Shown here piece by piece: positions 1-64,000 of a stretch of 64,000 nucleotides of DNA. How positions within the stretch are numbered: position 1 is the first letter of the stretch; each line of letters begins with the position of its first letter. The notes beneath the pieces were generated by a model, which saw only the letters and a list, made by a program, of their open reading frames with translations, did not search any database and was not told where the DNA came from. Made by a program: the position numbers and the translations under genes. Source of the DNA: Sulfodiicoccus acidiphilus (GTDB taxonomy: Archaea > Thermoproteota > Thermoprotei_A > Sulfolobales > Sulfolobaceae); the NCBI RefSeq assembly GCF_003967175.1, contig NZ_AP018553.1, forward strand, positions 186,001 through 250,000, written 5' to 3'.

Positions 1-2
1 GG

Positions 3-683
3 ATTGAACACGAGGACATGAGTGGAGAGGAGGTCGAAACGTGGATAAGAGAGTCCTTCAGACATGGTTACCTTTCGGTTTTTGAACATTCGGTTTACAC
101 TTTCTCTATAGAGGGAATATCGAGGGTTTGTTCTCATCAACTAGTGCGCCACAGGGTGGCGTCTTATACGCAGACCTCCCACAGGTTTGCTAGACCTATT
201 GATGAACATTACAAGCCCATCACGCCTCCCTCTGCTAGAGGTAAAATAGAGAGCGCCTATTCCAAGATATATGAGTTGTACTGGTCCATCCTCCAAGAGG
301 GAGTACCTGAGGAAGACGCTAGGTATGTGTTGCCAAATGGAGTCAACACTAATATAGTTGTGACCATGAACGCTAGGGAATTGATAAATTTCTTTGCTCT
401 ACGTCTTTGCTCTAGGGCTCAATGGGAAATAAGGGAAGTTGCTTGGAGAATGTTCGAGGAAGTAAGAAAAGTCCATCCACTCATATTTAAGTATGCCGGG
501 CCTTCCTGTATACTTCACGATAACTGGATAAGCAATTCCTTGGCTACAGTGGAAGATGTTGAGGAAGGAAAGCATCACCTAGTCTCAGAGAGGTGCATAG
601 AAGGAGTCCCTCGGCCAAACATCCCTAAATGTATAACTAATTCAAGACAGATCGTGAACGTTTTCAAGAGTAACCGCGAATAA
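3..683 (+). CDS. thyX: Flavin-dependent thymidylate synthase ThyX, 5' end outside window
   Basis: Makes dTMP from dUMP using FAD, NADPH and methylene-tetrahydrofolate. The ThyX signature is visible as [14 protein letters not shown] about 50 residues into the visible part, preceded by [16 protein letters not shown], which is the usual N-terminal region of the family. The reading frame stays open to the left edge, and the first in-frame Met (position 18) lies inside the conserved domain, so the true start is upstream of this window and the gene is partial here. Only 9 bp separate it from nuoA on the same strand, so read-through into the complex I operon is possible. Confidence 0.93.
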
Positions 684-692
684 AAATACATA

Positions 693-1124
693 ATGACACT
701 TCTGAAAAAGGTTTTTTATGGCTACGTCCGTAGGACGGATGGGATGACGCTAACACAGCCTTTAGTCGCCTTCGGCGTTACGATTGTCCTGATCCTTGCG
801 ATAGGCTATGGAGGATATAAGTTCCTGAGTATAGCTCTAGAGGGTAAGCCCTCTCCCCTCAAGACAGATAGGTTTGAGGCCGGAAATATACCAACCGGAG
901 AAGGGAGGCTTTGGTTCCCTCTACAATATTACGGGTATTTGTTGATTTACACCACATTGGAGCCTATAATTGTTCTATTGTTTCTGGCATCGTCTGCTCT
1001 AACTATTCAAGCTACTTACTATCTCCTCTTCCTTGTAGGGGCGTTAATAATCGTACTTTATCCTGTTATAAATTATGCGATAAGACAGATAAATACTATA
1101 TCTTATTGGGAGTTGAGAAGGTGA
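693..1124 (+). CDS. nuoA: NADH-quinone oxidoreductase-like complex I, subunit A
   Basis: Small membrane subunit of the proton-pumping complex I-like enzyme. Three hydrophobic segments are visible (about residues 22-45, 78-103 and 107-132), with the conserved loop [16 protein letters not shown] between the first and second. The Cys usually found in this loop in quinone-docking NuoA is Ala here, and only the Glu of the usual FDxE motif of the second helix remains (TTLEPII). First gene of the nuo operon; nuoC starts 4 bp after the stop. Family assignment rests on position, length (143 aa) and the loop motif. Confidence 0.88.
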
Positions 1125-1128
1125 GAAA

Positions 1129-1800
1129 ATGACTCAACCCAACCAACCTACCACTCAACCCAACCAACCTACCACTCAACCCAACCAACCTACCACTCAA
1201 CCCAACCAACCTACCACTCAACCCAACCAACCTACCACTCAACCCAACCAACCTACCACTCAACCCAACCAACCTACCACTCAACCCAACCAACCTACCA
1301 CTCAACCCACCAAATCTAGGTTTGGTGATAAATTACTGCAGGAATTAAAGAATACCTTTGGGATAGAAGGAAAGGCAGAGAGCGATCGGCGAATTATGAT
1401 AGAGATTCCAGATCCTGCACAGATACGGAAAGTAGCCGAGTTTCTAAGAGAAAAAGGGATTGATCATGTTAAGTCTATCACAGGGATAGATTATCCCGAT
1501 CAAAAGAAATTTTCAATAGTTTACCATGTGTCATCCTATGGAGACTTTGAATTAGCTAAACTGATACTATCGTTACGAACTTATGTTCCGTATGAAAGAC
1601 CAGAAATTGAAACACTTTATGAAATTTGGCCAAGCGTGTGGACCTTTGAAAGGGAAACGTATGAGATGTTGGGAATAACCTTCAAAGGGCATCCAGATCT
1701 TAGGAGAATGTTCCTACCCGAGGACTTTGAGGGAGTGTACCCATTGAGGAAGAGTTTCAAGGTCAAACAGGAGGCGTTATTCATTGACAAGCAGGCCTGA
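1129..1800 (+). CDS. nuoC: Complex I subunit C with N-terminal heptapeptide repeat
   Basis: 30-kDa hydrophilic subunit of the peripheral arm. The core domain (about residues 70-215) carries the family signature [20 protein letters not shown]. Residues 2-57 are eight perfect copies of TQPNQPT followed by a partial TQPT, a tail absent from ordinary NuoC proteins and probably disordered. ATG at 1129 follows a GAGAAGGTGAG-type ribosome site inside the end of nuoA. The 3' end overlaps the proposed TTG start of nuoD. The repeat stays in frame, so it should be translated; whether it has a role is unknown. Confidence 0.93.
1132..1311 (+). repeat. Perfect 21-bp tandem repeat, 8 copies plus partial, inside nuoC
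   Basis: Eight consecutive identical 21-bp units (1132-1299) and a partial ninth (1300-1311) encode TQPNQPT per unit. Unit length is a multiple of three, so copy-number change would keep nuoC in frame. The C-rich top strand also leaves the complementary strand open as SGRLVGL repeats; that antisense frame is a by-product. No spacers occur, so this is not a CRISPR array. Confidence 0.98.
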
Positions 1801-3001
1801 GGAAATGCTCCCAGAAGGGGGTATGGGAGTAGAAATAGTTCCGGCTTCTGGAGAACTTAACGTAGGGCCACAGCACCCAGGAGCTGGGCACATGAGGATA
1901 GTAGTCAAACTTAACGGAGACATAATAGAAGATGTGGATCTCGACGTAGGATATGTTCACAGATCTGTTGAGAAACTGTGTGAAAGCAGAAATTACATGC
2001 ACTTGATTCCCCTGGTTGAGAGACCTGCTATACTGGATTCTATACATATGAACCTAGGATATATAATTGCTGTGGAAAAAATATTAAATGTTCAACCTCC
2101 AGAAAGAGCGCAATATCTTAGGAGTTTCGCGGCCGAAGTAAACAGGATAGCAAGCCACCTTTATGGTCTCGGCATCTTGACCGTCTTTTTAGGTCATTCA
2201 ACTGGTTTCATGTGGGGATTTGGGGATAGGGAAGTGTGGGTCGAGATACTGCAGGCCCTCACTGGCGCTAGGGTGACCAACTCCTACGTTATTCCTGGTG
2301 GTGTAAGGAGAGATCTAGGCTCATCGATAGTGGAGATGACTAATAAAGCTCTCGACTATACGGAGAGGAAACTCAAAGACTGGAGAAGTATGGTTCTGAA
2401 CAATCCAGTGCTTAGGGCTAGGTTGGAAAATGTAGGAGTTATGAGTAAGGAGAATGCGATTAAGTGGGGCGCCGTAGGTCCCAACTTGAGGGCTTCAGGA
2501 GTATATTACGATGTTAGGAAGACGGAGCCCTACGGTGCCTACGATAAACTAGACTTCGAAATTCCCGTATACAAGGAAGGAGACGGTTTCGCTAGGACCC
2601 TGGTTAGGTTCGAGGAGATAGAGCAAAGCATGAAAATTATTAGACAAATAATCAAAGACATTCCAGAAGGTCCTATACTTGCGGACAGATTCCTCAATCA
2701 AATTCCTCCAACAAGACGAAAGAAATGGTTAGAAGAACAACGTAGGGTAGTGTTCCCTGGGTATTATGCTTCGTTTAGGCCTCCTAAGGGAGAGGCAATA
2801 TCCAGGATCGAAGCAGGGAGAGGAGAATTAGTTTACTACGTAGTAAGCGATGGAACTGCCCACCCTTACAGGTTGAGAATGATCACACCTTCCTACAGGT
2901 TGATATATGTTTTTAAGCAGCTCTCCAAGGGGGCAAGGTACGCTGACCTAGTCTCTATATATGGAAGTCTAGACTATTTCCCACCGGAGGCGGATAGATG
3001 A
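1784..3001 (+). CDS. nuoD: Complex I subunit D (49-kDa type)
   Basis: Quinone-site subunit of the peripheral arm, related to the NiFe-hydrogenase large subunit. The conserved start [17 protein letters not shown] and [15 protein letters not shown] region are clear near the N-terminus. TTG at 1784 lies inside nuoC; ATG at 1805 (MLPEGG) and ATG at 1823 (MGVEIV) are alternative starts and I cannot choose firmly. The stop codon overlaps the nuoH start (ATG 2998), the usual coupling in this operon. Length of about 400 aa is normal for the family. Confidence 0.95.
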
Positions 3002-4056
3002 TGAACATACTTTCTACCGTAGGATTCTACGTTCTCTATCCGTCGTTCTTCATCATGATAATTTTCCCTGGTTTAATCTTCGCTCTGGTAGTCCTTTTGT
3101 ATACGATATGGTTCGAGAGAAAAATAGCAGCGAAGGTCCAAATGAGGTTTGGGCCACTCTACGCCTCCAAGCGTAGCGGCGGATTTCTCCAGCTAGTTGC
3201 AGATGCTATAAAATTCGCTTTTAGTGAGATAATTGTTCCTGAACAGGTAAACAGAACGCTCTTCGTGTTAGGGCCAGTGTTGTATCTCTTAGTGAGTATA
3301 TTGCCACTAGCTCTGATTCCCTTGTCTGTAATCCCGATTGCCGGCTCTCCTCTCTCCGTTTACTACCATACTTTCTTCGATTCCTCAGTTGGCACCGGTG
3401 TAGTAGCGGCAGTAGTTTCTAATTACAGTTTACTCCTTGTATTAGCGCTCGAGTCTGTTACGCCCATTTTCGTTTTATTAACCGCTTGGGTCACTAACAA
3501 CAGGTTCGCTTTACTTGGAGCCGTTAGGGAGGGACTGCTATCGGTGTCCTACGACGTCCTTCTCATAATGGCTTCTCTTTCTCTAGCGATCGAGTATCAC
3601 ACATTGGACATAGCCAAGATTGTTGAAGGACCTTTGCCTGGATTTGTGGCGAATCCATTTGCAGCTTTCCTTTTCCTAATTGGAATGTTGATAGGAACGG
3701 GGAGATTTCCCTTCGATATAGTTGAGGCGGAGTCTGAGCTAGTCGCGGGTCCGTATACGGAATATAGTGGACTTCTCTTCGTCCTTTCTATGGGGGGCTC
3801 CTATATTGGAACCTTTAGTTACTCGATATTGTTCGCTGACCTCTTCCTAGGGGGATGGCAACCCTTCACTGGTTATTACGGCATGATCTTTACGGTTTTC
3901 AAGGCCGTACTAGTCCTCATGTTCGCCGTCTTCATGAGGTCTGTGTACGGTAGGTACAGAATTGACCAAGCGCTAAGAGGGAGTTGGAAATACTTGTTCC
4001 CCTTAGCCTTGGTATCTTTAGTATTAGGTGGGGTGGTTGGAGTATGGATAAGATAG
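2998..4056 (+). CDS. nuoH: Complex I subunit H, membrane
   Basis: Links the peripheral arm to the membrane arm and forms part of the quinone chamber. About eight hydrophobic helices; typical family stretches are [17 protein letters not shown] after helix 1 and [24 protein letters not shown] in the middle. 352 aa, close to the usual length. Start is ATG 2998, or ATG 3001 directly after it; both overlap or abut the nuoD stop. Followed by nuoI with a 13-bp overlap. Confidence 0.95.
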
Positions 4057-4571
4057 AAAACAAAAATCAAGAAAAAATAAAGGAGTATGAGAAGAAGAAC
4101 ACGTTCAGACTCTTCGCTGATCACGTTACCGCAATAGCGACCGGGCTTAAGTACACCGTTAAGCCCACTAGGATAACGCTGAAGTACCCTGAAGAGTCTT
4201 TACTACTTCCCAACGGTTATAGGGGAATGCTAAGACTCTATAAGGACGTTTGTATAGGCTGTACCTTGTGTGCGCTAGTCTGTCCAGCCGATGCAATGAA
4301 AATGGCGACGGATCAAGGAAAGAAGTATCCAATGATCAACTATGGTAGGTGTGTCTTCTGTGGTTTCTGTGTCGACATCTGTCCGGTAGATGCCTTAAGG
4401 GAGACCGGCATGCATGACGCAGCCTTCAAAAATAGAAGGGACTTAGTATTCGATCCTGATAAGTTCAATGCCGACTTCACCCAAGATATGCCTACCGGAA
4501 AGGTTGTCAGGAGAGTTAAGACCGTAATAGATGAAAATAAGGGGATTAAGTATGAGCCTGCCGATAATTGA
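4044..4571 (+). CDS. nuoI: Complex I subunit I, 2x[4Fe-4S] ferredoxin-like
   Basis: Electron-transfer subunit. Two classical cluster motifs are visible: [12 protein letters not shown] and [13 protein letters not shown] place the start at ATG 4044 (MDKIENK), just inside the nuoH 3' end, because the longer frame from 3984 would overlap nuoH by over 70 bp and adds a hydrophobic stretch that is only the nuoH sequence in another frame. The charged N-terminal tail is rich in Lys and Glu. The 3' end overlaps nuoJ by 20 bp. Confidence 0.94.
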
Positions 4572-5055
4572 CATCGAGCTTCCTGTATTTGTGATCTTCT
4601 CCGTATCTGCCATAATTTCCTCGCTTTTGATAGTTAATTCTAGGAACGTCTTCTACTCTGCGGTCTCCCTAGGCATATTAGGCATATCCGTTGCGGTGAT
4701 TATTGCTCTCCTTAATCCAGAGGCATATGCTTTGTACTCTGCTATTCACTTGTTGCTTTACGTCGGTGCCACCGTGGTCTTCATTGCAATATCCTTGGTT
4801 CTCTTTAGAGGGGTTCAGGTAAACGAGTCTAACATTCCTTGGGCCTCTCCGTTGGCCACCGTCCTCGGTATTGTGTTATTGTCCGTAATATTGGTTCCCT
4901 TCCTTAGCGCCTCTAGCCCCTTACCTCCTCAAGCCTTGAACTTAACCGTGTTAGCGCAGGATCTTCTAGTAAAATACTGGTTCCCGACAATAATAATTGT
5001 AATAGCTCTGGCGACAACTCTAGTGGAAGCTATAACCCTAGCCAGGAGGGATTGA
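4552..5055 (+). CDS. nuoJ: Complex I subunit J, membrane
   Basis: Five-helix antiporter-adjacent membrane subunit. The sequence is almost wholly hydrophobic with the helix starting [22 protein letters not shown], the counterpart of the family's conserved third helix. Start taken as ATG 4552 ([11 protein letters not shown]), preceded by AAGGGGAT; an in-frame ATG at 4531 would lie deeper inside nuoI. Directly followed by nuoK with one base between the stop and the next start. Confidence 0.88.
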
Positions 5056-5056
5056 A

Positions 5057-5344
5057 ATGAACACTTTGTCTTTGATGGGAATAACATTAGCTGTCGTCCT
5101 TACTTCGGTCGGTCTATACGGAATATTCCGTAGTAGGAACGTTATTAGGATCCTGCTTTCATCCGAAATTATTCTTAATTCATCCATACTATTCCTTTTT
5201 TCTGCTGCTTCCGCATTGGGTAGGACCTATACTCCAGTTCTCTTCTCGGTCTTCGCCATCGGGATGGCCTTGACGGAGGTCGTAGTGGCCTTCGCGGCCA
5301 TCATTCTGTATTACAGATTGAAGGGTAGATTAGAGGTGAGTTAA
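5057..5344 (+). CDS. nuoK: Complex I subunit K, membrane
   Basis: Small three-helix membrane subunit, 95 aa, homologous to MnhC/MrpC. The conserved segment [20 protein letters not shown] contains the intramembrane Glu (SSEIILN), and a second Glu lies in [18 protein letters not shown], as is typical of NuoK. Its position between nuoJ and the NuoM/L fusion gene matches usual operon order. RBS: AGGGATTGAAATG at the junction with nuoJ. Confidence 0.93.
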
Positions 5345-5345
5345 A

Positions 5346-8300
5346 ATGATATCATTGTTTGTTTTTATTATATCATTTATTCTTGCATCCGTTCTTGTTT
5401 TTTCAAAAACTAAGAAAAATAGCCTCATCATTTCTTTGATAGCAATTCTAATCAACTTGTACTACATCGTTAGAAGGGGCCTATACTTCACCTTTTATGT
5501 TTCCTATGGAGTAGGTAATTTCGGCTTCACTGTCAATAATTTCAATTTCCCGTTCATTGTTACTATTTTGCTTGTGACTTCGGTTACCGCGTTCTACTCG
5601 ACGAGGTACATGTCGAAGAAGTTTGAGGAGATGGGTGGAGGGAGCTGGGGAACCTACTACGCCCTTTATGCGTTATTCAGTATTTCGATGTTGTATGCGG
5701 TGCTTTCTGTTAATCTCTTGGAAATTTACATCTTCTTGGAGATTGCCCTCATCACCTCTTTCCTTCTAATCTTAATGTATGGATATGGCGATAGAAGGAG
5801 GATATCACTTCTCTACTTCGTGTGGACTCACGTTGGAACTTTACTAACACTATCTTCGATAATAATAATTGGTCTTACCACTGGTAGTATGGATATTTAC
5901 AACGGGACCGCTTACGGGCTTCTCAATTACTCCTCAATTCCTTACGTCGGTTTTGTGCTGGGTATAGGAGTCGTAGGTATGCTGATCAAGTCGGCCACAT
6001 TTGGTTTCAATATATGGCTACCATACGCCCACGGTGAAGCCCCCACCCCTATATCCGTTTTGTTGAGTCCTAACATGGTCGGGCTAGGAGTATTCGTGAT
6101 AACTATCTATTTCTATCTATTTTCAGCTCTGGCTCCGTATGCCCCAATCTTCATTGCGTTGGCCTTGCTGACGATGATATATGGGGGAATCAACGCACTA
6201 GCTCAACGTGACTTCAAGAGATTCCTAGCCTATTCTACAGTCTCCCAAATGGGTTACATGTTGCTGGGTTCTTCAATTGCCTTCGCTATAGGTCTCAAGA
6301 ACTCCGTCTTAGATCTTCCTCTAGGGATACTGGCGGCCCTCCTGATTTACGTTTCTCACGGTCTCGGAAAGGCAGTTCTCTTCATGAGCGCAGGTTCAGG
6401 GATAACTGAGCTTGAGACGCGAGATATCGAGAAGATGGGGGGCCTATATCTTAACTCTCCTCTCCACTCCACTCTCTCGTTCATTGGACTGCTCAACATC
6501 TTAGGTCTACCACCTACAGTAGGACTTCTGAGTGAAATCCTCCTGATCATGTCAGCAGGCCAACTCATAGGCGTTTATGGAGTCCCAGTTTTTGTTGGAG
6601 TCACAGCAGTTTTAATGGTAGCTATAGCCATATCCTCAGGCTACGGAACATACTTATTCAAGAAAGTATACGGTGGGGTTCTTAAGGTCCAGAAAAGTCT
6701 AGATATAGCTACAGTATATAGCATTTCGATGGGCTTACTGGCCTTCTTCAGTGTTCTATTTTTCTTCTTCCCTCAACTCCTTTTCCATGGCGGCCCCAAT
6801 CCTCTAAGTTACTTCGTGCAAGTAGTTAGGGGCACAGATCCTGTGCTTCCATTAATAGTCTTCCTTCCTATGTTAGGCTCTCTTTTATCCATCCTACTTC
6901 CCTCTGGCGTAAAAGACACCGCTAGGGGAGTTCTATCCACGACCTTAATCACAACCTCTGCCATTTTGGCCATCTACAACCTTATTACAGTAGTGGGTAG
7001 TCCTGTGCCTTTCTATTCTCCAACTAAGTTCCAATGGACCTTCTCCTATTTCGACTTTAGTTCTAGTCTCTTACAGGCTATACTTGGAGTGTTCGTGTCT
7101 GTGCTCTCTACCTTGATCGCGATATATAGTATAGGGTATATGAAGGAGGACAAGGTTCTGAGAAGATATTGGGCATTCTTTACCATTTTCGTCGCTTCCA
7201 TGTTGTCTGTCATTTACTCTGATAATCTTATTCTCTTCTTGGCGGGATGGGAGGGGACAGGCCTCGCTTCTTATGGCCTGATAAGTTATTGGCTTAATGA
7301 TGACGAGCATAACGTGGTAGGAGACTTTGACAGACAAGTGTTGGGAATAAGGAATCTATCCTTCCCGACTACCAGTGGAATAAGAGCCCTAGTTTTCACC
7401 AGGATAGGCGACGTAGCCATGCTCACAGGCCTTGGCGTGCTTCTGTTCTTAAGTAGTGGAACCCAGTATTCTGCTACTACCCTGCTCTACCCATCTCCCA
7501 CCGGCGGATTGCTAAGACTGCTCTTCACCTTGCCCTCTCACTACCCCTCCTTTGCGTGGCTTGTGATGCTGTTTATATTTCTGGGAGGACTGTCCAAGAG
7601 CGCGCAATTTCCATTCACACAGTGGTTACTAACGGCAATGACAGGTCCCACCCCAGTGAGTGCATTGATACATGCAGCTACCATGGTCAACTTGGGAGCT
7701 ATGATAACCTTCCTGTTCTATCCATTCATGGATCTTTCCAGTCCACAGACTGCTCTCTATATGGAAATAGCTGCCGGGGTGGCTTTATTTACGGCGTTCT
7801 ACGCTAGCTTTAACGCACTTGTTGCTAGAGAACAGAAGCTGATCCTCGCCAATTCCACTGCAGATCAAATTTCTCTAATGATATTCTCCTCTTCGATAGG
7901 CGGTGCGCTCGCTTACGTAACTGGTAACCCCACATTGTTGACTGCTGGTATTGTGGCAGGTCTAATCCAGATGATAGCTCATGGCATCTACAAAGCATCG
8001 CTTTTCATGAATGCCGGCTATGTGATACATTTCACAGAGAACAGATATATCTCATCTTTCCGTAACCTCTACAAGAAGATACCAGCGGTGTTTGTGCTTC
8101 AACTTCTGGCAGCTCTTAACCTGGCCAACTTTCCCTTCTTGATTGGCTTTTGGGGGCATGATGTGATAAGTAACTTAACTGCTAGTACGGACTTATTTTA
8201 CGCTACTGTTTTACTTGACTTGCTCGGTGCTGTTTATATCATGCGTCTGGTATTCAAAACGTTCACGTGGAGGAATGCAGAGGAAGGAGAGGAACACGAG

Positions 8301-8810
8301 ACCTCGAAGCTTATGGTGGTGTCTCCTCTAATATTAGTGGCAGGGTCAATTGTAATGGGTGGCCTGTTCTATTCTTTCTTCTCCTCTATATCCTCGGCTT
8401 TCTCCTTGACTTATTCAATCTCATCACTGGACATTGCAAGCGTCGCCGTAGGACTTATAGGAATAGTTGTTAGCGTACTCGCTTATTACGTTGCCCAAAT
8501 AGACCTTTATAAATACAGCGGAGTGAGGGGACTTCTGGACTTCTTCTACTATGGTTGGTACGTCAACCCGTTCTTCGATGCTATTGGTTTGGCCTACAGG
8601 AAGTTCAGCCAATCAGTGTTCAGGTATTTCGAGACCGGCGTATTTGACGATCTGATCAATTACAAGCTACCATCCTCTATAACAACTGCTGGGTCTAAGA
8701 TTTTCGGCAGCATTCAAACGCAGGTTCTCAGGGACTACGTTGCCGTCTATGGAGCGGGAATAGTGGTGCTCTTCATTCTTTTCCTAATACTTCTCGTGGG
8801 GGTGAGGTGA
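5346..8810 (+). CDS. Fused complex I antiporter-like subunit: NuoM half plus NuoL half
   Basis: One uninterrupted 1154-aa frame contains two antiporter-like subunits. Residues about 1-490 look like NuoM: Glu in IYIFLEIALITSF, Lys in GMLIKSATFGFNIWLPYAHG, and GEAPTPISVLLSPNMVG. Residues about 500-1154 look like NuoL: FLAGWEGTGLASYGLISYW, GGLSKSAQFPFTQWLLTAM, GPTPVSALIHAATMVN, plus the long C-terminal lateral part. In most genomes nuoL and nuoM are separate. An in-frame GTG near the junction (VLPLIVFLPMLGS) could serve as an internal start, but no stop codon separates the halves. nuoN follows after 3 bp. About 28 membrane helices are expected in total. Confidence 0.9.
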   Translation: MISLFVFIISFILASVLVFSKTKKNSLIISLIAILINLYYIVRRGLYFTFYVSYGVGNFGFTVNNFNFPFIVTILLVTSVTAFYSTRYMSKKFEEMGGGSWGTYYALYALFSISMLYAVLSVNLLEIYIFLEIALITSFLLILMYGYGDRRRISLLYFVWTHVGTLLTLSSIIIIGLTTGSMDIYNGTAYGLLNYSSIPYVGFVLGIGVVGMLIKSATFGFNIWLPYAHGEAPTPISVLLSPNMVGLGVFVITIYFYLFSALAPYAPIFIALALLTMIYGGINALAQRDFKRFLAYSTVSQMGYMLLGSSIAFAIGLKNSVLDLPLGILAALLIYVSHGLGKAVLFMSAGSGITELETRDIEKMGGLYLNSPLHSTLSFIGLLNILGLPPTVGLLSEILLIMSAGQLIGVYGVPVFVGVTAVLMVAIAISSGYGTYLFKKVYGGVLKVQKSLDIATVYSISMGLLAFFSVLFFFFPQLLFHGGPNPLSYFVQVVRGTDPVLPLIVFLPMLGSLLSILLPSGVKDTARGVLSTTLITTSAILAIYNLITVVGSPVPFYSPTKFQWTFSYFDFSSSLLQAILGVFVSVLSTLIAIYSIGYMKEDKVLRRYWAFFTIFVASMLSVIYSDNLILFLAGWEGTGLASYGLISYWLNDDEHNVVGDFDRQVLGIRNLSFPTTSGIRALVFTRIGDVAMLTGLGVLLFLSSGTQYSATTLLYPSPTGGLLRLLFTLPSHYPSFAWLVMLFIFLGGLSKSAQFPFTQWLLTAMTGPTPVSALIHAATMVNLGAMITFLFYPFMDLSSPQTALYMEIAAGVALFTAFYASFNALVAREQKLILANSTADQISLMIFSSSIGGALAYVTGNPTLLTAGIVAGLIQMIAHGIYKASLFMNAGYVIHFTENRYISSFRNLYKKIPAVFVLQLLAALNLANFPFLIGFWGHDVISNLTASTDLFYATVLLDLLGAVYIMRLVFKTFTWRNAEEGEEHETSKLMVVSPLILVAGSIVMGGLFYSFFSSISSAFSLTYSISSLDIASVAVGLIGIVVSVLAYYVAQIDLYKYSGVRGLLDFFYYGWYVNPFFDAIGLAYRKFSQSVFRYFETGVFDDLINYKLPSSITTAGSKIFGSIQTQVLRDYVAVYGAGIVVLFILFLILLVGVR

Positions 8811-8813
8811 ACT

Positions 8814-10202
8814 ATGAGTCCAACGGATTTTGTTCTGGCCGTCCCTACTCTCCTACTAACGGCGGTGGCGATAGCCGTACTTTACGTGGATAAAGGAACG
8901 GACTCATCGTTTAGTAAAGTTACTTGGTCGGCACTCGGTTCACTTGTAGTAGTTTTAGCTGTCCTGGCAGTAGGCATGGGCCTTAACGTTGAAGGGTATG
9001 CTTTCTCCGAAACGGTATTCGTAGATCTAATTGGGTATCTCTTGGCAATCGGAGCTACCTTGGCCACGTTAATAACGCTAGTAGGAGCTAAGGCGCATAT
9101 TGAGGGTTGGAAGACGAGGACGTCCTTCGTGTCTCTTGTACTTCTAACCCTTATGGGCACTATATTTATCTCATTTGCAGCAAACGTTCTAGTCATAGTT
9201 TCGTCTTGGGCGATAGCGTCAGCAGCTTCCTACGCCATAGCAATGATAAGGAAGGACTATAGCTCGGCCGACGCAGGCATCAAGTACTTGGTTATGGGGT
9301 TAGTCTCAAGCTCGCTGATGATATTTGGCTTCTCGCTTTACGTTCTATCCTCTGGCTTCGATTTCTCTCTCTTTATCAATGACCCAGTTCTTCCGTTATT
9401 CGTTCTAGGTTCGTTCTTCCTCATAGTTGCCTTCAGCTTCAAGATAGGTGCTTTCCCATTTCAAGCATGGTTACCCGACGTTTACGCCAATGCGGACAGG
9501 GTGACTGTGACTTTCATCTCTTCAACGTCTAAAGTCATAGGTATAGCCGCATTGCTGAGAGTTTTCGAGTTCGTTAATATTACCTACCCTTACAAGCTTT
9601 ACCTATTCCTCGCATTCGCAGTAATATCAGTAGGTAGTATGTTCGTGGGAAATGTAACTGCCTTCTCTAGGAGGGATCTGCCGTCTATACTCGCGTTCAG
9701 TAGTGTGACTCAAGCAGGATTCCTGATGATTGGATTTGCCATGCTGTTCTTTCAACCTAAGATCGCGGAAATAGGGATTTCAGTTCAGACGTTAGGATAT
9801 GTTATAGCTCAGGCTGGAATATTTCTTTTCATTAATCTTATTGATAAGAGCGTAGGCGACACCTCACTCTCTTCACTCAATGGACTTTCCACTTCAGATA
9901 GGCCACTTGCTTTGGGTGTCTCACTGCTTGTCCTGAGCTTATTGGGCATACCTCCACTGATTGGTTTCTGGGGAAAGTTGTTCCTCTTCGAGTCCAGCTT
10001 CGTTCAGCCCTGGCTGCTGGTTTTGGGAGTAATAAATAGTGCCATTTCAGCGGGATATTACATTCCGATAGTTAGGGAGATGTTCAAGCCGGGTAATCTG
10101 AAGTTGCCGGAGTCACCAGAACGAGATGGTGTGGTGATGGCGGCTGTGCTTACTGTGGCAGTAGGATTTATTGCTCCACTGTTGTTCCTTCTAGTGGTCT
10201 AG
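8814..10202 (+). CDS. nuoN: Complex I subunit N, antiporter-like membrane subunit
   Basis: Third antiporter-like proton channel subunit, 462 aa. Typical segments are FSFKIGAFPFQAWLPDVYANADRV (with the channel Lys and the HGAP-like loop replaced by YANADR) and FSRRDLPSILAFSSVTQAGF. Around 13-14 hydrophobic helices. ATG 8814 follows GGTGAACT. The TAG stop lies 1 bp before the TTG start of the inositol-1-phosphate synthase gene, so the operon continues. Confidence 0.92.
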   Translation: MSPTDFVLAVPTLLLTAVAIAVLYVDKGTDSSFSKVTWSALGSLVVVLAVLAVGMGLNVEGYAFSETVFVDLIGYLLAIGATLATLITLVGAKAHIEGWKTRTSFVSLVLLTLMGTIFISFAANVLVIVSSWAIASAASYAIAMIRKDYSSADAGIKYLVMGLVSSSLMIFGFSLYVLSSGFDFSLFINDPVLPLFVLGSFFLIVAFSFKIGAFPFQAWLPDVYANADRVTVTFISSTSKVIGIAALLRVFEFVNITYPYKLYLFLAFAVISVGSMFVGNVTAFSRRDLPSILAFSSVTQAGFLMIGFAMLFFQPKIAEIGISVQTLGYVIAQAGIFLFINLIDKSVGDTSLSSLNGLSTSDRPLALGVSLLVLSLLGIPPLIGFWGKLFLFESSFVQPWLLVLGVINSAISAGYYIPIVREMFKPGNLKLPESPERDGVVMAAVLTVAVGFIAPLLFLLVV

Positions 10203-10203
10203 C

Positions 10204-11184
10204 TTGGTCAAGGTAGCACTCGTTGGAGTAGGCAATGTGGCGTCCTCTCTAGTGCAAGCGTCCGAATTAATGGAATCTGGGAAGGAGATACTAGGTATTG
10301 AACTACCTCCAAAGGAACCTATCGAGATTGTGGCCGCCTTTGATATAGATAAAAGAAAGGTTGGAAAACCTTTACGAGAAGCAATATTCTCCCCCCCTAA
10401 CGTTGTAGCTAAATACGTAGATGTAGAAACTGACTTACCTGTACTGAGGGGTCCTACTCTAGATGGTACACGAGGGATTCTCGGCGATATAATAGAAGAG
10501 TCTGACGCTCCTTTTGTTGATGTCGTGAGCGAGCTCAAGAATGCAAAGGCCGAGGTTGTGGTCTCTTTACTTCCAACCGGAGCCGACGAGGCCTCTAGGT
10601 TCTACGGTAAGGCCTCGCTACAGGCAGGCTCGGCTTTTATAAACACAACTCCATCTCCTGTAGCTAAAGAGCTAGGTTCCAGTTTTAAAGCCAAGGGGGT
10701 ACCCATATATGGGGACGACCTGCTAAGCCAGATCGGAGGCACTATAACCCATGCGGGGATTATGGAATTCCTGAGAAGTCGAGGTGTGAAGTTGCTAAGG
10801 TCCTTTCAGGTCGATATAGCTGGAACTACCGAAGCCATGGTTACGCTAGAAGGGTGGAGGAAAGAAGTTAAAAAGGAAGTCAAGACTAACATGATTTCCC
10901 ACACCTCTGAGGGGGCAGAAGTCGTGGCGGGCACCTCAGATTATGTTAGTTTCCTAGGAGATAGACGAGTAAGTTATATTGTCATAGAAGGTACATATTC
11001 CTTGGGTGTTCCACTAAGGATAGAGGTCTCATTAAAAACGTTGGACGGTCCTAACGCGGTACCTCCCCTAATTGAGCTCATTGGCCTCGCTCAACAATTC
11101 AAACGAATGAAAATAGGGGGTCCTGTTAAGGAAGTTTGCGCCGCATACTTTAAGTCTCCCCCGAGCAAGTTAGTGGGACGCTAG
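10204..11184 (+). CDS. ino1: Myo-inositol-1-phosphate synthase
   Basis: Converts glucose-6-phosphate to inositol-1-phosphate, in archaea a precursor of archaetidylinositol lipids. The N-terminal Rossmann motif VALVGVGNVASSLVQ binds NAD. Family stretches include VSLLPTGADEASRFY, FINTTPSPVAKE and YGDDLLSQIGGTITH. 326 aa is in the range of short archaeal forms. The TTG start at 10204 is the only reasonable one; it lies directly after the nuoN stop, so the gene is expressed with the complex I operon. A C/D sRNA gene follows. Confidence 0.9.
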   Translation: MVKVALVGVGNVASSLVQASELMESGKEILGIELPPKEPIEIVAAFDIDKRKVGKPLREAIFSPPNVVAKYVDVETDLPVLRGPTLDGTRGILGDIIEESDAPFVDVVSELKNAKAEVVVSLLPTGADEASRFYGKASLQAGSAFINTTPSPVAKELGSSFKAKGVPIYGDDLLSQIGGTITHAGIMEFLRSRGVKLLRSFQVDIAGTTEAMVTLEGWRKEVKKEVKTNMISHTSEGAEVVAGTSDYVSFLGDRRVSYIVIEGTYSLGVPLRIEVSLKTLDGPNAVPPLIELIGLAQQFKRMKIGGPVKEVCAAYFKSPPSKLVGR

Positions 11185-11209
11185 AAGATAAGAAGATTAG
11201 GTTGAGAGA

Positions 11210-11266
11210 GATGGTGATGAAAAGAACTCCGGTCGGATGAGTGAAGAGCCGTGTGAGGACTGAAAT
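11210..11266 (+). ncRNA. C/D box sRNA (2'-O-methylation guide)
   Basis: Canonical archaeal layout: C box GTGATGA (11214-11220), 13-nt guide, D' box CGGA (11234-11237, one mismatch), 3-nt spacer, C' box GTGAAGA (11241-11247), 12-nt guide GCCGTGTGAGGA, D box CTGA (11260-11263). It fills the gap between two convergent genes and is probably processed from ino1 read-through. Guides of this type direct fibrillarin to rRNA or tRNA; targets were not determined. Confidence 0.8.
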
Positions 11267-13174
11267 TCACCCCCTAGAAATCACCGTGTACTTTTCCTCT
11301 AGGAGCTGTTCGAATCGCTCCTTTACGACGTCGGAGAACTTCGCGACTATTGGCAGCAGTTCTTCTCTTTCCTTCTCGCTTAAGTGTCTATACTCCACCT
11401 TGGGTGAACCGGCTTTGTCCTCGAAAAGTTTGATCGCGAACTCTCTAGCCTTAGGTGGAAGTAATTCCTTTAAGTCGTAATAGGGTAACTGGCTCAGCTT
11501 TCTAGCCTTTTCCCCATCTATCACGCCCTTCAGCACCATAGCCCTTAGAAATCTCTCTACCTCTAGTGGGTTAGGTTGTACACCTATTTTGGATGTGCTT
11601 AAATGTCCTCTCACGAAAATCCTTCCTCCTACCATACCTGAACCTACGTGATTTCCCAACTCTTCCTCGTTCTTGTTGAACACTAAAATTACTCCCCCTC
11701 CCATGTATTCTCCTAAATAGTCGTCGAATGTCCCCCCGATCACTAGGTATGGCCTCTTGTTTTTGTATTCACGCATTTGTATTCCTGCCCTGTTTCCGAC
11801 GTTTCCTCGGACGAATATCTCTCCTCCTTGAAAGGCCTGGCCAAGCACGTCTCTAGCGTCTCCTACTATTACCACTCTACCGTCGTGCATAGTGTCCGCA
11901 GCATCGTCCCCCACATTTCCATAAACATAGAAGTTATTTCCATTATTGAGATTAGCCATGCAGTTCCCGACCGTGCCGTAAACCGTGATCTTAGCTCCCT
12001 TTATTCCCGCTCTGGGTAAGTTTATCCCGAGGAACCTAGGACCCATGGCATTCAGTAATACGGCCTCTTCCCCTTCTCTTACCAACTTCAGTAATAGCTC
12101 GTTTATCTCCTTGTAATTCAACCTGCTCACATCAATTCCGTTTCCACTTTTTTCCATAACAAACCTAGAACCCACGGGCATGGACTCCCTGCCCATTCTT
12201 ATTATTCCCCTGTTCAGTGAGGCTATCATGTATCCTCCAGGCCTTAAGGTCCAAACTCTAGCGTTCGTACTTAGTTCCCTGATCTCGCTCTCCTCACTAG
12301 CCGCGAATATATAGTTTTCGTCCTCTCCCACTACGGCTGGCCTGAACTTAGCCCTGTCCGCTATAACTATCATGTAGAGGTCGTCTCCACTGTAGTATCC
12401 AATCACTGCGGTAAATGGGCCATCCAAAGAACTTCCCTTCACAAACTCCTTTGCTCCTACTAGAACTTGAGTGGCCTCTTCTACACTCAATCCCTCGTTC
12501 AGAAGCTCCTCGAAAAGTAGGGCTATCACCTCACTGTCGGTTCCAACGAAGCTCCTCACTCCCCTCGACCTCAGAAATTCCACGTTAGCTCCAAAGGAAC
12601 TGACATCACCGTTATGAACAACGGCCACATCGAAGCCGGAGAACGGGTGGGACCAGAAGGGGTAATACCCTGGGGAATTAGTTGGCTGCCTAGTATGGGC
12701 CAGCCAGAGATCGCCCAGTATTCTGTAGAGGTCGGCCTCCCGAGCCACTTGTTCTGGAAAACCGACTCCCTTCATTACATGTAGAGCCCTTCCTATAGAG
12801 TAGATCCGTCCCTCACTGTCTTCCCACATGATCTCGTTTGCCCTCCTTATCGCCTTATGGACTAGAGGTTCTTCACCTACTACTGTCAAAACACAATCAC
12901 ACAGTTCTCCCAGATTTCTCTTCACTTCTAAGTTCATTACGTCCACTCCCATTCGATTTAGCCTCTCTGTGATTAGTTTGGGATCTCTGACGTAGGCCCT
13001 TACCTCTATTTCGGCTTTGTTATCTGCATTAAATACTGCGAAACCCGCCCCGAGTTCACTTCCCCTATGCCTAACTCTAGTTATGGCTCTTAGAGTTTCT
13101 TCCCCGCTAACTTTTGGGGCGTGAGGTTTCCTTAAGATTCCGAAGACCCCACATCCTGAGGGTTGATACATCAT
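11267..13174 (-). CDS. Glutamate synthase, glutaminase domain fused to GXGXG domain
   Basis: Releases ammonia from glutamine for glutamate synthesis. Residues about 8-360 form a class II glutamine amidotransferase: Cys8 in [13 protein letters not shown], with [19 protein letters not shown] and HNGDVSSF further on. The Cys is not at position 2, so a 7-residue propeptide must be cleaved or the start re-examined. Residues about 370-600 are the right-handed helix GXGXG domain of GltB ([43 protein letters not shown]). ATG overlaps the stop of the upstream FMN-domain gene by 4 bp, so both subunits are translationally coupled. Confidence 0.9.
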
Positions 13175-15285
13175 AGCGAACCAGCCACCTTCACTCTTAA
13201 TCTTCTACTTACCTCAGAGCTTAGGTTGATGTTTCTCATGAGCTCCCTGTTACCAACCATTGAGTTACTAACCTTGTAAACCCCCGCTGCTCCGGCTATC
13301 AGGGCGATCTCTCTTTTCAATCCGGCCATTAGATTCAGGGCCTTCTCCTCCATTCCCTTTCGACTTCCTTCCCCTACGGCTATTTCCATTACTTCAGCGG
13401 GAAGAAGCACTATATCAGCTCCCAATCCTACTAATTTCATTATATCCCCAGCGTCCCTAAGGGTTCCAGCTGTTACAATTATGTCGTATCTATCTCTCAC
13501 TCCTAGTCTCTTGAGGTGGGTATCTATTTCTGACGTAACTAGCTCTAGTGGTTCTCCCCGCTCTTCTATAACTAACCCAGCCACTCCTTTATGTTCCACC
13601 AGTCTAAGTCCCTCTAAGGTACTACCTATCAGCCAGTACTTGCCACTCTCTGGCTTATCAGACCAACCTATTACACTTAACCCATCTTTGGCAATAGAGA
13701 TGTCCTCATATCCTTTAGTGGTTTTTAGCGTGAGAACAGGGATGTTATTCGCCAAGGCCCCCCATTCTATCGCGTCTCGCAGTTCGAACTCCGCATGTCT
13801 AACGTCAAAACCTAAAGGTGCCGAAAAAGGTAATTTACCTCCTAGTAACCTCACCGAGCTGTCTATCTCCTCTCTATATGGATCTATGGAGGGCCTAGTG
13901 ACTTGAGCCCCATCAATTCTAAGCCAATCCACTATTCGTCTGGGAAGCTCCACGTCCGGAGGAGCGGTACTCCCCATACTAGTCACTGTTGGAACTCCCT
14001 TTGATGCCAACTCATGAAGGTGAGTTAGGACCTCATTTGACTCCTTCGACCTGATTGATGGCTCTGAGTCTTCTGGAACCCCTTCTATCCCTAATACCCC
14101 CAAGGCATCTTTAGTTAGGGAATTACCTCTAAGGAGATCTCTTCTGCCTACTAAGTCGCTGACTCGCCTTAATCCAAGTCCACCCACAATTTCAGAGAGT
14201 TCCTCCGAGAAGCCGTTAACAAAGTTAACTAACCTTGAGAGGGCAAAATCGAAGTCTATCTCCCGAGTGCCATCGATCTTGTTAGTGAGTGCGGTAGGAC
14301 AAGAACCGATGTGACACTTGTGGACCATGACGCACCCCATTGCTATCAGTACACTGGTGCCCAAGTTGACGGCATCCGCACCTAATGCTATTAGCTTGGC
14401 AGCATCCATCGCATCTCCTACCCTACCTCCAGCTATCACGTAAAATCCTTCCCGTCTGCCCTCCCTTCGTAGAACTCTGTCTGCACTTGCCACGGCCAAT
14501 TCAATTGGGATCCCTATGTTGTCTCTAACTGCGGTTGGAGTTGCTCCAGTTCCGGCTCCATGGCCATCAATTATCACCCCATCCGCCCCCATCCTAGCAA
14601 TTCCAGATACGACGTACGGTATGTAGTTCGTCGCTGCGACTTTAACTAGTACGGGTTTTCCAGTAGCCTCCTTCAAAGCTTCGATCCTTTGGCCCAGGTC
14701 CTCGATTGAGTATATGTCGTGATGAGGAGCTGGAGATATGGCATCTATCCCCTTAGGTATTCTCCGAGTCAGGGAGATAGGATCCGTTACTTTAGATCCA
14801 GGTAGATGACCTCCTATCCCAGGCTTAGCTCCCTGTCCTATCTTAATTACAATCCCCCTTCCCGCCATTAGGGTATTTATATCTACTCCAAATCTAGCGG
14901 AAGCCCACTGAACTAGGATGTTTCTATGCTTAGCTACTTCTGGATGGAGTCCTCCTTCGCCGGTTCCTGCCAGTGTCCCAGTCTTGTCAGCTGCCTCCGC
15001 TATTACTACGTTGGGCGTTCCGCTTAACGCTCCAAAGGACATGTCCCCTAAATATACGGGGGACCTAAGCTCTGTTCCTAACATTTTAGTTACGATTTCT
15101 GCCTCTCTCCCTTTCTCTAACCGCTTAAAGTAAACCCTATCTAGTATCCTGAGAGAACCAGCCTTTTCCACTCTCACCTCTCCTTTCCCTGTAGTGGCCA
15201 GCCTTCTTATGTGAGAGATTCTGTTCACGTCCCAAAATTCTGCCCCCCTTTGGCTAGGAACGTCCAAGTAACTATTAACTATCAT
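13171..15285 (-). CDS. gltB: Glutamate synthase, FMN/iron-sulfur domain protein
   Basis: Catalytic synthase part of glutamate synthase. Residues about 50-400 hold the FMN barrel: [61 protein letters not shown], and the [3Fe-4S] cysteines of [12 protein letters not shown] (C-x5-C-x4-C). The last 300 residues look like a second, degenerate barrel ([40 protein letters not shown]) without cluster cysteines; this is my inference. First gene of the two-gene minus-strand operon. ATG 15285 follows a TATA box at 15320-15331 by a short leader. Confidence 0.9.
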
Positions 15286-15319
15286 TAGATGTCAAGGATG
15301 AACATAAACATGTCCATAC

Positions 15320-15331
15320 TTTATACTTTAA
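15320..15331 (-). promoter_or_regulatory. TATA box of glutamate synthase operon
   Basis: On the minus strand the sequence AAAGTATAAAGT lies about 35-46 bp before the start codon of the FMN-domain gene, giving a predicted transcription start roughly 10-15 bp before ATG. No operator could be recognised. Confidence 0.5.
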
Positions 15332-15665
15332 TTGATGGAAATCGTACAGTGATGGTGAAAAAAGGAAGTCCAGCTCTTTGACTTTCGTTCTTCTCCTAAT
15401 CTTAACACGCACTTTTAAGTAGATAAATCGAACCAATAACGCGAATATTCGTTCATTAATCCGCACCTAGACTCACGATGAGTCAGAACGCTAAACTATT
15501 TCAAACTCTCCCTATCCATGTATATGTTAAAATTGAACTGTTAACAGTATTATGATATATCTGGCAACAGTACTTTTATGAGAGATCCGTGATTATAGGA
15601 CGTTATGCCTGACACCACATCTTTAAATTCCTGAAACTCTGTGCCAAACTCCTTAACTTGATTTG

Positions 15666-15718
15666 TGGTCAGCCGCGGGTTCTCACATCAACTTCAGGAG
15701 AATCCCCTCATCATCCCA
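15666..15718 (-). ncRNA. C/D box sRNA
   Basis: Read on the minus strand: C box ATGATGA (15714-15708), 10-nt guide GGGGATTCTC, D' box CTGA (15697-15694), 2-nt spacer, C'-like TTGATGT (15691-15685, two mismatches), 12-nt guide GAGAACCCGCGG, D box CTGA (15672-15669). Both D boxes and the C box are perfect and the spacing is standard. It stands alone in the spacer upstream of the glutamate synthase operon. No clear own TATA box was seen. Targets not determined. Confidence 0.7.
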
Positions 15719-15826
15719 GGCGCTACTAAGGAGGTCCTTCTGGGTGTTTGCAGAGTCTTTTGGTCTAAAAATCTAGAGAAGCGTTAAAGTTCCAGGTTAA
15801 TAAACAGTATTAATGTTGTGACTCTT

Positions 15827-16112
15827 TTACAAACCGACGAAGGCCTCGCCCTTCTAGAGTCAGGGACCACAATTCCAACAACGATTTTCCTAAGACTTCC
15901 TCCCGGGAGCCAACGACGTCCCTCCACAGTTCGACCTAGGGCCAGACTAAAAACTTGAGGGACGAACAGTCCCCCCTTTCCACCGAACTAGATGCCATCG
16001 ATGGAGGTTCCCTTCGTCAATTTCTAACGGGCCTCCCCTCAGATCAACCAACCGTCCACCTAACGAGACCGGAATCGATGGAGGGAACGGCGAAACCCTT
16101 GGAGGAGGAACC
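15827..16112 (+). repeat. 286-bp exact repeat, copy 1 (3'-truncated type A element)
   Basis: Identical base for base to 52112-52397 as far as I can read it, an offset of exactly 36,285 bp in the same orientation. It is a diverged member of the type A element family (compare 35491-35823): shared landmarks are the CCTCGCCCTT block near its start, CCAACGACGTC in the first third, and a CGATGGAGGGAAC block near its end. Copy 2 continues to the usual end of the family; this copy breaks off after ggaggaggaacc. Confidence 0.9.
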
Positions 16113-16464
16113 CTATAGCAAGGGGGAAGTGGGGCTTAACGCAGTAGTGTAGAACGTGGAGTAGAATTGAGTAGGTAGTACAGAAAAGTGTGGCTCACCT
16201 ACGGATATACCTGAATCTCGATCACTCTTCCACTCTTCTATTTCGTGTCCTAAAAGCACTCGGAAAAGGCCGAAGTTGGTCACCGTTGGTTTAATTGCAC
16301 CTACGGTCATGAGAACAGTAGGGTATTGTAGCTGTCACCAACCTAAAAAGGTGGGTCTCTCTGAGCCTCTCGACTGCCCCTAATGAGAGATGTAGTCCTG
16401 ATGCGATGAGAAATCCCTTAGACTGGGAGGAATTGATCAGATATGGAACTCCGTATTAAGGTTC
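16113..16464. other. Gene-poor spacer
   Basis: No convincing gene or RNA. A 65-codon open frame exists on the minus strand (about 16310-16113) that reads somewhat protein-like, but it runs into the 286-bp repeat boundary and has no recognisable family. The same applies to 15286-15665 and 15719-15826, apart from the promoter listed. Confidence 0.4.
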
Positions 16465-16782
16465 ATGCTCTACCTAGACGTGTTTTACCCCTCACATATA
16501 GGTAGGGTCTTCATTCATAAATTGTTTCAGAGAATCTGGGAAAAGTTTAAAACTTACATTGAAGAGAAAGAACTTATGAAGGAGAGAGAGGTGGAGGCGA
16601 GAAAATTAACGGGGAAAAAGGTAGTGAAGGGGAGGGTATACCAGTATGAGTACTACACTCTACCACTCAATCTTTACGTTCCTAAATCTATGGTTGAGAA
16701 ATTTGGGACCAGATTCTATTTGCAAGTCGATGAAGATAGCGGTATAATAATTATACGACCAAAGGGAGAGAAAGCACAATGA
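16465..16782 (+). CDS. Small conserved-looking protein, possibly AbrB-like DNA-binding
   Basis: 105 codons from ATG 16465. The C-terminal part (YEYYTLPLNLYVPKSMVEKFG, then a beta-strand-rich tail ending IIIIRPKGEKAQ) resembles swapped-hairpin AbrB/SpoVT-type proteins, where a short strand-turn-'P..M.EK.G' pattern is typical. The basic, helical N-terminal half may be untranslated: an internal ATG at 16576 (MKEREVEARKLTGKK) would give 68 aa and is at least as plausible. No partner toxin gene is adjacent. Function is inferred only from the pattern. Confidence 0.55.
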   Translation: MLYLDVFYPSHIGRVFIHKLFQRIWEKFKTYIEEKELMKEREVEARKLTGKKVVKGRVYQYEYYTLPLNLYVPKSMVEKFGTRFYLQVDEDSGIIIIRPKGEKAQ

Positions 16783-16837
16783 ATTGTCATATACATTGAA
16801 TTAAATTATATCGTTTATTCTTTATATTATTTTTCTA

Positions 16838-17545
16838 CTAACTTTGCTGATTCTTGCGAATATTGTAATATAGGCATATCCTATTAAATAGGCAGGAACG
16901 GCACATAGGTTCGACCTTAATGCTAGGTTTACAGAATGTTTTACCTAGTGAAGTGAGTCCAGCGTACATCATCTTTAAAATGTAGAGCTTACGTTGAGGT
17001 TCTTGCCCGATTACGGCCTCACTAAGGTCCTCGTAAAAATTATCACCTAAAAGTCTGTGACCCACTATCGAGACGTATTTGGAAATGGGGATGTGGGGTA
17101 CATTTCCAGCAAAGAGTGAGATTGCTAGTGCCGTTTCTTCCCCTATTCCTTTAATTCCAATAAGTTCGCTTGTATTCGAAAGAATGTCATCTCCCTTAAT
17201 TTTTTTAAGGTAAGCTAGCGCCTTTATGCTTTTTAGCTTTCTCTCCTTAAAATTGATGTGTCTTAGAATTCTAAGAACGGAAGATGAATCGAGTCTGCTC
17301 ATACTAGGAAGGTCATTCAACGCCTGTTCTCTTAATACAGTTAAGGTTTCTTCTACTCTTTTCCACCTAGTGAGTTGAACTAATACTGCAGTTATTACTA
17401 CTTCATCAGCAGTGAAGGCGCCTCCCCACCACGCCGGAGAGTAGGGATCTGTTATCACCCACCCTTGTTCTCTCAAAAATGCCTCATGTGATTCCAGCAT
17501 TTTAATAAATTTCCACATTAGGTCTTTATCCATACACCTTATCAC
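16838..17545 (-). CDS. HhH-GPD / endonuclease III-like protein with altered active site
   Basis: 235 aa, related to base-excision DNA glycosylases. The helix-hairpin-helix is clear: LIGIKGIGEETALAISL. A C-terminal iron-sulfur loop is present as C-x9-C-x2-C-x5-C (CKPSIKVEPMCRSCLFNRIC), with a longer first gap than the C-x6-C of EndoIII. The catalytic Lys of EndoIII (GVGRKTA) is Glu here (GIGEETA), and the catalytic Asp (VDTHV) is replaced in PISKYVSIVGHRL. So it may bind DNA but not cleave bases in the standard way. Start ATG 17545, or ATG 17533 (MDKDLM). Confidence 0.8.
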   Translation of the reverse strand: MIRCMDKDLMWKFIKMLESHEAFLREQGWVITDPYSPAWWGGAFTADEVVITAVLVQLTRWKRVEETLTVLREQALNDLPSMSRLDSSSVLRILRHINFKERKLKSIKALAYLKKIKGDDILSNTSELIGIKGIGEETALAISLFAGNVPHIPISKYVSIVGHRLLGDNFYEDLSEAVIGQEPQRKLYILKMMYAGLTSLGKTFCKPSIKVEPMCRSCLFNRICLYYNIRKNQQS

Positions 17546-17744
17546 CTTCGTCTAGGGAAGTTTTAATCAGTACAATTACATTCCTTATCTTGAGGTTTGG
17601 GCTTCTTAGGATTTCATGATATTTGGCATCGTTCCTCGGCCCTTGAACTTCACCTAAGCATGTAGGAAACCCCACCTTTCTCGGCCCAGTTAGCTGGAAG
17701 ACTCAGATCCACATCCTCGCAATTTCACAGGTTTGAGGGAACTT

Positions 17745-17925
17745 GCCCAACCTCTGTAGATGTTGAAAGACGTATTCAACTGTTTGTCTAGGGTGAAACC
17801 CCTTTACACACGAAAGTCCCGCCCGCCTTTCGGGAAGCCTATACCTAGGCAGGACTTGAGATTAGTCGGGGATCCTTTTTCTTCACGAAGGAGCCGTATG
17901 GAGGCCTTAGTATTTAACTTAACGG
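17745..17925 (-). pseudogene. TnpB C-terminal relic
   Basis: The minus-strand sequence lines up with the tnpB relic at 31160-31320: shared blocks include the start CCGTTAAGTTAAA, then TTCCCGAAAGG and GGCGGGACTTT around the zinc-finger region. It is heavily decayed and directly abuts the head of the type B element at 17925, exactly as the other tnpB relic abuts the type B element at 30964. No open frame remains. Confidence 0.5.
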
Positions 17926-18212
17926 AGGTTGAGGGGGCGGAAGTCCCCTTCCGTGGGGACGGACAGCCCCCTTATGTAAACCTCTTTACGGTTGTCAAAA
18001 TACTATTTCTACGACCTCTACTGTGAGAGCTGGGTCGCACCCTCTGGGCTGGGGGAACTCACGCCCGTAGAGAGGAAACCCTCCGCGATCCCCCTTCCGT
18101 ACTGTTCACAGAAAGGTTCCACCGAACCTCCGCTACGTAAGGAGATCGAGGTTCCTCCGAGGTGCGGGACTCACCGCGAGGACGCCCCGTCCGCGAGGGC
18201 GGGGTAGTTCAC
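17925..18212 (+). mobile_element. Type B short element, copy 1
   Basis: About 288 bp without a gene. Head: a long two-part hairpin (outer GGGGGC/GCCCCC, inner GTCCCC/GGGGAC with a TTCCGT loop, 17933-17971). Tail: a CCCCG/CGGGG hairpin ending GGGGTAGTTCAC, the mirror image of the GTGAACTACCCC ends of archaeal IS200/IS605-type elements. Nearly identical to the minus-strand copy at 30674-30964. Frames inside it are not conserved in the weaker copies, so I treat it as non-coding. Confidence 0.7.
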
Positions 18213-18234
18213 TAACTTCCTACCGTGCTTCGAA

Positions 18235-18569
18235 CTGACTTCCTCCCCGCCCTGGAAGGGACGAGGGTTCCCTCCCAAAGGGATCGTCGTTCCCACCATC
18301 GGTTCGGGATTACATCCCTCATCTGGTGGGCAGTCGAGTGGATCAGAGATCCACTCCCATTTGAAGAGGAGGGGACTTTCACCCATTACGTCTAGTCCCT
18401 TAAGAGAAGGAGATAATAGCTGCTCCTCCCTCAGTCCCATTAAACCTTAGATCGAGCTGGGGAGGAGCGTCGTTAGTACCACTAAGAGAAATTTTACAAA
18501 GAAGTATAAATATGAGGGGGCTGTCCGTCCCCGCCGTGAAGGGCGAGGCTTTCCGCCCCCTCAACCCCC
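18235..18569 (-). mobile_element. Type A element, copy 1, downstream of truncated tnpB (omega-RNA-like)
   Basis: About 335 bp on the minus strand, starting GGTTGAGGGGGCGG and ending GGGCGGGGAGGAAGTCAG. It follows the truncated tnpB of the IS607 element in the same orientation, the place where a TnpB element carries its right end and omega RNA. Closely similar to 35491-35823. Its tail faces the tail of the type B element with only 22 bp between. The omega-RNA reading is inference from position and structure. Confidence 0.65.
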
Positions 18570-19270
18570 CTCTCTGTAAAGGACTGTATTCTACCCCTCT
18601 TCAACTCCATACCGTACTTCAAGCTGTACAATTCCTTCAAGGAAAACGTGACGAACTTATCACCGTCATATGCGTCCAACGTGTAAATGTTGCTATCAAT
18701 TGCTAGGAAATCTAGGGGAGTTGAACGAGGTAACTTGTAACGGAACGGCAAGTACACCTCGTCCTCCTTTATCACGGGCTCACCCAACTCAAGTCCCTTA
18801 ACTCGTCTGGAGAACCAAGTGTGAGACCAAGAGTAGGTAATATACTCGCGAGGTCTTACAGTAATCCTTACGCTCGCACCATCGACCTTCCTAAGCGTCG
18901 ACTTTATTCTGACGTAAACCTCCTTCAATCTAGGTTTCCTCAACGACTTTCCCTTCTCAGCCCTCCTCTTCCAACTCCTCAATATTGAGTAAGCATCATT
19001 CATTGCCTTATCCGCGTAGTGGGAAGCTAGAATGTTGATCTTCTCCAACTCGTCCCTCAACGTCTTGTACATTTCTTTCTTCGGTAAGGTTACTTTGACC
19101 TTCGTGGCTTTCTTACCTTTCTACACTTTCTTCCTCTCAACTTTCACCCTCCCTCACAACCGGTCTAACGCTTTCCGTAGTAGGACTCTGCAGTTCTCTA
19201 GTAGTACCTTACTTTCCTCCCTCTTATCGTTCTTTATGGAGTACGTTAGGTAAAAGAACTCCTCTGGTTG
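18570..19270 (-). pseudogene. IS607-type tnpB, truncated and frameshifted
   Basis: Accessory RNA-guided nuclease gene of the element, decayed. An N-terminal fragment (EFFYLTYSIKNDKREE..., about 19240-19140) ends in stop codons; a longer frame (from about 19108, VKVTLPKKEMYKTLRDELEK) runs to the RuvC-I region LDFLAIDSNIYTLDAYDG, then enters the type A element after KRGRIQSF. The RuvC-II, zinc-finger and RuvC-III parts are missing. So no active TnpB can be made here. Confidence 0.8.
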
Positions 19271-19277
19271 AAACGAT

Positions 19278-19862
19278 CTAATCCTTGAGCTCTTCGACAC
19301 ACTCCTTCACCTTTTCGTGTTTATGGCTCCTCATACCGTAGAGTTTACCGCCGAAAGAGACTAGGATTGAGATTAAGTCTTCGACCAGTTCCTGCTCGGG
19401 TGTTTCGTCCTCATTGTTTAGCACTACTATTTCGCAGTTGTGTGCTTTGCACACCTCCTCAAGTATTTCGAAACCGAACCTTACCAGTCTGTCCGGGTAG
19501 GCTACGACCACTTTTGATACTTCGTTGTTCAGTATCATTCTTAGTAATTTGAGGAACCCCTTCCTCTTCGCGTTCAGTCCAGATCCAACGTCTGTTATCA
19601 CTTGGTCGTATTCTTTAACGTTCTCCTCGAGGTACTTCACTTGGTTTGCCAGATCGTCTTTTTGCGTGTTTGAGGAGACCCTTGCGTATAGTATTTTCCT
19701 CTTTCTGACAATTCCCATCAGTTTCTCGACGTCCTCTTCTCCGAACCTCCATTTCCCGCTCTGTAGTACTACTGGTTTAATGTAGCCTTTCTTTACATAT
19801 TCTCTGAGTGTTGCGTAGGATATTCCTAGGCGTTGGCATACCTCCTTAGGCTTAAGAATCAT
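19278..19862 (-). CDS. tnpA: IS607-family serine recombinase TnpA
   Basis: 194 aa. N-terminal MerR-like helix-turn-helix (KEVCQRLGISYATLREYVKKGYIKP), then a serine resolvase domain with YARVSSNTQKDDLANQ (nucleophile Ser) and VVVAYPDRLVRFGFE. This is the normal architecture of IS607 TnpA. The frame is intact and may be functional; the partner tnpB downstream is broken. A perfect palindrome lies 9 bp before the start. Confidence 0.95.
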   Translation of the reverse strand: MILKPKEVCQRLGISYATLREYVKKGYIKPVVLQSGKWRFGEEDVEKLMGIVRKRKILYARVSSNTQKDDLANQVKYLEENVKEYDQVITDVGSGLNAKRKGFLKLLRMILNNEVSKVVVAYPDRLVRFGFEILEEVCKAHNCEIVVLNNEDETPEQELVEDLISILVSFGGKLYGMRSHKHEKVKECVEELKD

Positions 19863-19870
19863 AGTAGATA

Positions 19871-19887
19871 TACATACAAAGTATGTA
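19871..19887. promoter_or_regulatory. Palindrome before IS607 tnpA
   Basis: Perfect 7-bp inverted repeat TACATAC / GTATGTA with a 3-bp centre, directly upstream of the tnpA start. A binding site for the TnpA MerR-like domain or the left end of the element is the natural reading (inference). Confidence 0.5.
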
Positions 19888-19932
19888 AACTTCAGGCTTA
19901 TCGGAAACTGTTGACAACGGCTGTCAGTACTA

Positions 19933-19963
19933 GTGGAGCCCCGTTCTCCACATTTGAGCGGGG
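19933..19963 (+). other. Potential H-type pseudoknot
   Basis: Stem 1 GTGGAG (19933-19938) with CTCCAC (19946-19951); its loop CCCCG (19939-19943) is complementary to CGGGG (19959-19963), 7 nt downstream. Both stems are perfect, which fits a compact RNA pseudoknot. It lies outside the IS607 tnpA start; owner and expressed strand are unknown. Confidence 0.45.
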
Positions 19964-20079
19964 TGTTTGGCGAAGCGGAAGCTCTGTTGAGTCCAGGCTG
20001 TTCACTTCACTATACTATTAGCTTAAGGAAAACCTCTGCTTGGTCAATCTAAGGTCCAAGACATCAATGGCCTCCAAAA

Positions 20080-21321
20080 TTAACAGGTTGATTTCAACCA
20101 TTCCAATAGGCTTCTAGCTCTATCGACCATAGAACTATTCGCCGTTTCATGAAAAGCTAGTACAACCTTATCTATTCTTCCAAGAGCTCCAGCTACTTTA
20201 GATACCGTTTTCATCTCCTTTGGGCCTTCCTTTGTGTATACGAATAGGTTCAGGGGGTCTTGGTCTGGAGCGTCGGAGAACTCGTGAAAAACGACCATCC
20301 CATCGGAGTCCCTCATTATATCGATGGCTTCCTTTCTAACTTGGTAAAACATCCTGGCACATTCGCCGTTCAGCTCCAAGTCCTTAGCCCTCTTGAACCC
20401 TTTCCTGAAAAGTATAGCATCGTGAGCATATCCTCCTTTCTTGCCCACCTCTGTCAGGATTCTGAAATCGGTCATATCGAGCAGTTCTTCGGACTTATTA
20501 GGTAACGAAAGCTCTCCATCCTTAAACATCTTGGCTAAAGCTAAGGCCAAGATTGCATTAAACATGCCCACTACACTGTGGAAATACACGTTCTGATACA
20601 TGTGGGTCCTACCTAGAAGGAACTCCTCTGCTATTGGAACCCCCTTTTCCAACACTTGAAGCTTCCCGTCCCTGTATACCAATATTCGCTTGAGTCTCTC
20701 GAGATCGAAGAGGCCGTAAACTACGCCGGCGTAATAAGAGTCTCTTAAAAGATAATCTGACCTGTCTGCATCAATTGAACTTGAAATAATGTAACTGCAA
20801 AGCCTTTCTTCCTCACTCTTTGGGACGTCTAGAAGAGCGTCTTTGGTAAACTTGACCGGATCGGATATGTTGGTCTCCTTAGATATCTTCTCCAAGTTTT
20901 TAGCGAATTCCTCTTCAATAACTCGGAGACCTATATGCACATGAGTTTTCCGCCCGTTGTCTTCAAGTCTTAGTCCATATACTTTATTTGCCATTTCTAG
21001 TCCGAGCTCGAAGGTGTGAGAGAACGGTAAATGTCCTATATCGTGAAGCATTCCCACCGAGGAAACGAGGTTCACAAATCCTTTGCTTACGAAGTCAAGC
21101 CCACTATTTTCTCCAACCCTCTTCACTATCTCTGACGAGGCTTTCATTACTCCTAAGCTGTGCTCAAATCTAGTATGCGTCATCCCAGGATAGACATGAC
21201 TTGCCAGACCGGTCTGAGATATGAACCTAAGCCTTTGGAATAACGGATTTGAAACTATCTCTATTTTGTCCTCATCTATTTCTATAAAACCATGTATAGG
21301 ATCTCTAACTAGCTTCATCAC
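20080..21321 (-). CDS. HD-domain phosphohydrolase (dGTPase/SAMHD1-like)
   Basis: 413 aa. Metal-binding HD motif: His in HTRFEHSLGVM, His-Asp in GMLHDIGHLPFSH, and the distal Asp in SSSIDADRSDYLLRDS. The N-terminus KLVRDPIHGFIEIDE is typical of the SAMHD1/dGTP triphosphohydrolase-like family found across Sulfolobales. Likely acts on nucleotides, but substrate cannot be read from sequence. Its ATG overlaps the stop of the nucleoside phosphorylase gene (ATGA), so the two form an operon with a shared nucleotide-metabolism theme. Confidence 0.88.
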   Translation of the reverse strand: MMKLVRDPIHGFIEIDEDKIEIVSNPLFQRLRFISQTGLASHVYPGMTHTRFEHSLGVMKASSEIVKRVGENSGLDFVSKGFVNLVSSVGMLHDIGHLPFSHTFELGLEMANKVYGLRLEDNGRKTHVHIGLRVIEEEFAKNLEKISKETNISDPVKFTKDALLDVPKSEEERLCSYIISSSIDADRSDYLLRDSYYAGVVYGLFDLERLKRILVYRDGKLQVLEKGVPIAEEFLLGRTHMYQNVYFHSVVGMFNAILALALAKMFKDGELSLPNKSEELLDMTDFRILTEVGKKGGYAHDAILFRKGFKRAKDLELNGECARMFYQVRKEAIDIMRDSDGMVVFHEFSDAPDQDPLNLFVYTKEGPKEMKTVSKVAGALGRIDKVVLAFHETANSSMVDRARSLLEWLKSTC

Positions 21322-22034
21322 TCTTCCTCCGCCAGCACCTCCAATATCGCCCTTGCGACTTGGTCTACCCTGTTCTCTAAAGTGGATCGATCAATCCATC
21401 TCTTCTCTCCTGTTAACTCATCGCTCACCACTAAGATCCCCGCAGTCTTGAGTCCCCTCATGTTACCTAGAGCGAAGAGAGTTGCACATTCCATCTCCAC
21501 TCCAATATTACCTAAGCTGGCCCACCTGGAGACGAAGGAGCTATCCTCAGCGTAGAACGCGTCGCTGCTGAAAACGCTACCTTGCGCGAACTGGACTCCT
21601 CTATCTGACAACTTTTTCATTATCTTAGATGTGAGGATAGGCTCAGGAGAAGTAGAAATTGAGGCTGAGTTTCCTACGTATTGCCCTATTGTCCCCCCAT
21701 GAAGATATGAGGCTCCAGTGGCCACAATTACGTCGCCTACTTTCAAATGTTCTACTAGCGAACCCGCCGTTCCCAGTCGAACAAAAGTCTTAACTCCTAG
21801 CATATACAGCTCCTCTACGACGATCGCCAACGATGGCCCTCCTATTCCGTGAGTAGCTACTGTAACTCTGCTCCCATTATAATAGCCAGTGAAGGTAAGA
21901 AAACCTCTGTTCTCATTAACTATTCTAGCTTCACTTAAAAGAGTAGCTACCTTCTTTACCCTTCCTGGGTCGCCCGCTATAAGAGCTACTGGAGCGACAT
22001 CTTCCCTGCGGGCCAGTATATGAACTGGGTTCAC
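21318..22034 (-). CDS. mtnP: 5'-methylthioadenosine / purine nucleoside phosphorylase
   Basis: 238 aa, very similar along its length to the Sulfolobus solfataricus MTA phosphorylase: starts MNPVHILA, has GDPGRVKKVATLLSEA, the phosphate-site RLGTAGSL, SSDAFYAED and the substrate motif VEMECATLFAL. Cleaves methylthioadenosine (and inosine/guanosine) with phosphate, recycling the product of polyamine synthesis. First gene of a two-gene operon with the HD hydrolase. Confidence 0.93.
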   Translation of the reverse strand: MNPVHILARREDVAPVALIAGDPGRVKKVATLLSEARIVNENRGFLTFTGYYNGSRVTVATHGIGGPSLAIVVEELYMLGVKTFVRLGTAGSLVEHLKVGDVIVATGASYLHGGTIGQYVGNSASISTSPEPILTSKIMKKLSDRGVQFAQGSVFSSDAFYAEDSSFVSRWASLGNIGVEMECATLFALGNMRGLKTAGILVVSDELTGEKRWIDRSTLENRVDQVARAILEVLAEEE

Positions 22035-22168
22035 AAAGCAGCCTGACTCTATCCCCTTTAAAAACAGTATCCTTAATATTTCGCATTCATGACTAAATAT
22101 ATTTTTAACACTCTACAAGTACAAACATAAAGGACAAACATTTAATTCCTGTCTAATTCATCCCGACT

Positions 22169-22729
22169 GTGGCTAAGGAATTATACTTTCCAAGACAGGT
22201 GGACCTCAACTACGTAGTGAATTCCCTAGTTTCCCAGCTTTCCAGCGAAGGCTATAAGGTTCAGTCCAATGTTGGAACAACGATGGCCGTAGTCCAAGCG
22301 AAGAAGGAGGGATTCCTCAGGACTCTCGTAGCAGCTAACAGAGCCTTCACCTTCACCTTCAACAATACGGTTAATGGGCTTCAAGTCAAGATAGGGATTG
22401 GAGCGTGGGTAGAAAACCTAGCGGCGACAGCCATAGAAACTGTAATTCTTGGTCCGATCTTCCTCGTCGTCGATGTGCCGGAGATGGTCTATAACGAACA
22501 CATAGAGGGAAAGTTCGCTAGGATGATCGAAAACATAGTTAACCAGGCGCCATCCTCCTTTCAACAGGCTCCACCACCGTTTCAACCTCCTCAATCCGTG
22601 CCCCAGTACCAACCCATGCCTCAACAGCCTCAAGCCTCCCACCAACAATTTTCTTACTGTCCTAGTTGCGGAGGCCAGATTGCACCCAATTACAAATTCT
22701 GTCCTAGTTGCGGAACTAGGCTCTCCTAA
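22169..22729 (+). CDS. Conserved protein with C-terminal zinc ribbon
   Basis: 186 aa from GTG 22169. Residues 1-120 form an uncharacterised alpha/beta domain (VQAKKEGFLRTLVAANRAFTF); a Pro/Gln-rich linker (about 128-158) leads to a zinc ribbon with two CPSCG knuckles (YCPSCGGQIAPNYKFCPSCGTRLS). The likely leader is very short. Archaeal zinc-ribbon proteins of this shape are often linked to membrane or protein-protein contacts, but I assign no function. Followed by a possible C/D sRNA. Confidence 0.8.
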   Translation: MAKELYFPRQVDLNYVVNSLVSQLSSEGYKVQSNVGTTMAVVQAKKEGFLRTLVAANRAFTFTFNNTVNGLQVKIGIGAWVENLAATAIETVILGPIFLVVDVPEMVYNEHIEGKFARMIENIVNQAPSSFQQAPPPFQPPQSVPQYQPMPQQPQASHQQFSYCPSCGGQIAPNYKFCPSCGTRLS

Positions 22730-22766
22730 GGATTTCCTTATATTTTTCACAGCTAATGTGTCGTTG

Positions 22767-22822
22767 CTGAATGGTGAGGATTGAGGTGATCTCTGATTAG
22801 TGATGAAGAAGTGAAGAAAGGA
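22767..22822 (+). ncRNA. Possible C/D box sRNA with degenerate outer box
   Basis: Regular ladder CTGA (22767-22770), 3 nt, GTGAGGA (22774-22780), 12 nt, CTGA (22793-22796), 3 nt, GTGATGA (22800-22806). The spacing is exactly that of archaeal C/D guides, but neither a good 5' C box before the ladder nor a 3' D box after it is visible. It lies between convergent genes. Confidence 0.4.
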
Positions 22823-22829
22823 GCAGCGT

Positions 22830-24080
22830 TCAAACTATGACGCTGTCCTCTATTCTACTGCTTGTATTAATGAGCTTGTGAGGGTAGACCTTAGACCTTA
22901 TTATCACAGTACCCTCCTCCACTACTACGTCGTCGCCCAAGGCGCTATTAACTATTCTGACCGGATTGTCCTTAGTTGATCTGATCTCACAATGCCTACC
23001 TATTATTGAGTTCTCAATTGACGCTCCTTCTCCTATGTAAACCCTATCCATCACTGCTGATCTGATGATTTTAGCCTCTGACCTAATGACACTGAAGTTA
23101 TCTATAACGGACTCCTCTATGTAGGTTCCCGTTCCTATGTGGCAATGTCTTCCAATTAATATGTTTCCCTCCAGTTGGATTTCCTTTTCCTTATACTTTC
23201 TTCTTATATAGTTTCTCCTCCTAATAGAGTCGGGGCTCTGCCCTTGGATAAATATCCTCCTATCATCATCGATCTTCTTTCCAAGAAAACCCTCCTCAGG
23301 AACAGTCTTCAATAAAGTTAGCATGGCCTCCAAATACCTCTCTGGTGTACCTACGTCAAACCACAATTCGTCAGTCTGATATCCGTAGACGCTCCTTCCT
23401 GTCTCTATGAGATAGGGTATGAAGTCCTTACCGAAGTCCATCCTCCCCTCTCTCCTCATCTTGACTACTTCCTTCTCCTTGAAGATCTCCTTCACATCTG
23501 GAGATAGAAGGTATATTCCAGTGTTAACTAGGTTTGAAGGGGCCTGTTGGGGCCTCGGCTTCTCAACGAAGTTCTTGATTCTTCCATCCTCTTCCATCAC
23601 TGCGACTCCGAAACCCTCCACTGAATCTAACCTCTTTAGGAGAATAGACATGGTAGCCTTCTTCTGTTCGTGGTATTCAACGAACTTCTTCAGGTCTATA
23701 TGGAATAAGTTGTCACCTTGAATGACCATCGTAGTTTCGTTTACATCGTAGTACTCCATGTTTATTCTCACAGAATCTGCGTTTCCCACGCTGTCTATTC
23801 TAGGTTGATACTTGAAGTGCAACCTGGGCTTTATCTTATATCTCGAAGATAGCCCTATTCCCTCCTTGAAGTTATCGAATAACGACTTGTAGTTAACGTA
23901 ACCTCTGACACCAAAAATGAATTCCTTTACTCCTTGTCTGGCCAACTCGAGTATTGGAAACTCCAACAGTGGCCTGTTAAGTATCCTGACTGTGGCCTTG
24001 GAGGTCTCTATCGTCAATGGTCTTAGTCTTAGGCCCTCTCCCCCAATGGGGATGATGACCTTCATTTTCGAGAGATCCAT
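22830..24080 (-). CDS. Sugar-1-phosphate nucleotidyltransferase with left-handed beta-helix
   Basis: 416 aa. N-terminal nucleotidyltransferase signature PIGGEGLRLRPLT with the downstream Lys in SKATVRILNRPL; GDNLFHIDLK is the metal-binding Asp motif. The C-terminal third has hexapeptide repeats (IGRHCHIGTGTYIEES, VYIGEGASIENSIIGRHCEI). Divergent from a GH57 enzyme and glycogen synthase with only 36 bp between, so it probably supplies ADP- or UDP-glucose for glycogen; other sugar nucleotides cannot be excluded. Start ATG 24080 or ATG 24065 (MKVIIPIGG). Confidence 0.85.
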   Translation of the reverse strand: MDLSKMKVIIPIGGEGLRLRPLTIETSKATVRILNRPLLEFPILELARQGVKEFIFGVRGYVNYKSLFDNFKEGIGLSSRYKIKPRLHFKYQPRIDSVGNADSVRINMEYYDVNETTMVIQGDNLFHIDLKKFVEYHEQKKATMSILLKRLDSVEGFGVAVMEEDGRIKNFVEKPRPQQAPSNLVNTGIYLLSPDVKEIFKEKEVVKMRREGRMDFGKDFIPYLIETGRSVYGYQTDELWFDVGTPERYLEAMLTLLKTVPEEGFLGKKIDDDRRIFIQGQSPDSIRRRNYIRRKYKEKEIQLEGNILIGRHCHIGTGTYIEESVIDNFSVIRSEAKIIRSAVMDRVYIGEGASIENSIIGRHCEIRSTKDNPVRIVNSALGDDVVVEEGTVIIRSKVYPHKLINTSSRIEDSVIV

Positions 24081-24116
24081 AATAGGATTTTAGCGGAATT
24101 CGCAAATAAGCAATGC

Positions 24117-25448
24117 ATGAAACACGTGGCGATCGGTTTCGAGGTACATCAACCGTTTAGGGTAAGAAGGGATTACTTTTGGAACCCGAGGTATAGAGGG
24201 GATCTCGTAGAGCGTTTCTTCGACGAAACGCGTAATAGAGACATTTTCGAGAGAGTGAAACGCAACTGTTACGTTCCGGCGACAAAGATCATTCTAGAGG
24301 AAATAGATAGGGCCGAGGAAGAGGGAGTAGATCTCAAGTTCTTTTTTAGTCTATCTGGTACTCTCTTAGAGCAGGTAGAAAGGTGGGGTTCAGATTTCCT
24401 TGAGTTACTGAGGGAACTTAGATACACCAAGAAAGTGGAGTTCCTTGGTCAAACCTACTACCACTCCATAACGGGGACTTGGGAAGACAAGACGGAGTTC
24501 AGAGAACAAGTAAAGCAACATATTGCTCTAATGAAGGACCTACTCGACTACTCGCCGAGCATATTTGAGAATACTGAACTGCTCACCGATAGGTCCATAG
24601 CTAAGGAGGTGGAGGGTTTAGGGTTCAGAGGTATAGTCTTGGAGGGAAAAGAAAGCACACTTAAAGGTAGGAGTCCCAACAGACCATATAAACTGAAGGG
24701 AGGAAACATATCTCTCCTTTTTAGAAACTATAGGTTAAGCGACGATGTGGCGTTTCGCTTCTCCAATAAGTCGTGGGATCAGTACCCACTCACTGCCGAA
24801 AAATTCGCTGGCTGGATCAGTCAGTCGGAGGGCTATTACGCTCTGATATTTGTAGACTATGAAACGTTCGGAGAACATCATAGCAGACAGACAGGCATAC
24901 TAGACTTTCTAAGGTGGCTTCCTAGGGAGTTGGAGAGGAGGGCTGTAGAGACAGTTGTACCTTCGGATGTCGTGAACGAGTCCATAGAGGAAATGGATCT
25001 AGATTCCCTCTCCTCTTGGGCAGATGTGAGAAAAGACGAGAGTGGTTGGTTAGGCAATCAGATGCAGAGAGCTTACGACGAATTGGTCCTGAGATCGGAA
25101 CTGCCGTCTAAGGAGTTGGGAGGGGAGTTCCTAAGGACTTGGAGATACTTTACAACTAGCGACAACTACTACTATATGTACGTCGGCGAGGGTGGTCCAG
25201 CCGAGGTTCACTCTTACTTCAATGCCTATGATTCCCCAGTGGAGGCGTTCATAAACGAGTTTTACGCCCTCTCAAGGCTACTCGAAGAAGAGCTCAAGTC
25301 TCTTAACATCGATAGAGAACCTTTCTTTTTCTATAAGGGAAACAGAAAATTTAATGTTGCTTGGAATGAGAAGCAAGTTGAGGAAATTTTGCATCGAGAT
25401 CAGTCTTTGAGGGATCATCAAAGGTTTGTGAAGGAGTGGTTGCAATGA
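24117..25448 (+). CDS. Glycoside hydrolase family 57 enzyme
   Basis: 443 aa, GH57 alpha-amylase-like or 4-alpha-glucanotransferase-like. Conserved regions: GFEVHQPFR (region 1 His), GQTYYHSI, the nucleophile Glu in IFENTELL, and the acid/base Asp in FVDYETFGEHH. Cytoplasmic, since no signal peptide is seen. It overlaps glycogen synthase by 4 bp (ATGA), which argues for a role in glycogen branching, remodelling or breakdown. Confidence 0.9.
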   Translation: MKHVAIGFEVHQPFRVRRDYFWNPRYRGDLVERFFDETRNRDIFERVKRNCYVPATKIILEEIDRAEEEGVDLKFFFSLSGTLLEQVERWGSDFLELLRELRYTKKVEFLGQTYYHSITGTWEDKTEFREQVKQHIALMKDLLDYSPSIFENTELLTDRSIAKEVEGLGFRGIVLEGKESTLKGRSPNRPYKLKGGNISLLFRNYRLSDDVAFRFSNKSWDQYPLTAEKFAGWISQSEGYYALIFVDYETFGEHHSRQTGILDFLRWLPRELERRAVETVVPSDVVNESIEEMDLDSLSSWADVRKDESGWLGNQMQRAYDELVLRSELPSKELGGEFLRTWRYFTTSDNYYYMYVGEGGPAEVHSYFNAYDSPVEAFINEFYALSRLLEEELKSLNIDREPFFFYKGNRKFNVAWNEKQVEEILHRDQSLRDHQRFVKEWLQ

Positions 25449-27145
25449 ATAGAGTGGAGTCGCTGTGGTTCGACGATCAACTAAAGAGTGTTCTAATGTT
25501 TTCCTTTGAATTGTTCAAAGTGGCATCAGGAGGAGGGTTAGGAACCGCAGTGTACGGACTTTCCACTGCGTTAGCAAGAGCCGGAGTAAAGACCACTGTA
25601 ATCATGCCAAGCCACGGAAGGCATTTGAGCGATCCTCATAGATCCTCCCTAGGTCTGAGGGAGATCGATGTAAAGGTTTACGGGGTGAGACGTGGGGAGA
25701 ACGGTGCGCATTATAGGTATGCCATCGGAGCCGAGGCTGGGAGATTGGACGGAGTCGAAGTCATTCTAGTGAAGGGACTAGACTATGAGACTGGGAGAAT
25801 ATTGGACAGTTGGGGAGTTTACGACTGGAGCCTGGAGAAGTCGGCCTTGTTTGCTAGAGTCGCTCCTGCCTTGGTACAATACTTGTTGAACAGAAGGGAA
25901 ATACCCTCACTCATACATATTCATGACTGGCACTCCGTTCTAGCGGGCACGGCTTCCAAATACGAACTGGAGGTTAGACGGGTGATCGTGCCAACCGTCT
26001 TCACCGTTCATCTCCTCAACAAGGTCGGAGTTCCATGGCATTACGCCTCAGAGGAGTGGGCTGGACTTCAGAACTGTCCGCACTACATCTGGTCCGTAAG
26101 TAAGCACGTCCTTAAAAGAACTAAGGAGGTATGGGACGAACTTTCGGCAGGATTCATAGAGAGGTTCGGCGCCTATGAGGCAGATCTCCTCACGTCAGTT
26201 AGCTCCAATTACCTGAGGGAAGTCATAGAGTTCGTAGGTTACTGGGCCGAAAACAAGTCCTGTGTGACCTATGACGGGACAGATTGGAACTTAGAGGAGG
26301 TGGAAAGGCTGGCTGAAGGTGTCGGAATCAGGGACAGGGCACAACTCAGGACCAGGTTGCTTTCGTCCCTCCCATCTATGAAGGTCGTTCCAGAGGACTT
26401 TTCCACCGGAAGCATATTGTGGCAACACAAGGGAGCCTTAGGCATACGAGACGATTGGACATACGAACCACTGGCCCCAGGGCAGCTGGTCCTTTTCACT
26501 GGCAGAGTAGTGTACCAGAAGGGACTAGACCTACTTCTTAAGTCCTTCAAAAGGGTAGTCAATAGAGTTCCAGACGCCAGGCTCGTGGTACTGGGTATAC
26601 CTGGGAAGGAATATGACCTCTTAAGGGAGGTAGTAAACGATGCGTCTGCCTTACCCAATAATGTCAGACTCCTGCTCAGTTCGAGTATAGACAGAGCAAC
26701 CTACAAGTTATTCCATTACGCTGCCTCAGTGTTTGTGTCCTCATCGAGGTGGGAACCCTTTGGAATAAACGTGATTGAAGCCATGGCTGTGGGAACACCT
26801 GTGGTGGGGTATAGAGTGGGAGGAGTGGCAGAGACCGTGGTTGACCTCAGGTACAACGCTGATGGTACTGGCCTCCTAGCTAGGCCCGAGAGCGTTGAGG
26901 AGCTGGCCGATTACCTATCCTCTGCCCTCCTCCTTTCTAAGGCGGCTGAGGAATCAAACATGGAGACTCTTAGAACCCAATCAGTAGTGAGCACTGACGA
27001 CGTCAGGTTGTGGCTTAAGATCAGACAGAACGCTATCAACAGGGTGAGACAGAACTTCACTTGGGACGCTGCAAGGGACAGGGTACTTGAGTGTTACAAA
27101 AAGGGTGCAGAAATGGCCCGATATAGAACAATGGCTTCTTTTTAG
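25445..27145 (+). CDS. glgA: Glycogen/starch synthase, GT5
   Basis: Extends alpha-1,4-glucan from NDP-glucose. N-terminal half with GGGLGTAVYGLSTALARAG (the family KxGGL-type donor loop) and IHDWHSVLAG; C-terminal Rossmann half with FTGRVVYQKGLDLLLKSF and SSRWEPFGINVIEAMAVGTPVVGY (retaining GT-B E-x7-E motif). I prefer ATG 25445, which overlaps the GH57 stop and follows AAGGAG, over an in-frame GTG 9 bp upstream. A T-rich stretch at the end (27136-27144) may terminate transcription. Confidence 0.93.
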   Translation: MNRVESLWFDDQLKSVLMFSFELFKVASGGGLGTAVYGLSTALARAGVKTTVIMPSHGRHLSDPHRSSLGLREIDVKVYGVRRGENGAHYRYAIGAEAGRLDGVEVILVKGLDYETGRILDSWGVYDWSLEKSALFARVAPALVQYLLNRREIPSLIHIHDWHSVLAGTASKYELEVRRVIVPTVFTVHLLNKVGVPWHYASEEWAGLQNCPHYIWSVSKHVLKRTKEVWDELSAGFIERFGAYEADLLTSVSSNYLREVIEFVGYWAENKSCVTYDGTDWNLEEVERLAEGVGIRDRAQLRTRLLSSLPSMKVVPEDFSTGSILWQHKGALGIRDDWTYEPLAPGQLVLFTGRVVYQKGLDLLLKSFKRVVNRVPDARLVVLGIPGKEYDLLREVVNDASALPNNVRLLLSSSIDRATYKLFHYAASVFVSSSRWEPFGINVIEAMAVGTPVVGYRVGGVAETVVDLRYNADGTGLLARPESVEELADYLSSALLLSKAAEESNMETLRTQSVVSTDDVRLWLKIRQNAINRVRQNFTWDAARDRVLECYKKGAEMARYRTMASF

Positions 27146-27168
27146 AAAAAAATTAATACAAATACAAC

Positions 27169-27176
27169 TTATTTAG
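27169..27176 (+). promoter_or_regulatory. TATA box candidate for nuoB
   Basis: TTATTTAG in an A-rich stretch about 46-53 bp before the GTG start of nuoB; predicted transcription start near 27200. Suggests nuoB has its own promoter and is not tied to glgA. Confidence 0.4.
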
Positions 27177-27221
27177 ATCTTAAGCAACCTATTTTAGGGG
27201 ATGAGATGATATAGATGGTAG

Positions 27222-27755
27222 GTGATAACTACGGAGAAACAAGAACTGCTCCTAACTGGGAACGTGGAAAGCGCTGCGAAGAAAGCAGCCAAGTGGCTAC
27301 TGGAAAGGAAGCCGGTGAAAACGCTAAGAGATTGGGGCATATCGTTCTCCTTATGGCCTCCTCACCTAACGACCAGTTGTTGCGGTACTGAGTTTGGGGC
27401 CTTTGCGGCTGCTAGATTCGACTCGGAGAGGTTCGGTCTACTTCCTTTCAGTGGCGCAAGGCAGTCTAACCTTTTGGTCATTGAGGGGACTATGACTAGA
27501 AAGATGGCTAGGGCAGTAAGGGTAGTTTACGAGCAGATGCCTGAACCTAAGTACGTTATAGCGATGGGAGCGTGCTCATTGGAGGGGGGAATCTTCTGGA
27601 ATTCCTACAACCTAGTTTTGGCTAGCGAGATCGGAATACCGGTCGATATATATCTTCCTGGGTGTCCTACAAGACCTGAGGCCTTGGCGAGGGGTCTCTT
27701 AATGCTTCAGCAAAGAATAAGGGGAAAGACCGCTCAGGCAGTAGTCAACACATAA
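27222..27755 (+). CDS. nuoB: Complex I subunit B (N2 cluster), detached from the nuo operon
   Basis: Carries the terminal N2 [4Fe-4S] cluster that reduces quinone. Ligands are visible: TTSCCGTEFG (two adjacent Cys), MGACSLEGG and LPGCPTRPEA. 177 aa, normal length. It stands alone 17 kb downstream of the nuoA-N operon, between the glycogen cluster and a convergent glycerate kinase gene, although NuoB must assemble with NuoC, NuoD and NuoI. GTG at 27222 has only a weak ribosome site; an ATG at 27215 is out of frame. The 3' end overlaps the convergent gene by 22 bp. Confidence 0.94.
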   Translation: MITTEKQELLLTGNVESAAKKAAKWLLERKPVKTLRDWGISFSLWPPHLTTSCCGTEFGAFAAARFDSERFGLLPFSGARQSNLLVIEGTMTRKMARAVRVVYEQMPEPKYVIAMGACSLEGGIFWNSYNLVLASEIGIPVDIYLPGCPTRPEALARGLLMLQQRIRGKTAQAVVNT

Positions 27756-28999
27756 ACGTTATTTACATTTGTGTGTGTATAACCCGTCTTTATTACCACA
27801 CCTGCTTTTGCGAGCGGAGTATAAGTATCGTGGTTGTTGATGTATTCATCTATATGATCGATAACTAAGGAACTGCTTAATATAGCCCCGGCAAACTCAC
27901 TATTGCCATCAATTCCGTCGGTTGCGTACGCAAGTAAAGCGAAACTATATCTCTTTAACAACTTAAGGAGATGGAGGCTAAGTTCGCTGTTCCTACCTCC
28001 AATTCCACCCTCCCCTCTAACCGTGACTTCAGGTTCTCCTCCCAATATTAGAGAAAAAGGCCGAGAGAGAGGCATTCCGTAACTCAAGCAGCTCTTAAAA
28101 ATTGACGCAATCACTTTCGAAACCTCACTCACCTCACCTTGGAGTTCTGACGTGAGGATCAGTGGGTTTTGAAAGAGCGGAGCTATCTCTTTTAAAACCG
28201 TCATATTGTCAAGAACTAGGTAACTTACTGTATCAAGTTTCTTCGGAGTCTCCTCCAACTCACCGTTAACCCCCCTTCTAAGAACCTCTAGTGCCCTGCC
28301 CTGGATACCCACTCTCTCAGCTACTTTAAGCGCGTCCAGGAAAGTACTGTCGTCTGGAACTGTTGGTCCGCTCCCTATGGTGGAGAGATCGTTTCCTGGT
28401 ACGTCACTAACTACCAGATTAACTATCTTCCCTTTACTTAATTTGGCCAACTTTCCACCCTTTATTTTAGAGAGGTGTTTCCTCACACTGTTTATCTCTG
28501 TTATTGATAGCCCAGAAGTAACCAACACCCTGTTCACCTCTCTCAACTCGCTAAGTTCTATCAAGGGAACCTCTATCATCGCAGAGGCGCCACCCGATAT
28601 CATGAAAAGCAAGGTATCATAGTCCCCGCTGGCTACCTCCTTCATCACTTCTTCACCCGCTCTCAAGCTTAACTCGTCTGGGTTAGGATGAGAGCCGTGA
28701 ATCACTCTTGCTCTATCTAGAGAGACATCTACTCCGCTGGGAATTACAGCGAGACAGCTCTCAGGCTTAACGTAATCTAAGGCCCACCTAGCCATAGGAT
28801 ATGCCGCCTTTCCAACCGAGATCACCTTAGTCCTTCCTAGTCTATGTTCGTTTCCCATTACTTCCAAGATCCCATCCTTCACCTTGACTAAACGGCTTAG
28901 GGCTTGATAGGGATCTGCGGCTTTTTGTAACTTCGGCAATGTTGACCACAATCGTTCCTCCATTAGCATAGTGCTTGACCCACCCTCTCTATGAAACAT
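27734..28999 (-). CDS. Glycerate 2-kinase (MOFRL family)
   Basis: 421 aa. Converts D-glycerate to 2-phosphoglycerate in the non-phosphorylative Entner-Doudoroff route of Sulfolobales. Family landmarks: SVGKAAYPMARWALDY, GSHPNPDE, the GGASAM loop (MISGGASAMIEVP), SDVPGNDLSTIGSGPTVPD and the C-terminal GGRNSELSL and ATDGIDGNSEFAGA. Start ATG 28999 overlaps the MDR gene by 11 bp; MLMEERLW at 28969 is an alternative. The convergent overlap with nuoB leaves no room for a terminator. Confidence 0.9.
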   Translation of the reverse strand: MFHREGGSSTMLMEERLWSTLPKLQKAADPYQALSRLVKVKDGILEVMGNEHRLGRTKVISVGKAAYPMARWALDYVKPESCLAVIPSGVDVSLDRARVIHGSHPNPDELSLRAGEEVMKEVASGDYDTLLFMISGGASAMIEVPLIELSELREVNRVLVTSGLSITEINSVRKHLSKIKGGKLAKLSKGKIVNLVVSDVPGNDLSTIGSGPTVPDDSTFLDALKVAERVGIQGRALEVLRRGVNGELEETPKKLDTVSYLVLDNMTVLKEIAPLFQNPLILTSELQGEVSEVSKVIASIFKSCLSYGMPLSRPFSLILGGEPEVTVRGEGGIGGRNSELSLHLLKLLKRYSFALLAYATDGIDGNSEFAGAILSSSLVIDHIDEYINNHDTYTPLAKAGVVIKTGYTHTNVNNVYVLTTA

Positions 29000-29978
29000 T
29001 TATTAGTACTCTCCCATCTCTTTCTCTAGATAGAACTGACCTAACTGCGTCGGCTCCCTCTTCAAGCTCAAACTCCTTCCACACCCTAACCTTGCAGTCC
29101 CTACATATCTCAACTAATTCGCTAAATTCACGGAGGCTGCCTCTGTTAGTCCCGATGAGTTTCACATGCTTGGAATAGAGCTTAGAAAGGTCTAGCTTCA
29201 CTTCATGTCCAGTGAGGGTGCCGAAGGTTACAAGCTTAGAATCCACTCCCAGAAGGTTCATCCCAGAGTCCCAGAACCCAGCTCCTAGCGAATTGATTAC
29301 CACGTCGGCCATCTTACCATCTGTAACTTCTCTTACCACCTTCTCAGCCTCTGAGTAATCCACTACCTCATTCGCACCCAGCTCCTTCGGCCAACTCTTC
29401 CTGCTTACAGCGATCACTGTCGCCCCCATCTTCCTCGCCAACTGAGTGGCGAACATCCCAGTGTTACCCGATGCACCTAGAACAACCACTATGGTTCCTA
29501 ACTTTACTTCAGCCTCTTTCAATGCGTGATAGGCAGTGAGTGCTGCCACAGGTAGGCTTGCAGCTATTTCTTCTGGTCCATCGAACTTGAACGCCTGTAG
29601 AGAATTAACTGCGATTTTCTCAGCGAACCCTCCGTCAGTATCTACGCCTATTCTTCCCCCATTTCTGCATAACATCTCACGTCCCTTGATGCACATATCA
29701 CACCTCCCGTCGAAGAACCTAGTGTATATCGCGACCCGATCTCCCTCGCTGAATCCCTTTACTTCTTCTCCTAATTGGCTCACTGTCCCTGTAAATTCGG
29801 TACCAGGAATGTGTGGTAGAGGCGAGACCTTCAGAGAAGTAATGGTGTAATAGTCTATAGGGTTAACACTCGCTTTAGTTATATCTATAAGAAGCTCTCC
29901 TCTTTTAGGATGTGGATCCTCTACTTCTGTCAACCTAAGGTCCTCCAAACTTTGTCTACCAAACTGAAGAGCCCTCAC
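28989..29978 (-). CDS. Medium-chain dehydrogenase/reductase (zinc alcohol dehydrogenase-like)
   Basis: 329 aa. N-terminal GroES-like domain (VNPIDYYTI, GTEFTGTV, GDRVAIYTRFF) and C-terminal Rossmann domain with VVLGASGNTGMFATQLAR for NAD(P)H. Three of the four structural-zinc Cys remain (CDMCIKGREMLC); the usual catalytic zinc Cys near residue 38 is absent (SVNPIDYY), as in quinone-oxidoreductase-type or acryloyl-CoA-reductase-type members. Substrate unknown. Upstream partner of glycerate kinase in one operon. Confidence 0.85.
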   Translation of the reverse strand: MRALQFGRQSLEDLRLTEVEDPHPKRGELLIDITKASVNPIDYYTITSLKVSPLPHIPGTEFTGTVSQLGEEVKGFSEGDRVAIYTRFFDGRCDMCIKGREMLCRNGGRIGVDTDGGFAEKIAVNSLQAFKFDGPEEIAASLPVAALTAYHALKEAEVKLGTIVVVLGASGNTGMFATQLARKMGATVIAVSRKSWPKELGANEVVDYSEAEKVVREVTDGKMADVVINSLGAGFWDSGMNLLGVDSKLVTFGTLTGHEVKLDLSKLYSKHVKLIGTNRGSLREFSELVEICRDCKVRVWKEFELEEGADAVRSVLSRERDGRVLINVS

Positions 29979-30031
29979 CTTATCTCACTGCGAATCTCCT
30001 CTTACGCGAATCAAAACATTTAACTTTGTGG

Positions 30032-30297
30032 GGTTGAAGGCTTTCCTTACGCTAAAGAGGGCGAGTACCCCCTAGGAGCATTTCATCTCGGAAACTCGCA
30101 CAGAGACAGTACTACGAGTGTGAGAGCTGGATTCAGTCGTTTATGACCGGGATTCGTGTGGGTAGATGGATAACAGCCAGCGACCTTACTTCACTGAGTT
30201 TCGTGGAACTCCTGTAGGAGAGGTAGCCAAGAGAAGCGAGAAATTCTCGCCGCGAGACGGGGATCTCCCATCCTTAAGGGGCTGAGACAATTCACAT
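30032..30297 (+). mobile_element. Type B element, decayed copy
   Basis: Weak but recognisable: head GGGGTTGAAGG, the GTGAGAGCTGG block in the middle, an AGCGAGAAATTCTCGCCGCG block also seen at 36200, and a tail ending CAATTCAC like the GTAGTTCAC tail of better copies. No open frame. The following 30298-30673 holds nothing I can recognise. Confidence 0.45.
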
Positions 30298-30673
30298 CAC
30301 ACAAGCCCATAACAGAAATGAAATTTATTTCTTTTATAATTTTAAATCGGAGTTAAGAAATGTTGAGAGAGTTTGGGTGATGGTTAGACCCTACTGTATT
30401 CGATGAAGTACTAGACGGCGATAATGTAGAGCGAAGTTAAATTTCACTTGCTTAACATATAAAGAGTGAAGAGTTGACGCGGAGGTGTTCCCACACGGAG
30501 AGGACCATGTTTAGGGATTATGGGCGTGAATTCACTGACTCTGCGTTGAAAAATGTAACCTATAACTCTATTCATTCTGGAGAAACTGAATAGGCGAGGG
30601 GCGTTCAAAGACACAGACGAATTCCCTATCGATGAATGTTTTAAGGAACTTTTGGAGGAGATGTAGCGAGTAA

Positions 30674-30964
30674 GTGAACTACCCCGCCCTCGCGGACGGG
30701 GCGTCCTCGCGGTGAGTCCCGCTCCTCGGAGGAACCTCGATCTCCTTACGTAGCGGAGGTTCGGTGGAACCTTTCTGTGAACAGTACGGAAGGGGGATCA
30801 CGGAGGGTTTCCTCTCCACGGGCGCGAGTTCCCCCAGTCCAGAGGGTGCGACCCAGCTCTCACAGTAGAGGTCGTAGAAATAGTATTTTGACAACCGTAA
30901 AGAGGTTTACATAAGGGGGCTGTCCGTCCTCACGGAAGGGGACTTCCGTCCCCTCAACCCCCGT
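30674..30964 (-). mobile_element. Type B element, copy 2
   Basis: Near-identical reverse copy of 17925-18212: same head hairpin (near 30918-30960), same tail hairpin at 30681-30705, same internal blocks, with scattered single-base differences. In both places the head abuts a tnpB relic in the opposite orientation, so element and relic move or decay as a unit. Confidence 0.7.
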
Positions 30965-30975
30965 TAAGTTAAAGA

Positions 30976-31345
30976 AATACTCCCATCGGGAGATGAACCG
31001 CGTGTTGGACCACGTCCACAAGTTCGTGAACGGACTCCTGGAGGCGTACCCCGTGACCACGTTCGCAGTTGAAAGGTTGAACAAACAGTCCATGTTCGAA
31101 GACGCCGGTAATTCCCTATCCAGAAAGATCTCCAGGACCGTCTGGAGGACCATTCACAGGATCCTCAAGTACAAGGCCCCGTTTTACGGTTCTTTCGTTA
31201 AGGAGGTGGACCTTCACTTCACTTCCAAGTCCTACCCCAGATGTGGGTTTCCCGAAAGGTCGGCGGGACTTTTAGGTGTGAGAGGTGTGGGTTCACTCTA
31301 GATTCGGGTCATGGATTAACTTCAAGCAAGGATAGCTGAGGTAAT
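30976..31345 (+). pseudogene. TnpB C-terminal half, frameshifted
   Basis: Encodes HKFVNGLLEAYPVTTFAVERL (RuvC-II Glu), then RKISRTVWRTIHRILKYKAP, and a zinc-finger remnant SKSYPRCG. A frameshift after the first finger puts RCGFTLDSGHGLTSSKDS in another frame, and the RuvC-III Asp region (normally D.D.NAA.NI) is degenerate. N-terminal half is missing. Relic of an IS200/IS605 or IS607 tnpB. Confidence 0.8.
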
Positions 31346-31361
31346 TTTTGAGGAGACGGCT

Positions 31362-31802
31362 TCAACTGAGTTTTAACACACCTACTATCTCCTCGTCGTC
31401 GAAAGTTAGAGTAAATCCCAGCTTCTGGCCTAACGAGATCATCGCTCTGTTTTCTGGGAGCGTATAAAACTTAACCTCCTTCATACCTGTTTCCTTAGCA
31501 TGCTTAATAAGTTCCCTTACGAGCCAGGTACCTAGATGAGATTTCCTGTAGTCAGACGCCACTACTACCGAAAACTCGCCGTCTTCGTGAAGGGTCGCCT
31601 CGCCTACCACCTCACCTCCGACTTCTGCGACTACCGTGTAGTGATCTTCCTCTTTAGCTAGTTTCATCGCCTCCTCTGGGCTAAGTTTGTAGATGTGAAA
31701 GAACCTCAGGTATAGGTCTTCCTCCGATAGAGACTCATAGAGTCTCAGTACATCTCTCCAATCGTCCTTAGTTATCTGCCTTACTTTTACAAGAGCTTCC
31801 AT
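31362..31802 (-). CDS. GNAT-family N-acetyltransferase
   Basis: 146 aa single GNAT domain. N-terminal ITKDDWRDVLRLYESLSEED, central VVAEVGGEVVGEATLH (strand 4 with the usual G-x-x-V-G-x-A), acetyl-CoA loop VASDYRKSHLGTWLVRELI and C-terminal ENRAMISLGQKLGFTL. The substrate (protein N-terminus, amino acid or antibiotic-like) cannot be told. Start ATG 31802 with a TATA-like stretch (TTATACTACAAGG region) close upstream. Confidence 0.85.
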   Translation of the reverse strand: MEALVKVRQITKDDWRDVLRLYESLSEEDLYLRFFHIYKLSPEEAMKLAKEEDHYTVVAEVGGEVVGEATLHEDGEFSVVVASDYRKSHLGTWLVRELIKHAKETGMKEVKFYTLPENRAMISLGQKLGFTLTFDDEEIVGVLKLS

Positions 31803-31913
31803 AGTTTATACTTTTTCCTTGTAGTATAAAAAGGGTTATGGCCACAGACTTACAAAAGTGAAGATCGATATATCATCTAAAATACAGATCTAAACATAGA
31901 TGTGTGCAACTGT

Positions 31914-32096
31914 CTACGAAAGTTCCACCTGAGCTTCGTCTTCGACAAGAAAGTCGTTAATTACCTTCTCTACGCCCCTATTCATCATCTCTTTAACGAG
32001 GCCCATGAGAGCAACTCGAGCGATCTCAGCGCAATCTGGAGGAATCCTCTCTTCTAGATATAGAGAAACAAACTTAATCAATCTGGTCTCATCCAT
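31914..32096 (-). CDS. Small hypothetical protein, 60 aa
   Basis: Acidic helical protein (MDETRLIKFVSLYLEERIP...DFLVEDEAQVELS). I chose ATG 32096, preceded by GGATGTGAT, over the longer frame from 32162 whose extra residues are basic and low-complexity. No family recognised and no partner gene; moderately likely to be real. Confidence 0.5.
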   Translation of the reverse strand: MDETRLIKFVSLYLEERIPPDCAEIARVALMGLVKEMMNRGVEKVINDFLVEDEAQVELS

Positions 32097-32800
32097 GTTA
32101 TCACATCCTATCTTTCTAACTCTGAGGGTAAGGCGAAAGTGAGCATAATTAAGTAAATTCATAACAGCAAATCTACTCTTAATTCATTTTTAGGGTAAAT
32201 AGAAAACGGGTCCTAATTCACAAATTAACCTTCATTGATACCTCGACAGGCTAACCGTATTGGTCAGAGTTTTGCTTTGTCAGTTGGCATTTGGAATCCC
32301 TGATTTCCTCCTCTTTATGTTTCGGAGGCGAACTTCATTAGGTAGGTTGGCGAGAACTGAGAGAAGTCTCGATCAGGATATAGTTTCGGAATTAGCTGTG
32401 GGTCATAGCGAAAGGAAAACACTATCGTTTACCACCGTTCTATCTTAAACGAAATTTATAAGATTACAAACTATACCTGATTAATTTATAGTCTTCTGTT
32501 TAATTATAAATTTAGACTGTATTCTTAACGACTTCTGTGGTAAACTGTAGCTTCGTATATAGACTAGTGTTGAATGGAAGCTAATAAAATAAATATATTT
32601 AATATATAAATAAGAAAAATACTAACAGTCACCCTGGTACTATGTTTAGCAGACTCCCGTGGAGTTGATAGTGATTTAGTTAGTCCGTAGGGGGTGAAGT
32701 CATAGAACCTTATTTGATCCTTAATTTAAGGTAGGGGCCCGCGATAATCCTCTATTACAAGATTAAGACGCTGAGCCGACTATCATTGTGTAGTAACCTT
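32097..32800. other. Non-coding spacer, AT-rich core
   Basis: No convincing gene. 32580-32620 is very AT-rich. A 62-codon plus-strand frame at 32260-32448 has no ribosome site and no recognisable sequence and is left out. Confidence 0.4.
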
Positions 32801-32821
32801 TTTAATCCTCTCGATGGATCG

Positions 32822-32880
32822 CCTCATGGCGACTGGGACATGTAACCCCTGCCCAGTGCCGCCTGAGAGGGGACGGGACA
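32822..32880 (+). ncRNA. Candidate structured small RNA
   Basis: A TATA-like TTTTTAAT at 32799-32806 stands about 25 bp before a GC-rich block that folds into a strong hairpin: GGC-ACTGGG (with one bulged G, 32828-32837) pairs with CCCAGTGCC (32852-32860), flanked by a lower CCTCA/TGAG helix. The surrounding DNA is AT-rich. No C/D boxes; an ACA near the end (32878-32880) is compatible with, but does not prove, an H/ACA RNA. Confidence 0.35.
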
Positions 32881-32959
32881 AATGAAATAAATAGGAAGAA
32901 TCTGTACTACCTTTAAACTCCGTTACAATGCAACGAATATGCTACTGACAGTGAAGGTA

Positions 32960-32968
32960 GTATATAAT
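32960..32968 (+). promoter_or_regulatory. TATA box of tRNA-Ala
   Basis: TATATAAT about 24-30 bp before the first base of tRNA-Ala, the normal distance for archaeal promoters. Confidence 0.7.
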
Positions 32969-32990
32969 GGAAGGGAATGCCCCCAAGTAC

Positions 32991-33064
<74 letters not shown>

Positions 33065-33582
33065 CAGGGGAATTTTCCACGTCCCCTTTCATCATTCTTC
33101 AAAATGGACTATATGGGCCACTCCCTTCTAGGACTCGAATAGACTCACCTTATCTATACACAAATTTAGGACCACGTTCTTGGTAGGCAAGGGCTTAGAG
33201 GGACTTCTCACAGGGAAGTTCCACCTTGGAACATTTCCTGGACTCTCTCCAGAAAGTGAGTGATATTGATGTCTCCATTTGAGTTGCATCTAGCCCATAA
33301 CGAAGCCCGACTCTCTCGTGGTTCCTGAAAGGACACAAGGGAAGAAGCTCAAACCTAGAAAGAAAATTATTAGCCCCATAACCTGCATCCATTGACCTCT
33401 GATTTAAGAGGGGTCAACGTTAAAAAGGGAACTCTCGTTGATATAATCTTACCTTCTCCAGTTCGAGTTAGTTTATCCTGATGAGAGTTCAAAGGAGATC
33501 CCCATCGTCGGGGGATGGGTGCCCTCCTTTGTGAATTTATGAAGTTCAGTGAGCACATCGTCCACATCGTTTATGAGTCAGT
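33065..33582. other. Spacer with two perfect hairpins
   Basis: No gene. Inverted repeats: TTGACC/GGTCAA at 33392-33417, and a larger one at 33491-33530 (outer AAAGGAG/CTCCTTT, inner ATCCCC/GGGGAT). They may be transcript ends or relics of mobile elements. Confidence 0.4.
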
Positions 33583-33738
33583 ATGGCTGAACAGTTCGAC
33601 AAACTTCCTTATACACCACTACTCCAAAAGGCGGATGTACCTTACCCTAGGATAATGTGGCTCAGAGGAGTAGGAATTCTCGATCCTCATGAGAAAATGG
33701 TTCGCTATAGCCGACTTTTTATTAGAAGATGTAGTTGA
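33583..33738 (+). CDS. Possible small protein, 51 aa
   Basis: ATG 33583 opens a 51-codon frame (MAEQFDKLPYTPLLQKADVP...YSRLFIRRCS) with codon choice typical of the neighbours (AGA, ATA, GGA) and a protein-like composition. No family recognised, no clear ribosome site; TTTATGA upstream might be a weak promoter. Too short to be certain. Confidence 0.3.
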   Translation: MAEQFDKLPYTPLLQKADVPYPRIMWLRGVGILDPHEKMVRYSRLFIRRCS

Positions 33739-33836
33739 TTTGGTAGAATCTAAATGTTAGCTTTCAACTTATTCCAATCTAAAACCGAACATTTTAATTA
33801 AGACCATTCCGATCGGCAGAAAGTATATTCATGCTT

Positions 33837-35080
33837 CTAACCGTCCAAATTGCCATTTGACAACCCCGGCAGAAATAATGGTCTAGTTAGATGTCTATAT
33901 AGGGGCGCCTGATATGTGCCTAAACTGAGCCCTCGATGGACTTCAATGGCTCTTCTTACACCATTAAAACGGTGATGGCATTTCCTGCATCTGTAACCTC
34001 CTCTACTTCCTAGAGATTCAGTGCTCGCTCCACAGAGGGGACACGTCGGGTTTTCATATAGGAGTTCACTTTTTAACTCCACTACTACCATCCTTTCCAG
34101 TTCCACTATTTTCGATAGTCTGGACGAGGGCCTCACCGCTCCTACTATGATTATTCTGTCCCCAGGCCTGAGCTCGCTCACTGCTCTATTGAGCTCTCTC
34201 GTCTCCTTAAATGCAACAACACTTCTCCCGGAACAGTTCAGTAGTACATCCCCCCTTTCAGGGAACTTATTCCGTTTACCTCACACTCTTCCATTATCGT
34301 TCCATAGGGCTTACTTGATGGTTTCAGTAAATGATGATCACTGTGTTGATTTGTTTTATAAATTAAATATCCGTCAATCTCCTCGTGTAGATTTATTACT
34401 GAAGGAATCCAATTGAGCAGCTCGAAGCTCAACCCTCTAATTCCCATTAGTACAGGGTCATTCCCTCTGGACTGAACTAGAGGCTTCCTCTTAACATAGT
34501 CGTAATTATAGAATAGTAATGGAAAGAATGAATCCAACTGCCTGATTTGGTCTTCATCGATCACCCTCGTGGTTCCCCATTTTTCCATCCTTCGATAGAA
34601 TATTAGTTCATATGTGTAAGGACTGGTAAACCCCATCGAGGCCAGCGCTCCTATCACGCCTCTACCCCCGCGAAGGATGGCACCGTGTTTCGCAGCCAGT
34701 TTTCGGGCTACTTCTGGGAGAACTACCTCAGTTACAGCCGATTCGTATAGCCTGGACGCCCACTGACCGAGGAACGCCTCGTCTATCAGCGCCAATCCAG
34801 GGCTCCTCTTGTACTTATACCCCTGGGAAACCTCATTTACGTACCTCTCGGTCTCATCCCAAATCAGGTCAGCTAATTGTAAGAGATCTCCTTCATATCT
34901 TACCCTCACCCTCACACTCGCGTTCCCCCGGGTTTTCCAAGGAATGTTAGGGTTAAGTCTGACTAGGTACGGTAAATCTACTAGCTCGAGTCCAAATTTC
35001 CTTAACAGTACGAAAAGGAAATGTGTAGTACATCCGCCTCTTGGAGAGTCGTGATCATCGAGGCCAATACTAACTATCAT
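33837..35080 (-). CDS. tiaS: tRNA(Ile2) agmatinylcytidine synthetase TiaS, interrupted by one frameshift
   Basis: Attaches agmatine to C34 of tRNA-Ile(CAU) so that it reads AUA; essential in archaea. N-terminal catalytic start IGLDDHDSPRGGCTTH is diagnostic. The first frame stops after SSLKGGMYY (34238). The -/+1 frame continues smoothly as DVLLNCSGRSVVAFKETRELNRAVSELRPGDR (OB fold), then the zinc ribbon (CPLCG...CRKCHH) and a C-terminal HLTRPL. The break is at a run of six G on the coding strand (34250-34255); one more G restores KGGDVLLNC. Total about 415 aa, as expected. Overlaps the upstream Lrp-type gene by 4 bp. Confidence 0.88.
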
Positions 35081-35328
35081 TTCCTTACTGCCGACCTATC
35101 CTCCATTACTATCATTGTCAGAGTGGACCTTACCTTAGGTAATCTCCTTATGGTATTTGTTACAAAGTCCCTTAGCTTATCCATAGTCTCGAGTTCCACC
35201 TTAGCGACTATATCATATACACCATATACTACATAGACCTCTGTAACTTCAGTCATAGATCTAAGTTTATTGTAAACCTCCTCTTCTCCGCCCGCATCCG
35301 TATTTATTAATACTAAGGCAGATGCCAT
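35077..35328 (-). CDS. Lrp/AsnC-type ligand-binding (RAM) domain protein
   Basis: About 83 aa, a stand-alone RAM/ACT-like effector domain without a DNA-binding helix-turn-helix. Family features: LVLINTDAGGEEEVYNKL, the turn YVVYGVYDIVAKVE and C-terminal RSTLTMIVM. I choose ATG 35328 (MASALVLI) after GGGAGTGG; the longer frame runs into the type A element and is not credible. ATGA overlap with tiaS indicates co-transcription. Such proteins sense amino acids or pair with full Lrp regulators. Confidence 0.8.
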   Translation of the reverse strand: MASALVLINTDAGGEEEVYNKLRSMTEVTEVYVVYGVYDIVAKVELETMDKLRDFVTNTIRRLPKVRSTLTMIVMEDRSAVRK

Positions 35329-35490
35329 TACGACCCACTCCCTTATTGCATACTTTCCTATTAAGTTTACGATCTCGTTAAATGTGAGCATGATAATCTG
35401 GTTTTCAATAAACAAGTAAAAAGAGGACGTCGATAAGAAGACTATCATTCGTGTCCCTGCGTTAAAAGAAGAGCTACGTTTACAAAAATT

Positions 35491-35823
35491 GGGGTTAAGG
35501 GGGCGGAAAGCCTCGCCCTTCACGGGGGTGAACAGCCCCCTTGTATTTATACTTCTTTGTGAAATTTCTCTTAGTGGTACTAACGACGCTCCTCCCCAGC
35601 TCGATCGAGGGCTTAACGGGACTGTGGGAGGAGCAACCATCGTCTCTCTTCTCTCTTAAGGGACTAGAGCTTTGCGATGAAAGTCCCCTCCTCTTCAAAT
35701 GGGAGTGGATCTCTGATCCACTCGACTGCCCACCAAACGAGACATGTAAACCCGAACCGATGGTGGGAACGACGATCCCTTTGGGAGGGAACCATCGCCC
35801 TTCCAGGGCGGGGAGGAAGTCAG
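35491..35823 (+). mobile_element. Type A element, copy 2
   Basis: 333 bp, no gene. Head GGGGTTAAGGGGGCGG with a hairpin, body shared with copy 1 (TGAAATTTCTCTTAGTGGTAC, CTCCTCCCCAGCTCGATC), a conserved block CCCGAACCGATGGTGGGAAC and the tail CCAGGGCGGGGAGGAAGTCAG. Similar to 18235-18569 at most positions. Lacks tnpA and tnpB altogether, so it is either a transposon-mobilised miniature element or a stand-alone omega-like RNA gene. Confidence 0.7.
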
Positions 35824-35845
35824 AATGAGCACCTATAGACCTCTT

Positions 35846-35960
35846 CTAACTTCCTCGCCACCCCGGAAGGGATTCCTCCACGGTGATTACCACCGTCGAT
35901 CTAGGGGCTGCGGCCATCGTTTGGTGGAAGTATGTAGTCTAGAGAACTTTCACTTACATA
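35846..35960 (-). mobile_element. Type A tail fragment, reverse orientation
   Basis: On the minus strand a GACGGTGGTAATCACC block leads to CGAGGAAGTTAG, the tail of a type A element. It faces the tail of the copy at 35491-35823 with about 22 bp between, and abuts the head of the type B element at 35961. Confidence 0.45.
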
Positions 35961-36255
35961 ACGGGGGTCAGGGGAAGTCCCTCCCATGAAGTAGGGAACG
36001 GCCCCCTTATAGAAATGTTTTTATGCAATAAATTGATAAAATAATCTTTGGGCCACGGCTGTAAAAGCTAGTCGTACCCTGGGACTGGGGAGCTCATGCC
36101 TATGGAAGGCGATCCTCTGTAACCCCTCTTCCACACGGACCATTGCAGAGTGGTTCCCTGGAACCTCCGTTATGGTCAGGGGGATCGAGGTCGCTCAGAG
36201 AAACGAGAAATGCTCGTCGTGTGTACGCTCCGTCTGTGAGAGTGGGGTAATTCAC
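35961..36255 (+). mobile_element. Type B element, diverged copy
   Basis: Head ACGGGGGTCAGGGG... with GGCCCCCTTAT closing the hairpin (to about 36010), middle blocks CCCTGGGACTGGGGAGCTCATGCC and CCTCCGTTATGG parallel to copy 1, tail GTGGGGTAATTCAC. Non-coding. Confidence 0.5.
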
Positions 36256-36429
36256 GGACAGGGACTAATGGGGAGCTGGGATGTCCCTCATAGAACTCCT
36301 CTGGATCCCAGCGGGATGAGCATTTCTCCCCTCACCTCTGTCTTTCAATCAAGTTAGAGGGGCAAGCTATATATAGCTAAAAAGACTTTAACGCGTTCGT
36401 GTGGCATTCGTTACTTTTAATTGCTTCTA

Positions 36430-36446
36430 AGCATCGTTTCGATGCT
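36430..36446. repeat. Perfect short palindrome
   Basis: AGCATCG / CGATGCT separated by TTT. Could be an operator or a small hairpin upstream of the GC-rich locus that follows. Confidence 0.4.
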
Positions 36447-36484
36447 AATTGAGTTTGTGCTATATTACCCAGAAATTTCCCGCG

Positions 36485-36592
36485 ACGCCCTCCCAACCGA
36501 CGACGGGCACCGCCCAAGAGGTCTCGGGGGTGACGGATGTCTGATGGGAGGGCGGCGGCCTCTTCGACCGGCCCAATGAGTTTAAGGTTTGT
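36485..36592 (+). ncRNA. Candidate GC-rich structured RNA
   Basis: A GC-rich island inside AT-rich spacer. A perfect 9-bp helix GCCCTCCCA (36487-36495) / TGGGAGGGC (36544-36552) encloses a second helix CACC-CC/GGGGGTG. A TATA-like CTATATTAC at 36458-36466 lies about 25 bp upstream on the plus strand. Strand and class are uncertain: no C/D geometry, too short for RNase P or SRP RNA. 36593-36869 shows nothing further. Confidence 0.4.
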
Positions 36593-36869
36593 GATCACTC
36601 AAGGGGTTTTCGCGGAGGAATCGAAAGTAAAAGTGGATGAGTTACGTCCTGGGTAAACACTTTCCAAAGGGACACGACTTTCTACAGAGGGCGTCAGTCC
36701 GGAAAGCGAGGTCCTCCCTGTCCTTAACGTCTACATTCAGTAGATGAGTTCGTTTTGTTCTATCACCAAATCCTAAGGACAGAAAACTCGAATATACACT
36801 AATACACTAATCAAAACGCGATTATTCAGATATTCTTGAGAAAATTCCCGATCACCTAAAATTTAGAAA

Positions 36870-37133
36870 CTAGCATGTTGACTCTATTTTCTCTGCTCTA
36901 TTTTCCACTCTCTCGAAGATCACGTAATATTTCCCTTCCTTTTTGTATGAATCCAACACCTTCTGCTGCAATGTCTTCGCACCTTCTAGTAACATGTCGT
37001 AGCACTTTGGATCGGAAGTTATCACTTCCAGCTGTTCACCGTTTTTCATTTTTATTAGGGTTGCAAACGACTTCATAAAGGGAATTGGGCATTCCTCCGT
37101 TGTAAGATCTAACACTTGCATATGGCATAACAC
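36870..37133 (-). CDS. tusA: TusA-family sulfur carrier protein
   Basis: 87 aa with the diagnostic active-site motif CPIPFMK (CPxP) after LDLTTEE. TusA proteins carry persulfide or thiosulfonate sulfur; in Sulfolobales they take part in tetrathionate and thiosulfate handling with Dsr/Hdr proteins. No such partners are next to it here. Start ATG 37133 or ATG 37121 (MQVLDL), the latter giving the more usual N-terminus. Confidence 0.85.
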   Translation of the reverse strand: MLCHMQVLDLTTEECPIPFMKSFATLIKMKNGEQLEVITSDPKCYDMLLEGAKTLQQKVLDSYKKEGKYYVIFERVENRAEKIESTC

Positions 37134-37361
37134 TCCCCCTACACAGATATATTTTTAGTCGTCTTAACGCGAGTTCAACGAGGAAAGACCCACATAGAAC
37201 AATAATATCATCCTTGCATGTCTTTAAATATTCTTGCTATATTTACCCCCTTATAGTGAAGAATCTTAGCTCGTGGCGAACATGATATTGATGGGAGGTT
37301 AACCAGGAAATGAAGGAAAGAGAAGAGACCATTCATTTTCGATGAAATAGTGAATTAGACT

Positions 37362-37682
37362 CTAGGAGTTTGCCATATCTGTATACTCATGTTGGAGCAT
37401 TTCGTCTATTGTAGCCAGTGACCTCGACACTCCTTCTAGAACTTTTTCGTAGTTCTCTGTTCTTAATCCCGCATCTATTTCGTCTATATATGTAATGAGC
37501 CGTTCATCTTTAGAAAATTTTTTCAAGAACTCACCTAGCTCTCTTTGCGCCCACCTGAATACGGTCCTTTCCTTTCTTTCCTCTATATGCATTTTGACCT
37601 TCTCTAGAGAAGTCTTAGCTAATAACATATCCTGAAGTCGTAGAAAACGGGCGGGAGAGGACATTTCACAAACATTTATCAC
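37362..37682 (-). CDS. Hypothetical helical protein
   Basis: 106 aa, charged and predicted all-helical (LEKVKMHIEERKERTVFRWAQ, SRSLATIDEMLQHEY). No family recognised. Start ATG 37682, or ATG 37664 (MSSPARF). Divergent from the membrane-protein gene with only about 20 bp between starts, so both are probably leaderless and share a promoter region. Confidence 0.6.
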   Translation of the reverse strand: MINVCEMSSPARFLRLQDMLLAKTSLEKVKMHIEERKERTVFRWAQRELGEFLKKFSKDERLITYIDEIDAGLRTENYEKVLEGVSRSLATIDEMLQHEYTDMANS

Positions 37683-37703
37683 TGCATTAATATAGTGTTA
37701 TCG

Positions 37704-38180
37704 ATGGAAACCACTGGGAGGTACTATGGACAGGTCCTCTTGATGGGAATTGTTGTGGCGGTGTTCTCTCTTCTACTAGGCCCTTTGGCGCCCATTTCCG
37801 AACCGCTACTATACAGTACGAGAGTAGGCGTGTATGATCTTGCCCCACCTGTGTACCTATCCTTCGCTGCGTTTGTCTCGCTCATGTTCTTTATCGTTTC
37901 AGCCATCCTTTTTTGGGGGTCTAAGTCAAAACTACCTAATTTACTGATAGATGGTTCTGGCTTAAGTTTGATTGCCCTAAATTATATAAATTTCTTTGTT
38001 ATCTGGGAAATTTGGAGACCAGTTGTCTATCCTGTCCCGTTTTTTCTTATAGTTCAATACAACGGAGCAAAGGCTCTGCAGCTCGATTGGGCGCAAATTG
38101 CCGCTGTTATAGTTTTATATCGTTTGTACAGATATCACCTCAGACCCCACCGCCTATCTGAACCCGAGTCTAAGCAATGA
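37704..38180 (+). CDS. Four-helix membrane protein, function unknown
   Basis: 158 aa with four hydrophobic segments (VLLMGIVVAVFSLLLGPL; VYLSFAAFVSLMFFIVSAILF; a third around LSLIALNYINFFVIWEIW; a fourth around WAQIAAVIVLYRLY). I choose ATG 37704 (METTGR), 9 bp inside the longest frame. No family recognised. A C/D sRNA gene follows 26 bp after the stop. Confidence 0.6.
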   Translation: METTGRYYGQVLLMGIVVAVFSLLLGPLAPISEPLLYSTRVGVYDLAPPVYLSFAAFVSLMFFIVSAILFWGSKSKLPNLLIDGSGLSLIALNYINFFVIWEIWRPVVYPVPFFLIVQYNGAKALQLDWAQIAAVIVLYRLYRYHLRPHRLSEPESKQ

Positions 38181-38202
38181 GGGACCATCAGCCCGGTGGG
38201 GT

Positions 38203-38259
38203 GCATGTGATGAGGTCGACATAACCAGAGCAGTGAAGAGGGGTCGATTAGCTGAGATG
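38203..38259 (+). ncRNA. C/D box sRNA
   Basis: C box GTGATGA (38207-38213), 12-nt guide GGTCGACATAAC, D' CAGA (38226-38229, one mismatch), spacer GCA, C' GTGAAGA (38233-38239), 12-nt guide GGGGTCGATTAG, D box CTGA (38252-38255). Spacing is exactly 12-4-3-7-12. The C' box is identical to that of the sRNA at 11210. Target of the second guide would read CTAATCGACCCC; rRNA was not available to check. Confidence 0.8.
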
Positions 38260-38439
38260 CAACAGTTCAAATTACAATTTCTCTTCATAGTGAAGTTCTC
38301 AGTCAATCTAAGCTATCGATTCTCCAAGGATCTAGTAAATGGGATCGAAAATCGAGACGAAAACAATCCTCACCGTTAGGAATAGACGGAGCGTGAGCGG
38401 AGCAAAGAGTTTTTACAGCAGAAGCAGCTCTATTGTTAG

Positions 38440-38490
38440 ATGAGTTTATTGGTCTTTACTGAGAAGTGATGAAGGCACGTCAGGACGACT
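38440..38490 (+). ncRNA. Possible second C/D-like RNA
   Basis: Perfect inner pair CTGA (38459-38462), 3 nt, GTGATGA (38466-38472), with 12-nt flanks, but the outer boxes would be ATGAGTT and ACGA, both poor. Reported because the same core occurs at 22793-22806. Confidence 0.25.
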
Positions 38491-38704
38491 CTTAAACTGT
38501 GATTACAGAATATTAGCCACTTCAACTCTCCCTAATAAATAGAGGGTTCGGGGTTGGACGATGAGGCGATTAACTACGGTATTCCTTAGCGGGTAAGGTT
38601 CATTGCATCCACTTATTTCCTGATCTTCAATGATAATTAAACGAGTACTAGGGAAAATTTGTAGAAGAATATTTGAACTCTAGTACGAATAAAATAGTCA
38701 GGGA

Positions 38705-39100
38705 TTGGGTACATTGTTTTGGGAATATTACACCTTGGCCGAGAAGGCTACTTTCGCATCTCTTGAAGAGTTTGTGTCGTCTATCGAACTCAAAGAGAAC
38801 GCTAGAAGGGGGGTCAGAGGAATGGCAGAGAGCGTGCTCCAGTTAGCCAGTAGATTGATTGGTGCAAGAGATGACTGGCAGGATACCATATTGTCACTGG
38901 TCAAAGAAGAGATTCTACCTCCTCCTCTTATAGGAGAGCTTATGGATGTAATGAGAATTAGTGTAGACCCTTGGAGGATAGATGATATCATTTTTTATAG
39001 CATGCTGGTCAGAACTATGGAAACGTTAGAACAAGTCTACCTGCTTCTAACTGGGAAGAGCGAGGGCCAACCAACTTCTATCAAATCGTTTAACAAGTGA
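38705..39100 (+). CDS. Hypothetical helical protein, HepT-like shape
   Basis: 131 aa from TTG 38705. The helical pattern RGMAESVLQLASRLIG...EEILPPPLIGELMDVMRI...LVRTMETLEQVYLLL resembles the DUF86/HepT HEPN toxins, which pair with MNT nucleotidyltransferases. The catalytic R-x4-6-H motif is not visible and no MNT gene is nearby, so an active toxin is unlikely. The stop codon lies in the first bases of a type B tail, so its original C-terminus may have been cut by insertion. Confidence 0.45.
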   Translation: MGTLFWEYYTLAEKATFASLEEFVSSIELKENARRGVRGMAESVLQLASRLIGARDDWQDTILSLVKEEILPPPLIGELMDVMRISVDPWRIDDIIFYSMLVRTMETLEQVYLLLTGKSEGQPTSIKSFNK

Positions 39101-39180
39101 ACTACCCCGCCCTAACGGACAAGGTCTCTTGTCAGAGAGATCGTCTGTACATCGTTAAACTTCTTAACAACACATCAAGG
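39097..39180 (-). mobile_element. Type B tail fragment
   Basis: GTGAACTACCCCGCCCT as in copies at 30674 and 54913, then divergence. It begins inside the last codons of the preceding gene. 39181-39478 shows nothing recognisable. Confidence 0.45.
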
Positions 39181-39478
39181 GTTAAGTTGGCTCGGTGAGT
39201 ACAGAGGTGTTTTCACAGACGACCCTCTTCTTCATCTGTTCCGTCGAGTTAATGGAACTAGAGAAGCAACTACCTTTCCCCTAGAGCAGGGCTCACAACA
39301 TATCCACATCTTGTTCGTTGGTTTCCTATGAAAGGGCGTTCTGCTCCTCTGAATAACTCGATAAGCCACCTTTCTGCGTTAGGAAGGAGTGGAGCTAGAA
39401 CAATCATTCACGACTAGCTTGCCTCGAACTATAGTGACCCTCTACGGTTTCTCAAACCCTAGCAGAAAATTCATAGGA

Positions 39479-39563
<85 letters not shown>

Positions 39564-39589
39564 ATGCCTTTTTCTGTTGTCTAGGGCTA

Positions 39590-39600
39590 CCTTAAAACTT
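39590..39600 (-). promoter_or_regulatory. TATA box of tRNA-Ser
   Basis: AGTTTTAAG on the minus strand about 27-37 bp before the tRNA 5' end. Confidence 0.5.
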
Positions 39601-39812
39601 TCTCTCTAAGAACCTCTCCATCTGTCTCCTCTGACCAGACTAGGTCCGCTTCTTTAAATGGACTCGAGCAATTGAGTGTACCGAACCATAGTATACCAAC
39701 GATTTCTTCATAACTTCTTCTCCCAATAGAAGGGTGAGACTTTCGTCACTTTGTAAACCACATTAGCTCTTCGAGCTTAAATGCTGAAAAGCTCTAGTTA
39801 GTAAGGACGTTA

Positions 39813-40949
39813 ATGGATGAAGATACCGAGCTGATGGAATTCAGAAAGAGTATAAGGGTATGGATACGTAATAACGCACCTACGGAGCTCAAGGGAAAGA
39901 AGATATTATTTGACACAACTGAAATAGAGAACTACGAGTCCCTTAGAGCGTGGCAAAGAAAGTTGTACGAGGCCGGCTACCTAGGTATAAGCTGGCCCAA
40001 AGAGTATGGTGGATATGGACAGGACCCAGTGAAGGAGTTGATAGCCTACGAGGAATTCATGAACGAAGGATTACCTTATGGAAGGAGTTTAGGTTCTATC
40101 GGGTTGATCGTTGTAGCTCCCGCACTCTTAGCGCACGGAAACGAAAAACAGAAATCGTTAGTTAAGAGGATTCTGTCTGCCGAGGACGTATGGTGCCAAG
40201 GTTTCTCAGAACCTTCTGCTGGCTCTGACTTGGCGGCCATTTCCACTAAGGCCGAGGACGCTGGGGACCACTTCGAAGTGACAGGGCAGAAAGTCTGGAG
40301 CAGTTATGCCCACATCGCTGATCACTGCTTACTGTTGGCTAGGACGGGAACACTGGAGGAGAGGCATAGAGGACTAACTATGCTTATAGTGGATATGAAG
40401 GCCCCTGGGGTGACGGTGACTCCTATAAGACAAATAACGGGAAAGGCGGAGTTCAACATTATATATTTCAACAAGGTTAAGATACCTAAGACTAACGTGG
40501 TTGGGGGAGTCGGAAACGGGTGGAAAGTAGCAATGACTGTTCTGAATAACGAGAGATTTCATGTGGGCGTCACCATGTTGTTCTCCTCAGAGATTGCACT
40601 AAGGGAGCTTCTTAAAGTCAGAGGCTCCCAGGAGCTAGCTGAGCTGGCCGCCGAAGTGTCAGGAGCTAGGGCACTCTATGAGAGGATAGTGGAGAAGTTA
40701 AGGCGGGGAAAGGACGTGGGACATGAAGGTTCTATACTTAAGCTAGTGACCTCAGAACTACTACAGAAAATATATGAGAGGGCTGTAATGGAGATGGGCC
40801 CAGAAGTGCTTGTCCTAGAGAGATCGAAAGACTCCGATCCATCATGGATAATGGGATTCTTAGCTTCTAGGGGAAGAACCATAGCAGCAGGAACCTCCGA
40901 GATCTTAAGGAACCTCATAGGAGAGAGGCTCCTGGAACTACCAAAATAG
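39813..40949 (+). CDS. Acyl-CoA dehydrogenase
   Basis: 378 aa flavoprotein that oxidises acyl-CoA to enoyl-CoA. Signatures: GFSEPSAGSDLAAIST (FAD/substrate loop), FNIIYFNKVKIPKTNVVGG and the C-terminal GTSEILRNLIGERLL. Monocistronic; upstream spacer 39601-39812 has no gene. Sulfolobales carry many paralogues, so substrate chain length and physiological role (fatty acid or branched acyl-CoA) cannot be fixed. Confidence 0.92.
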   Translation: MDEDTELMEFRKSIRVWIRNNAPTELKGKKILFDTTEIENYESLRAWQRKLYEAGYLGISWPKEYGGYGQDPVKELIAYEEFMNEGLPYGRSLGSIGLIVVAPALLAHGNEKQKSLVKRILSAEDVWCQGFSEPSAGSDLAAISTKAEDAGDHFEVTGQKVWSSYAHIADHCLLLARTGTLEERHRGLTMLIVDMKAPGVTVTPIRQITGKAEFNIIYFNKVKIPKTNVVGGVGNGWKVAMTVLNNERFHVGVTMLFSSEIALRELLKVRGSQELAELAAEVSGARALYERIVEKLRRGKDVGHEGSILKLVTSELLQKIYERAVMEMGPEVLVLERSKDSDPSWIMGFLASRGRTIAAGTSEILRNLIGERLLELPK

Positions 40950-41027
40950 GGGGTTTTCTCCGAGAGTGGATCCCACCTAAGAGTGTTAAAGCTAGAAGCC
41001 GAAACTTTCGCCCAGACTTCAAGTCAA

Positions 41028-41036
41028 CTTATAACT
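41028..41036 (+). promoter_or_regulatory. TATA box of radA
   Basis: CTTATAACT about 37-45 bp before the radA ATG, giving a short leader that includes the ribosome site GGTGAG. Confidence 0.6.
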
Positions 41037-41072
41037 AAGGCCGACAGCATAATTGCATAGATTGGTGAGTTA

Positions 41073-42049
41073 ATGGCAGACACTGAAGAGAAGGTTGAGA
41101 AGAAGATCAAGTCGATAACGGACTTATCAGGAATTACACCTACAACTGTGAACAAACTGATTGAGGCAGGATACTCTAGCGTAGAGGCCCTAGCAGTCGC
41201 CACACCGCAAGATATCAGTGTAGCTGCTGGAATCCCCCTTACTACCGCTCAGAGAATAATAAAGGAGGCACGAGAAGCACTCGACATTAGGTTCAAGACA
41301 GCGTCGGAGCTGAAGCGGGAGAGGCAAAGTGTGAGGAAAATAACCACGGGGAGCCAAGCTCTTGACGGATTATTAGGTGGTGGGGTTGAGACCAGAACCA
41401 TGACGGAAATATTTGGGGAGTTCGGATCTGGGAAAACTCAACTATGTCACCAACTCAGCGTCAACGTTCAGCTTTCCGCGGAAAACGGTGGCTTGGCAGG
41501 CAAAGCAGTTTACATCGATACGGAAGGGACTTTCAGGTGGGAGAGAATAGAAGCCATGAGCAGATCGATGAAACTTGACCCCGAGACAGTGATGAGCAAC
41601 ATATACTACATAAGGGCGGTAAATAGTGACCATCAGATAGCCATAGTGGACGAACTCCAAGAGATGATAGTCAAGGACAACAGCATCAGATTCGTTGCGG
41701 TAGACTCTGTGACGTCTCATTTCCGGGCAGAATATGTTGGGAGGGAGAATTTAGCGAATAGGCAGCAGAAACTTAACAGGCACTTGCATCAGTTATCGAG
41801 ACTCGCCGAGATCTACGACATAGCGGTTGTAATAACGAATCAAGTCATGGCGAGACCAGATATGTTCTACGGCGATCCAACGGTAGCCGTAGGCGGGCAC
41901 ACCCTTTATCATGTACCAGGTATAAGGATACAGATGAAGAAAAGTAGGGGAACAAAAGAATAGCAAGAGTTGTAGACGCTCCTCACTTACCAGAGGGAGA
42001 AGTTGTATTCGCTATAACTGAGGAGGGATTACGGGACGTAGAAGAGTGA
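41073..42049 (+). CDS. radA: RadA recombinase, frameshifted near the C-terminus
   Basis: Archaeal RecA/Rad51 homologue for strand exchange. N-terminal helix-hairpin-helix domain ([22 protein letters not shown]), Walker [10 protein letters not shown], Walker B region [15 protein letters not shown]2 and [19 protein letters not shown]. The frame ends early at 41963 after SRGTKE, but the next frame carries the missing conserved tail [30 protein letters not shown] to 42049. One inserted base at G4 (41947-41950) or A4 (41954-41957) restores a normal full-length RadA. The break is most likely a sequencing error. Confidence 0.93.
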
Positions 42050-42318
42050 TCTCCCGATTGTTTTTATCAAATCGATAGCTCTTTGCTTAAGATATAGGAT
42101 TGTTGGTCCTGTTTCCTTAAATTTTTAGATTATGCAAAATAAATGTTTAGAGAGTCCTAGAACAACAAGGAAACTAACTCTAGAAGTGAAAAATACCATA
42201 GATTCCGTTTCCAATAAGATCGCCTGTGAGTGTAGACCACAGTTTTTCGAAGAGTCGAAAGTAGAGTTCAAAGGCACTTGGGGCGAGAACCCCAAGAGGT
42301 ACAGGACTTCACAAAATT

Positions 42319-42643
42319 TGGGTTGAGGTGGGGAAAACCTCGCCCTTTAGGGCATGGAAGGAGGGCCCCTTATATTTAAATATTAGTTTTTAAAAAATCT
42401 TCTCAGAGATACCAACGACGTCTCTCCACCAACTCCACTGGGGCCTCAACGGGACTTAGGGAGAGAGACGAACAACATTCTTCCTTATTCCCTCCTCAAG
42501 AGATTTGGAGCTCAGCGACGAAAGTCCCCTTTTCACGTGGGAGAGTTCCCCCCCACCGCTCACCGGAGACGCGATCCCGAACCGACGGTGGTAACCACGA
42601 CACCTTTGCAGTAGAACCCCTTCCAGGGCGGAGAGGAAGTCAG
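42319..42643 (+). mobile_element. Type A element, copy 3
   Basis: About 325 bp. Head GGTTGAGGTGGGGAAAACC..., CCAACGACGTC block, CCCGAACCGACGGTGG block and tail CCAGGGCGGAGAGGAAGTCAG. Diverged from copies 1 and 2 but complete. Stands in the spacer between radA and the transketolase/shikimate operon, without any transposase. 42050-42318 holds nothing else recognisable. Confidence 0.6.
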
Positions 42644-42758
42644 GTAGACTCCCTAACTGTAAGTGAAGAAGTAGCGCTTGCTCAAGTGGCTACTGACGAT
42701 TTCAGAAAAGTTAATTAAGCATTCACAGAGGAACATAGCGGGGTGTCTTGTTGAGCCA

Positions 42759-43574
42759 ATGGAAAGGGCTGATGCCAAGCCAATATCATTAGAGGAATTA
42801 AACAAGCTGAGGGAAGTGGCCGAACGGGCCAGGAAGAACGTCATAAGGATGCTCTTCTACGATCAGAGCATCCATGTGGGTTCCTCCCTCAGCAGTATAG
42901 AAATCCTGACCACCTTGGTGTTCAAGTATCAAAGGATGGCTGAGTCCCATTTGGACAGGGACTGGCTTATACTAAGTAAGGGGCATGCGGCTCCTGCCCT
43001 CTACGCCGTTCTAGCTGAGAAGGGAGTCATAAAGGAGAGTGAACTTTGGAAGATCCAGTCTATAGACGGGGTCCTTCAGGGTCATCCAGAGACATTCATT
43101 CCAGGGGTGGATATGTCCACTGGAAGTCTAGGCCAAGGCCTCAGCTTTGGTCTAGGTGTGGCCAAGGGAATAAAGATGTCTGGAAGGAATGGCAGGGTGT
43201 TCGTGATAATGGGAGATGGTGAGCAGGACGAGGGACAGGTGTGGGAGAGCTTCACTCAAAAGGTGGCTAGGGAACTCGACAACATTCTGGTCTTCATCGA
43301 GCTTAACGGTTTCCAGTTGGATGGGGATGTGGAGAGCATAAAACCGAAGGCTTTCCTTCAGGCAGTGTGGAGAGACGCCGGATGGAATACCCTAAGCTGT
43401 GATGGCCACGACTTCGCTAGCATTGTAGCGGCAATAGAAGAGGCTCAGAAGGCCAGGGCTCCCACTGTCATATTCGCCTCCACCCTTAGAGGAAAGGGGT
43501 TCAAACCAATAGAGAATAGTAAGTACCAGAGGTCTTCTCCCGATGATGCAAGGAAGTTTCTCATCAATGCGTGA
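42759..43574 (+). CDS. Transketolase, N-terminal (TPP-binding) subunit
   Basis: Split transketolase half. Has [33 protein letters not shown] and the thiamine-diphosphate motif [12 protein letters not shown]...ELN. I choose ATG 42759 ([14 protein letters not shown]); the 27 codons before it in frame are non-conserved spacer. A TATA-like GTTAATTAAG at about 42706 gives a suitable promoter. First gene of the aromatic operon: transketolase supplies erythrose-4-phosphate for DAHP synthase. Confidence 0.92.
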
Positions 43575-44481
43575 GGCAATGGGAAAGGAGCTCGCCAGAC
43601 TGGGCGAGCTTCACCAAGACCTCCTCGTCCTGACAGCTGACGTTGGGGACTCCACAAGGGCTTCCTACTTTAGGGAGAAGTATCCAGAGAGGTACTTCAA
43701 TGTGGGGATCGCAGAGCAACACCTCGTAGACTTCGCTGCAGGACTGGCGGCCGCGGGGAAGAAGCCCGTTGTAGTTAACTTCGCTATGTTTCTAATGAGG
43801 GCGTGGGAGCAGATGAGGAACACGGTTGCTAGGATGAACCTCGACGTCAAGTTCTTCGCCACTCACTCAGGGTACAGCGACAGTGGTGACGGCTCAAGCC
43901 ATCAATCCCTAGAGGACATAGCACTGACTAGAGTGCTCCCTAACTTTGCAGTAGTTGTACCAGCCGATCCGATTGAGCTAGTCAAGGCCTTACCAGAGAT
44001 CTTGGCCCATCGCGGTCCAGTCTACATGAGGACTGGGAGGGATTATTCTCCTCCTATAACTGCAGGATTGGAGTACGAGTTTAAGCTTGGGAAGGCCCAA
44101 GTCTTGAGGGAGGGAGACGATGTTTCGATCGTAGGCGCGGGAGTAGTGCTTTGGGACGCACTTCTAGCTGCAGAAGAACTAAGGAAGATGGGGGTAGGGG
44201 CCACAGTGATCAACGTCTCTACGGTGAAGCCCATGGACGAGGCCCTCATAGAGTACTACGCAAGGAAGACTGGAAGAATTGTGACTGTGGAAGAGCATAG
44301 CGTGATCGGTGGAATAGGCTCCGCGGTTTCTGAGGTGATAGTTAAGAGGTATCCCGTTCCTATGCGCTTCGTGGGAGCTTCCACTTTCGGTAGGTCGGCA
44401 AAGAGCCAGAGGGAGCTTTTGGACTACTACGGGATCAACTCATCATCAATCGTGAAGGCTGCTATGGAAGTCGTGGGATGA
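43567..44481 (+). CDS. Transketolase, C-terminal (pyrimidine-binding) subunit
   Basis: Second half of split transketolase. Has LTADVGDST, the catalytic Glu in [20 protein letters not shown] and a C-terminal domain with [19 protein letters not shown]-type sequence. I choose ATG 43567 ([10 protein letters not shown]), which overlaps the first subunit's stop by 8 bp; the longer frame from 43543 is less likely. Works as a heteromer with the preceding gene product. Confidence 0.92.
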
Positions 44482-44482
44482 A

Positions 44483-45520
44483 ATGGACGAAGTTGAGAGG
44501 ATAAGAAGGGAAATAGATAGGATCGACGAGCAACTGATCACGCTTCTCAGCAGGAGATTCTCCCTCTCCCGTGAAATGGGGAAAGTAAAGTCTGAATTAG
44601 GAGTTGGAATTAAGGACGAGACGAGGGAGGGCAAGGTGTGGGAAAGGTGGCTGTCCCTCGCTAAGACCCACCAAGTACCTGAAGGGTTCTTGAAAGACGT
44701 CTTTGAGCGTCTCATGTCCTTCTCTAGATCGATGCAGTTAGCGGTTACAGCAAACAGGCGAAAGGTGGTCGTCTTCGGTTACGGTGGGATGGCCAGAACG
44801 CTCTCCTCGCTCATGTCCAAGGCAGGCCACGCTGTTTCCATAACGGGAGCTGACCTCGTTAAAGCCGAGAGATTGGCCTCAGAGTTTGGCCTAGTATCTA
44901 TGAACTGGAAGGAGGCCGTAAGTTGGGGAGAGTACGTGATCTTGGCCGTTACGCCCAACGCGCTAGGTTCAGATATAGTCAGGAGCCTCCTGAAGGCGTC
45001 TGGGGAAAAGGTGGTAATGGACATCTTTTCCTCCAAGACTAAGACGTTCTCCATAATGGAAGAGATAGCTAAGGCGAACAATTTCGCCTACGTCAGCACT
45101 CATCCTCTCTTCGGGCCGCACCTCTATCCAGTAGGTGAAAGGATAGTCATTATCCCTAGTTCTACTAGCGGATCCGTACTGAACGATGTGTGTGAATTCT
45201 GGTCCGGAGTTGGCTTGACTCCCGTAGTCAGCTCTGTGGACGAACATGAGAGGGCCATGGCAATTGTCCAAGTACTTACTCACTTCTTCCTGTTGGGATT
45301 CATAAGGGCTCTTCCTGTGGTCTCCAGTGAGCTTAAGGTTGAGCCCCAAAGGTTTAGCACAGTCTCCTTTAAGGAAATGCTGCAGATAGCTAATAGGGTG
45401 GAGTCCTTGAAAGACGTAATTATGGAAATACAGTATTCAAACCCACACGCTTCACAGGTCAGGTCAATGGCCATAAAGGAGTTGAGGGCAGCAGCTTCGG
45501 AGCTGGAGGGAGTGACGTGA
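44483..45520 (+). CDS. Chorismate mutase - prephenate dehydrogenase fusion
   Basis: Bifunctional tyrosine-branch enzyme. Residues 1-80: AroQ-type chorismate mutase (RIRREIDRIDEQLITLLSRRF). Residues about 92-345: TyrA domain with Rossmann VVVFGYGGMARTLSSL and STHPLFGPHLYPVGE. The order mutase-dehydrogenase resembles the bacterial T-protein. ATG 44483 follows the transketolase stop by 1 bp. It is the only branch-specific enzyme in an otherwise common-pathway operon. Confidence 0.92.
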   Translation: MDEVERIRREIDRIDEQLITLLSRRFSLSREMGKVKSELGVGIKDETREGKVWERWLSLAKTHQVPEGFLKDVFERLMSFSRSMQLAVTANRRKVVVFGYGGMARTLSSLMSKAGHAVSITGADLVKAERLASEFGLVSMNWKEAVSWGEYVILAVTPNALGSDIVRSLLKASGEKVVMDIFSSKTKTFSIMEEIAKANNFAYVSTHPLFGPHLYPVGERIVIIPSSTSGSVLNDVCEFWSGVGLTPVVSSVDEHERAMAIVQVLTHFFLLGFIRALPVVSSELKVEPQRFSTVSFKEMLQIANRVESLKDVIMEIQYSNPHASQVRSMAIKELRAAASELEGVT

Positions 45521-46509
45521 TTCTCTTCATACTTAAAGAGGGTGCTGATCCTCGCGAGTTGAAGGAGCGGCTAGCTTCGGTCTCGGCGTCTTGGAAGGAA
45601 GTGAGCCTATATGGTATGTCATTGATCTTGGCCTGGCCGGACGAGTATGCAGCGAAAGTTAGCGATCAGTCTGTGGTTAGCAAGGTCAAGACAACCAAAC
45701 CTTACCCGTTAGCTAGTAACGAGTGGAAGGAGAAGACTTTAGTTGAAGTGGGCAATGTTGAAATAGGAGGAAAGAGGGTAGTTGTGGCCGCCGGTCCTTG
45801 TGCCGTTGAGGACGAGCAGCAGGTAGTAGAAACAGCACAGGCTGTCAAAAGAGCTGGCGCTGCTTTGTTCCGGGGCGGTGCGTATAAACCACGAACTAGT
45901 CCCTACTCCTTCCAAGGGCTAGGGGAAGAGGGACTGAAGCTTCTCAGGAGAGCTGGAGACGAGGCCGGACTACCCGTCGTCTCGGAGGTCGTAGACCCGC
46001 GAGATCTGCCGGCATTCAAAGGAAAGACGGACATGCTCCAGATAGGTGCTAGGAACGCGCAGAACTTTCAGCTCCTGAAGGATGTGGGAAGAATTGGCCT
46101 TCCGGTCCTCTTGAAAAGGGGAATGGGGAACACCGTCGAGGAGTGGTTGTTGTCCGCGGAGTACCTCCTCTCAGAGGGCAACGGTAGAGTCGTTCTTTGC
46201 GAGAGGGGAATTAGGACGTTCGAGAGAAGTACACGCTTCACCTTGGACGTGGGTGGGATGGTTGTAGCTCGCCAATCTACTCACCTCCCAGTAGGGGCAG
46301 ACCCTAGCCATCCGGCAGGAAGGAGGGAGCTCGTTCACGCACTTACCTTGGCCGCGGTTGCGGCGGGAGCTGACCTAGTTATAGTTGAGGTGCACCCCAA
46401 CCCAGAGAGGGCTAAGAGTGACTCGGAGCAACAGCTCACGTTCGACTCATTTAGACTACTTATGAATAGAGTGACGGCATTAGCCAAGGCTATAGGGAGG
46501 GACATTTGA
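45517..46509 (+). CDS. aroF: DAHP synthase (class I beta, KDO8PS-like)
   Basis: Condenses phosphoenolpyruvate and erythrose-4-phosphate, the entry step of the shikimate pathway. Residues 1-70 form a small ferredoxin-like N-terminal domain used for feedback control in this class; the barrel begins around VVVAAGPCAVED and has RGGAYKPRTSPYSFQG, LLKRGM, and VGADPSHPAGRRE. GTG start 45517 overlaps the preceding stop (GTGA). Confidence 0.94.
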   Translation: MILFILKEGADPRELKERLASVSASWKEVSLYGMSLILAWPDEYAAKVSDQSVVSKVKTTKPYPLASNEWKEKTLVEVGNVEIGGKRVVVAAGPCAVEDEQQVVETAQAVKRAGAALFRGGAYKPRTSPYSFQGLGEEGLKLLRRAGDEAGLPVVSEVVDPRDLPAFKGKTDMLQIGARNAQNFQLLKDVGRIGLPVLLKRGMGNTVEEWLLSAEYLLSEGNGRVVLCERGIRTFERSTRFTLDVGGMVVARQSTHLPVGADPSHPAGRRELVHALTLAAVAAGADLVIVEVHPNPERAKSDSEQQLTFDSFRLLMNRVTALAKAIGRDI

Positions 46510-47546
46510 GGAACCTCGAAGTTGATGTGGGTGGAAGAAAAGTCGTAGTTGCCATAGGCAACGGTACTTCTTCTCTGCTTGGGGAAGTTAGCGGAAAAAA
46601 ACTTATAGTGAGGTCAAAGAACGTAAAGTCCCCTTTAGAGGCCGAGATCGAAGTAGTGATAGAAGATGGTGAGGAATCTAAAACGCTCGACAGCACCCTG
46701 AACTTAGTAAGGGCGATGAGGCGAGCAGGCCTAGGAAGGTCAGACTTTGTGGTTGCGGTAGGAGGAGGGAGTGTTCTCGATGTAGCTGGTTTCGCCGCAT
46801 CCATCTACTTAAGGGGAATAGGCCTAATTAACGTTCCTACCACCCTCCTCGGGATGGTAGATGCCGGCTTGGGAGGTAAGAACGGAATCAACTTCGAGGG
46901 ATTGAAGAACGTGTTGGGGACATTTTATCAACCATCCATGGTTATCGACGATTTGTCCTTCCTCACTACCCTTCCCTACGACGACTTCATCAACGGAATG
47001 GCTGAGGTTGTTAAGTATGGAGTAACCTTGGACAAAGAATTTTACGACTTTCTCTCCATTAAAGTTGAGGACGTAAAGTCAAGGAACGAGAGTGTGGTTG
47101 AGGAGATAGTTTATAGATCAGTAGAGAACAAAATGAGGATAGTTGCTGAGGATGAATTAGATATCAAGGAGGTGAGAATAGTCCTTAACTTCGGCCACAC
47201 GGTAGGTCACGCTATAGAGGCTGGAACTCGTTTCGCAGTCCCTCATGGTAAAGCAGTAGCTGTGGGTATGGTATGTGAGGCCAAGATCGCGGAGGAGCTG
47301 GGAGTAGCAGAGGAAGGCGTGGTGGAAGACGTTCTTTGGATTCTTCAACTTTACGGCCTTCCAATCACTCCAGCGCAGTTAGGTCTGCCAGTTGACATGG
47401 AGCTCGTCGAGAGGGCGATTCACGGGGATAAGAAGATCAAGGGCGAGGAGATCGTGATGGCGGTCCCAGTTAGGATAGGTAGCTGGACTAAGTTCAAGGT
47501 TTCCGTTGAGACCCTCAGGGGATTGGTGAGGCAATGTTTGGAGTAA
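46506..47546 (+). CDS. aroB: 3-dehydroquinate synthase
   Basis: NAD-dependent cyclisation of DAHP to 3-dehydroquinate. Typical GGGSVLDVAGFAASIYLRGI, VPTTLLGMVDAGLGGKNGINF, and the metal-binding NFGHTVGHAIEAGT. 346 aa. TTG start at 46506 overlaps the DAHP synthase stop (TTGA). Confidence 0.95.
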   Translation: MRNLEVDVGGRKVVVAIGNGTSSLLGEVSGKKLIVRSKNVKSPLEAEIEVVIEDGEESKTLDSTLNLVRAMRRAGLGRSDFVVAVGGGSVLDVAGFAASIYLRGIGLINVPTTLLGMVDAGLGGKNGINFEGLKNVLGTFYQPSMVIDDLSFLTTLPYDDFINGMAEVVKYGVTLDKEFYDFLSIKVEDVKSRNESVVEEIVYRSVENKMRIVAEDELDIKEVRIVLNFGHTVGHAIEAGTRFAVPHGKAVAVGMVCEAKIAEELGVAEEGVVEDVLWILQLYGLPITPAQLGLPVDMELVERAIHGDKKIKGEEIVMAVPVRIGSWTKFKVSVETLRGLVRQCLE

Positions 47547-48319
47547 GAACCAAGTTGCTAGGCGTATTAGGAAGTGGAATAAGCTACACACTCTCCCCCG
47601 CCATACATAATTTCTCTTTTTCCCAAATGGGGATAGACGCAGTCTACCTCGTCTTTGATGTTCAGCCTGATGACTTACATGATGTAGTGGAGGGCTTAAA
47701 GAAGATCGCCTATGGGTTCAACGTCACTGTCCCCTACAAGGAGGAAGTGGCCTCCATGGTGTCATGTGAGGGAGAGAGCAAAGGACTGGGCGTCGTAAAT
47801 ACGGTTCATAGCGGTAAAGGATATAACACCGACTACATAGCGCTATCTAGGCTTTTGAATGAAACCGGCCTAGAATTTCACGAGGCCGAATGTGCCATAT
47901 TTGGTGCGGGAGGGGCCGCCGCTGCGTCAGCGCTCAGTTTAGGCCGGTTAGGGTGCAAGGTTAAGTTAATAAATAGGAGCCTGGAAAGAGCGATTAGGCT
48001 GAAGAGAAAGCTAGACAATTTAGGTGTGGAGTCCTCTGTAGCCTCGGATTGCGGTGAGCCTCAAGTCGTAGTAAACGCGACGCCAAGGCCAGAGTTAGTC
48101 CCCACTTCTTGTGTTAGGGGGAAACTAGCAATCGACTTCGTTTACACGCCAGTCAGGACGTCTTTTATCACATTGGCCGAAAGTAGAGGAATGACAATTA
48201 TAGACGGTCTTTCAATTCTAATTGAACAGGCTCTAGAGGCTGAGAAAATTTGGTTCGGGAGATCCTTAAGTAGGGACGAGGTGAGGCGATTCCTATATGA
48301 CAGGAAGTTCGTTCGGTGA
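47534..48319 (+). CDS. aroE: Shikimate dehydrogenase
   Basis: Reduces 3-dehydroshikimate with NADPH. Substrate loop [21 protein letters not shown], catalytic Lys in [11 protein letters not shown], Rossmann [15 protein letters not shown] with the NADPH-type INRSLERA. 261 aa. ATG 47534 after GAGGCA, overlapping aroB by 13 bp. Confidence 0.95.
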
Positions 48320-49475
48320 AGCTTTCAGGATAACCACTTTTGGGGAAAGTCATGGGCCAGAGGTTGGCGTTGTTGTAGATGGGGTCCCGGCTGGCCTTCC
48401 CCTCTCTGAGGAGGATGTGAAGTTTGAGCTCTCTTTCAGACGTCCCGGTAGGAGATTCGTCTCTGGAAGAAGAGAAGAGGACGTTCCATTAGTGGTTTCT
48501 GGGCTTTTCGAGGGTAGGACTACGGGGGCCCCAGTTACCATAGTAGTCAAGAACAACGACGTGATATCCTCACTTTACAGCGAGGTGAGATACAAACCCA
48601 GACCGGGTCACGCGGATCTAACTTACGTGTTCAGATATGGCTTTGAAAACTGGGACTATAGAGGGGGAGGGAGAGCTAGCGCGAGGGAGACAGTGGGACG
48701 AGTTGCTGCTGGAGCTATCGCGAAGAAGTTGTTGGGACTTATCGGGGTCACGCTAGCGGGATACCTCAGATCACTAGGAGAGATTGAGTCCACCGGAGAG
48801 TTCTCCTTTGAGGAGATGCTCTGTTCAAAGTATAGTCCCGTTAGGGCCGCTGATAGGAAAGTAGAGGCTAGCTATGAGGAGTTGCTCAAGAAGGCCATAA
48901 TCGAAGGAGATAGTTACGGAGGGGTGGCGGAGGTCATAGCGCGAGGGGTGCCAGCAGGGCTGGGGGAACCAGTTTTTGACAAGCTAAAGGCCGATCTAGC
49001 TAAGGCAGTCCTTTCAATTCCGGCTGTGGTTGGGTTCGAGTACGGCCTTGGGTTCAAATTGGCCAGGATGAGAGGAAGCGAGGCCAACGACGAAATAGTG
49101 AGGAAAAACGGAAGGTTGGGTTGGAGAAGAAACGTAGCAGGGGGCATAATTGGGGGAATATCGAATGGAGAGGACATTGTTGTTCGTGCGGCCTTCAAAC
49201 CTACAAGTTCGATAAGGATACCTCAGCGCACGGTAGACCTACGAACAATGGAAGAGACTACTATATCTGTTCTCGGTAGGCACGATCCTTCTGTAGCAGT
49301 CAGAGGTGTAGCAGTGGTTGAATCCATGGTAGCGTTGGTTCTAGTGGACCACGCAATGAGATCCTCACTGATCCCTCGTGTTAAACTTACTCAAGATCAA
49401 GCCAAAGTAGCCGAGGAGATGTGGAGGAGGTATATCGAGGCATGCAGGCAAGGGCTTTCGGAGGAATCTCAGTAG
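48297..49475 (+). CDS. aroC: Chorismate synthase
   Basis: Last common step, EPSP to chorismate, needs reduced FMN. Signatures [53 protein letters not shown]. 392 aa. ATG 48297 overlaps aroE by 23 bp; its own 3' end overlaps aroK. Confidence 0.96.
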
Positions 49476-50239
49476 TAAACGCAGTGCCCGCGTGGCTTGG
49501 GTCAACCATGGCGATCAACCTTGTCGTCTCCGTTGAAATTGAAGAAGGAGATGGAAGGGAGGAGGGGTTGATCGGTTACGTACTTAGTTACCTCAGGAAC
49601 GCTTACTCGCTTCCTCCTCTGCGAGTGAAAGTTTATTCCAGTTTACCTCAGGGCGGTGGATTGAAGAGTAGTAGCGCTGTTACAGTGGCCTTGATAGAGG
49701 CAGTGTCGAGGCTCTTCAACCTTAGGCTTGACCCTCCGTTCCTTTCAGCTAAGCTCTCCCTTGAGGGAGGCTTTTCCTTGACTGGGGCCTATGACGATGC
49801 CTTCGCTGCTTATAGAGGAGGAGTCAGCTTGACCGACAATAAGTCGATATCTCTTTTGAAGCACCTTCAACCCCCGGAGGGATTAGTTTTCTTAGTTGTC
49901 CCTAAGGAGGGAAGGACTGCAGACCCTAGACTATTGAGACGTTACTCGAAGACCTTCGAGGCCATCTTTCAATTGGCATTGCAAGGTAAATTACTTGAGG
50001 CCATGAAGATTAACGGCGTACTCGTTGCGGAGATCTTAGGTTACGACTTATCACCTATAGAGGTGGCCCTTTCCCGTGGCGCAATTGCGGCAGGCGTAAG
50101 CGGAAACGGGCCTTCCATCTTCGCCGCATGCAATGAGGGGGATGAGGGCCCCGTAGAGGACTCGCTTTCTCGCTACGGGAGAGTAGTTAGAGTTGAGGCG
50201 GTGAGAATTGAGGGTGAGGATCTGCAGGGCCAAGGCTGA
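49442..50239 (+). CDS. aroK: Shikimate kinase, archaeal GHMP type
   Basis: Phosphorylates shikimate; archaea use a GHMP-superfamily enzyme unrelated to bacterial AroK. ATP loop [20 protein letters not shown] and C-terminal [15 protein letters not shown] are visible. I choose ATG 49442 ([21 protein letters not shown]), which starts at the conserved first strand; the frame is open seven codons further upstream. Confidence 0.93.
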
Positions 50240-51440
50240 GGGTAGACTGAAGGCCCCTCCCTCGAAGCCGCTCGGAATCAGACTCATATTCGCCTCACTG
50301 TTAACTGACGTGCATCTGAGTGAGTTGCCTTCTTCCGAAGACTTCTATGCAGCACTAGACGCTGTCAAGTCTTTGGGAGTCTCCGTGGAGGGGAACAGCC
50401 TACTAAGGCCCACTGCAATCCATCTAAAGACAAACTACCTCAACCTTAGAGGTTCCGCTACTTCCCTCCGGTTCATTATACCTATAGTAGCATTGGTGGG
50501 AGGGCGAGTTACTCTGGATGGCGACGAGAGTCTGCGAAGAAGGCCCCTATACGACATCATACCTCAACTTACCAGGATGGGGGTGAAGGTGTCTTCAAAT
50601 TCCCTTCCTCTGACGATAGAAGGGGGAATAGGTGACAACGAGTTTCATCTATCTGAACTTAAGAGTAGCCAATACATTTCTGGGTTCATTTACGCTCTTG
50701 CCCTTCGGGGTGGTGGAAGCGTCGAATTCCCCCCAAACTTAGGATCTATGAGCTACGTGAGGCTTACCGCTGAGGTCCTCAATAGTGTAGGAGCGAAAGT
50801 AAGAGTGGAGCCAGGAAGGGTTGAGATAGAGAGGGGACCCACCACCTCGTTCCGAGGTCCCATCGCTGGCGATTACCTCCTTTCTTCCTTTTACGCCGCT
50901 GCCGCTATTTTGACCGGTGGGGAGGTTGAAATTGGTGGGCTTCTCAGCCCCGCAAGCTACTTCGGAGACCACTCTATAGTGGATCTCTTTTCAGAAATGG
51001 GCGCCTCCAGTTACTTCAATTATGGTAGGTGGAAGGTTGCAGCAGGCGACTTGAGAGGTATAAAGGTGGACGTTGATGATGCGCCCGATTTGGCACCCAG
51101 TTTGGCGGCAGTAGCAGTAGCGGCCGATGGGGAGACCGTACTCACTGGAGTCGAGAGGTTGAGGTTCAAGGAGAGTGATAGGGTAAGCACTATAGTCTCC
51201 ACTGTCGACGCATTCGGTGCAGTTGCGCGAGGAGTAAACGACGAAATACGGATCATAGGAACGAGGAAGCTAAGGCGGACAGAGATCCAGTGTCCCAACG
51301 ATCACAGAATCGCAATGATGGCTGGGGCCGTAGGAGCGGCCTCTGGAGTCCTTATTGAAAAGGCGGAGTGTGTGAACAAGAGTAACCCGAAATTTTGGGA
51401 GGATCTTAGTAAGTTGGGGGTGAAGGTGGAACTGCTTTGA
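50214..51440 (+). CDS. aroA: EPSP synthase (3-phosphoshikimate 1-carboxyvinyltransferase)
   Basis: Adds PEP to shikimate-3-phosphate. Conserved: LKAPPSKPLGIRL at the start, LRGSATSLRFIIP, KSSQYISGFIYAL, RFKESDRVSTI and CPNDHRIAMMAGAVG. GTG 50214 ([10 protein letters not shown]) is preferred over TTG 50208 because it gives the usual length before the APPSK motif. Overlaps aroK by 26 bp. Confidence 0.94.
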   Translation: MRICRAKAEGRLKAPPSKPLGIRLIFASLLTDVHLSELPSSEDFYAALDAVKSLGVSVEGNSLLRPTAIHLKTNYLNLRGSATSLRFIIPIVALVGGRVTLDGDESLRRRPLYDIIPQLTRMGVKVSSNSLPLTIEGGIGDNEFHLSELKSSQYISGFIYALALRGGGSVEFPPNLGSMSYVRLTAEVLNSVGAKVRVEPGRVEIERGPTTSFRGPIAGDYLLSSFYAAAAILTGGEVEIGGLLSPASYFGDHSIVDLFSEMGASSYFNYGRWKVAAGDLRGIKVDVDDAPDLAPSLAAVAVAADGETVLTGVERLRFKESDRVSTIVSTVDAFGAVARGVNDEIRIIGTRKLRRTEIQCPNDHRIAMMAGAVGAASGVLIEKAECVNKSNPKFWEDLSKLGVKVELL

Positions 51441-52063
51441 GACCAAAGGTGGTTTGTTCGCTTCCGGTTAGACAGCCGGAGGATCTGAAGGAAGTGGTGT
51501 CGATCCCAGGCGATCTAGTGGAGTTACGGGTGGACTATTTTGAAGACCCATTGTCCCTGCCCCTAGATAGCTTAGGTCACCTGAAGAAGAAGTTGATAGT
51601 GACGTTTAGGGATGCGGAAGAAGGTGGTGTAAGAGAGATAGACCCACAGATTAAATTAGATCTTCTATCAAAGCTGAGAAAATTGGAGATAACTTACGAT
51701 GTGGAGGCAAAGTTCGCTATAAGATATGGGGTCAAGACCGATGGGGAAATCGTGTCTGCTCATTACCTAGATAGAGTTCCTAGAGTGGAAGAAGTTGGTG
51801 AGTTGATCAGAGCTTTTCCAAGAGCAGAGACATTCAAGGTAGCTGTAGTAGCGAAAGAGGGTTACCTGAGGGTTCTGCTCAGACTTTTGGAGTATGGAAA
51901 AGTCGCGGTGATGTCGCTGGGTGGGCCACCTGAAGAGAGAATAGGGCTAGGTTTAATAGGTTCGTCCCTAGTTTACGGTTACGCTAAGGATCCCACGGCC
52001 CCAGGTCAGATGAGCTGTAGTAGACTCACTGAGGTCATGAGGCACATCTTTCCATTTTCATAG
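51437..52063 (+). CDS. aroD: 3-dehydroquinate dehydratase, type I
   Basis: Schiff-base dehydratase. LVELRVDYFEDP (substrate loop), catalytic His in IVSAHYLD and Lys in ETFKVAVVAK; C-terminal APGQMSCSRL. 208 aa. TTG 51437 overlaps the aroA stop (TTGA). Last gene of the operon; the 286-bp repeat begins 48 bp after it. Confidence 0.94.
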   Translation: MRPKVVCSLPVRQPEDLKEVVSIPGDLVELRVDYFEDPLSLPLDSLGHLKKKLIVTFRDAEEGGVREIDPQIKLDLLSKLRKLEITYDVEAKFAIRYGVKTDGEIVSAHYLDRVPRVEEVGELIRAFPRAETFKVAVVAKEGYLRVLLRLLEYGKVAVMSLGGPPEERIGLGLIGSSLVYGYAKDPTAPGQMSCSRLTEVMRHIFPFS

Positions 52064-52111
52064 AAGATTTTCGTTTTTCTCAATATAGACTCCTCCGTAA
52101 GGGCATGTAGC

Positions 52112-52420
52112 TTACAAACCGACGAAGGCCTCGCCCTTCTAGAGTCAGGGACCACAATTCCAACAACGATTTTCCTAAGACTTCCTCCCGGGAGCCAACG
52201 ACGTCCCTCCACAGTTCGACCTAGGGCCAGACTAAAAACTTGAGGGACGAACAGTCCCCCCTTTCCACCGAACTAGATGCCATCGATGGAGGTTCCCTTC
52301 GTCAATTTCTAACGGGCCTCCCCTCAGATCAACCAACCGTCCACCTAACGAGACCGGAATCGATGGAGGGAACGGCGAAACCCTTGGAGGAGGAACCTTC
52401 TAGGGTGGGAATGAAATCAC
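52112..52420 (+). mobile_element. Type A element with the 286-bp exact repeat, copy 2
   Basis: 52112-52397 equals 15827-16112. Unlike that copy it continues into the family tail (CTTCTAGGGTGGGAATGAAATCAC, compare CTTCCAGGGCGGGGAGGAAGTCAG at 35791-35823). So this is the complete version and 15827 the truncated one. No gene inside; the 52421-52538 spacer shows nothing more. Confidence 0.75.
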
Positions 52421-52538
52421 AAAAATGTCGAAGCTTCTCTTTTATTGTGGCGCACGTTCGACCTCCACTCTCAAATGGTTGATGTAGACTCAGATAGACT
52501 ATTGGGGCATCGAACGCTTTGAAGATAATCCTTCTCCT

Positions 52539-52847
52539 TCAGGTAACGATCTTCACTTCCTCGTTTTCCAGCTCGACCGCAAACTTCTTTAGTTCTTTTT
52601 TCGTGGCTCCCTTAATCGCATGACCGTCCTTTATAGAGAAGTGCGTGAAGTGGCATTGACAGACTATTTCTTCCTTTATCACTACGCCGTACTTTGATAG
52701 ATCACAACCCAAGTGGGGGCATCTTGCTGAAAATGCATGAAAGGTCTTTCCACCTAAGAAAAAGACTACAATAGGTCCATGCGGGGTGTCTACTTTTCTT
52801 CTTTCTCCGATCTTAAACGCGCTAACTTTCCCCACCGCGATCTTCAC
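52539..52847 (-). CDS. Rieske [2Fe-2S] ferredoxin
   Basis: 102 aa soluble Rieske protein: cluster ligands CPHLGC and CQCHFTHF (C-x-H-x15-17-C-x2-H pattern), no membrane anchor. Resembles the ferredoxin components of oxygenases or stand-alone electron carriers; no oxygenase gene is adjacent. Monocistronic, start ATG 52847. Confidence 0.92.
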   Translation of the reverse strand: MKIAVGKVSAFKIGERRKVDTPHGPIVVFFLGGKTFHAFSARCPHLGCDLSKYGVVIKEEIVCQCHFTHFSIKDGHAIKGATKKELKKFAVELENEEVKIVT

Positions 52848-52989
52848 GGAACTTCCCTTCTTTTTCTCTTTATACTAGAGAATTTTAAACCTTTATCCCC
52901 TACTTATAAAGCCTTCTATGGCAAATGTTTATAACCTACAATATAGTTAAGTTAGAACAATATAGTATAAACTAAGAGGAAGACTCGAG

Positions 52990-53277
52990 ATGATAGCGGA
53001 AGATCAGGTTAAACGGAAAGTGGACTACAGAATACTGGAAGTTCAACAGGCCTCTCCCGAGACTGAAATTAGGGTCATTATTGTGACGAATGTTCCTCCC
53101 TCAGAACCAATTCTAGCGGAGTTGACGTCGGCCCACTTAAAGGTCGTCAAGGTGTTCCCAGATTTTTACAGCGTAAAAGTGGAGGGCAGGGCCAAGCACG
53201 TCATGGCAGTCTCGTCAAGGGATTTCGTTAAATACCTAATCCTAGACGAGATACTCGTGAGAGGAGCTGAGCTTTGA
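52990..53277 (+). CDS. Small conserved-looking protein upstream of xpd
   Basis: 95 aa alpha/beta protein (RVIIVTNVPPSEPILAELTSAHLKVVKVFPDFYSVKVEG). No family recognised with confidence. RBS AAGAGGAAG; TATA-like TATAGTATAAAC upstream. It overlaps or abuts the start of the XPD helicase gene, so the two are probably co-expressed and may share a DNA-repair role (inference from context). Confidence 0.7.
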   Translation: MIAEDQVKRKVDYRILEVQQASPETEIRVIIVTNVPPSEPILAELTSAHLKVVKVFPDFYSVKVEGRAKHVMAVSSRDFVKYLILDEILVRGAEL

Positions 53278-54909
53278 GCTAAGGGACTGGCAACAAAAGC
53301 TGCTCGATAGGGCGCGGCAAGTAGTTGGTAGCGGAAAAGTCCTGGCTCTGCAGGCCCCCACGGGGAGTGGAAAGACCATCTTCGCTTTGTTGGTCGCTTT
53401 GAATGTAACTGGGAAAGCACTATTCTTAGTAAGGACTCACAATCAGTTCTACCCAGTCTATCGCGAATCCAAACGACTAGGCAAATCGTTTGGATTCGTG
53501 GTGGGTAAGCCTAACGTGTGTCCGTTCTCCTCTGGTGACGTTGAATCCATCGATATAGATTGCAGAAGGTGTGAGATAAATTTGGCAACAGGTGTGGAGT
53601 TCGGCGAGCAGCCTGCCTCCTTGGTAAGTAAATTGAGGCAAGAGGGGCTAGCCAATGGTTTCTGCCCGTATCACTCTCTGCTCTTTTCGTCCAAATCCAC
53701 GGAAGTGGTGGCTATGACATACCCTTATCTCTTTCTTCCTTGGCTTCGAGAGAGCCTAGATTTCAACCTAGAGGAATACGTTGTAATAATCGATGAGGCC
53801 CACAATTTGGACACCATATCGGACTTAGGTGAGAGGAGACTGTCCAGAGCCACGTTGTCCTCGGCAATGTCCCAAGCGACGAGTGAGTTGGTTAGAAACA
53901 TACTCTCTAAACTTCAGCACAAGCTTTCTGCCCTGCCCGAGGTGGGTGAAAGGTATCTCTTGATTAACGATCCCCCTACTTTGGAAGCAGATGAACTGGA
54001 ACTCCTTCAAGACGAGTATGAAGCACTCAGAGCCAAAATGACGGAGCAACGAAAAATAGGAAGAAATCATTTAGGCTCAGTTCTTAGATTCTTCCTATCG
54101 CTAAGGGAGCCGGGGAGGAAGGTGTTTCTCAATGGAGGGAGTTTGGTATCTAAGAACCCAGACCCCGCCTTCCAGCTCGACGTACTCAACCAGAAAACCC
54201 TACCACTCATCCTCATGTCTGGTACACTTCCCCTCTGAACTATATACAGAAGGTGTGGGGACTAACTAAGGACATAGAATACCTAGATGTGGAGCGAGCA
54301 TTGCCCACTACAGTGCAAGGCAAGAGAGAGTGGCTGCTGGCTAAGGACGTCACTACCTCTTTTCAAAAGAGAAGCGATGTGATGTGGGGAAAATACGCTT
54401 CTTACCTGATGCGTATATATCATGTATCTCGGGCCAATGTACTGGCCCTAGTCCCAAGTTACGAGGTACTAAGGAAGGTTCTTGGAAGGCTTAAGGGAAT
54501 TAACGTCCTGCCAGAGGACTCCAGGACATCTATGGAGGACCTGTCACGGGCAGCCGAGAATGGAAAAGTCCTCATCCTAGCGGTCAACAGGGGAAAACTG
54601 TCTGAGGGAATAGAGCTAACAAACGGAGGAAGGAGTCTGATAAGTGACGTCGCTCTAGTCGGAATACCCTTTCCTTCCCCTGACGACTACAGTAAGTTAC
54701 GTGCTGAAGCAATAGCGGCGAGAACAGGAGTCGCTAATGAGGAACTATTGGTCAGGATACCTGCTCTGATAGCAGTGAAGCAAGCCATCGGTAGGGCGTT
54801 GAGGAATCCAGGAGATTCTGTCACTGTATGGTTACTTGATAAGAGGTATGACTCACCCTGGTGGAAAGCTAGACTAGGAGCCTTCAATCCGAGGAAGATA
54901 GTATTATAA
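53267..54909 (+). CDS. xpd: XPD/Rad3 DNA helicase, interrupted by one frameshift
   Basis: 5'-3' iron-sulfur helicase of nucleotide excision repair. Walker A APTGSGKT, [4Fe-4S] cysteines (CPFSSGD..., CRRC, then FCPYHSLL), Walker B IIDEAHNLD and, in the second part, VGIPFPSPDDYSKL and AIGRALRNPGDSV. The frame stops at 54238 after MSGTLPL; the other frame resumes as LNYIQKVWGLTKDIEYLDVE. One extra C in the C4 run at 54230-54233 restores SGTLPPLNYIQKVWG, exactly the Sulfolobus XPD pattern. No ATG/GTG/TTG precedes LSFELRDWQQKL in frame, so the start is CTG 53267 or hidden by another missing base. Confidence 0.9.
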
Positions 54910-55255
54910 GATGTGAACTACCCCGCTCCCTGGACGGGGCATCCACACCTCGCGATGGGGATTTCCTGCTTCTTCCAGGAAACTTACTACACGTCCCCTC
55001 AGAGAATAAGGATGTATAGAGGTAATTGTCTTGATCGCGTTTATGTATCTAGGTATGTTCAAGGTGAGTTTTGCTTTGTCTACTCCTATGTCAATGACCT
55101 CGACTTCGAATGTTTCGCTTATTTCTTGAATTTGCTCCTTCAAGTGGTAGTGGAAGAAGTTTATTATATCCTCACTACTCGGACACCTTCCTGCGAGCGT
55201 AAACCGAATGCGACCCTCCGTCGAATCCGTGCCGCGTAGTTACATCTATTTTTCA
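54904..55255 (-). pseudogene. IS200/IS605 TnpA-like (Y1) transposase remnant
   Basis: Minus-strand frame reading FHYHLKEQIQEISETFEVEVIDI then GVDKAKLTLNIPRYI, which lines up in shape with the core of Y1 transposases (E..HG.EI.EL.VM.DHVHLLLSIPP). The catalytic HUH motif is lost (DKAKLTL in place of DHVHLLL) and the C-terminus with the tyrosine is replaced by element-end sequence. Overlaps the xpd 3' end by a few bases. Moderate to low confidence. Confidence 0.4.
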
Positions 55256-55330
55256 TAACTATAGAAACGTTTCTATAAGGGGGCTGTCCGTCCCCACGGA
55301 AGGGGACTTTCGTCCTCAACTCCTGTAAAG
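54913..55330 (-). mobile_element. Type B-ended element containing the TnpA remnant
   Basis: Tail GTGAACTACCCCGCTCCC (54913) lies 4 bp after the xpd stop; head hairpin with GGGGGC-GTCC-CCAC... GGGGAC at 55277-55312 and AACTTTAC at 55330. Same two ends as the 290-bp type B copies, but about 420 bp long with transposase-derived filling, so it may be closest to a parental form. Confidence 0.5.
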
Positions 55331-55489
55331 TTAAAAAGTTTGATAACTAATAGATCTATAAGCGTCCACTATTTCGTCTATGCCGCCTTGCAGGGATCGA
55401 AAGCCTTGACTTCAGATCGGGGATGGTGATTTAATTTACTTTTGAAAATCTCTTTCTCATCGATATTGACGTTTTAACTCTACGGAAAA

Positions 55490-55667
55490 ACTGGAGGAGG
55501 GGCATAGGCGAGCTTATCCCCTAATCGGAATCAGATCTAACTAAGGATCCCCACCACTCAAGTGGGGCATTTCTGACCCATCTGCTCAATTGGGTTGTAA
55601 CCCCGAATCTGTGGTGAGAACTATGAACCATGTGGAAGGGAACTCTTAATGGTGGGGAGAAAGTCAG
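55490..55667 (+). mobile_element. Type A element, 3' half
   Basis: Blocks CCCCGAATCTGTGGTGAGAAC and the tail ATGGTGGGGAGAAAGTCAG match the last half of type A elements. The 5' half is not recognisable. Confidence 0.45.
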
Positions 55668-55709
55668 AAGTCCTCAACTCCTCTATTGGAAATCCTGAAA
55701 CCCCCAAAC

Positions 55710-55946
55710 TCACCGTATTCGTCTTATTACAATATCTGAGTGATCTCCTACAATATCTCCCTTGTAAACATACCTAGGTGATGCCTTAAGTATCATGTGA
55801 AGACAAGCTAGCCTGTCGGGATCAGCTATGACGTGAACAGAGTCCCCAGGTTTCGCGTTTATTAGTGCCTTAGATAACTCATTGATGAACTCGTCGCAAC
55901 TTTTCCCCCTCAGCTCCAGCTCATAAGTTTCAGGCATGATCTCCAC
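55710..55946 (-). CDS. TusA/SirA-like fold protein without CPxP motif
   Basis: 78 aa. The start [21 protein letters not shown] followed by [12 protein letters not shown] has the strand-helix-strand pattern of TusA (usually LDLRGLxCPxPxxxxxxxL...GExLxVxADDP), but the active-site CPxP reads CDEF. One Cys remains and another lies in LACLHMIL. Start ATG 55946 or ATG 55937 (MPETYEL). Whether it still carries sulfur is open. Confidence 0.6.
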
Positions 55947-56075
55947 ACCTCCTTAATCTTTCACACTATTTGGGTTTGTGTGTGTTATAACGCTTTTTGG
56001 ATGGTTCTTACGCTAGTGAGCCAATTTTGTCACTAGACACCTAACACATTTTAGCTTCGGTGAGTATCTTCCAGC

Positions 56076-56831
56076 GTGGAAGTGGAAATCTTCGTTCATA
56101 GGAACTGCACCGAGTGTGCCATTTTGCTTGACTTCCTGAAGGTAGAGGGACTAATAGATAGAGTGAAAATAGTAGATACTGAGAAATATCCCTTCGAAGC
56201 CCTGCAGCGGGGAGTTCTATCTACTCCATCCATTTTTATTGACGGAAAACTGAAGTACGCAGGCAAGGTCGATCTGCAGGAGTTTAAGGAAATCCTGAAG
56301 GGAGACGTGAAGGGGAACAACAAAGCCTCGGATCCTGTTGAGGAACTCATGATCGGAGTTGTGAACTCCTTCGCAGTGACTGCCTGGCTCTACTTACATA
56401 GGAACTTCGAGGCCCTCTTAGACCAAAGGGAATTCGTCCAGGCGGTGAGTGGAGTGGGAGATGATCAGAGGCTTTACGACGAGCTAATTGAGCGTGTCAG
56501 GTCTAAAGGGGAAGAGTTGCTGAAAAAATGGGAAGAAAGGATGTTGAGGAATATCGCTTCAAACTTTGTGAGAGAGTTGTTCTGGCTATATGGTAGGAAA
56601 CTCTCTTGGGCCGAGATCGAGTCTAAGTATCCTTTAGAGGTATTCGCTCATTGGCTAATGTTAAGAGGAGGAGCAGTTGGCAGAGTTGGACTAAGTATAA
56701 TTCCCTTATCAAACCGCGAAGCCTTATCTAGAATCAGAATGGCTTACAATTACCTTAATTCCCATTGCGACGAACTTTGGGACAAAGTTATGAAGGAGCA
56801 ATGGGAGCTTATGGGAACTGTCCACGTTTAA
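56076..56831 (+). CDS. Thioredoxin-fold domain plus helical C-terminal domain
   Basis: 251 aa from GTG 56076. Residues 1-75 are a glutaredoxin/thioredoxin fold: HRNCTECAILL (CxxC) and the cis-Pro loop STPSIFIDGK. Residues 95-251 form an unrecognised helical domain (NSFAVTAWLYLHRN, MLRNIASNFVRELFWLYGRKLSW). The fusion suggests a redox-controlled sensor or a dedicated reductase, but no function can be read. The gene stands alone. Confidence 0.75.
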   Translation: MEVEIFVHRNCTECAILLDFLKVEGLIDRVKIVDTEKYPFEALQRGVLSTPSIFIDGKLKYAGKVDLQEFKEILKGDVKGNNKASDPVEELMIGVVNSFAVTAWLYLHRNFEALLDQREFVQAVSGVGDDQRLYDELIERVRSKGEELLKKWEERMLRNIASNFVRELFWLYGRKLSWAEIESKYPLEVFAHWLMLRGGAVGRVGLSIIPLSNREALSRIRMAYNYLNSHCDELWDKVMKEQWELMGTVHV

Positions 56832-56845
56832 GTGCTGTTACAATA

Positions 56846-57133
56846 AATGGGGGTTGAGGAGGTTATCCATCCCCTCCCGCGCGGACGGCCCCCTGTAAAT
56901 CCCGGCTCTCAAGGAACTATACTAATGGTGTTCGCCGATTAAGCGATAACCCAGACACCTCCGTGGAAGGGAGGTTCTTAAGGTTACGCCTATGCCCCAG
57001 CGGACGGCCCTACGTAGACGATGATCGATCCCACATTGTGGCTGGATGCCTACAAATGCCTGTGGGACTTTCACCTTCCACCGTTGGGCGAGGTGTCTGA
57101 CGAAGTAAGAAGCCCTGTTAGGGCGAGGTAGTT
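56846..57133 (+). mobile_element. Type B element, degenerate copy
   Basis: Head GGGGGTTGAGGAGG ... CGGACGGCCCCCTGTAAAT and tail TAGGGCGAGGTAGTTTA keep the family outline; a second GCGGACGGCCC block lies at 57001. Non-coding, between two genes. Confidence 0.45.
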
Positions 57134-57241
57134 TATGCGATAGACAAATAAGTGTGGGATAAGTCGTCCCATCGATGAGACGCTTTCTGCCTTAGGTTAA
57201 ACTAGAAGGTTCAGACCAAATATAGTGGAACTCAAGTATCC

Positions 57242-58444
57242 CTAAGGTCTAGCCGTGGTCGAGACTATCTTTATAACGTCACCGTTTTTCAGCTTATAAT
57301 CCTCTCCGATTTTCACTTTCCTCTTTGCATCTACGGCATAGAGGAAGCCCTTGGCTAGTTCCGTGTGTACTTCGTTTGCTAAATCCTTAGGTCCACTTCC
57401 CTCAGGGAGAAGGAATGCATCTGGCAGTACTCTGCCGTTTTTATCGGTGAACTTTCTCTCGTCCTCAACTGGATACACTACAATCATATTCAACGCTCCA
57501 AAAACTGCCTCATTGATCGCCTGTTGAACTCCGGTGTTGCCATATATCTCGAGCACCCTTTCCTCTATGTATTGTAGAGCCTCTCTTTGTCTCTGAGAGA
57601 GGTTACCTACAACTGTGAACGATGAATCCCCTGGGAGGTACTTCACTAAACCAGCTTTAGCAGCCTTCCTGAGGGCAAGCTCTGACTGAGCAGAAACTGG
57701 AACAACGTGTTTGTACTTTGCCTTGAGCCTCTCGATCATTACCTTACTCTCAGGGATATCTGCCTTGTTCGCAGCTATAATCATTGGTATGGAAATCTCC
57801 CTGAGCTTGGTGGAGAAATTCTTCAAATCTTCCTCAGACCATTGGGTGAACTTGAGCTGCTCTAATTTGGTCTCCCGCAAGGCCCTTAATACGTCCGAAC
57901 GGGATACGGATATCCCGGACAGTTTTCCTAGTAAAGACTCCACCTCCTCTCTTCCACTCGAATCGGCAGTCCTGGAGAACTTCTGCCAATCTTTAGATAC
58001 TATTGAAAGAAACCATTGGTCTATTTCTTCTCTAATGAACTCCACTTCTCTCAGAGGGTCGGAAGAACCTGGCGAGACCGATATTCCCTCCTCGTTAGTG
58101 GAACCGCTGGCGTCTATTATGTGAATCAATACATCTGCCCTCCTTAACTCGTCGAGGAATTTATTCCCCAGTCCCCTCCCTTCATGGGCCCCTGGTATTA
58201 GTCCAGGCACATCGATTAGTTTAACTGGGATCATTCTCTCCCCTTCTATGCAAGCTGAGTTAGAAGGAGAGCACTTGACTCCCAACTCGTTGTGCACACA
58301 TCTTGTCCTCACCGCTCCAACTCCCACGTTAGGCTCTAAGGTTACGAAGGGCCTGTTCTCCATCTGTACTTCCAACAGGGTCGCTGCAGAGAAGAATGTG
58401 CTCTTCCCCACATTGGTTTTACCTACTATACCGACCTCTATCAT
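57242..58444 (-). CDS. ychF: Redox-regulated P-loop NTPase YchF/OLA1 family
   Basis: 400 aa TRAFAC GTPase/ATPase. Walker A GKTNVGKST, switch II DVPGLIPGAHEGRGLG, NKAD specificity motif (AANKADIP), and a C-terminal TGS domain (VDAKRKVKIGEDYKLKNGDVIKIVST). Universally conserved ribosome- or proteasome-associated factor. ATG 58444; 56 bp to the divergent L15e gene. Confidence 0.94.
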   Translation of the reverse strand: MIEVGIVGKTNVGKSTFFSAATLLEVQMENRPFVTLEPNVGVGAVRTRCVHNELGVKCSPSNSACIEGERMIPVKLIDVPGLIPGAHEGRGLGNKFLDELRRADVLIHIIDASGSTNEEGISVSPGSSDPLREVEFIREEIDQWFLSIVSKDWQKFSRTADSSGREEVESLLGKLSGISVSRSDVLRALRETKLEQLKFTQWSEEDLKNFSTKLREISIPMIIAANKADIPESKVMIERLKAKYKHVVPVSAQSELALRKAAKAGLVKYLPGDSSFTVVGNLSQRQREALQYIEERVLEIYGNTGVQQAINEAVFGALNMIVVYPVEDERKFTDKNGRVLPDAFLLPEGSGPKDLANEVHTELAKGFLYAVDAKRKVKIGEDYKLKNGDVIKIVSTTARP

Positions 58445-58499
58445 CTAACCAGAGATGAACCCCTACATTTATTAATAAGACCCATGGTAGAGAGTTACC

Positions 58500-59147
58500 G
58501 TGGTATCAAGCGCTTACTCTTTCATGGAGTCCATGAGGAAGACGGAGGAGTACTCCAAGCTAATTAAGGCAAGGCTAGTGCAGTGGCGCCAAGACGAAAC
58601 CGTGAAAAGGATCGAAAAACCCACAAGACTAGGGAGGGCCAGAGCCTTAGGGTATAAGGCGAAGCAGGGTTACGTAGTAGTTCGAGTGAAGGTATCTAAG
58701 GGAGGACTAAATAAGGAAAGGCCAAACAAGGGGAGGAGACCTAAGAGGATGGGAGTTTACGGCTTCTCGCCAGCCAAGAGCCATAGATGGATCGCCGAGG
58801 AAAGGGCAGCCCGAAAGTTCCCAAACCTCGAGGTTCTGGGGAGTTATTACGTTGCCGAGGATGGGCAACATAAGTATTACGAGGTTGTTATGGTTGATCC
58901 CTCACATCCAGCCATCATTAACACAGAAGAGCTGAAGTGGTTGACTAATAGCGTCAACAGGAGGAGGGTGTTCAGGGGTCTGACCTCACCGGGAAAGAAG
59001 TCTCGAGGACTCAGGAAGTCTCGAGGTCTCAAAGGAACTGTGATCCATAAGATGAAGAGGAAGCAGAAGGAGAGGGAGCAGAGAGCGAGACACGAAGCCT
59101 CCAAGTACTATAGGTTGGACACCTATACAAGAGTGCCTGGAAAGTGA
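58500..59147 (+). CDS. rpl15e: Ribosomal protein L15e
   Basis: 215 aa archaeal/eukaryotic large-subunit protein. Characteristic [42 protein letters not shown], and a very basic C-terminus. GTG start 58500. Unusual: residues about 160-176 hold [12 protein letters not shown], a doubled KSRGLR/K motif. Head of the translation/RNA-processing operon. Confidence 0.96.
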
Positions 59148-59148
59148 A

Positions 59149-59577
59149 ATGAAGGTAAACTCAGTAACGTTAAGCGTTTTCGTCCATGAAACCGAGGACG
59201 AGGGAAAGATAGATTCTTCCCTCCGTTCCTTCTTTTCCCCCTATTTGGGGGACCTCACACCGACGACAAGTAAAGTGGAGGGACACTTTGGGGACTCCTT
59301 AGTCATTTACAAATATTATTGGAAGGGTAAAGGAGCAAAGGAAGTTTTCCATTACCTGATAACCTCCCTACCCGATCTAGATAGAGCCGCCCTGAGGAAG
59401 TCCCTTAACGCCCACATCCAGGGTTCGAAACTACACTTCCGTCTCGACAAACAGATCATGGTTCTTCATCGCAGAGTTAGGCTCTCACAAGGAGATGACG
59501 TGATTAAGGTGGTGGTCTCCTTCTCAGCATTCAACTCCAAGGAGCTCGAGGAGGTGCTATCTGGTGGAAGTAGTTGA
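59149..59577 (+). CDS. RNA-binding protein of the exosome-associated COG1325 type
   Basis: 142 aa (VTLSVFVHETEDEGKIDSSLRSFF..., IYKYYWKGKGAKEVFHYLI, RLDKQIMVLHRRVRLSQGDDVI). Matches the L5-like RNA-binding family that archaea encode between L15e and RNase P genes. One base after the L15e stop; overlaps the Rpp30 start. Confidence 0.85.
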   Translation: MKVNSVTLSVFVHETEDEGKIDSSLRSFFSPYLGDLTPTTSKVEGHFGDSLVIYKYYWKGKGAKEVFHYLITSLPDLDRAALRKSLNAHIQGSKLHFRLDKQIMVLHRRVRLSQGDDVIKVVVSFSAFNSKELEEVLSGGSS

Positions 59578-60112
59578 AACATGCGTTAAGAGTCCAGAGG
59601 CGATCCCCTACCTTAGGGCAGCTGGATACAACAGGTTCTTAACTGAGGGTTTAGGGAAACCAGCTAGAAACACCTTCGAGCTTTATGAGCCTAAGGAAAT
59701 TCGGCGAACGTTAATGGGTAAGAAGGGCCTTAAGTTCGTGAAACCATTAAGTGCGGAGGCCTTTAGAGCGGCCTTAATGGACCACCTGGTATTTGCCCTC
59801 ACAATAGATGAGTCCAACGTTAGGCTAGTGAGAAGGGAGGTACTTAGTTTAGCGAGGATTCACAATAAACCCATAGAGCTACTATTGAACCATTCCTCAA
59901 GTAGGACGATCTCAACCGCGATCAAGTGGGGGAGGAGATGGGTGCACACCATATTTTTTTCCTCATGCGCTTCGAAAATGAGCGAGGTGTGGCCTCCACT
60001 TGTGAAGGTTAACTTCCTAGTGGTCCATGGGGCCACAGAGGCGGAGGCGTTAAGTTGGGTGTTCCATTCTCCACTGAAGGTGTTGGGCTCTGTCACTTCA
60101 GTTAGCGGTTGA
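59564..60112 (+). CDS. rnp3: RNase P protein component 3 (Rpp30)
   Basis: 182 aa PHP-like barrel protein of archaeal RNase P, which trims tRNA 5' ends. FNEST: YLRAAGYNRFLTEG, ARIHNKPIELLLNHS, STAIKWGRRW. Identification rests partly on the conserved gene order L15e - RNA-binding protein - Rpp30 - Pop5. GTG start overlapping the previous gene by 14 bp. Confidence 0.85.
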   Translation: MEVVETCVKSPEAIPYLRAAGYNRFLTEGLGKPARNTFELYEPKEIRRTLMGKKGLKFVKPLSAEAFRAALMDHLVFALTIDESNVRLVRREVLSLARIHNKPIELLLNHSSSRTISTAIKWGRRWVHTIFFSSCASKMSEVWPPLVKVNFLVVHGATEAEALSWVFHSPLKVLGSVTSVSG

Positions 60113-60149
60113 TGTCGGTCTGACACTCTGGCTCTCAGTTCTTACCTTC

Positions 60150-60515
60150 GTGATCCTGAGGAGTCGGCGCCCTAGCCGTACAACCTATACCCTCAAACTC
60201 TCTAACAAAAAAAGGTATATAGTCTTCCAACTTATAACGCAGGGCAAGTTCACGCAAAGAGATCTAGAGGAAGCTCTCAGGGAAGCAGTGAAGGACTTTA
60301 TGGGAAGCGTATGGCTCAGCTTGGCCAACCCCCGGCTTATCTTTTTCGATCCAGAGCGCATGGAAGGGGTGATATCCACTAATCGTGAGGGCTACAAAGT
60401 TGTCATCGCTAGTACGTCTAGACTTAAACACGTCAAAGATCAAGAGCTTCTGCTGATTCCGCTTAGGACAACAGGAAGCTTAAAAAAGGCTAAGAAGCTT
60501 ATCGGGAGCAGATGA
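60150..60515 (+). CDS. rnp2: RNase P protein component 2 (Pop5)
   Basis: 121 aa. KKRYIVFQLI is the usual first strand of Pop5, followed by RDLEEALREAVKDFMGSVWLSLANPRLIFFDP and a basic C-terminus. GTG 60150 is the only in-frame start; the frame stays open upstream to 60102 without a normal start codon. The TGA stop lies inside the C box of an sRNA gene. Confidence 0.82.
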   Translation: MILRSRRPSRTTYTLKLSNKKRYIVFQLITQGKFTQRDLEEALREAVKDFMGSVWLSLANPRLIFFDPERMEGVISTNREGYKVVIASTSRLKHVKDQELLLIPLRTTGSLKKAKKLIGSR

Positions 60516-60566
60516 TGATGCCGTCCCAGACTGTAGCTATGATGACCTCTGCGACGAGCTGAGTTG
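60508..60566 (+). ncRNA. C/D box sRNA overlapping the pop5 stop
   Basis: C box ATGATGA (60512-60518), 12-nt guide TGCCGTCCCAGA, D' CTGT (60531-60534, one mismatch), 4-nt spacer, C' ATGATGA (60539-60545, perfect), 13-nt guide CCTCTGCGACGAG, D box CTGA (60559-60562). The C box overlaps the last codons of pop5, so the RNA must be processed from, or compete with, the mRNA. Targets not determined. Confidence 0.82.
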
Positions 60567-60622
60567 ACATTCTAGGCTAGACATCTAGAAAACTTAATTT
60601 GTTTTAGATCGAGTTTCTTAGC

Positions 60623-62407
60623 GTGGATACGAGAATATTCAAGGACGCTTCAGATGACGTCAATAGAGTTGTCCTATGTGTCATAAATTATCTGTTGGCT
60701 TCCTACGTCCTCTCCGGTGTGGGATTATCTTCGACCTACGTACAAATCTCGTCGGTGGTATTGGCAACCTTATCGTTCATCGCGTACTTTGTTATTACTC
60801 CGTCTCTCATTTTGGTCTACTTGGCCCAGTCTGTCCTCTTAGGGAGGATCTTTCCACAAGATCTTCGAGGCTTTGAGGAACTAGTCGCTTTTCTAATTCT
60901 CCTTTTTCTAGTACCTGTTCTCGACATAATAAGAGCTGATAAGGGCAAATCTAGCGTAACCGCTGCCACACTGATAGCGTCTGTTATATCACCTCTCCTA
61001 GTATTTACCTTACCTCTAGGACCATCCTTCAAGAAGGACTTGAAGTATCAAGTTCTATCAATCCTCCCTCTCCTCTATTTGGGGTTCTCACTCCAAGGGG
61101 AGCTCCTGAAGTACATTGCTTTCCTCATCTTTGTCGCAGTGGCAGCTTACCTCTTCTCAATCCAACGAGAATTGAGCTTAATTGGAGCTCTACCCGCAGG
61201 ATTAGCGGTTTGGTTCCTGACTTCCTCTCCCCTCTATGCGGCACTAGCCGTAACCCTATCGCTAGGCGTGAATGCAGCAAAGACCTTCCAGCTGAGGACG
61301 AGTGAGAAGAGGAAGGAAATCGAAGGACTCGGTCAATATCGGAACGGTTTATTAAATAGAGTTACCTTATTTAGGAATTTAGTGGGAAAAGTCGGCCAAG
61401 TCTCTAACCTCCCAGAACTCAGAGAGTACATAAACCAACTTGACGAGCTCTCCAAGAACGTTTCGAGATGTCAGGACATGGAATGTCTGAGATTTAATGA
61501 AAGCGAACTAGACGCAATAAATAGGACAGCTAAAACTAGGTTAAATGATTATATTTTTAGGCAAATCACCCAAATTAACGAATTCTCTCGAGAACTTAAG
61601 AAGATGGGAGTGGTCGTCGACGAAATGGAGTACCCTGGAGAACTTGAGTTAGGTCAAGATATGGTAGTAGTAATAAATCAGGTGAGAGAGAGAGAAGAGA
61701 AACTTTACGATCTAGCAGGGAGGTTTTACAGGAGGCTAGTGGGAGTAGTGAGAGAATCGTTGGGGTGGAGCCAAGACCAGTTCGGAGAACTAGGAGACGA
61801 ACTTAGCTCAATACAAAAGATCATCGATGCAGCGGTACCGGAGCTTAACCAATGTGAAGAAATGGCAGCTGGCCTTGTAAGAGAGGAGGCGATCTTCCCT
61901 AGGGAAGAGGCCGAAAAACTCACTGCCATGCATCTCGAGTATAGAACTATTAAGAGTCCTCTGGACAGAATCTTAAAAGCCCATCAGATAAGTAGGGAAG
62001 TGTATGAAGGGATCGAGAAATTCCTCCAAGAAGTAAAGGCCAAATACATAGAGTTCACGGGCCTAGAGGACGATTTGTTCAAGGGAAAGGGGGACGTGGA
62101 CCTAATTTTAGCCAGCGTAGGGAAGGAGCAGGGGGTCTGTCCTAAGCTGAGGCAGCTCTCAGTGACTTGGAGACTAAGCCTAGATAAGTTGATTGAAGAC
62201 CTTTCTACTATGCATAAGTTAAGGGATGTAAGTGAACTTGTAGATTCTATGAGAGAAGAGCTCGTCTCTAGATTGAAGGAAGATGGTTGTGTAAACATTG
62301 TAGATATGGGTTTAGAGGAAGAATATTCGTCCTACTTAGTTGCTATGTTGAGAGCTAAGGGTATCCAAGTAAAGCCAGAAGGATCTCAAATCTGTCTCAA
62401 GGGCTAA
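60623..62407 (+). CDS. Membrane protein with long coiled-coil tail, unknown
   Basis: 594 aa from GTG 60623. Residues about 10-225 contain 8 or so hydrophobic helices; residues about 230-590 are charged, helical and coiled-coil-like (KRKEIEGLGQYRNGLL, INQLDELSKNVSRCQ, VINQVREREEKLYDLAGRF), with several Cys (SRCQDMECL, NQCEEM, GVCPKL, DGCVN). No family recognised. It separates the RNase P genes from the proteasome alpha gene, which are often closer together in Sulfolobales. Confidence 0.8.
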   Translation: MDTRIFKDASDDVNRVVLCVINYLLASYVLSGVGLSSTYVQISSVVLATLSFIAYFVITPSLILVYLAQSVLLGRIFPQDLRGFEELVAFLILLFLVPVLDIIRADKGKSSVTAATLIASVISPLLVFTLPLGPSFKKDLKYQVLSILPLLYLGFSLQGELLKYIAFLIFVAVAAYLFSIQRELSLIGALPAGLAVWFLTSSPLYAALAVTLSLGVNAAKTFQLRTSEKRKEIEGLGQYRNGLLNRVTLFRNLVGKVGQVSNLPELREYINQLDELSKNVSRCQDMECLRFNESELDAINRTAKTRLNDYIFRQITQINEFSRELKKMGVVVDEMEYPGELELGQDMVVVINQVREREEKLYDLAGRFYRRLVGVVRESLGWSQDQFGELGDELSSIQKIIDAAVPELNQCEEMAAGLVREEAIFPREEAEKLTAMHLEYRTIKSPLDRILKAHQISREVYEGIEKFLQEVKAKYIEFTGLEDDLFKGKGDVDLILASVGKEQGVCPKLRQLSVTWRLSLDKLIEDLSTMHKLRDVSELVDSMREELVSRLKEDGCVNIVDMGLEEEYSSYLVAMLRAKGIQVKPEGSQICLKG

Positions 62408-62439
62408 AGTGATCTCAAAGCGAAAGACCATACCCGAAG

Positions 62440-62640
62440 GGTCGAGCTCTCGGCTTCCCTACCCATACTTACGACGGAGTTCCATGATTAAGTGCAGGTC
62501 GCACTTAGGAGACCTCCGCAGGTCAGGGAGGAGGCATACGCGGACCATCGCTTAGGCGCGTCTGGGCGCTTCCTGGCGAGCGTCCAGGGGAACTATCCAT
62601 ATAAACGGAGTCTCCCATCCTTTGGAACTCAACCAAGATA
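62440..62640. ncRNA. Candidate structured non-coding region
   Basis: Nested perfect inverted repeats: AGTTCC/GGAACT closes a 100-nt domain (about 62477-62587) that holds AAGTGC/GCACTT (62494-62510), GACCT/AGGTC (62511-62524) and GGGCGCT/AGCGTCC (62566-62588). This density of strong helices in spacer suggests a folded RNA. Strand unknown; RNase P and SRP RNA signatures were looked for and not found. Confidence 0.35.
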
Positions 62641-63160
62641 AAGTTTATTGTGAGGGCGGAAGGCCCTATCTCCATGGATAAGATACGGATAGACTCTCAT
62701 TTAATAATTTAAATAACAGTCCTCACGGTAATATTGCAATTACCCTCAATGACGAGGTAAGCGTCGCCGAGACGCCTCGAGGCGAGGGTGAGTGAGATAC
62801 GCCTCGGCCAAGGCCCCTTCGTTTGCACCAACTGATTCCGTGTCGGGAATGTAGTAGCCCTAGGTGCTTGCAGAACCTTGCCCTCTGCTCATGGCTAGAG
62901 TCGTGGGTAAGGTAGGGCTGCAAGGAGGAAGCTCGTCGGTGAGAGAAGGATAATTCATATGCTATATGGGGGACCTTAACTTCTAGTGCCCCTAGGGTAG
63001 AGAAATATACCTCCAATTTCGCAGCCAAGGAGAGTTGTCGCTATATAAACTATTTGGCAGAAACTACGTGAATTGTGCTCCCACCACACTTAACTTCAAC
63101 GGAGCTCTTGAGTAGCTAATTCATAAGGATCATACGAGAGGGAAAACACTATCTACTTAA
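62641..63160. other. Spacer with element remnant
   Basis: 62653-62680 carries a GTGAGGGCGGAAGGCCC block like the head of types A and B, so an old insertion is likely. 62750-62950 is GC-rich (CGCCGAGACGCCTCGAGGCG palindromic core around 62768-62785) without an open frame or recognised RNA. Confidence 0.35.
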
Positions 63161-63206
63161 TGAAACGTTAAATACGTAGCCTGTCAGTGGTGAGAGGGAA
63201 AGCATA

Positions 63207-63935
63207 ATGGCATTTGGTCCTGCAGCAATGGGATACGACAGGGCTATCACGATTTTTTCACCCGACGGTTCGTTGTACCAAGTAGATTACGCCTTTGAGG
63301 CAGTTAAGAAAGGCTGGACTACGATTGGAGTAAAATCTAAGGAGGCGGTCGCAATAATAGTGGAGAAAAGGAAGGTCACCCCTTTGCTCGATGTAAATAA
63401 CATAGAGAAAGTTTTCCTCATAGATGAGCACGTGGGTTGTAGCTTTGCTGGATTAGCGTCTGATGGAAGAATCTTAGTAGATTACGCTAGGAATGTCGCT
63501 CTTCAGCACAGATTAGTATACGACGAACCGGTTAACATAGACTACTTGACCAAGACCATATCGGATCTGAAACAGGCGTACACACAGCATGGCGGAGTGA
63601 GACCCTTCGGTGTCGCTATGATAATAGCTGGCATAGATAAGGGGCAGCCCAAACTACTGATGACGGAGCCTAGCGGGCAGTTCATGCCTTATTTCGCCGT
63701 CGGAATAGGCTCAGGTAGCTATCCAGCTACTGAGTACTTGGAGAAGAACTACAAGGAAGATATGACGGTAGAAGAGACTGTGCTCACCGGCTTGAGGGCA
63801 CTCAACTACACCTTCAAGGGGGGCGAGAAACTTTCCTCATCGCTTGTGGACATTGGAGTAGGCTCAAGGCAGACGGGTTCTTTCAGAAAGCTCTCGCAGG
63901 AAGAAAAAGAGACATTCATAAAGAAGCTTGGGTGA
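63207..63935 (+). CDS. psmA: Proteasome alpha subunit
   Basis: 242 aa outer-ring subunit of the 20S proteasome. N-terminal gate MAFGPAAMGYDRAITIFSPDGSLYQVDYAFEAVKKG is the archaeal PsmA hallmark (YDR and the alpha-ring YAFEA motif). ATG 63207 after GAGAGGGAAAG; TATA-like GTTAAATAC at about 63167-63175 gives its own promoter despite the operon context. SBDS follows 10 bp downstream. Confidence 0.97.
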   Translation: MAFGPAAMGYDRAITIFSPDGSLYQVDYAFEAVKKGWTTIGVKSKEAVAIIVEKRKVTPLLDVNNIEKVFLIDEHVGCSFAGLASDGRILVDYARNVALQHRLVYDEPVNIDYLTKTISDLKQAYTQHGGVRPFGVAMIIAGIDKGQPKLLMTEPSGQFMPYFAVGIGSGSYPATEYLEKNYKEDMTVEETVLTGLRALNYTFKGGEKLSSSLVDIGVGSRQTGSFRKLSQEEKETFIKKLG

Positions 63936-63945
63936 ATATCTGTTA

Positions 63946-64000
63946 ATGCCAAAGGAGAACTATGTTGTGGTCAAATACGAGAGTCACGGAGAGAGGTTCG
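63946..64000 (+). CDS. SBDS ribosome-maturation protein, N-terminus only
   Basis: ATG 63946 opens MPKENYVVVKYESHGERF, the typical N-terminus of archaeal SBDS homologues, which always follow psmA and precede exosome genes in Sulfolobales. The window ends after 18 codons. Confidence 0.8.
   Translation, partial: MPKENYVVVKYESHGERF

Follow-up and report, generated by a model that had tools for sequence, protein, structure and literature searches.

The repeat at positions 35,484–35,823 of the window (the whole 64,000-nt stretch of Sulfodiicoccus acidiphilus DNA that was analysed) is a non-autonomous element of the IS200/IS605 type, resembling the palindrome-associated transposable elements (PATEs), as judged from the lack of a transposase, a fixed target, subterminal hairpins and ends shared with autonomous elements. 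Between its ends it carries a TATA-like box and two structured domains, a middle domain (R2) and an omega-RNA-like scaffold (R1). Homology, covariation and the promoter-like box lead us to propose, as the somewhat favoured reading, that this TnpA-mobilised miniature element makes its own omega RNA, which would be used in trans by TnpB against the empty donor site.

The genome of S. acidiphilus HS-1 (Sulfolobaceae) comprises 2,353,189 bases in one contig (PMC6647314). With positions 35,491–35,823 as BLASTN query, the whole genome yielded 41 matches, of which 33 extend over the full length with 88–100% identity, and covariance models recovered 125 matches to R1 and 84 to R2. R2 lies directly 5′ of R1 in 80 of the 84 R2 matches, which amounts to ∼80 R2–R1 units in the genome; chance as the source of the family matches is excluded. 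An earlier note on this DNA had listed several repeats in the window and suggested a covariance model built from all copies. Models for R1 and R2 built from the family recovered every one of these repeats, which are thus real (Table 1), while their extent had been understated with regard to the ∼80 units, the additional RNA domain, the promoter-like box and the family-wide spread. An R2 match at 55,434–55,562 is at chance level only (E 0.048). In the alignment, the copies differ by discrete blocks shared in varying combinations, and they may thus have undergone recombination or gene conversion with one another. The window also holds a second type of miniature element (17,930–18,215; GGGGGCGGAAGTCCCC... 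to GGGCGGGGTAGTTCACT), with an end similar to the right ends of IS605 in S. islandicus (TTCAC).

Table 1 Features of the element family in the window
Feature	Position	Strand	Observation
Main copy, complete miniature element of 340 nt, no conserved ORF	35484-35823	+	directly after TTAC
TTAC target and left cleavage site, presumed TAM	35480-35483	+	36/36 copies; STSV3 empty site
Left-end subterminal hairpin (GGGGGC...GCCCCC)	35499-35540	+	AAAG at 35507-35510, before inner stem
TATA-like box TTTATACT	35546-35553	+	TATA statistics of divergent copies
Middle RNA domain, model R2	35549-35698	+	compensatory changes; R2 window match
R2 helices of main copy	35571-35583, 35588-35634, 35660-35687	+	
Omega-RNA-like scaffold, model R1	35695-35823	+	E 2.5e-39; ends GGGCGGGGAGGAAGTCAG = right end
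Presumed guide, flank just past right end	35824-35843	+	sequence differs in 36/36 copies
Second complete element, inside tnpB of another family	18235-18575	-	
Domains of the 18.2-kb copy	R1 18235-18364, R2 18361-18507	-	R1 E 3.9e-39
5′ part of different-family tnpB, interrupted by 18.2-kb copy	18580-19072	-	
Diverged copy, R2 + R1	42380-42643	+	R2 42380-42536, R1 42533-42643
Diverged copy, R2 + R1	52164-52420	+	R2 52164-52306, R1 52307-52420
Partial copy, R1 scaffold only	55558-55667	+	R1 match
Decayed copy, R2 + R1	15879-16133	+	R2 15879-16021, R1 16022-16133
Further R1 scaffold remnant, absent from the earlier note	16343-16453	+	
Decayed inverted R1 scaffold, shortly downstream of main copy	35846-35960	-	

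The 36 intact copies checked all follow directly on TTAC, end with GTCAG and show no target duplication, and their right flanks are all different. Of two archaeal viruses, STSV4 contains a copy of 356 nt and STSV3 the exact empty site TTTAC/GTAAAGG (alignment of 340 nt, 98%). At this viral empty site 23 nt of the guide are identical and adjoin TTAC, which is one exact case. Two further empty sites occur in a genome of the same genus (G001), where the joined flanks could be aligned across the junction (158 nt, 72%, gapless; 170 nt, 71%, 3 gap positions). AAAG is found ahead of the left hairpin in 84 of 94 copies, as in IS608 of Helicobacter pylori, for which the rule holds that the left guide tetranucleotide pairs with the target. 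The intact tnpA element (locus L113, ∼1390–1460) seems to be inserted behind TGAC, with CAAG ahead of its left hairpin; set against TTAC and AAAG of the miniature element, this combination is consistent with the IS608 pairing rule. Right cleavage is at TCAA in IS608 and at TCAG in the miniature element. The target TTAC is shared with IS608 (PMC8612924), while the miniature element, unlike IS608, encodes no proteins. It contains no transposase gene and gave no Pfam hit, and a coding gene was ruled out, since the longest ORFs of the copies spread over all six frames. The genome has one intact gene for a Y1 transposase (TnpA), located in an IS605 element with a frameshifted tnpB, and the right end of this element matches positions 296–333 of the miniature element. 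Mobilisation of the element by TnpA in trans is predicted, and at the level of sequence it is well supported. In agreement with the earlier note, which had considered the stand-alone copies as possible miniature transposons moved by TnpA, they are transposase-free and have TnpA-type ends.

The copy at 18.2 kb, located behind a truncated tnpB in the same orientation, had been likened to an omega RNA of that gene. However, this copy is equipped with a left end and a TTAC of its own and is embedded in a tnpB of another family, and its joined flanks give a near-gapless alignment (gapless at the junction) to four element-free paralogues. On these grounds a role as omega RNA of its neighbour is rejected; the copy is an insertion into an unrelated tnpB.

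The elements with tnpB only, from relatives and from this genome, share the left end (positions 1–87) and the right-end scaffold (208–280 and 305–333) with the miniature element, but not its middle part, and R2 was absent from all tnpB elements examined. The conserved 3′ block, previously read as a scaffold, corresponds to the 3′ end of these tnpB elements. R1 overlaps the tnpB stop codon, with an offset of 42–81 nt in the near-complete tnpB genes examined, which is the geometry of reRNA (PMC8612924; PMC11043419). A full tnpB element with the same right end, the absence of which would have counted against the reading of the earlier note, is found at 1,030,094–1,031,355 (1,262 nt), and on this point the reading stands. 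The tnpB element follows TTAC, ends with GGGCGGGGAGGAAGTCAG, and its uninterrupted gene encodes a TnpB of 381 aa with RuvC D/E/D and zinc-ribbon motifs. Homology to TnpB and Cas12f proteins of solved structure was found for the TnpB of a relative. The closest tnpB in this genome is IS1341-like, i.e. without tnpA. While the scaffold of the resident intact TnpB has the stem CCCCTC/GAGGGG and no extra 24-nt hairpin, the miniature scaffolds have CCCACC/GGTGGG together with this hairpin, like tnpB elements of other genera. This mismatch in scaffold subtype raises a specific doubt as to whether the resident TnpB would use the RNA of the miniature element.

Two domain alignments were used for the structure of R1 and R2 in place of one fold of the 40 diverged copies. 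R1 represents a structured scaffold formed by the 3′ 129 nt of the element. The miniature copies alone gave moderate covariation, in a count that undercounts the helix near the right end and has the column pair 105–119 one base out of register. With the rows linked to tnpB included, double changes were found in 16 of 24 pairs and none of 500 shuffles reached the score, although this alignment was fitted to the model and is hence biased towards structure. For R2, 94.1% of the cells are paired compared to 44–53% when the alignment is slid, and 30 cells with double changes were observed where 10.2 were expected; one stem, for example, changes from GGGACT/AGTCCC to GGGATCC/GGATCCC. On this strand 74 G-U pairs stand against 25 A-C mismatches, an excess that fixes the strand and by itself does not separate RNA from single-stranded DNA. 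Rfam at gathering score returned only two tRNAs for the whole window, and no HEARO/IscB RNA or any other family on the element, so that a known RNA family was rejected; R2 is a conserved RNA domain without an Rfam match in this window. Stand-alone omega RNAs have reportedly been described for IscB.

A TATA-like box precedes the first R2 helix in 29 of 39 divergent copies, compared to 5.6 expected from shuffles. In 25 of the 29 box-bearing copies its distance to helix 1 is 25–29 nt, the usual distance from TATA box to start in archaea, and a transcript would thus begin at R2. Since the elements with tnpB only share the same left end, the box is probably the tnpB promoter.

We propose that TnpA acting in trans would recognise the left and right subterminal hairpins, cut out the single strand bounded by TTAC and TCAG, and insert it behind another TTAC, by which each insertion would gain a new downstream guide. 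From the TATA box, which would derive from the tnpB promoter, an RNA of ∼250 nt would be made, consisting of R2, R1 and the flanking guide, with whatever role R2 may have in it. TnpB of an autonomous relative would bind the scaffold and cut the empty donor site (TTAC and guide) left by excision, and repair after the cut would copy the element back. For a Sulfolobus IS605 TnpB, ∼113 nt of such a scaffold are needed, and RNA supplied from a separate plasmid works (PMC11043419). Transcripts overlapping tnpB in sense orientation were observed in S. islandicus at IS605-type but not at IS1341-type genes (PMC11043419), and the IS1341-like type of the closest tnpB here speaks against an RNA made by the element itself.

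Among 25 genomes of Sulfolobaceae, R2 was found in 16 (nine genera), while 16 genomes from other families of the same order gave no match. Copy number is loosely related to the presence of TnpB and TnpA. Genome G003 has 17 copies, seven near-full-length TnpB genes and a broken TnpA; G012 has 7 copies, some of them young, with an intact TnpA and only broken or fragmentary tnpB matches of this family; and in G001, G007, G009 and G013 copies are present and a close TnpB was not found. That copies persist in genomes with a broken TnpB of this kind (G012) or with none also argues against an RNA of the element's own, and would be expected of a plain TnpA-dependent miniature transposon without functional guide RNA, in which the scaffold would be a remainder from the right end of tnpB and the helices would act in the single-stranded DNA intermediate or have no function. 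The ends and empty sites fully explain mobility, and selection on single-stranded DNA might in principle also account for the compensated helices. TnpA needs the ends only, however, while R2 shows compensatory changes over several genera, which arose in non-autonomous copies, given that none of the tnpB elements examined has R2, and the TATA box keeps a nearly fixed distance to the first helix. We consider such a plain transposon unlikely, but it is the most serious competitor of the omega-RNA reading. As a more tentative extension of the latter, which we would not yet bet on, dozens of dispersed guide-RNA genes with a promoter, R2 as a dedicated extra domain and different guides, but no TnpB, could supply a single cellular TnpB in trans and protect every copy; this would constitute a distributed, transposon-borne guide repertoire of a parasite of a parasite.

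The flank downstream of the right end had also been noted as guide-like, in agreement with its difference in all 36 copies, and matches to other sites had been considered. Such a match exists at the viral empty site, whereas in the genome no further TTAC-linked site turned up for any of the 36 guides. For the guide of the 18.2-kb copy, three tnpB loci agree in all but one of 20 nt, but these are tnpB paralogues, and the aligned paralogue has TCGC instead of TTAC at the TAM position. Matches of guides to viruses are at chance level, except for a conserved tnpB. The 36 distinct guides in the genome and the element copies in viruses would suit a recruitment of the guides for other targets, that is, host regulation or defence by chromosomal guide RNAs; given the lack of targets among these matches, we regard this as very improbable. 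That the copies are random decay products of full tnpB elements, of which many decayed genes are present, is hardly credible and already contradicted by the conserved domain, which corresponds to no part of tnpB in the elements examined and recurs with similar element length over at least nine genera.

IS200/IS605 elements consisting of ends only and lacking a transposase are already known as PATEs, with one of 271 nt in Halanaerobium hydrogeniformans (PMC7290912) and others in Haloquadratum (PMC3119063). Since the Halanaerobium PATE keeps 58 nt of tnpB and the right end (PMC7290912), it probably carries an omega-RNA scaffold. The element described here differs by an additional conserved RNA domain, a placed TATA box, ∼80 units in one genome and its occurrence in at least nine genera. 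PATEs are said to have been mentioned together with Geobacillus IS605 elements. Also known are the Sulfolobus mobile non-inverted-repeat elements SMN1 and SMN2 (PMC3718332; PMC3839810). SMN1 (320 bp) was seen to move (cited in PMC3718332), and SMN2 is similar in kind; mobilisation in trans by a transposase is assumed for both, of IS200 type for SMN2; the passages on these elements describe no guide-RNA role (PMC3718332; PMC3839810). No BLASTN similarity to the element was seen for the repeats of pMGB1 presumed to be SMN2 (257 nt, 97% alike), which speaks against identity with SMN2; SMN1 was compared by description only. Judged by sequence, the element has the features of reRNA or omega RNA of ISDra2 (PMC8612924) and S. 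islandicus TnpB7 (PMC11043419): a scaffold of conserved structure that spans the 3′ end of tnpB and the right end, a presumed guide outside the right end that, in one exact viral case, equals the empty site by the TAM, and a presumed TAM that is the insertion site. In contrast to these, the miniature element encodes the scaffold without tnpB and has a separate 5′ domain. As far as literature searches show, an RNA built of two domains, a promoter-like box in a set place, a high copy number and family-wide conservation are new for such elements. If the proposal is true, non-autonomous transposons keep a guide RNA beyond the ends alone, and guided cutting of empty sites benefits an RNA gene even without a nuclease gene. 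With ∼80 genomic guides for one nuclease, such a natural system would stand as an intermediate step from omega RNAs to CRISPR-like repertoires.

Outside the Sulfolobaceae, a Marsarchaeota G1 metagenome-assembled genome contains at least six copies, due to either inter-phylum transfer or binning contamination, and two viral metagenome contigs (IMG/VR) carry copies of the element. Copies in G020 and G024 have an IS110-family element inserted at one and the same point (GGGGAG/GAAGTCAG), and its end sequence is common to six G020 and two G024 copies, four of which were followed through the insertion. The constant downstream sequence of these copies, considered as a fixed guide, is in fact this inserted IS110 element. 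Another IS110-family element splits a copy in G015 near position 103, and the IS110 insertions look like site-specific targeting of the miniature element.
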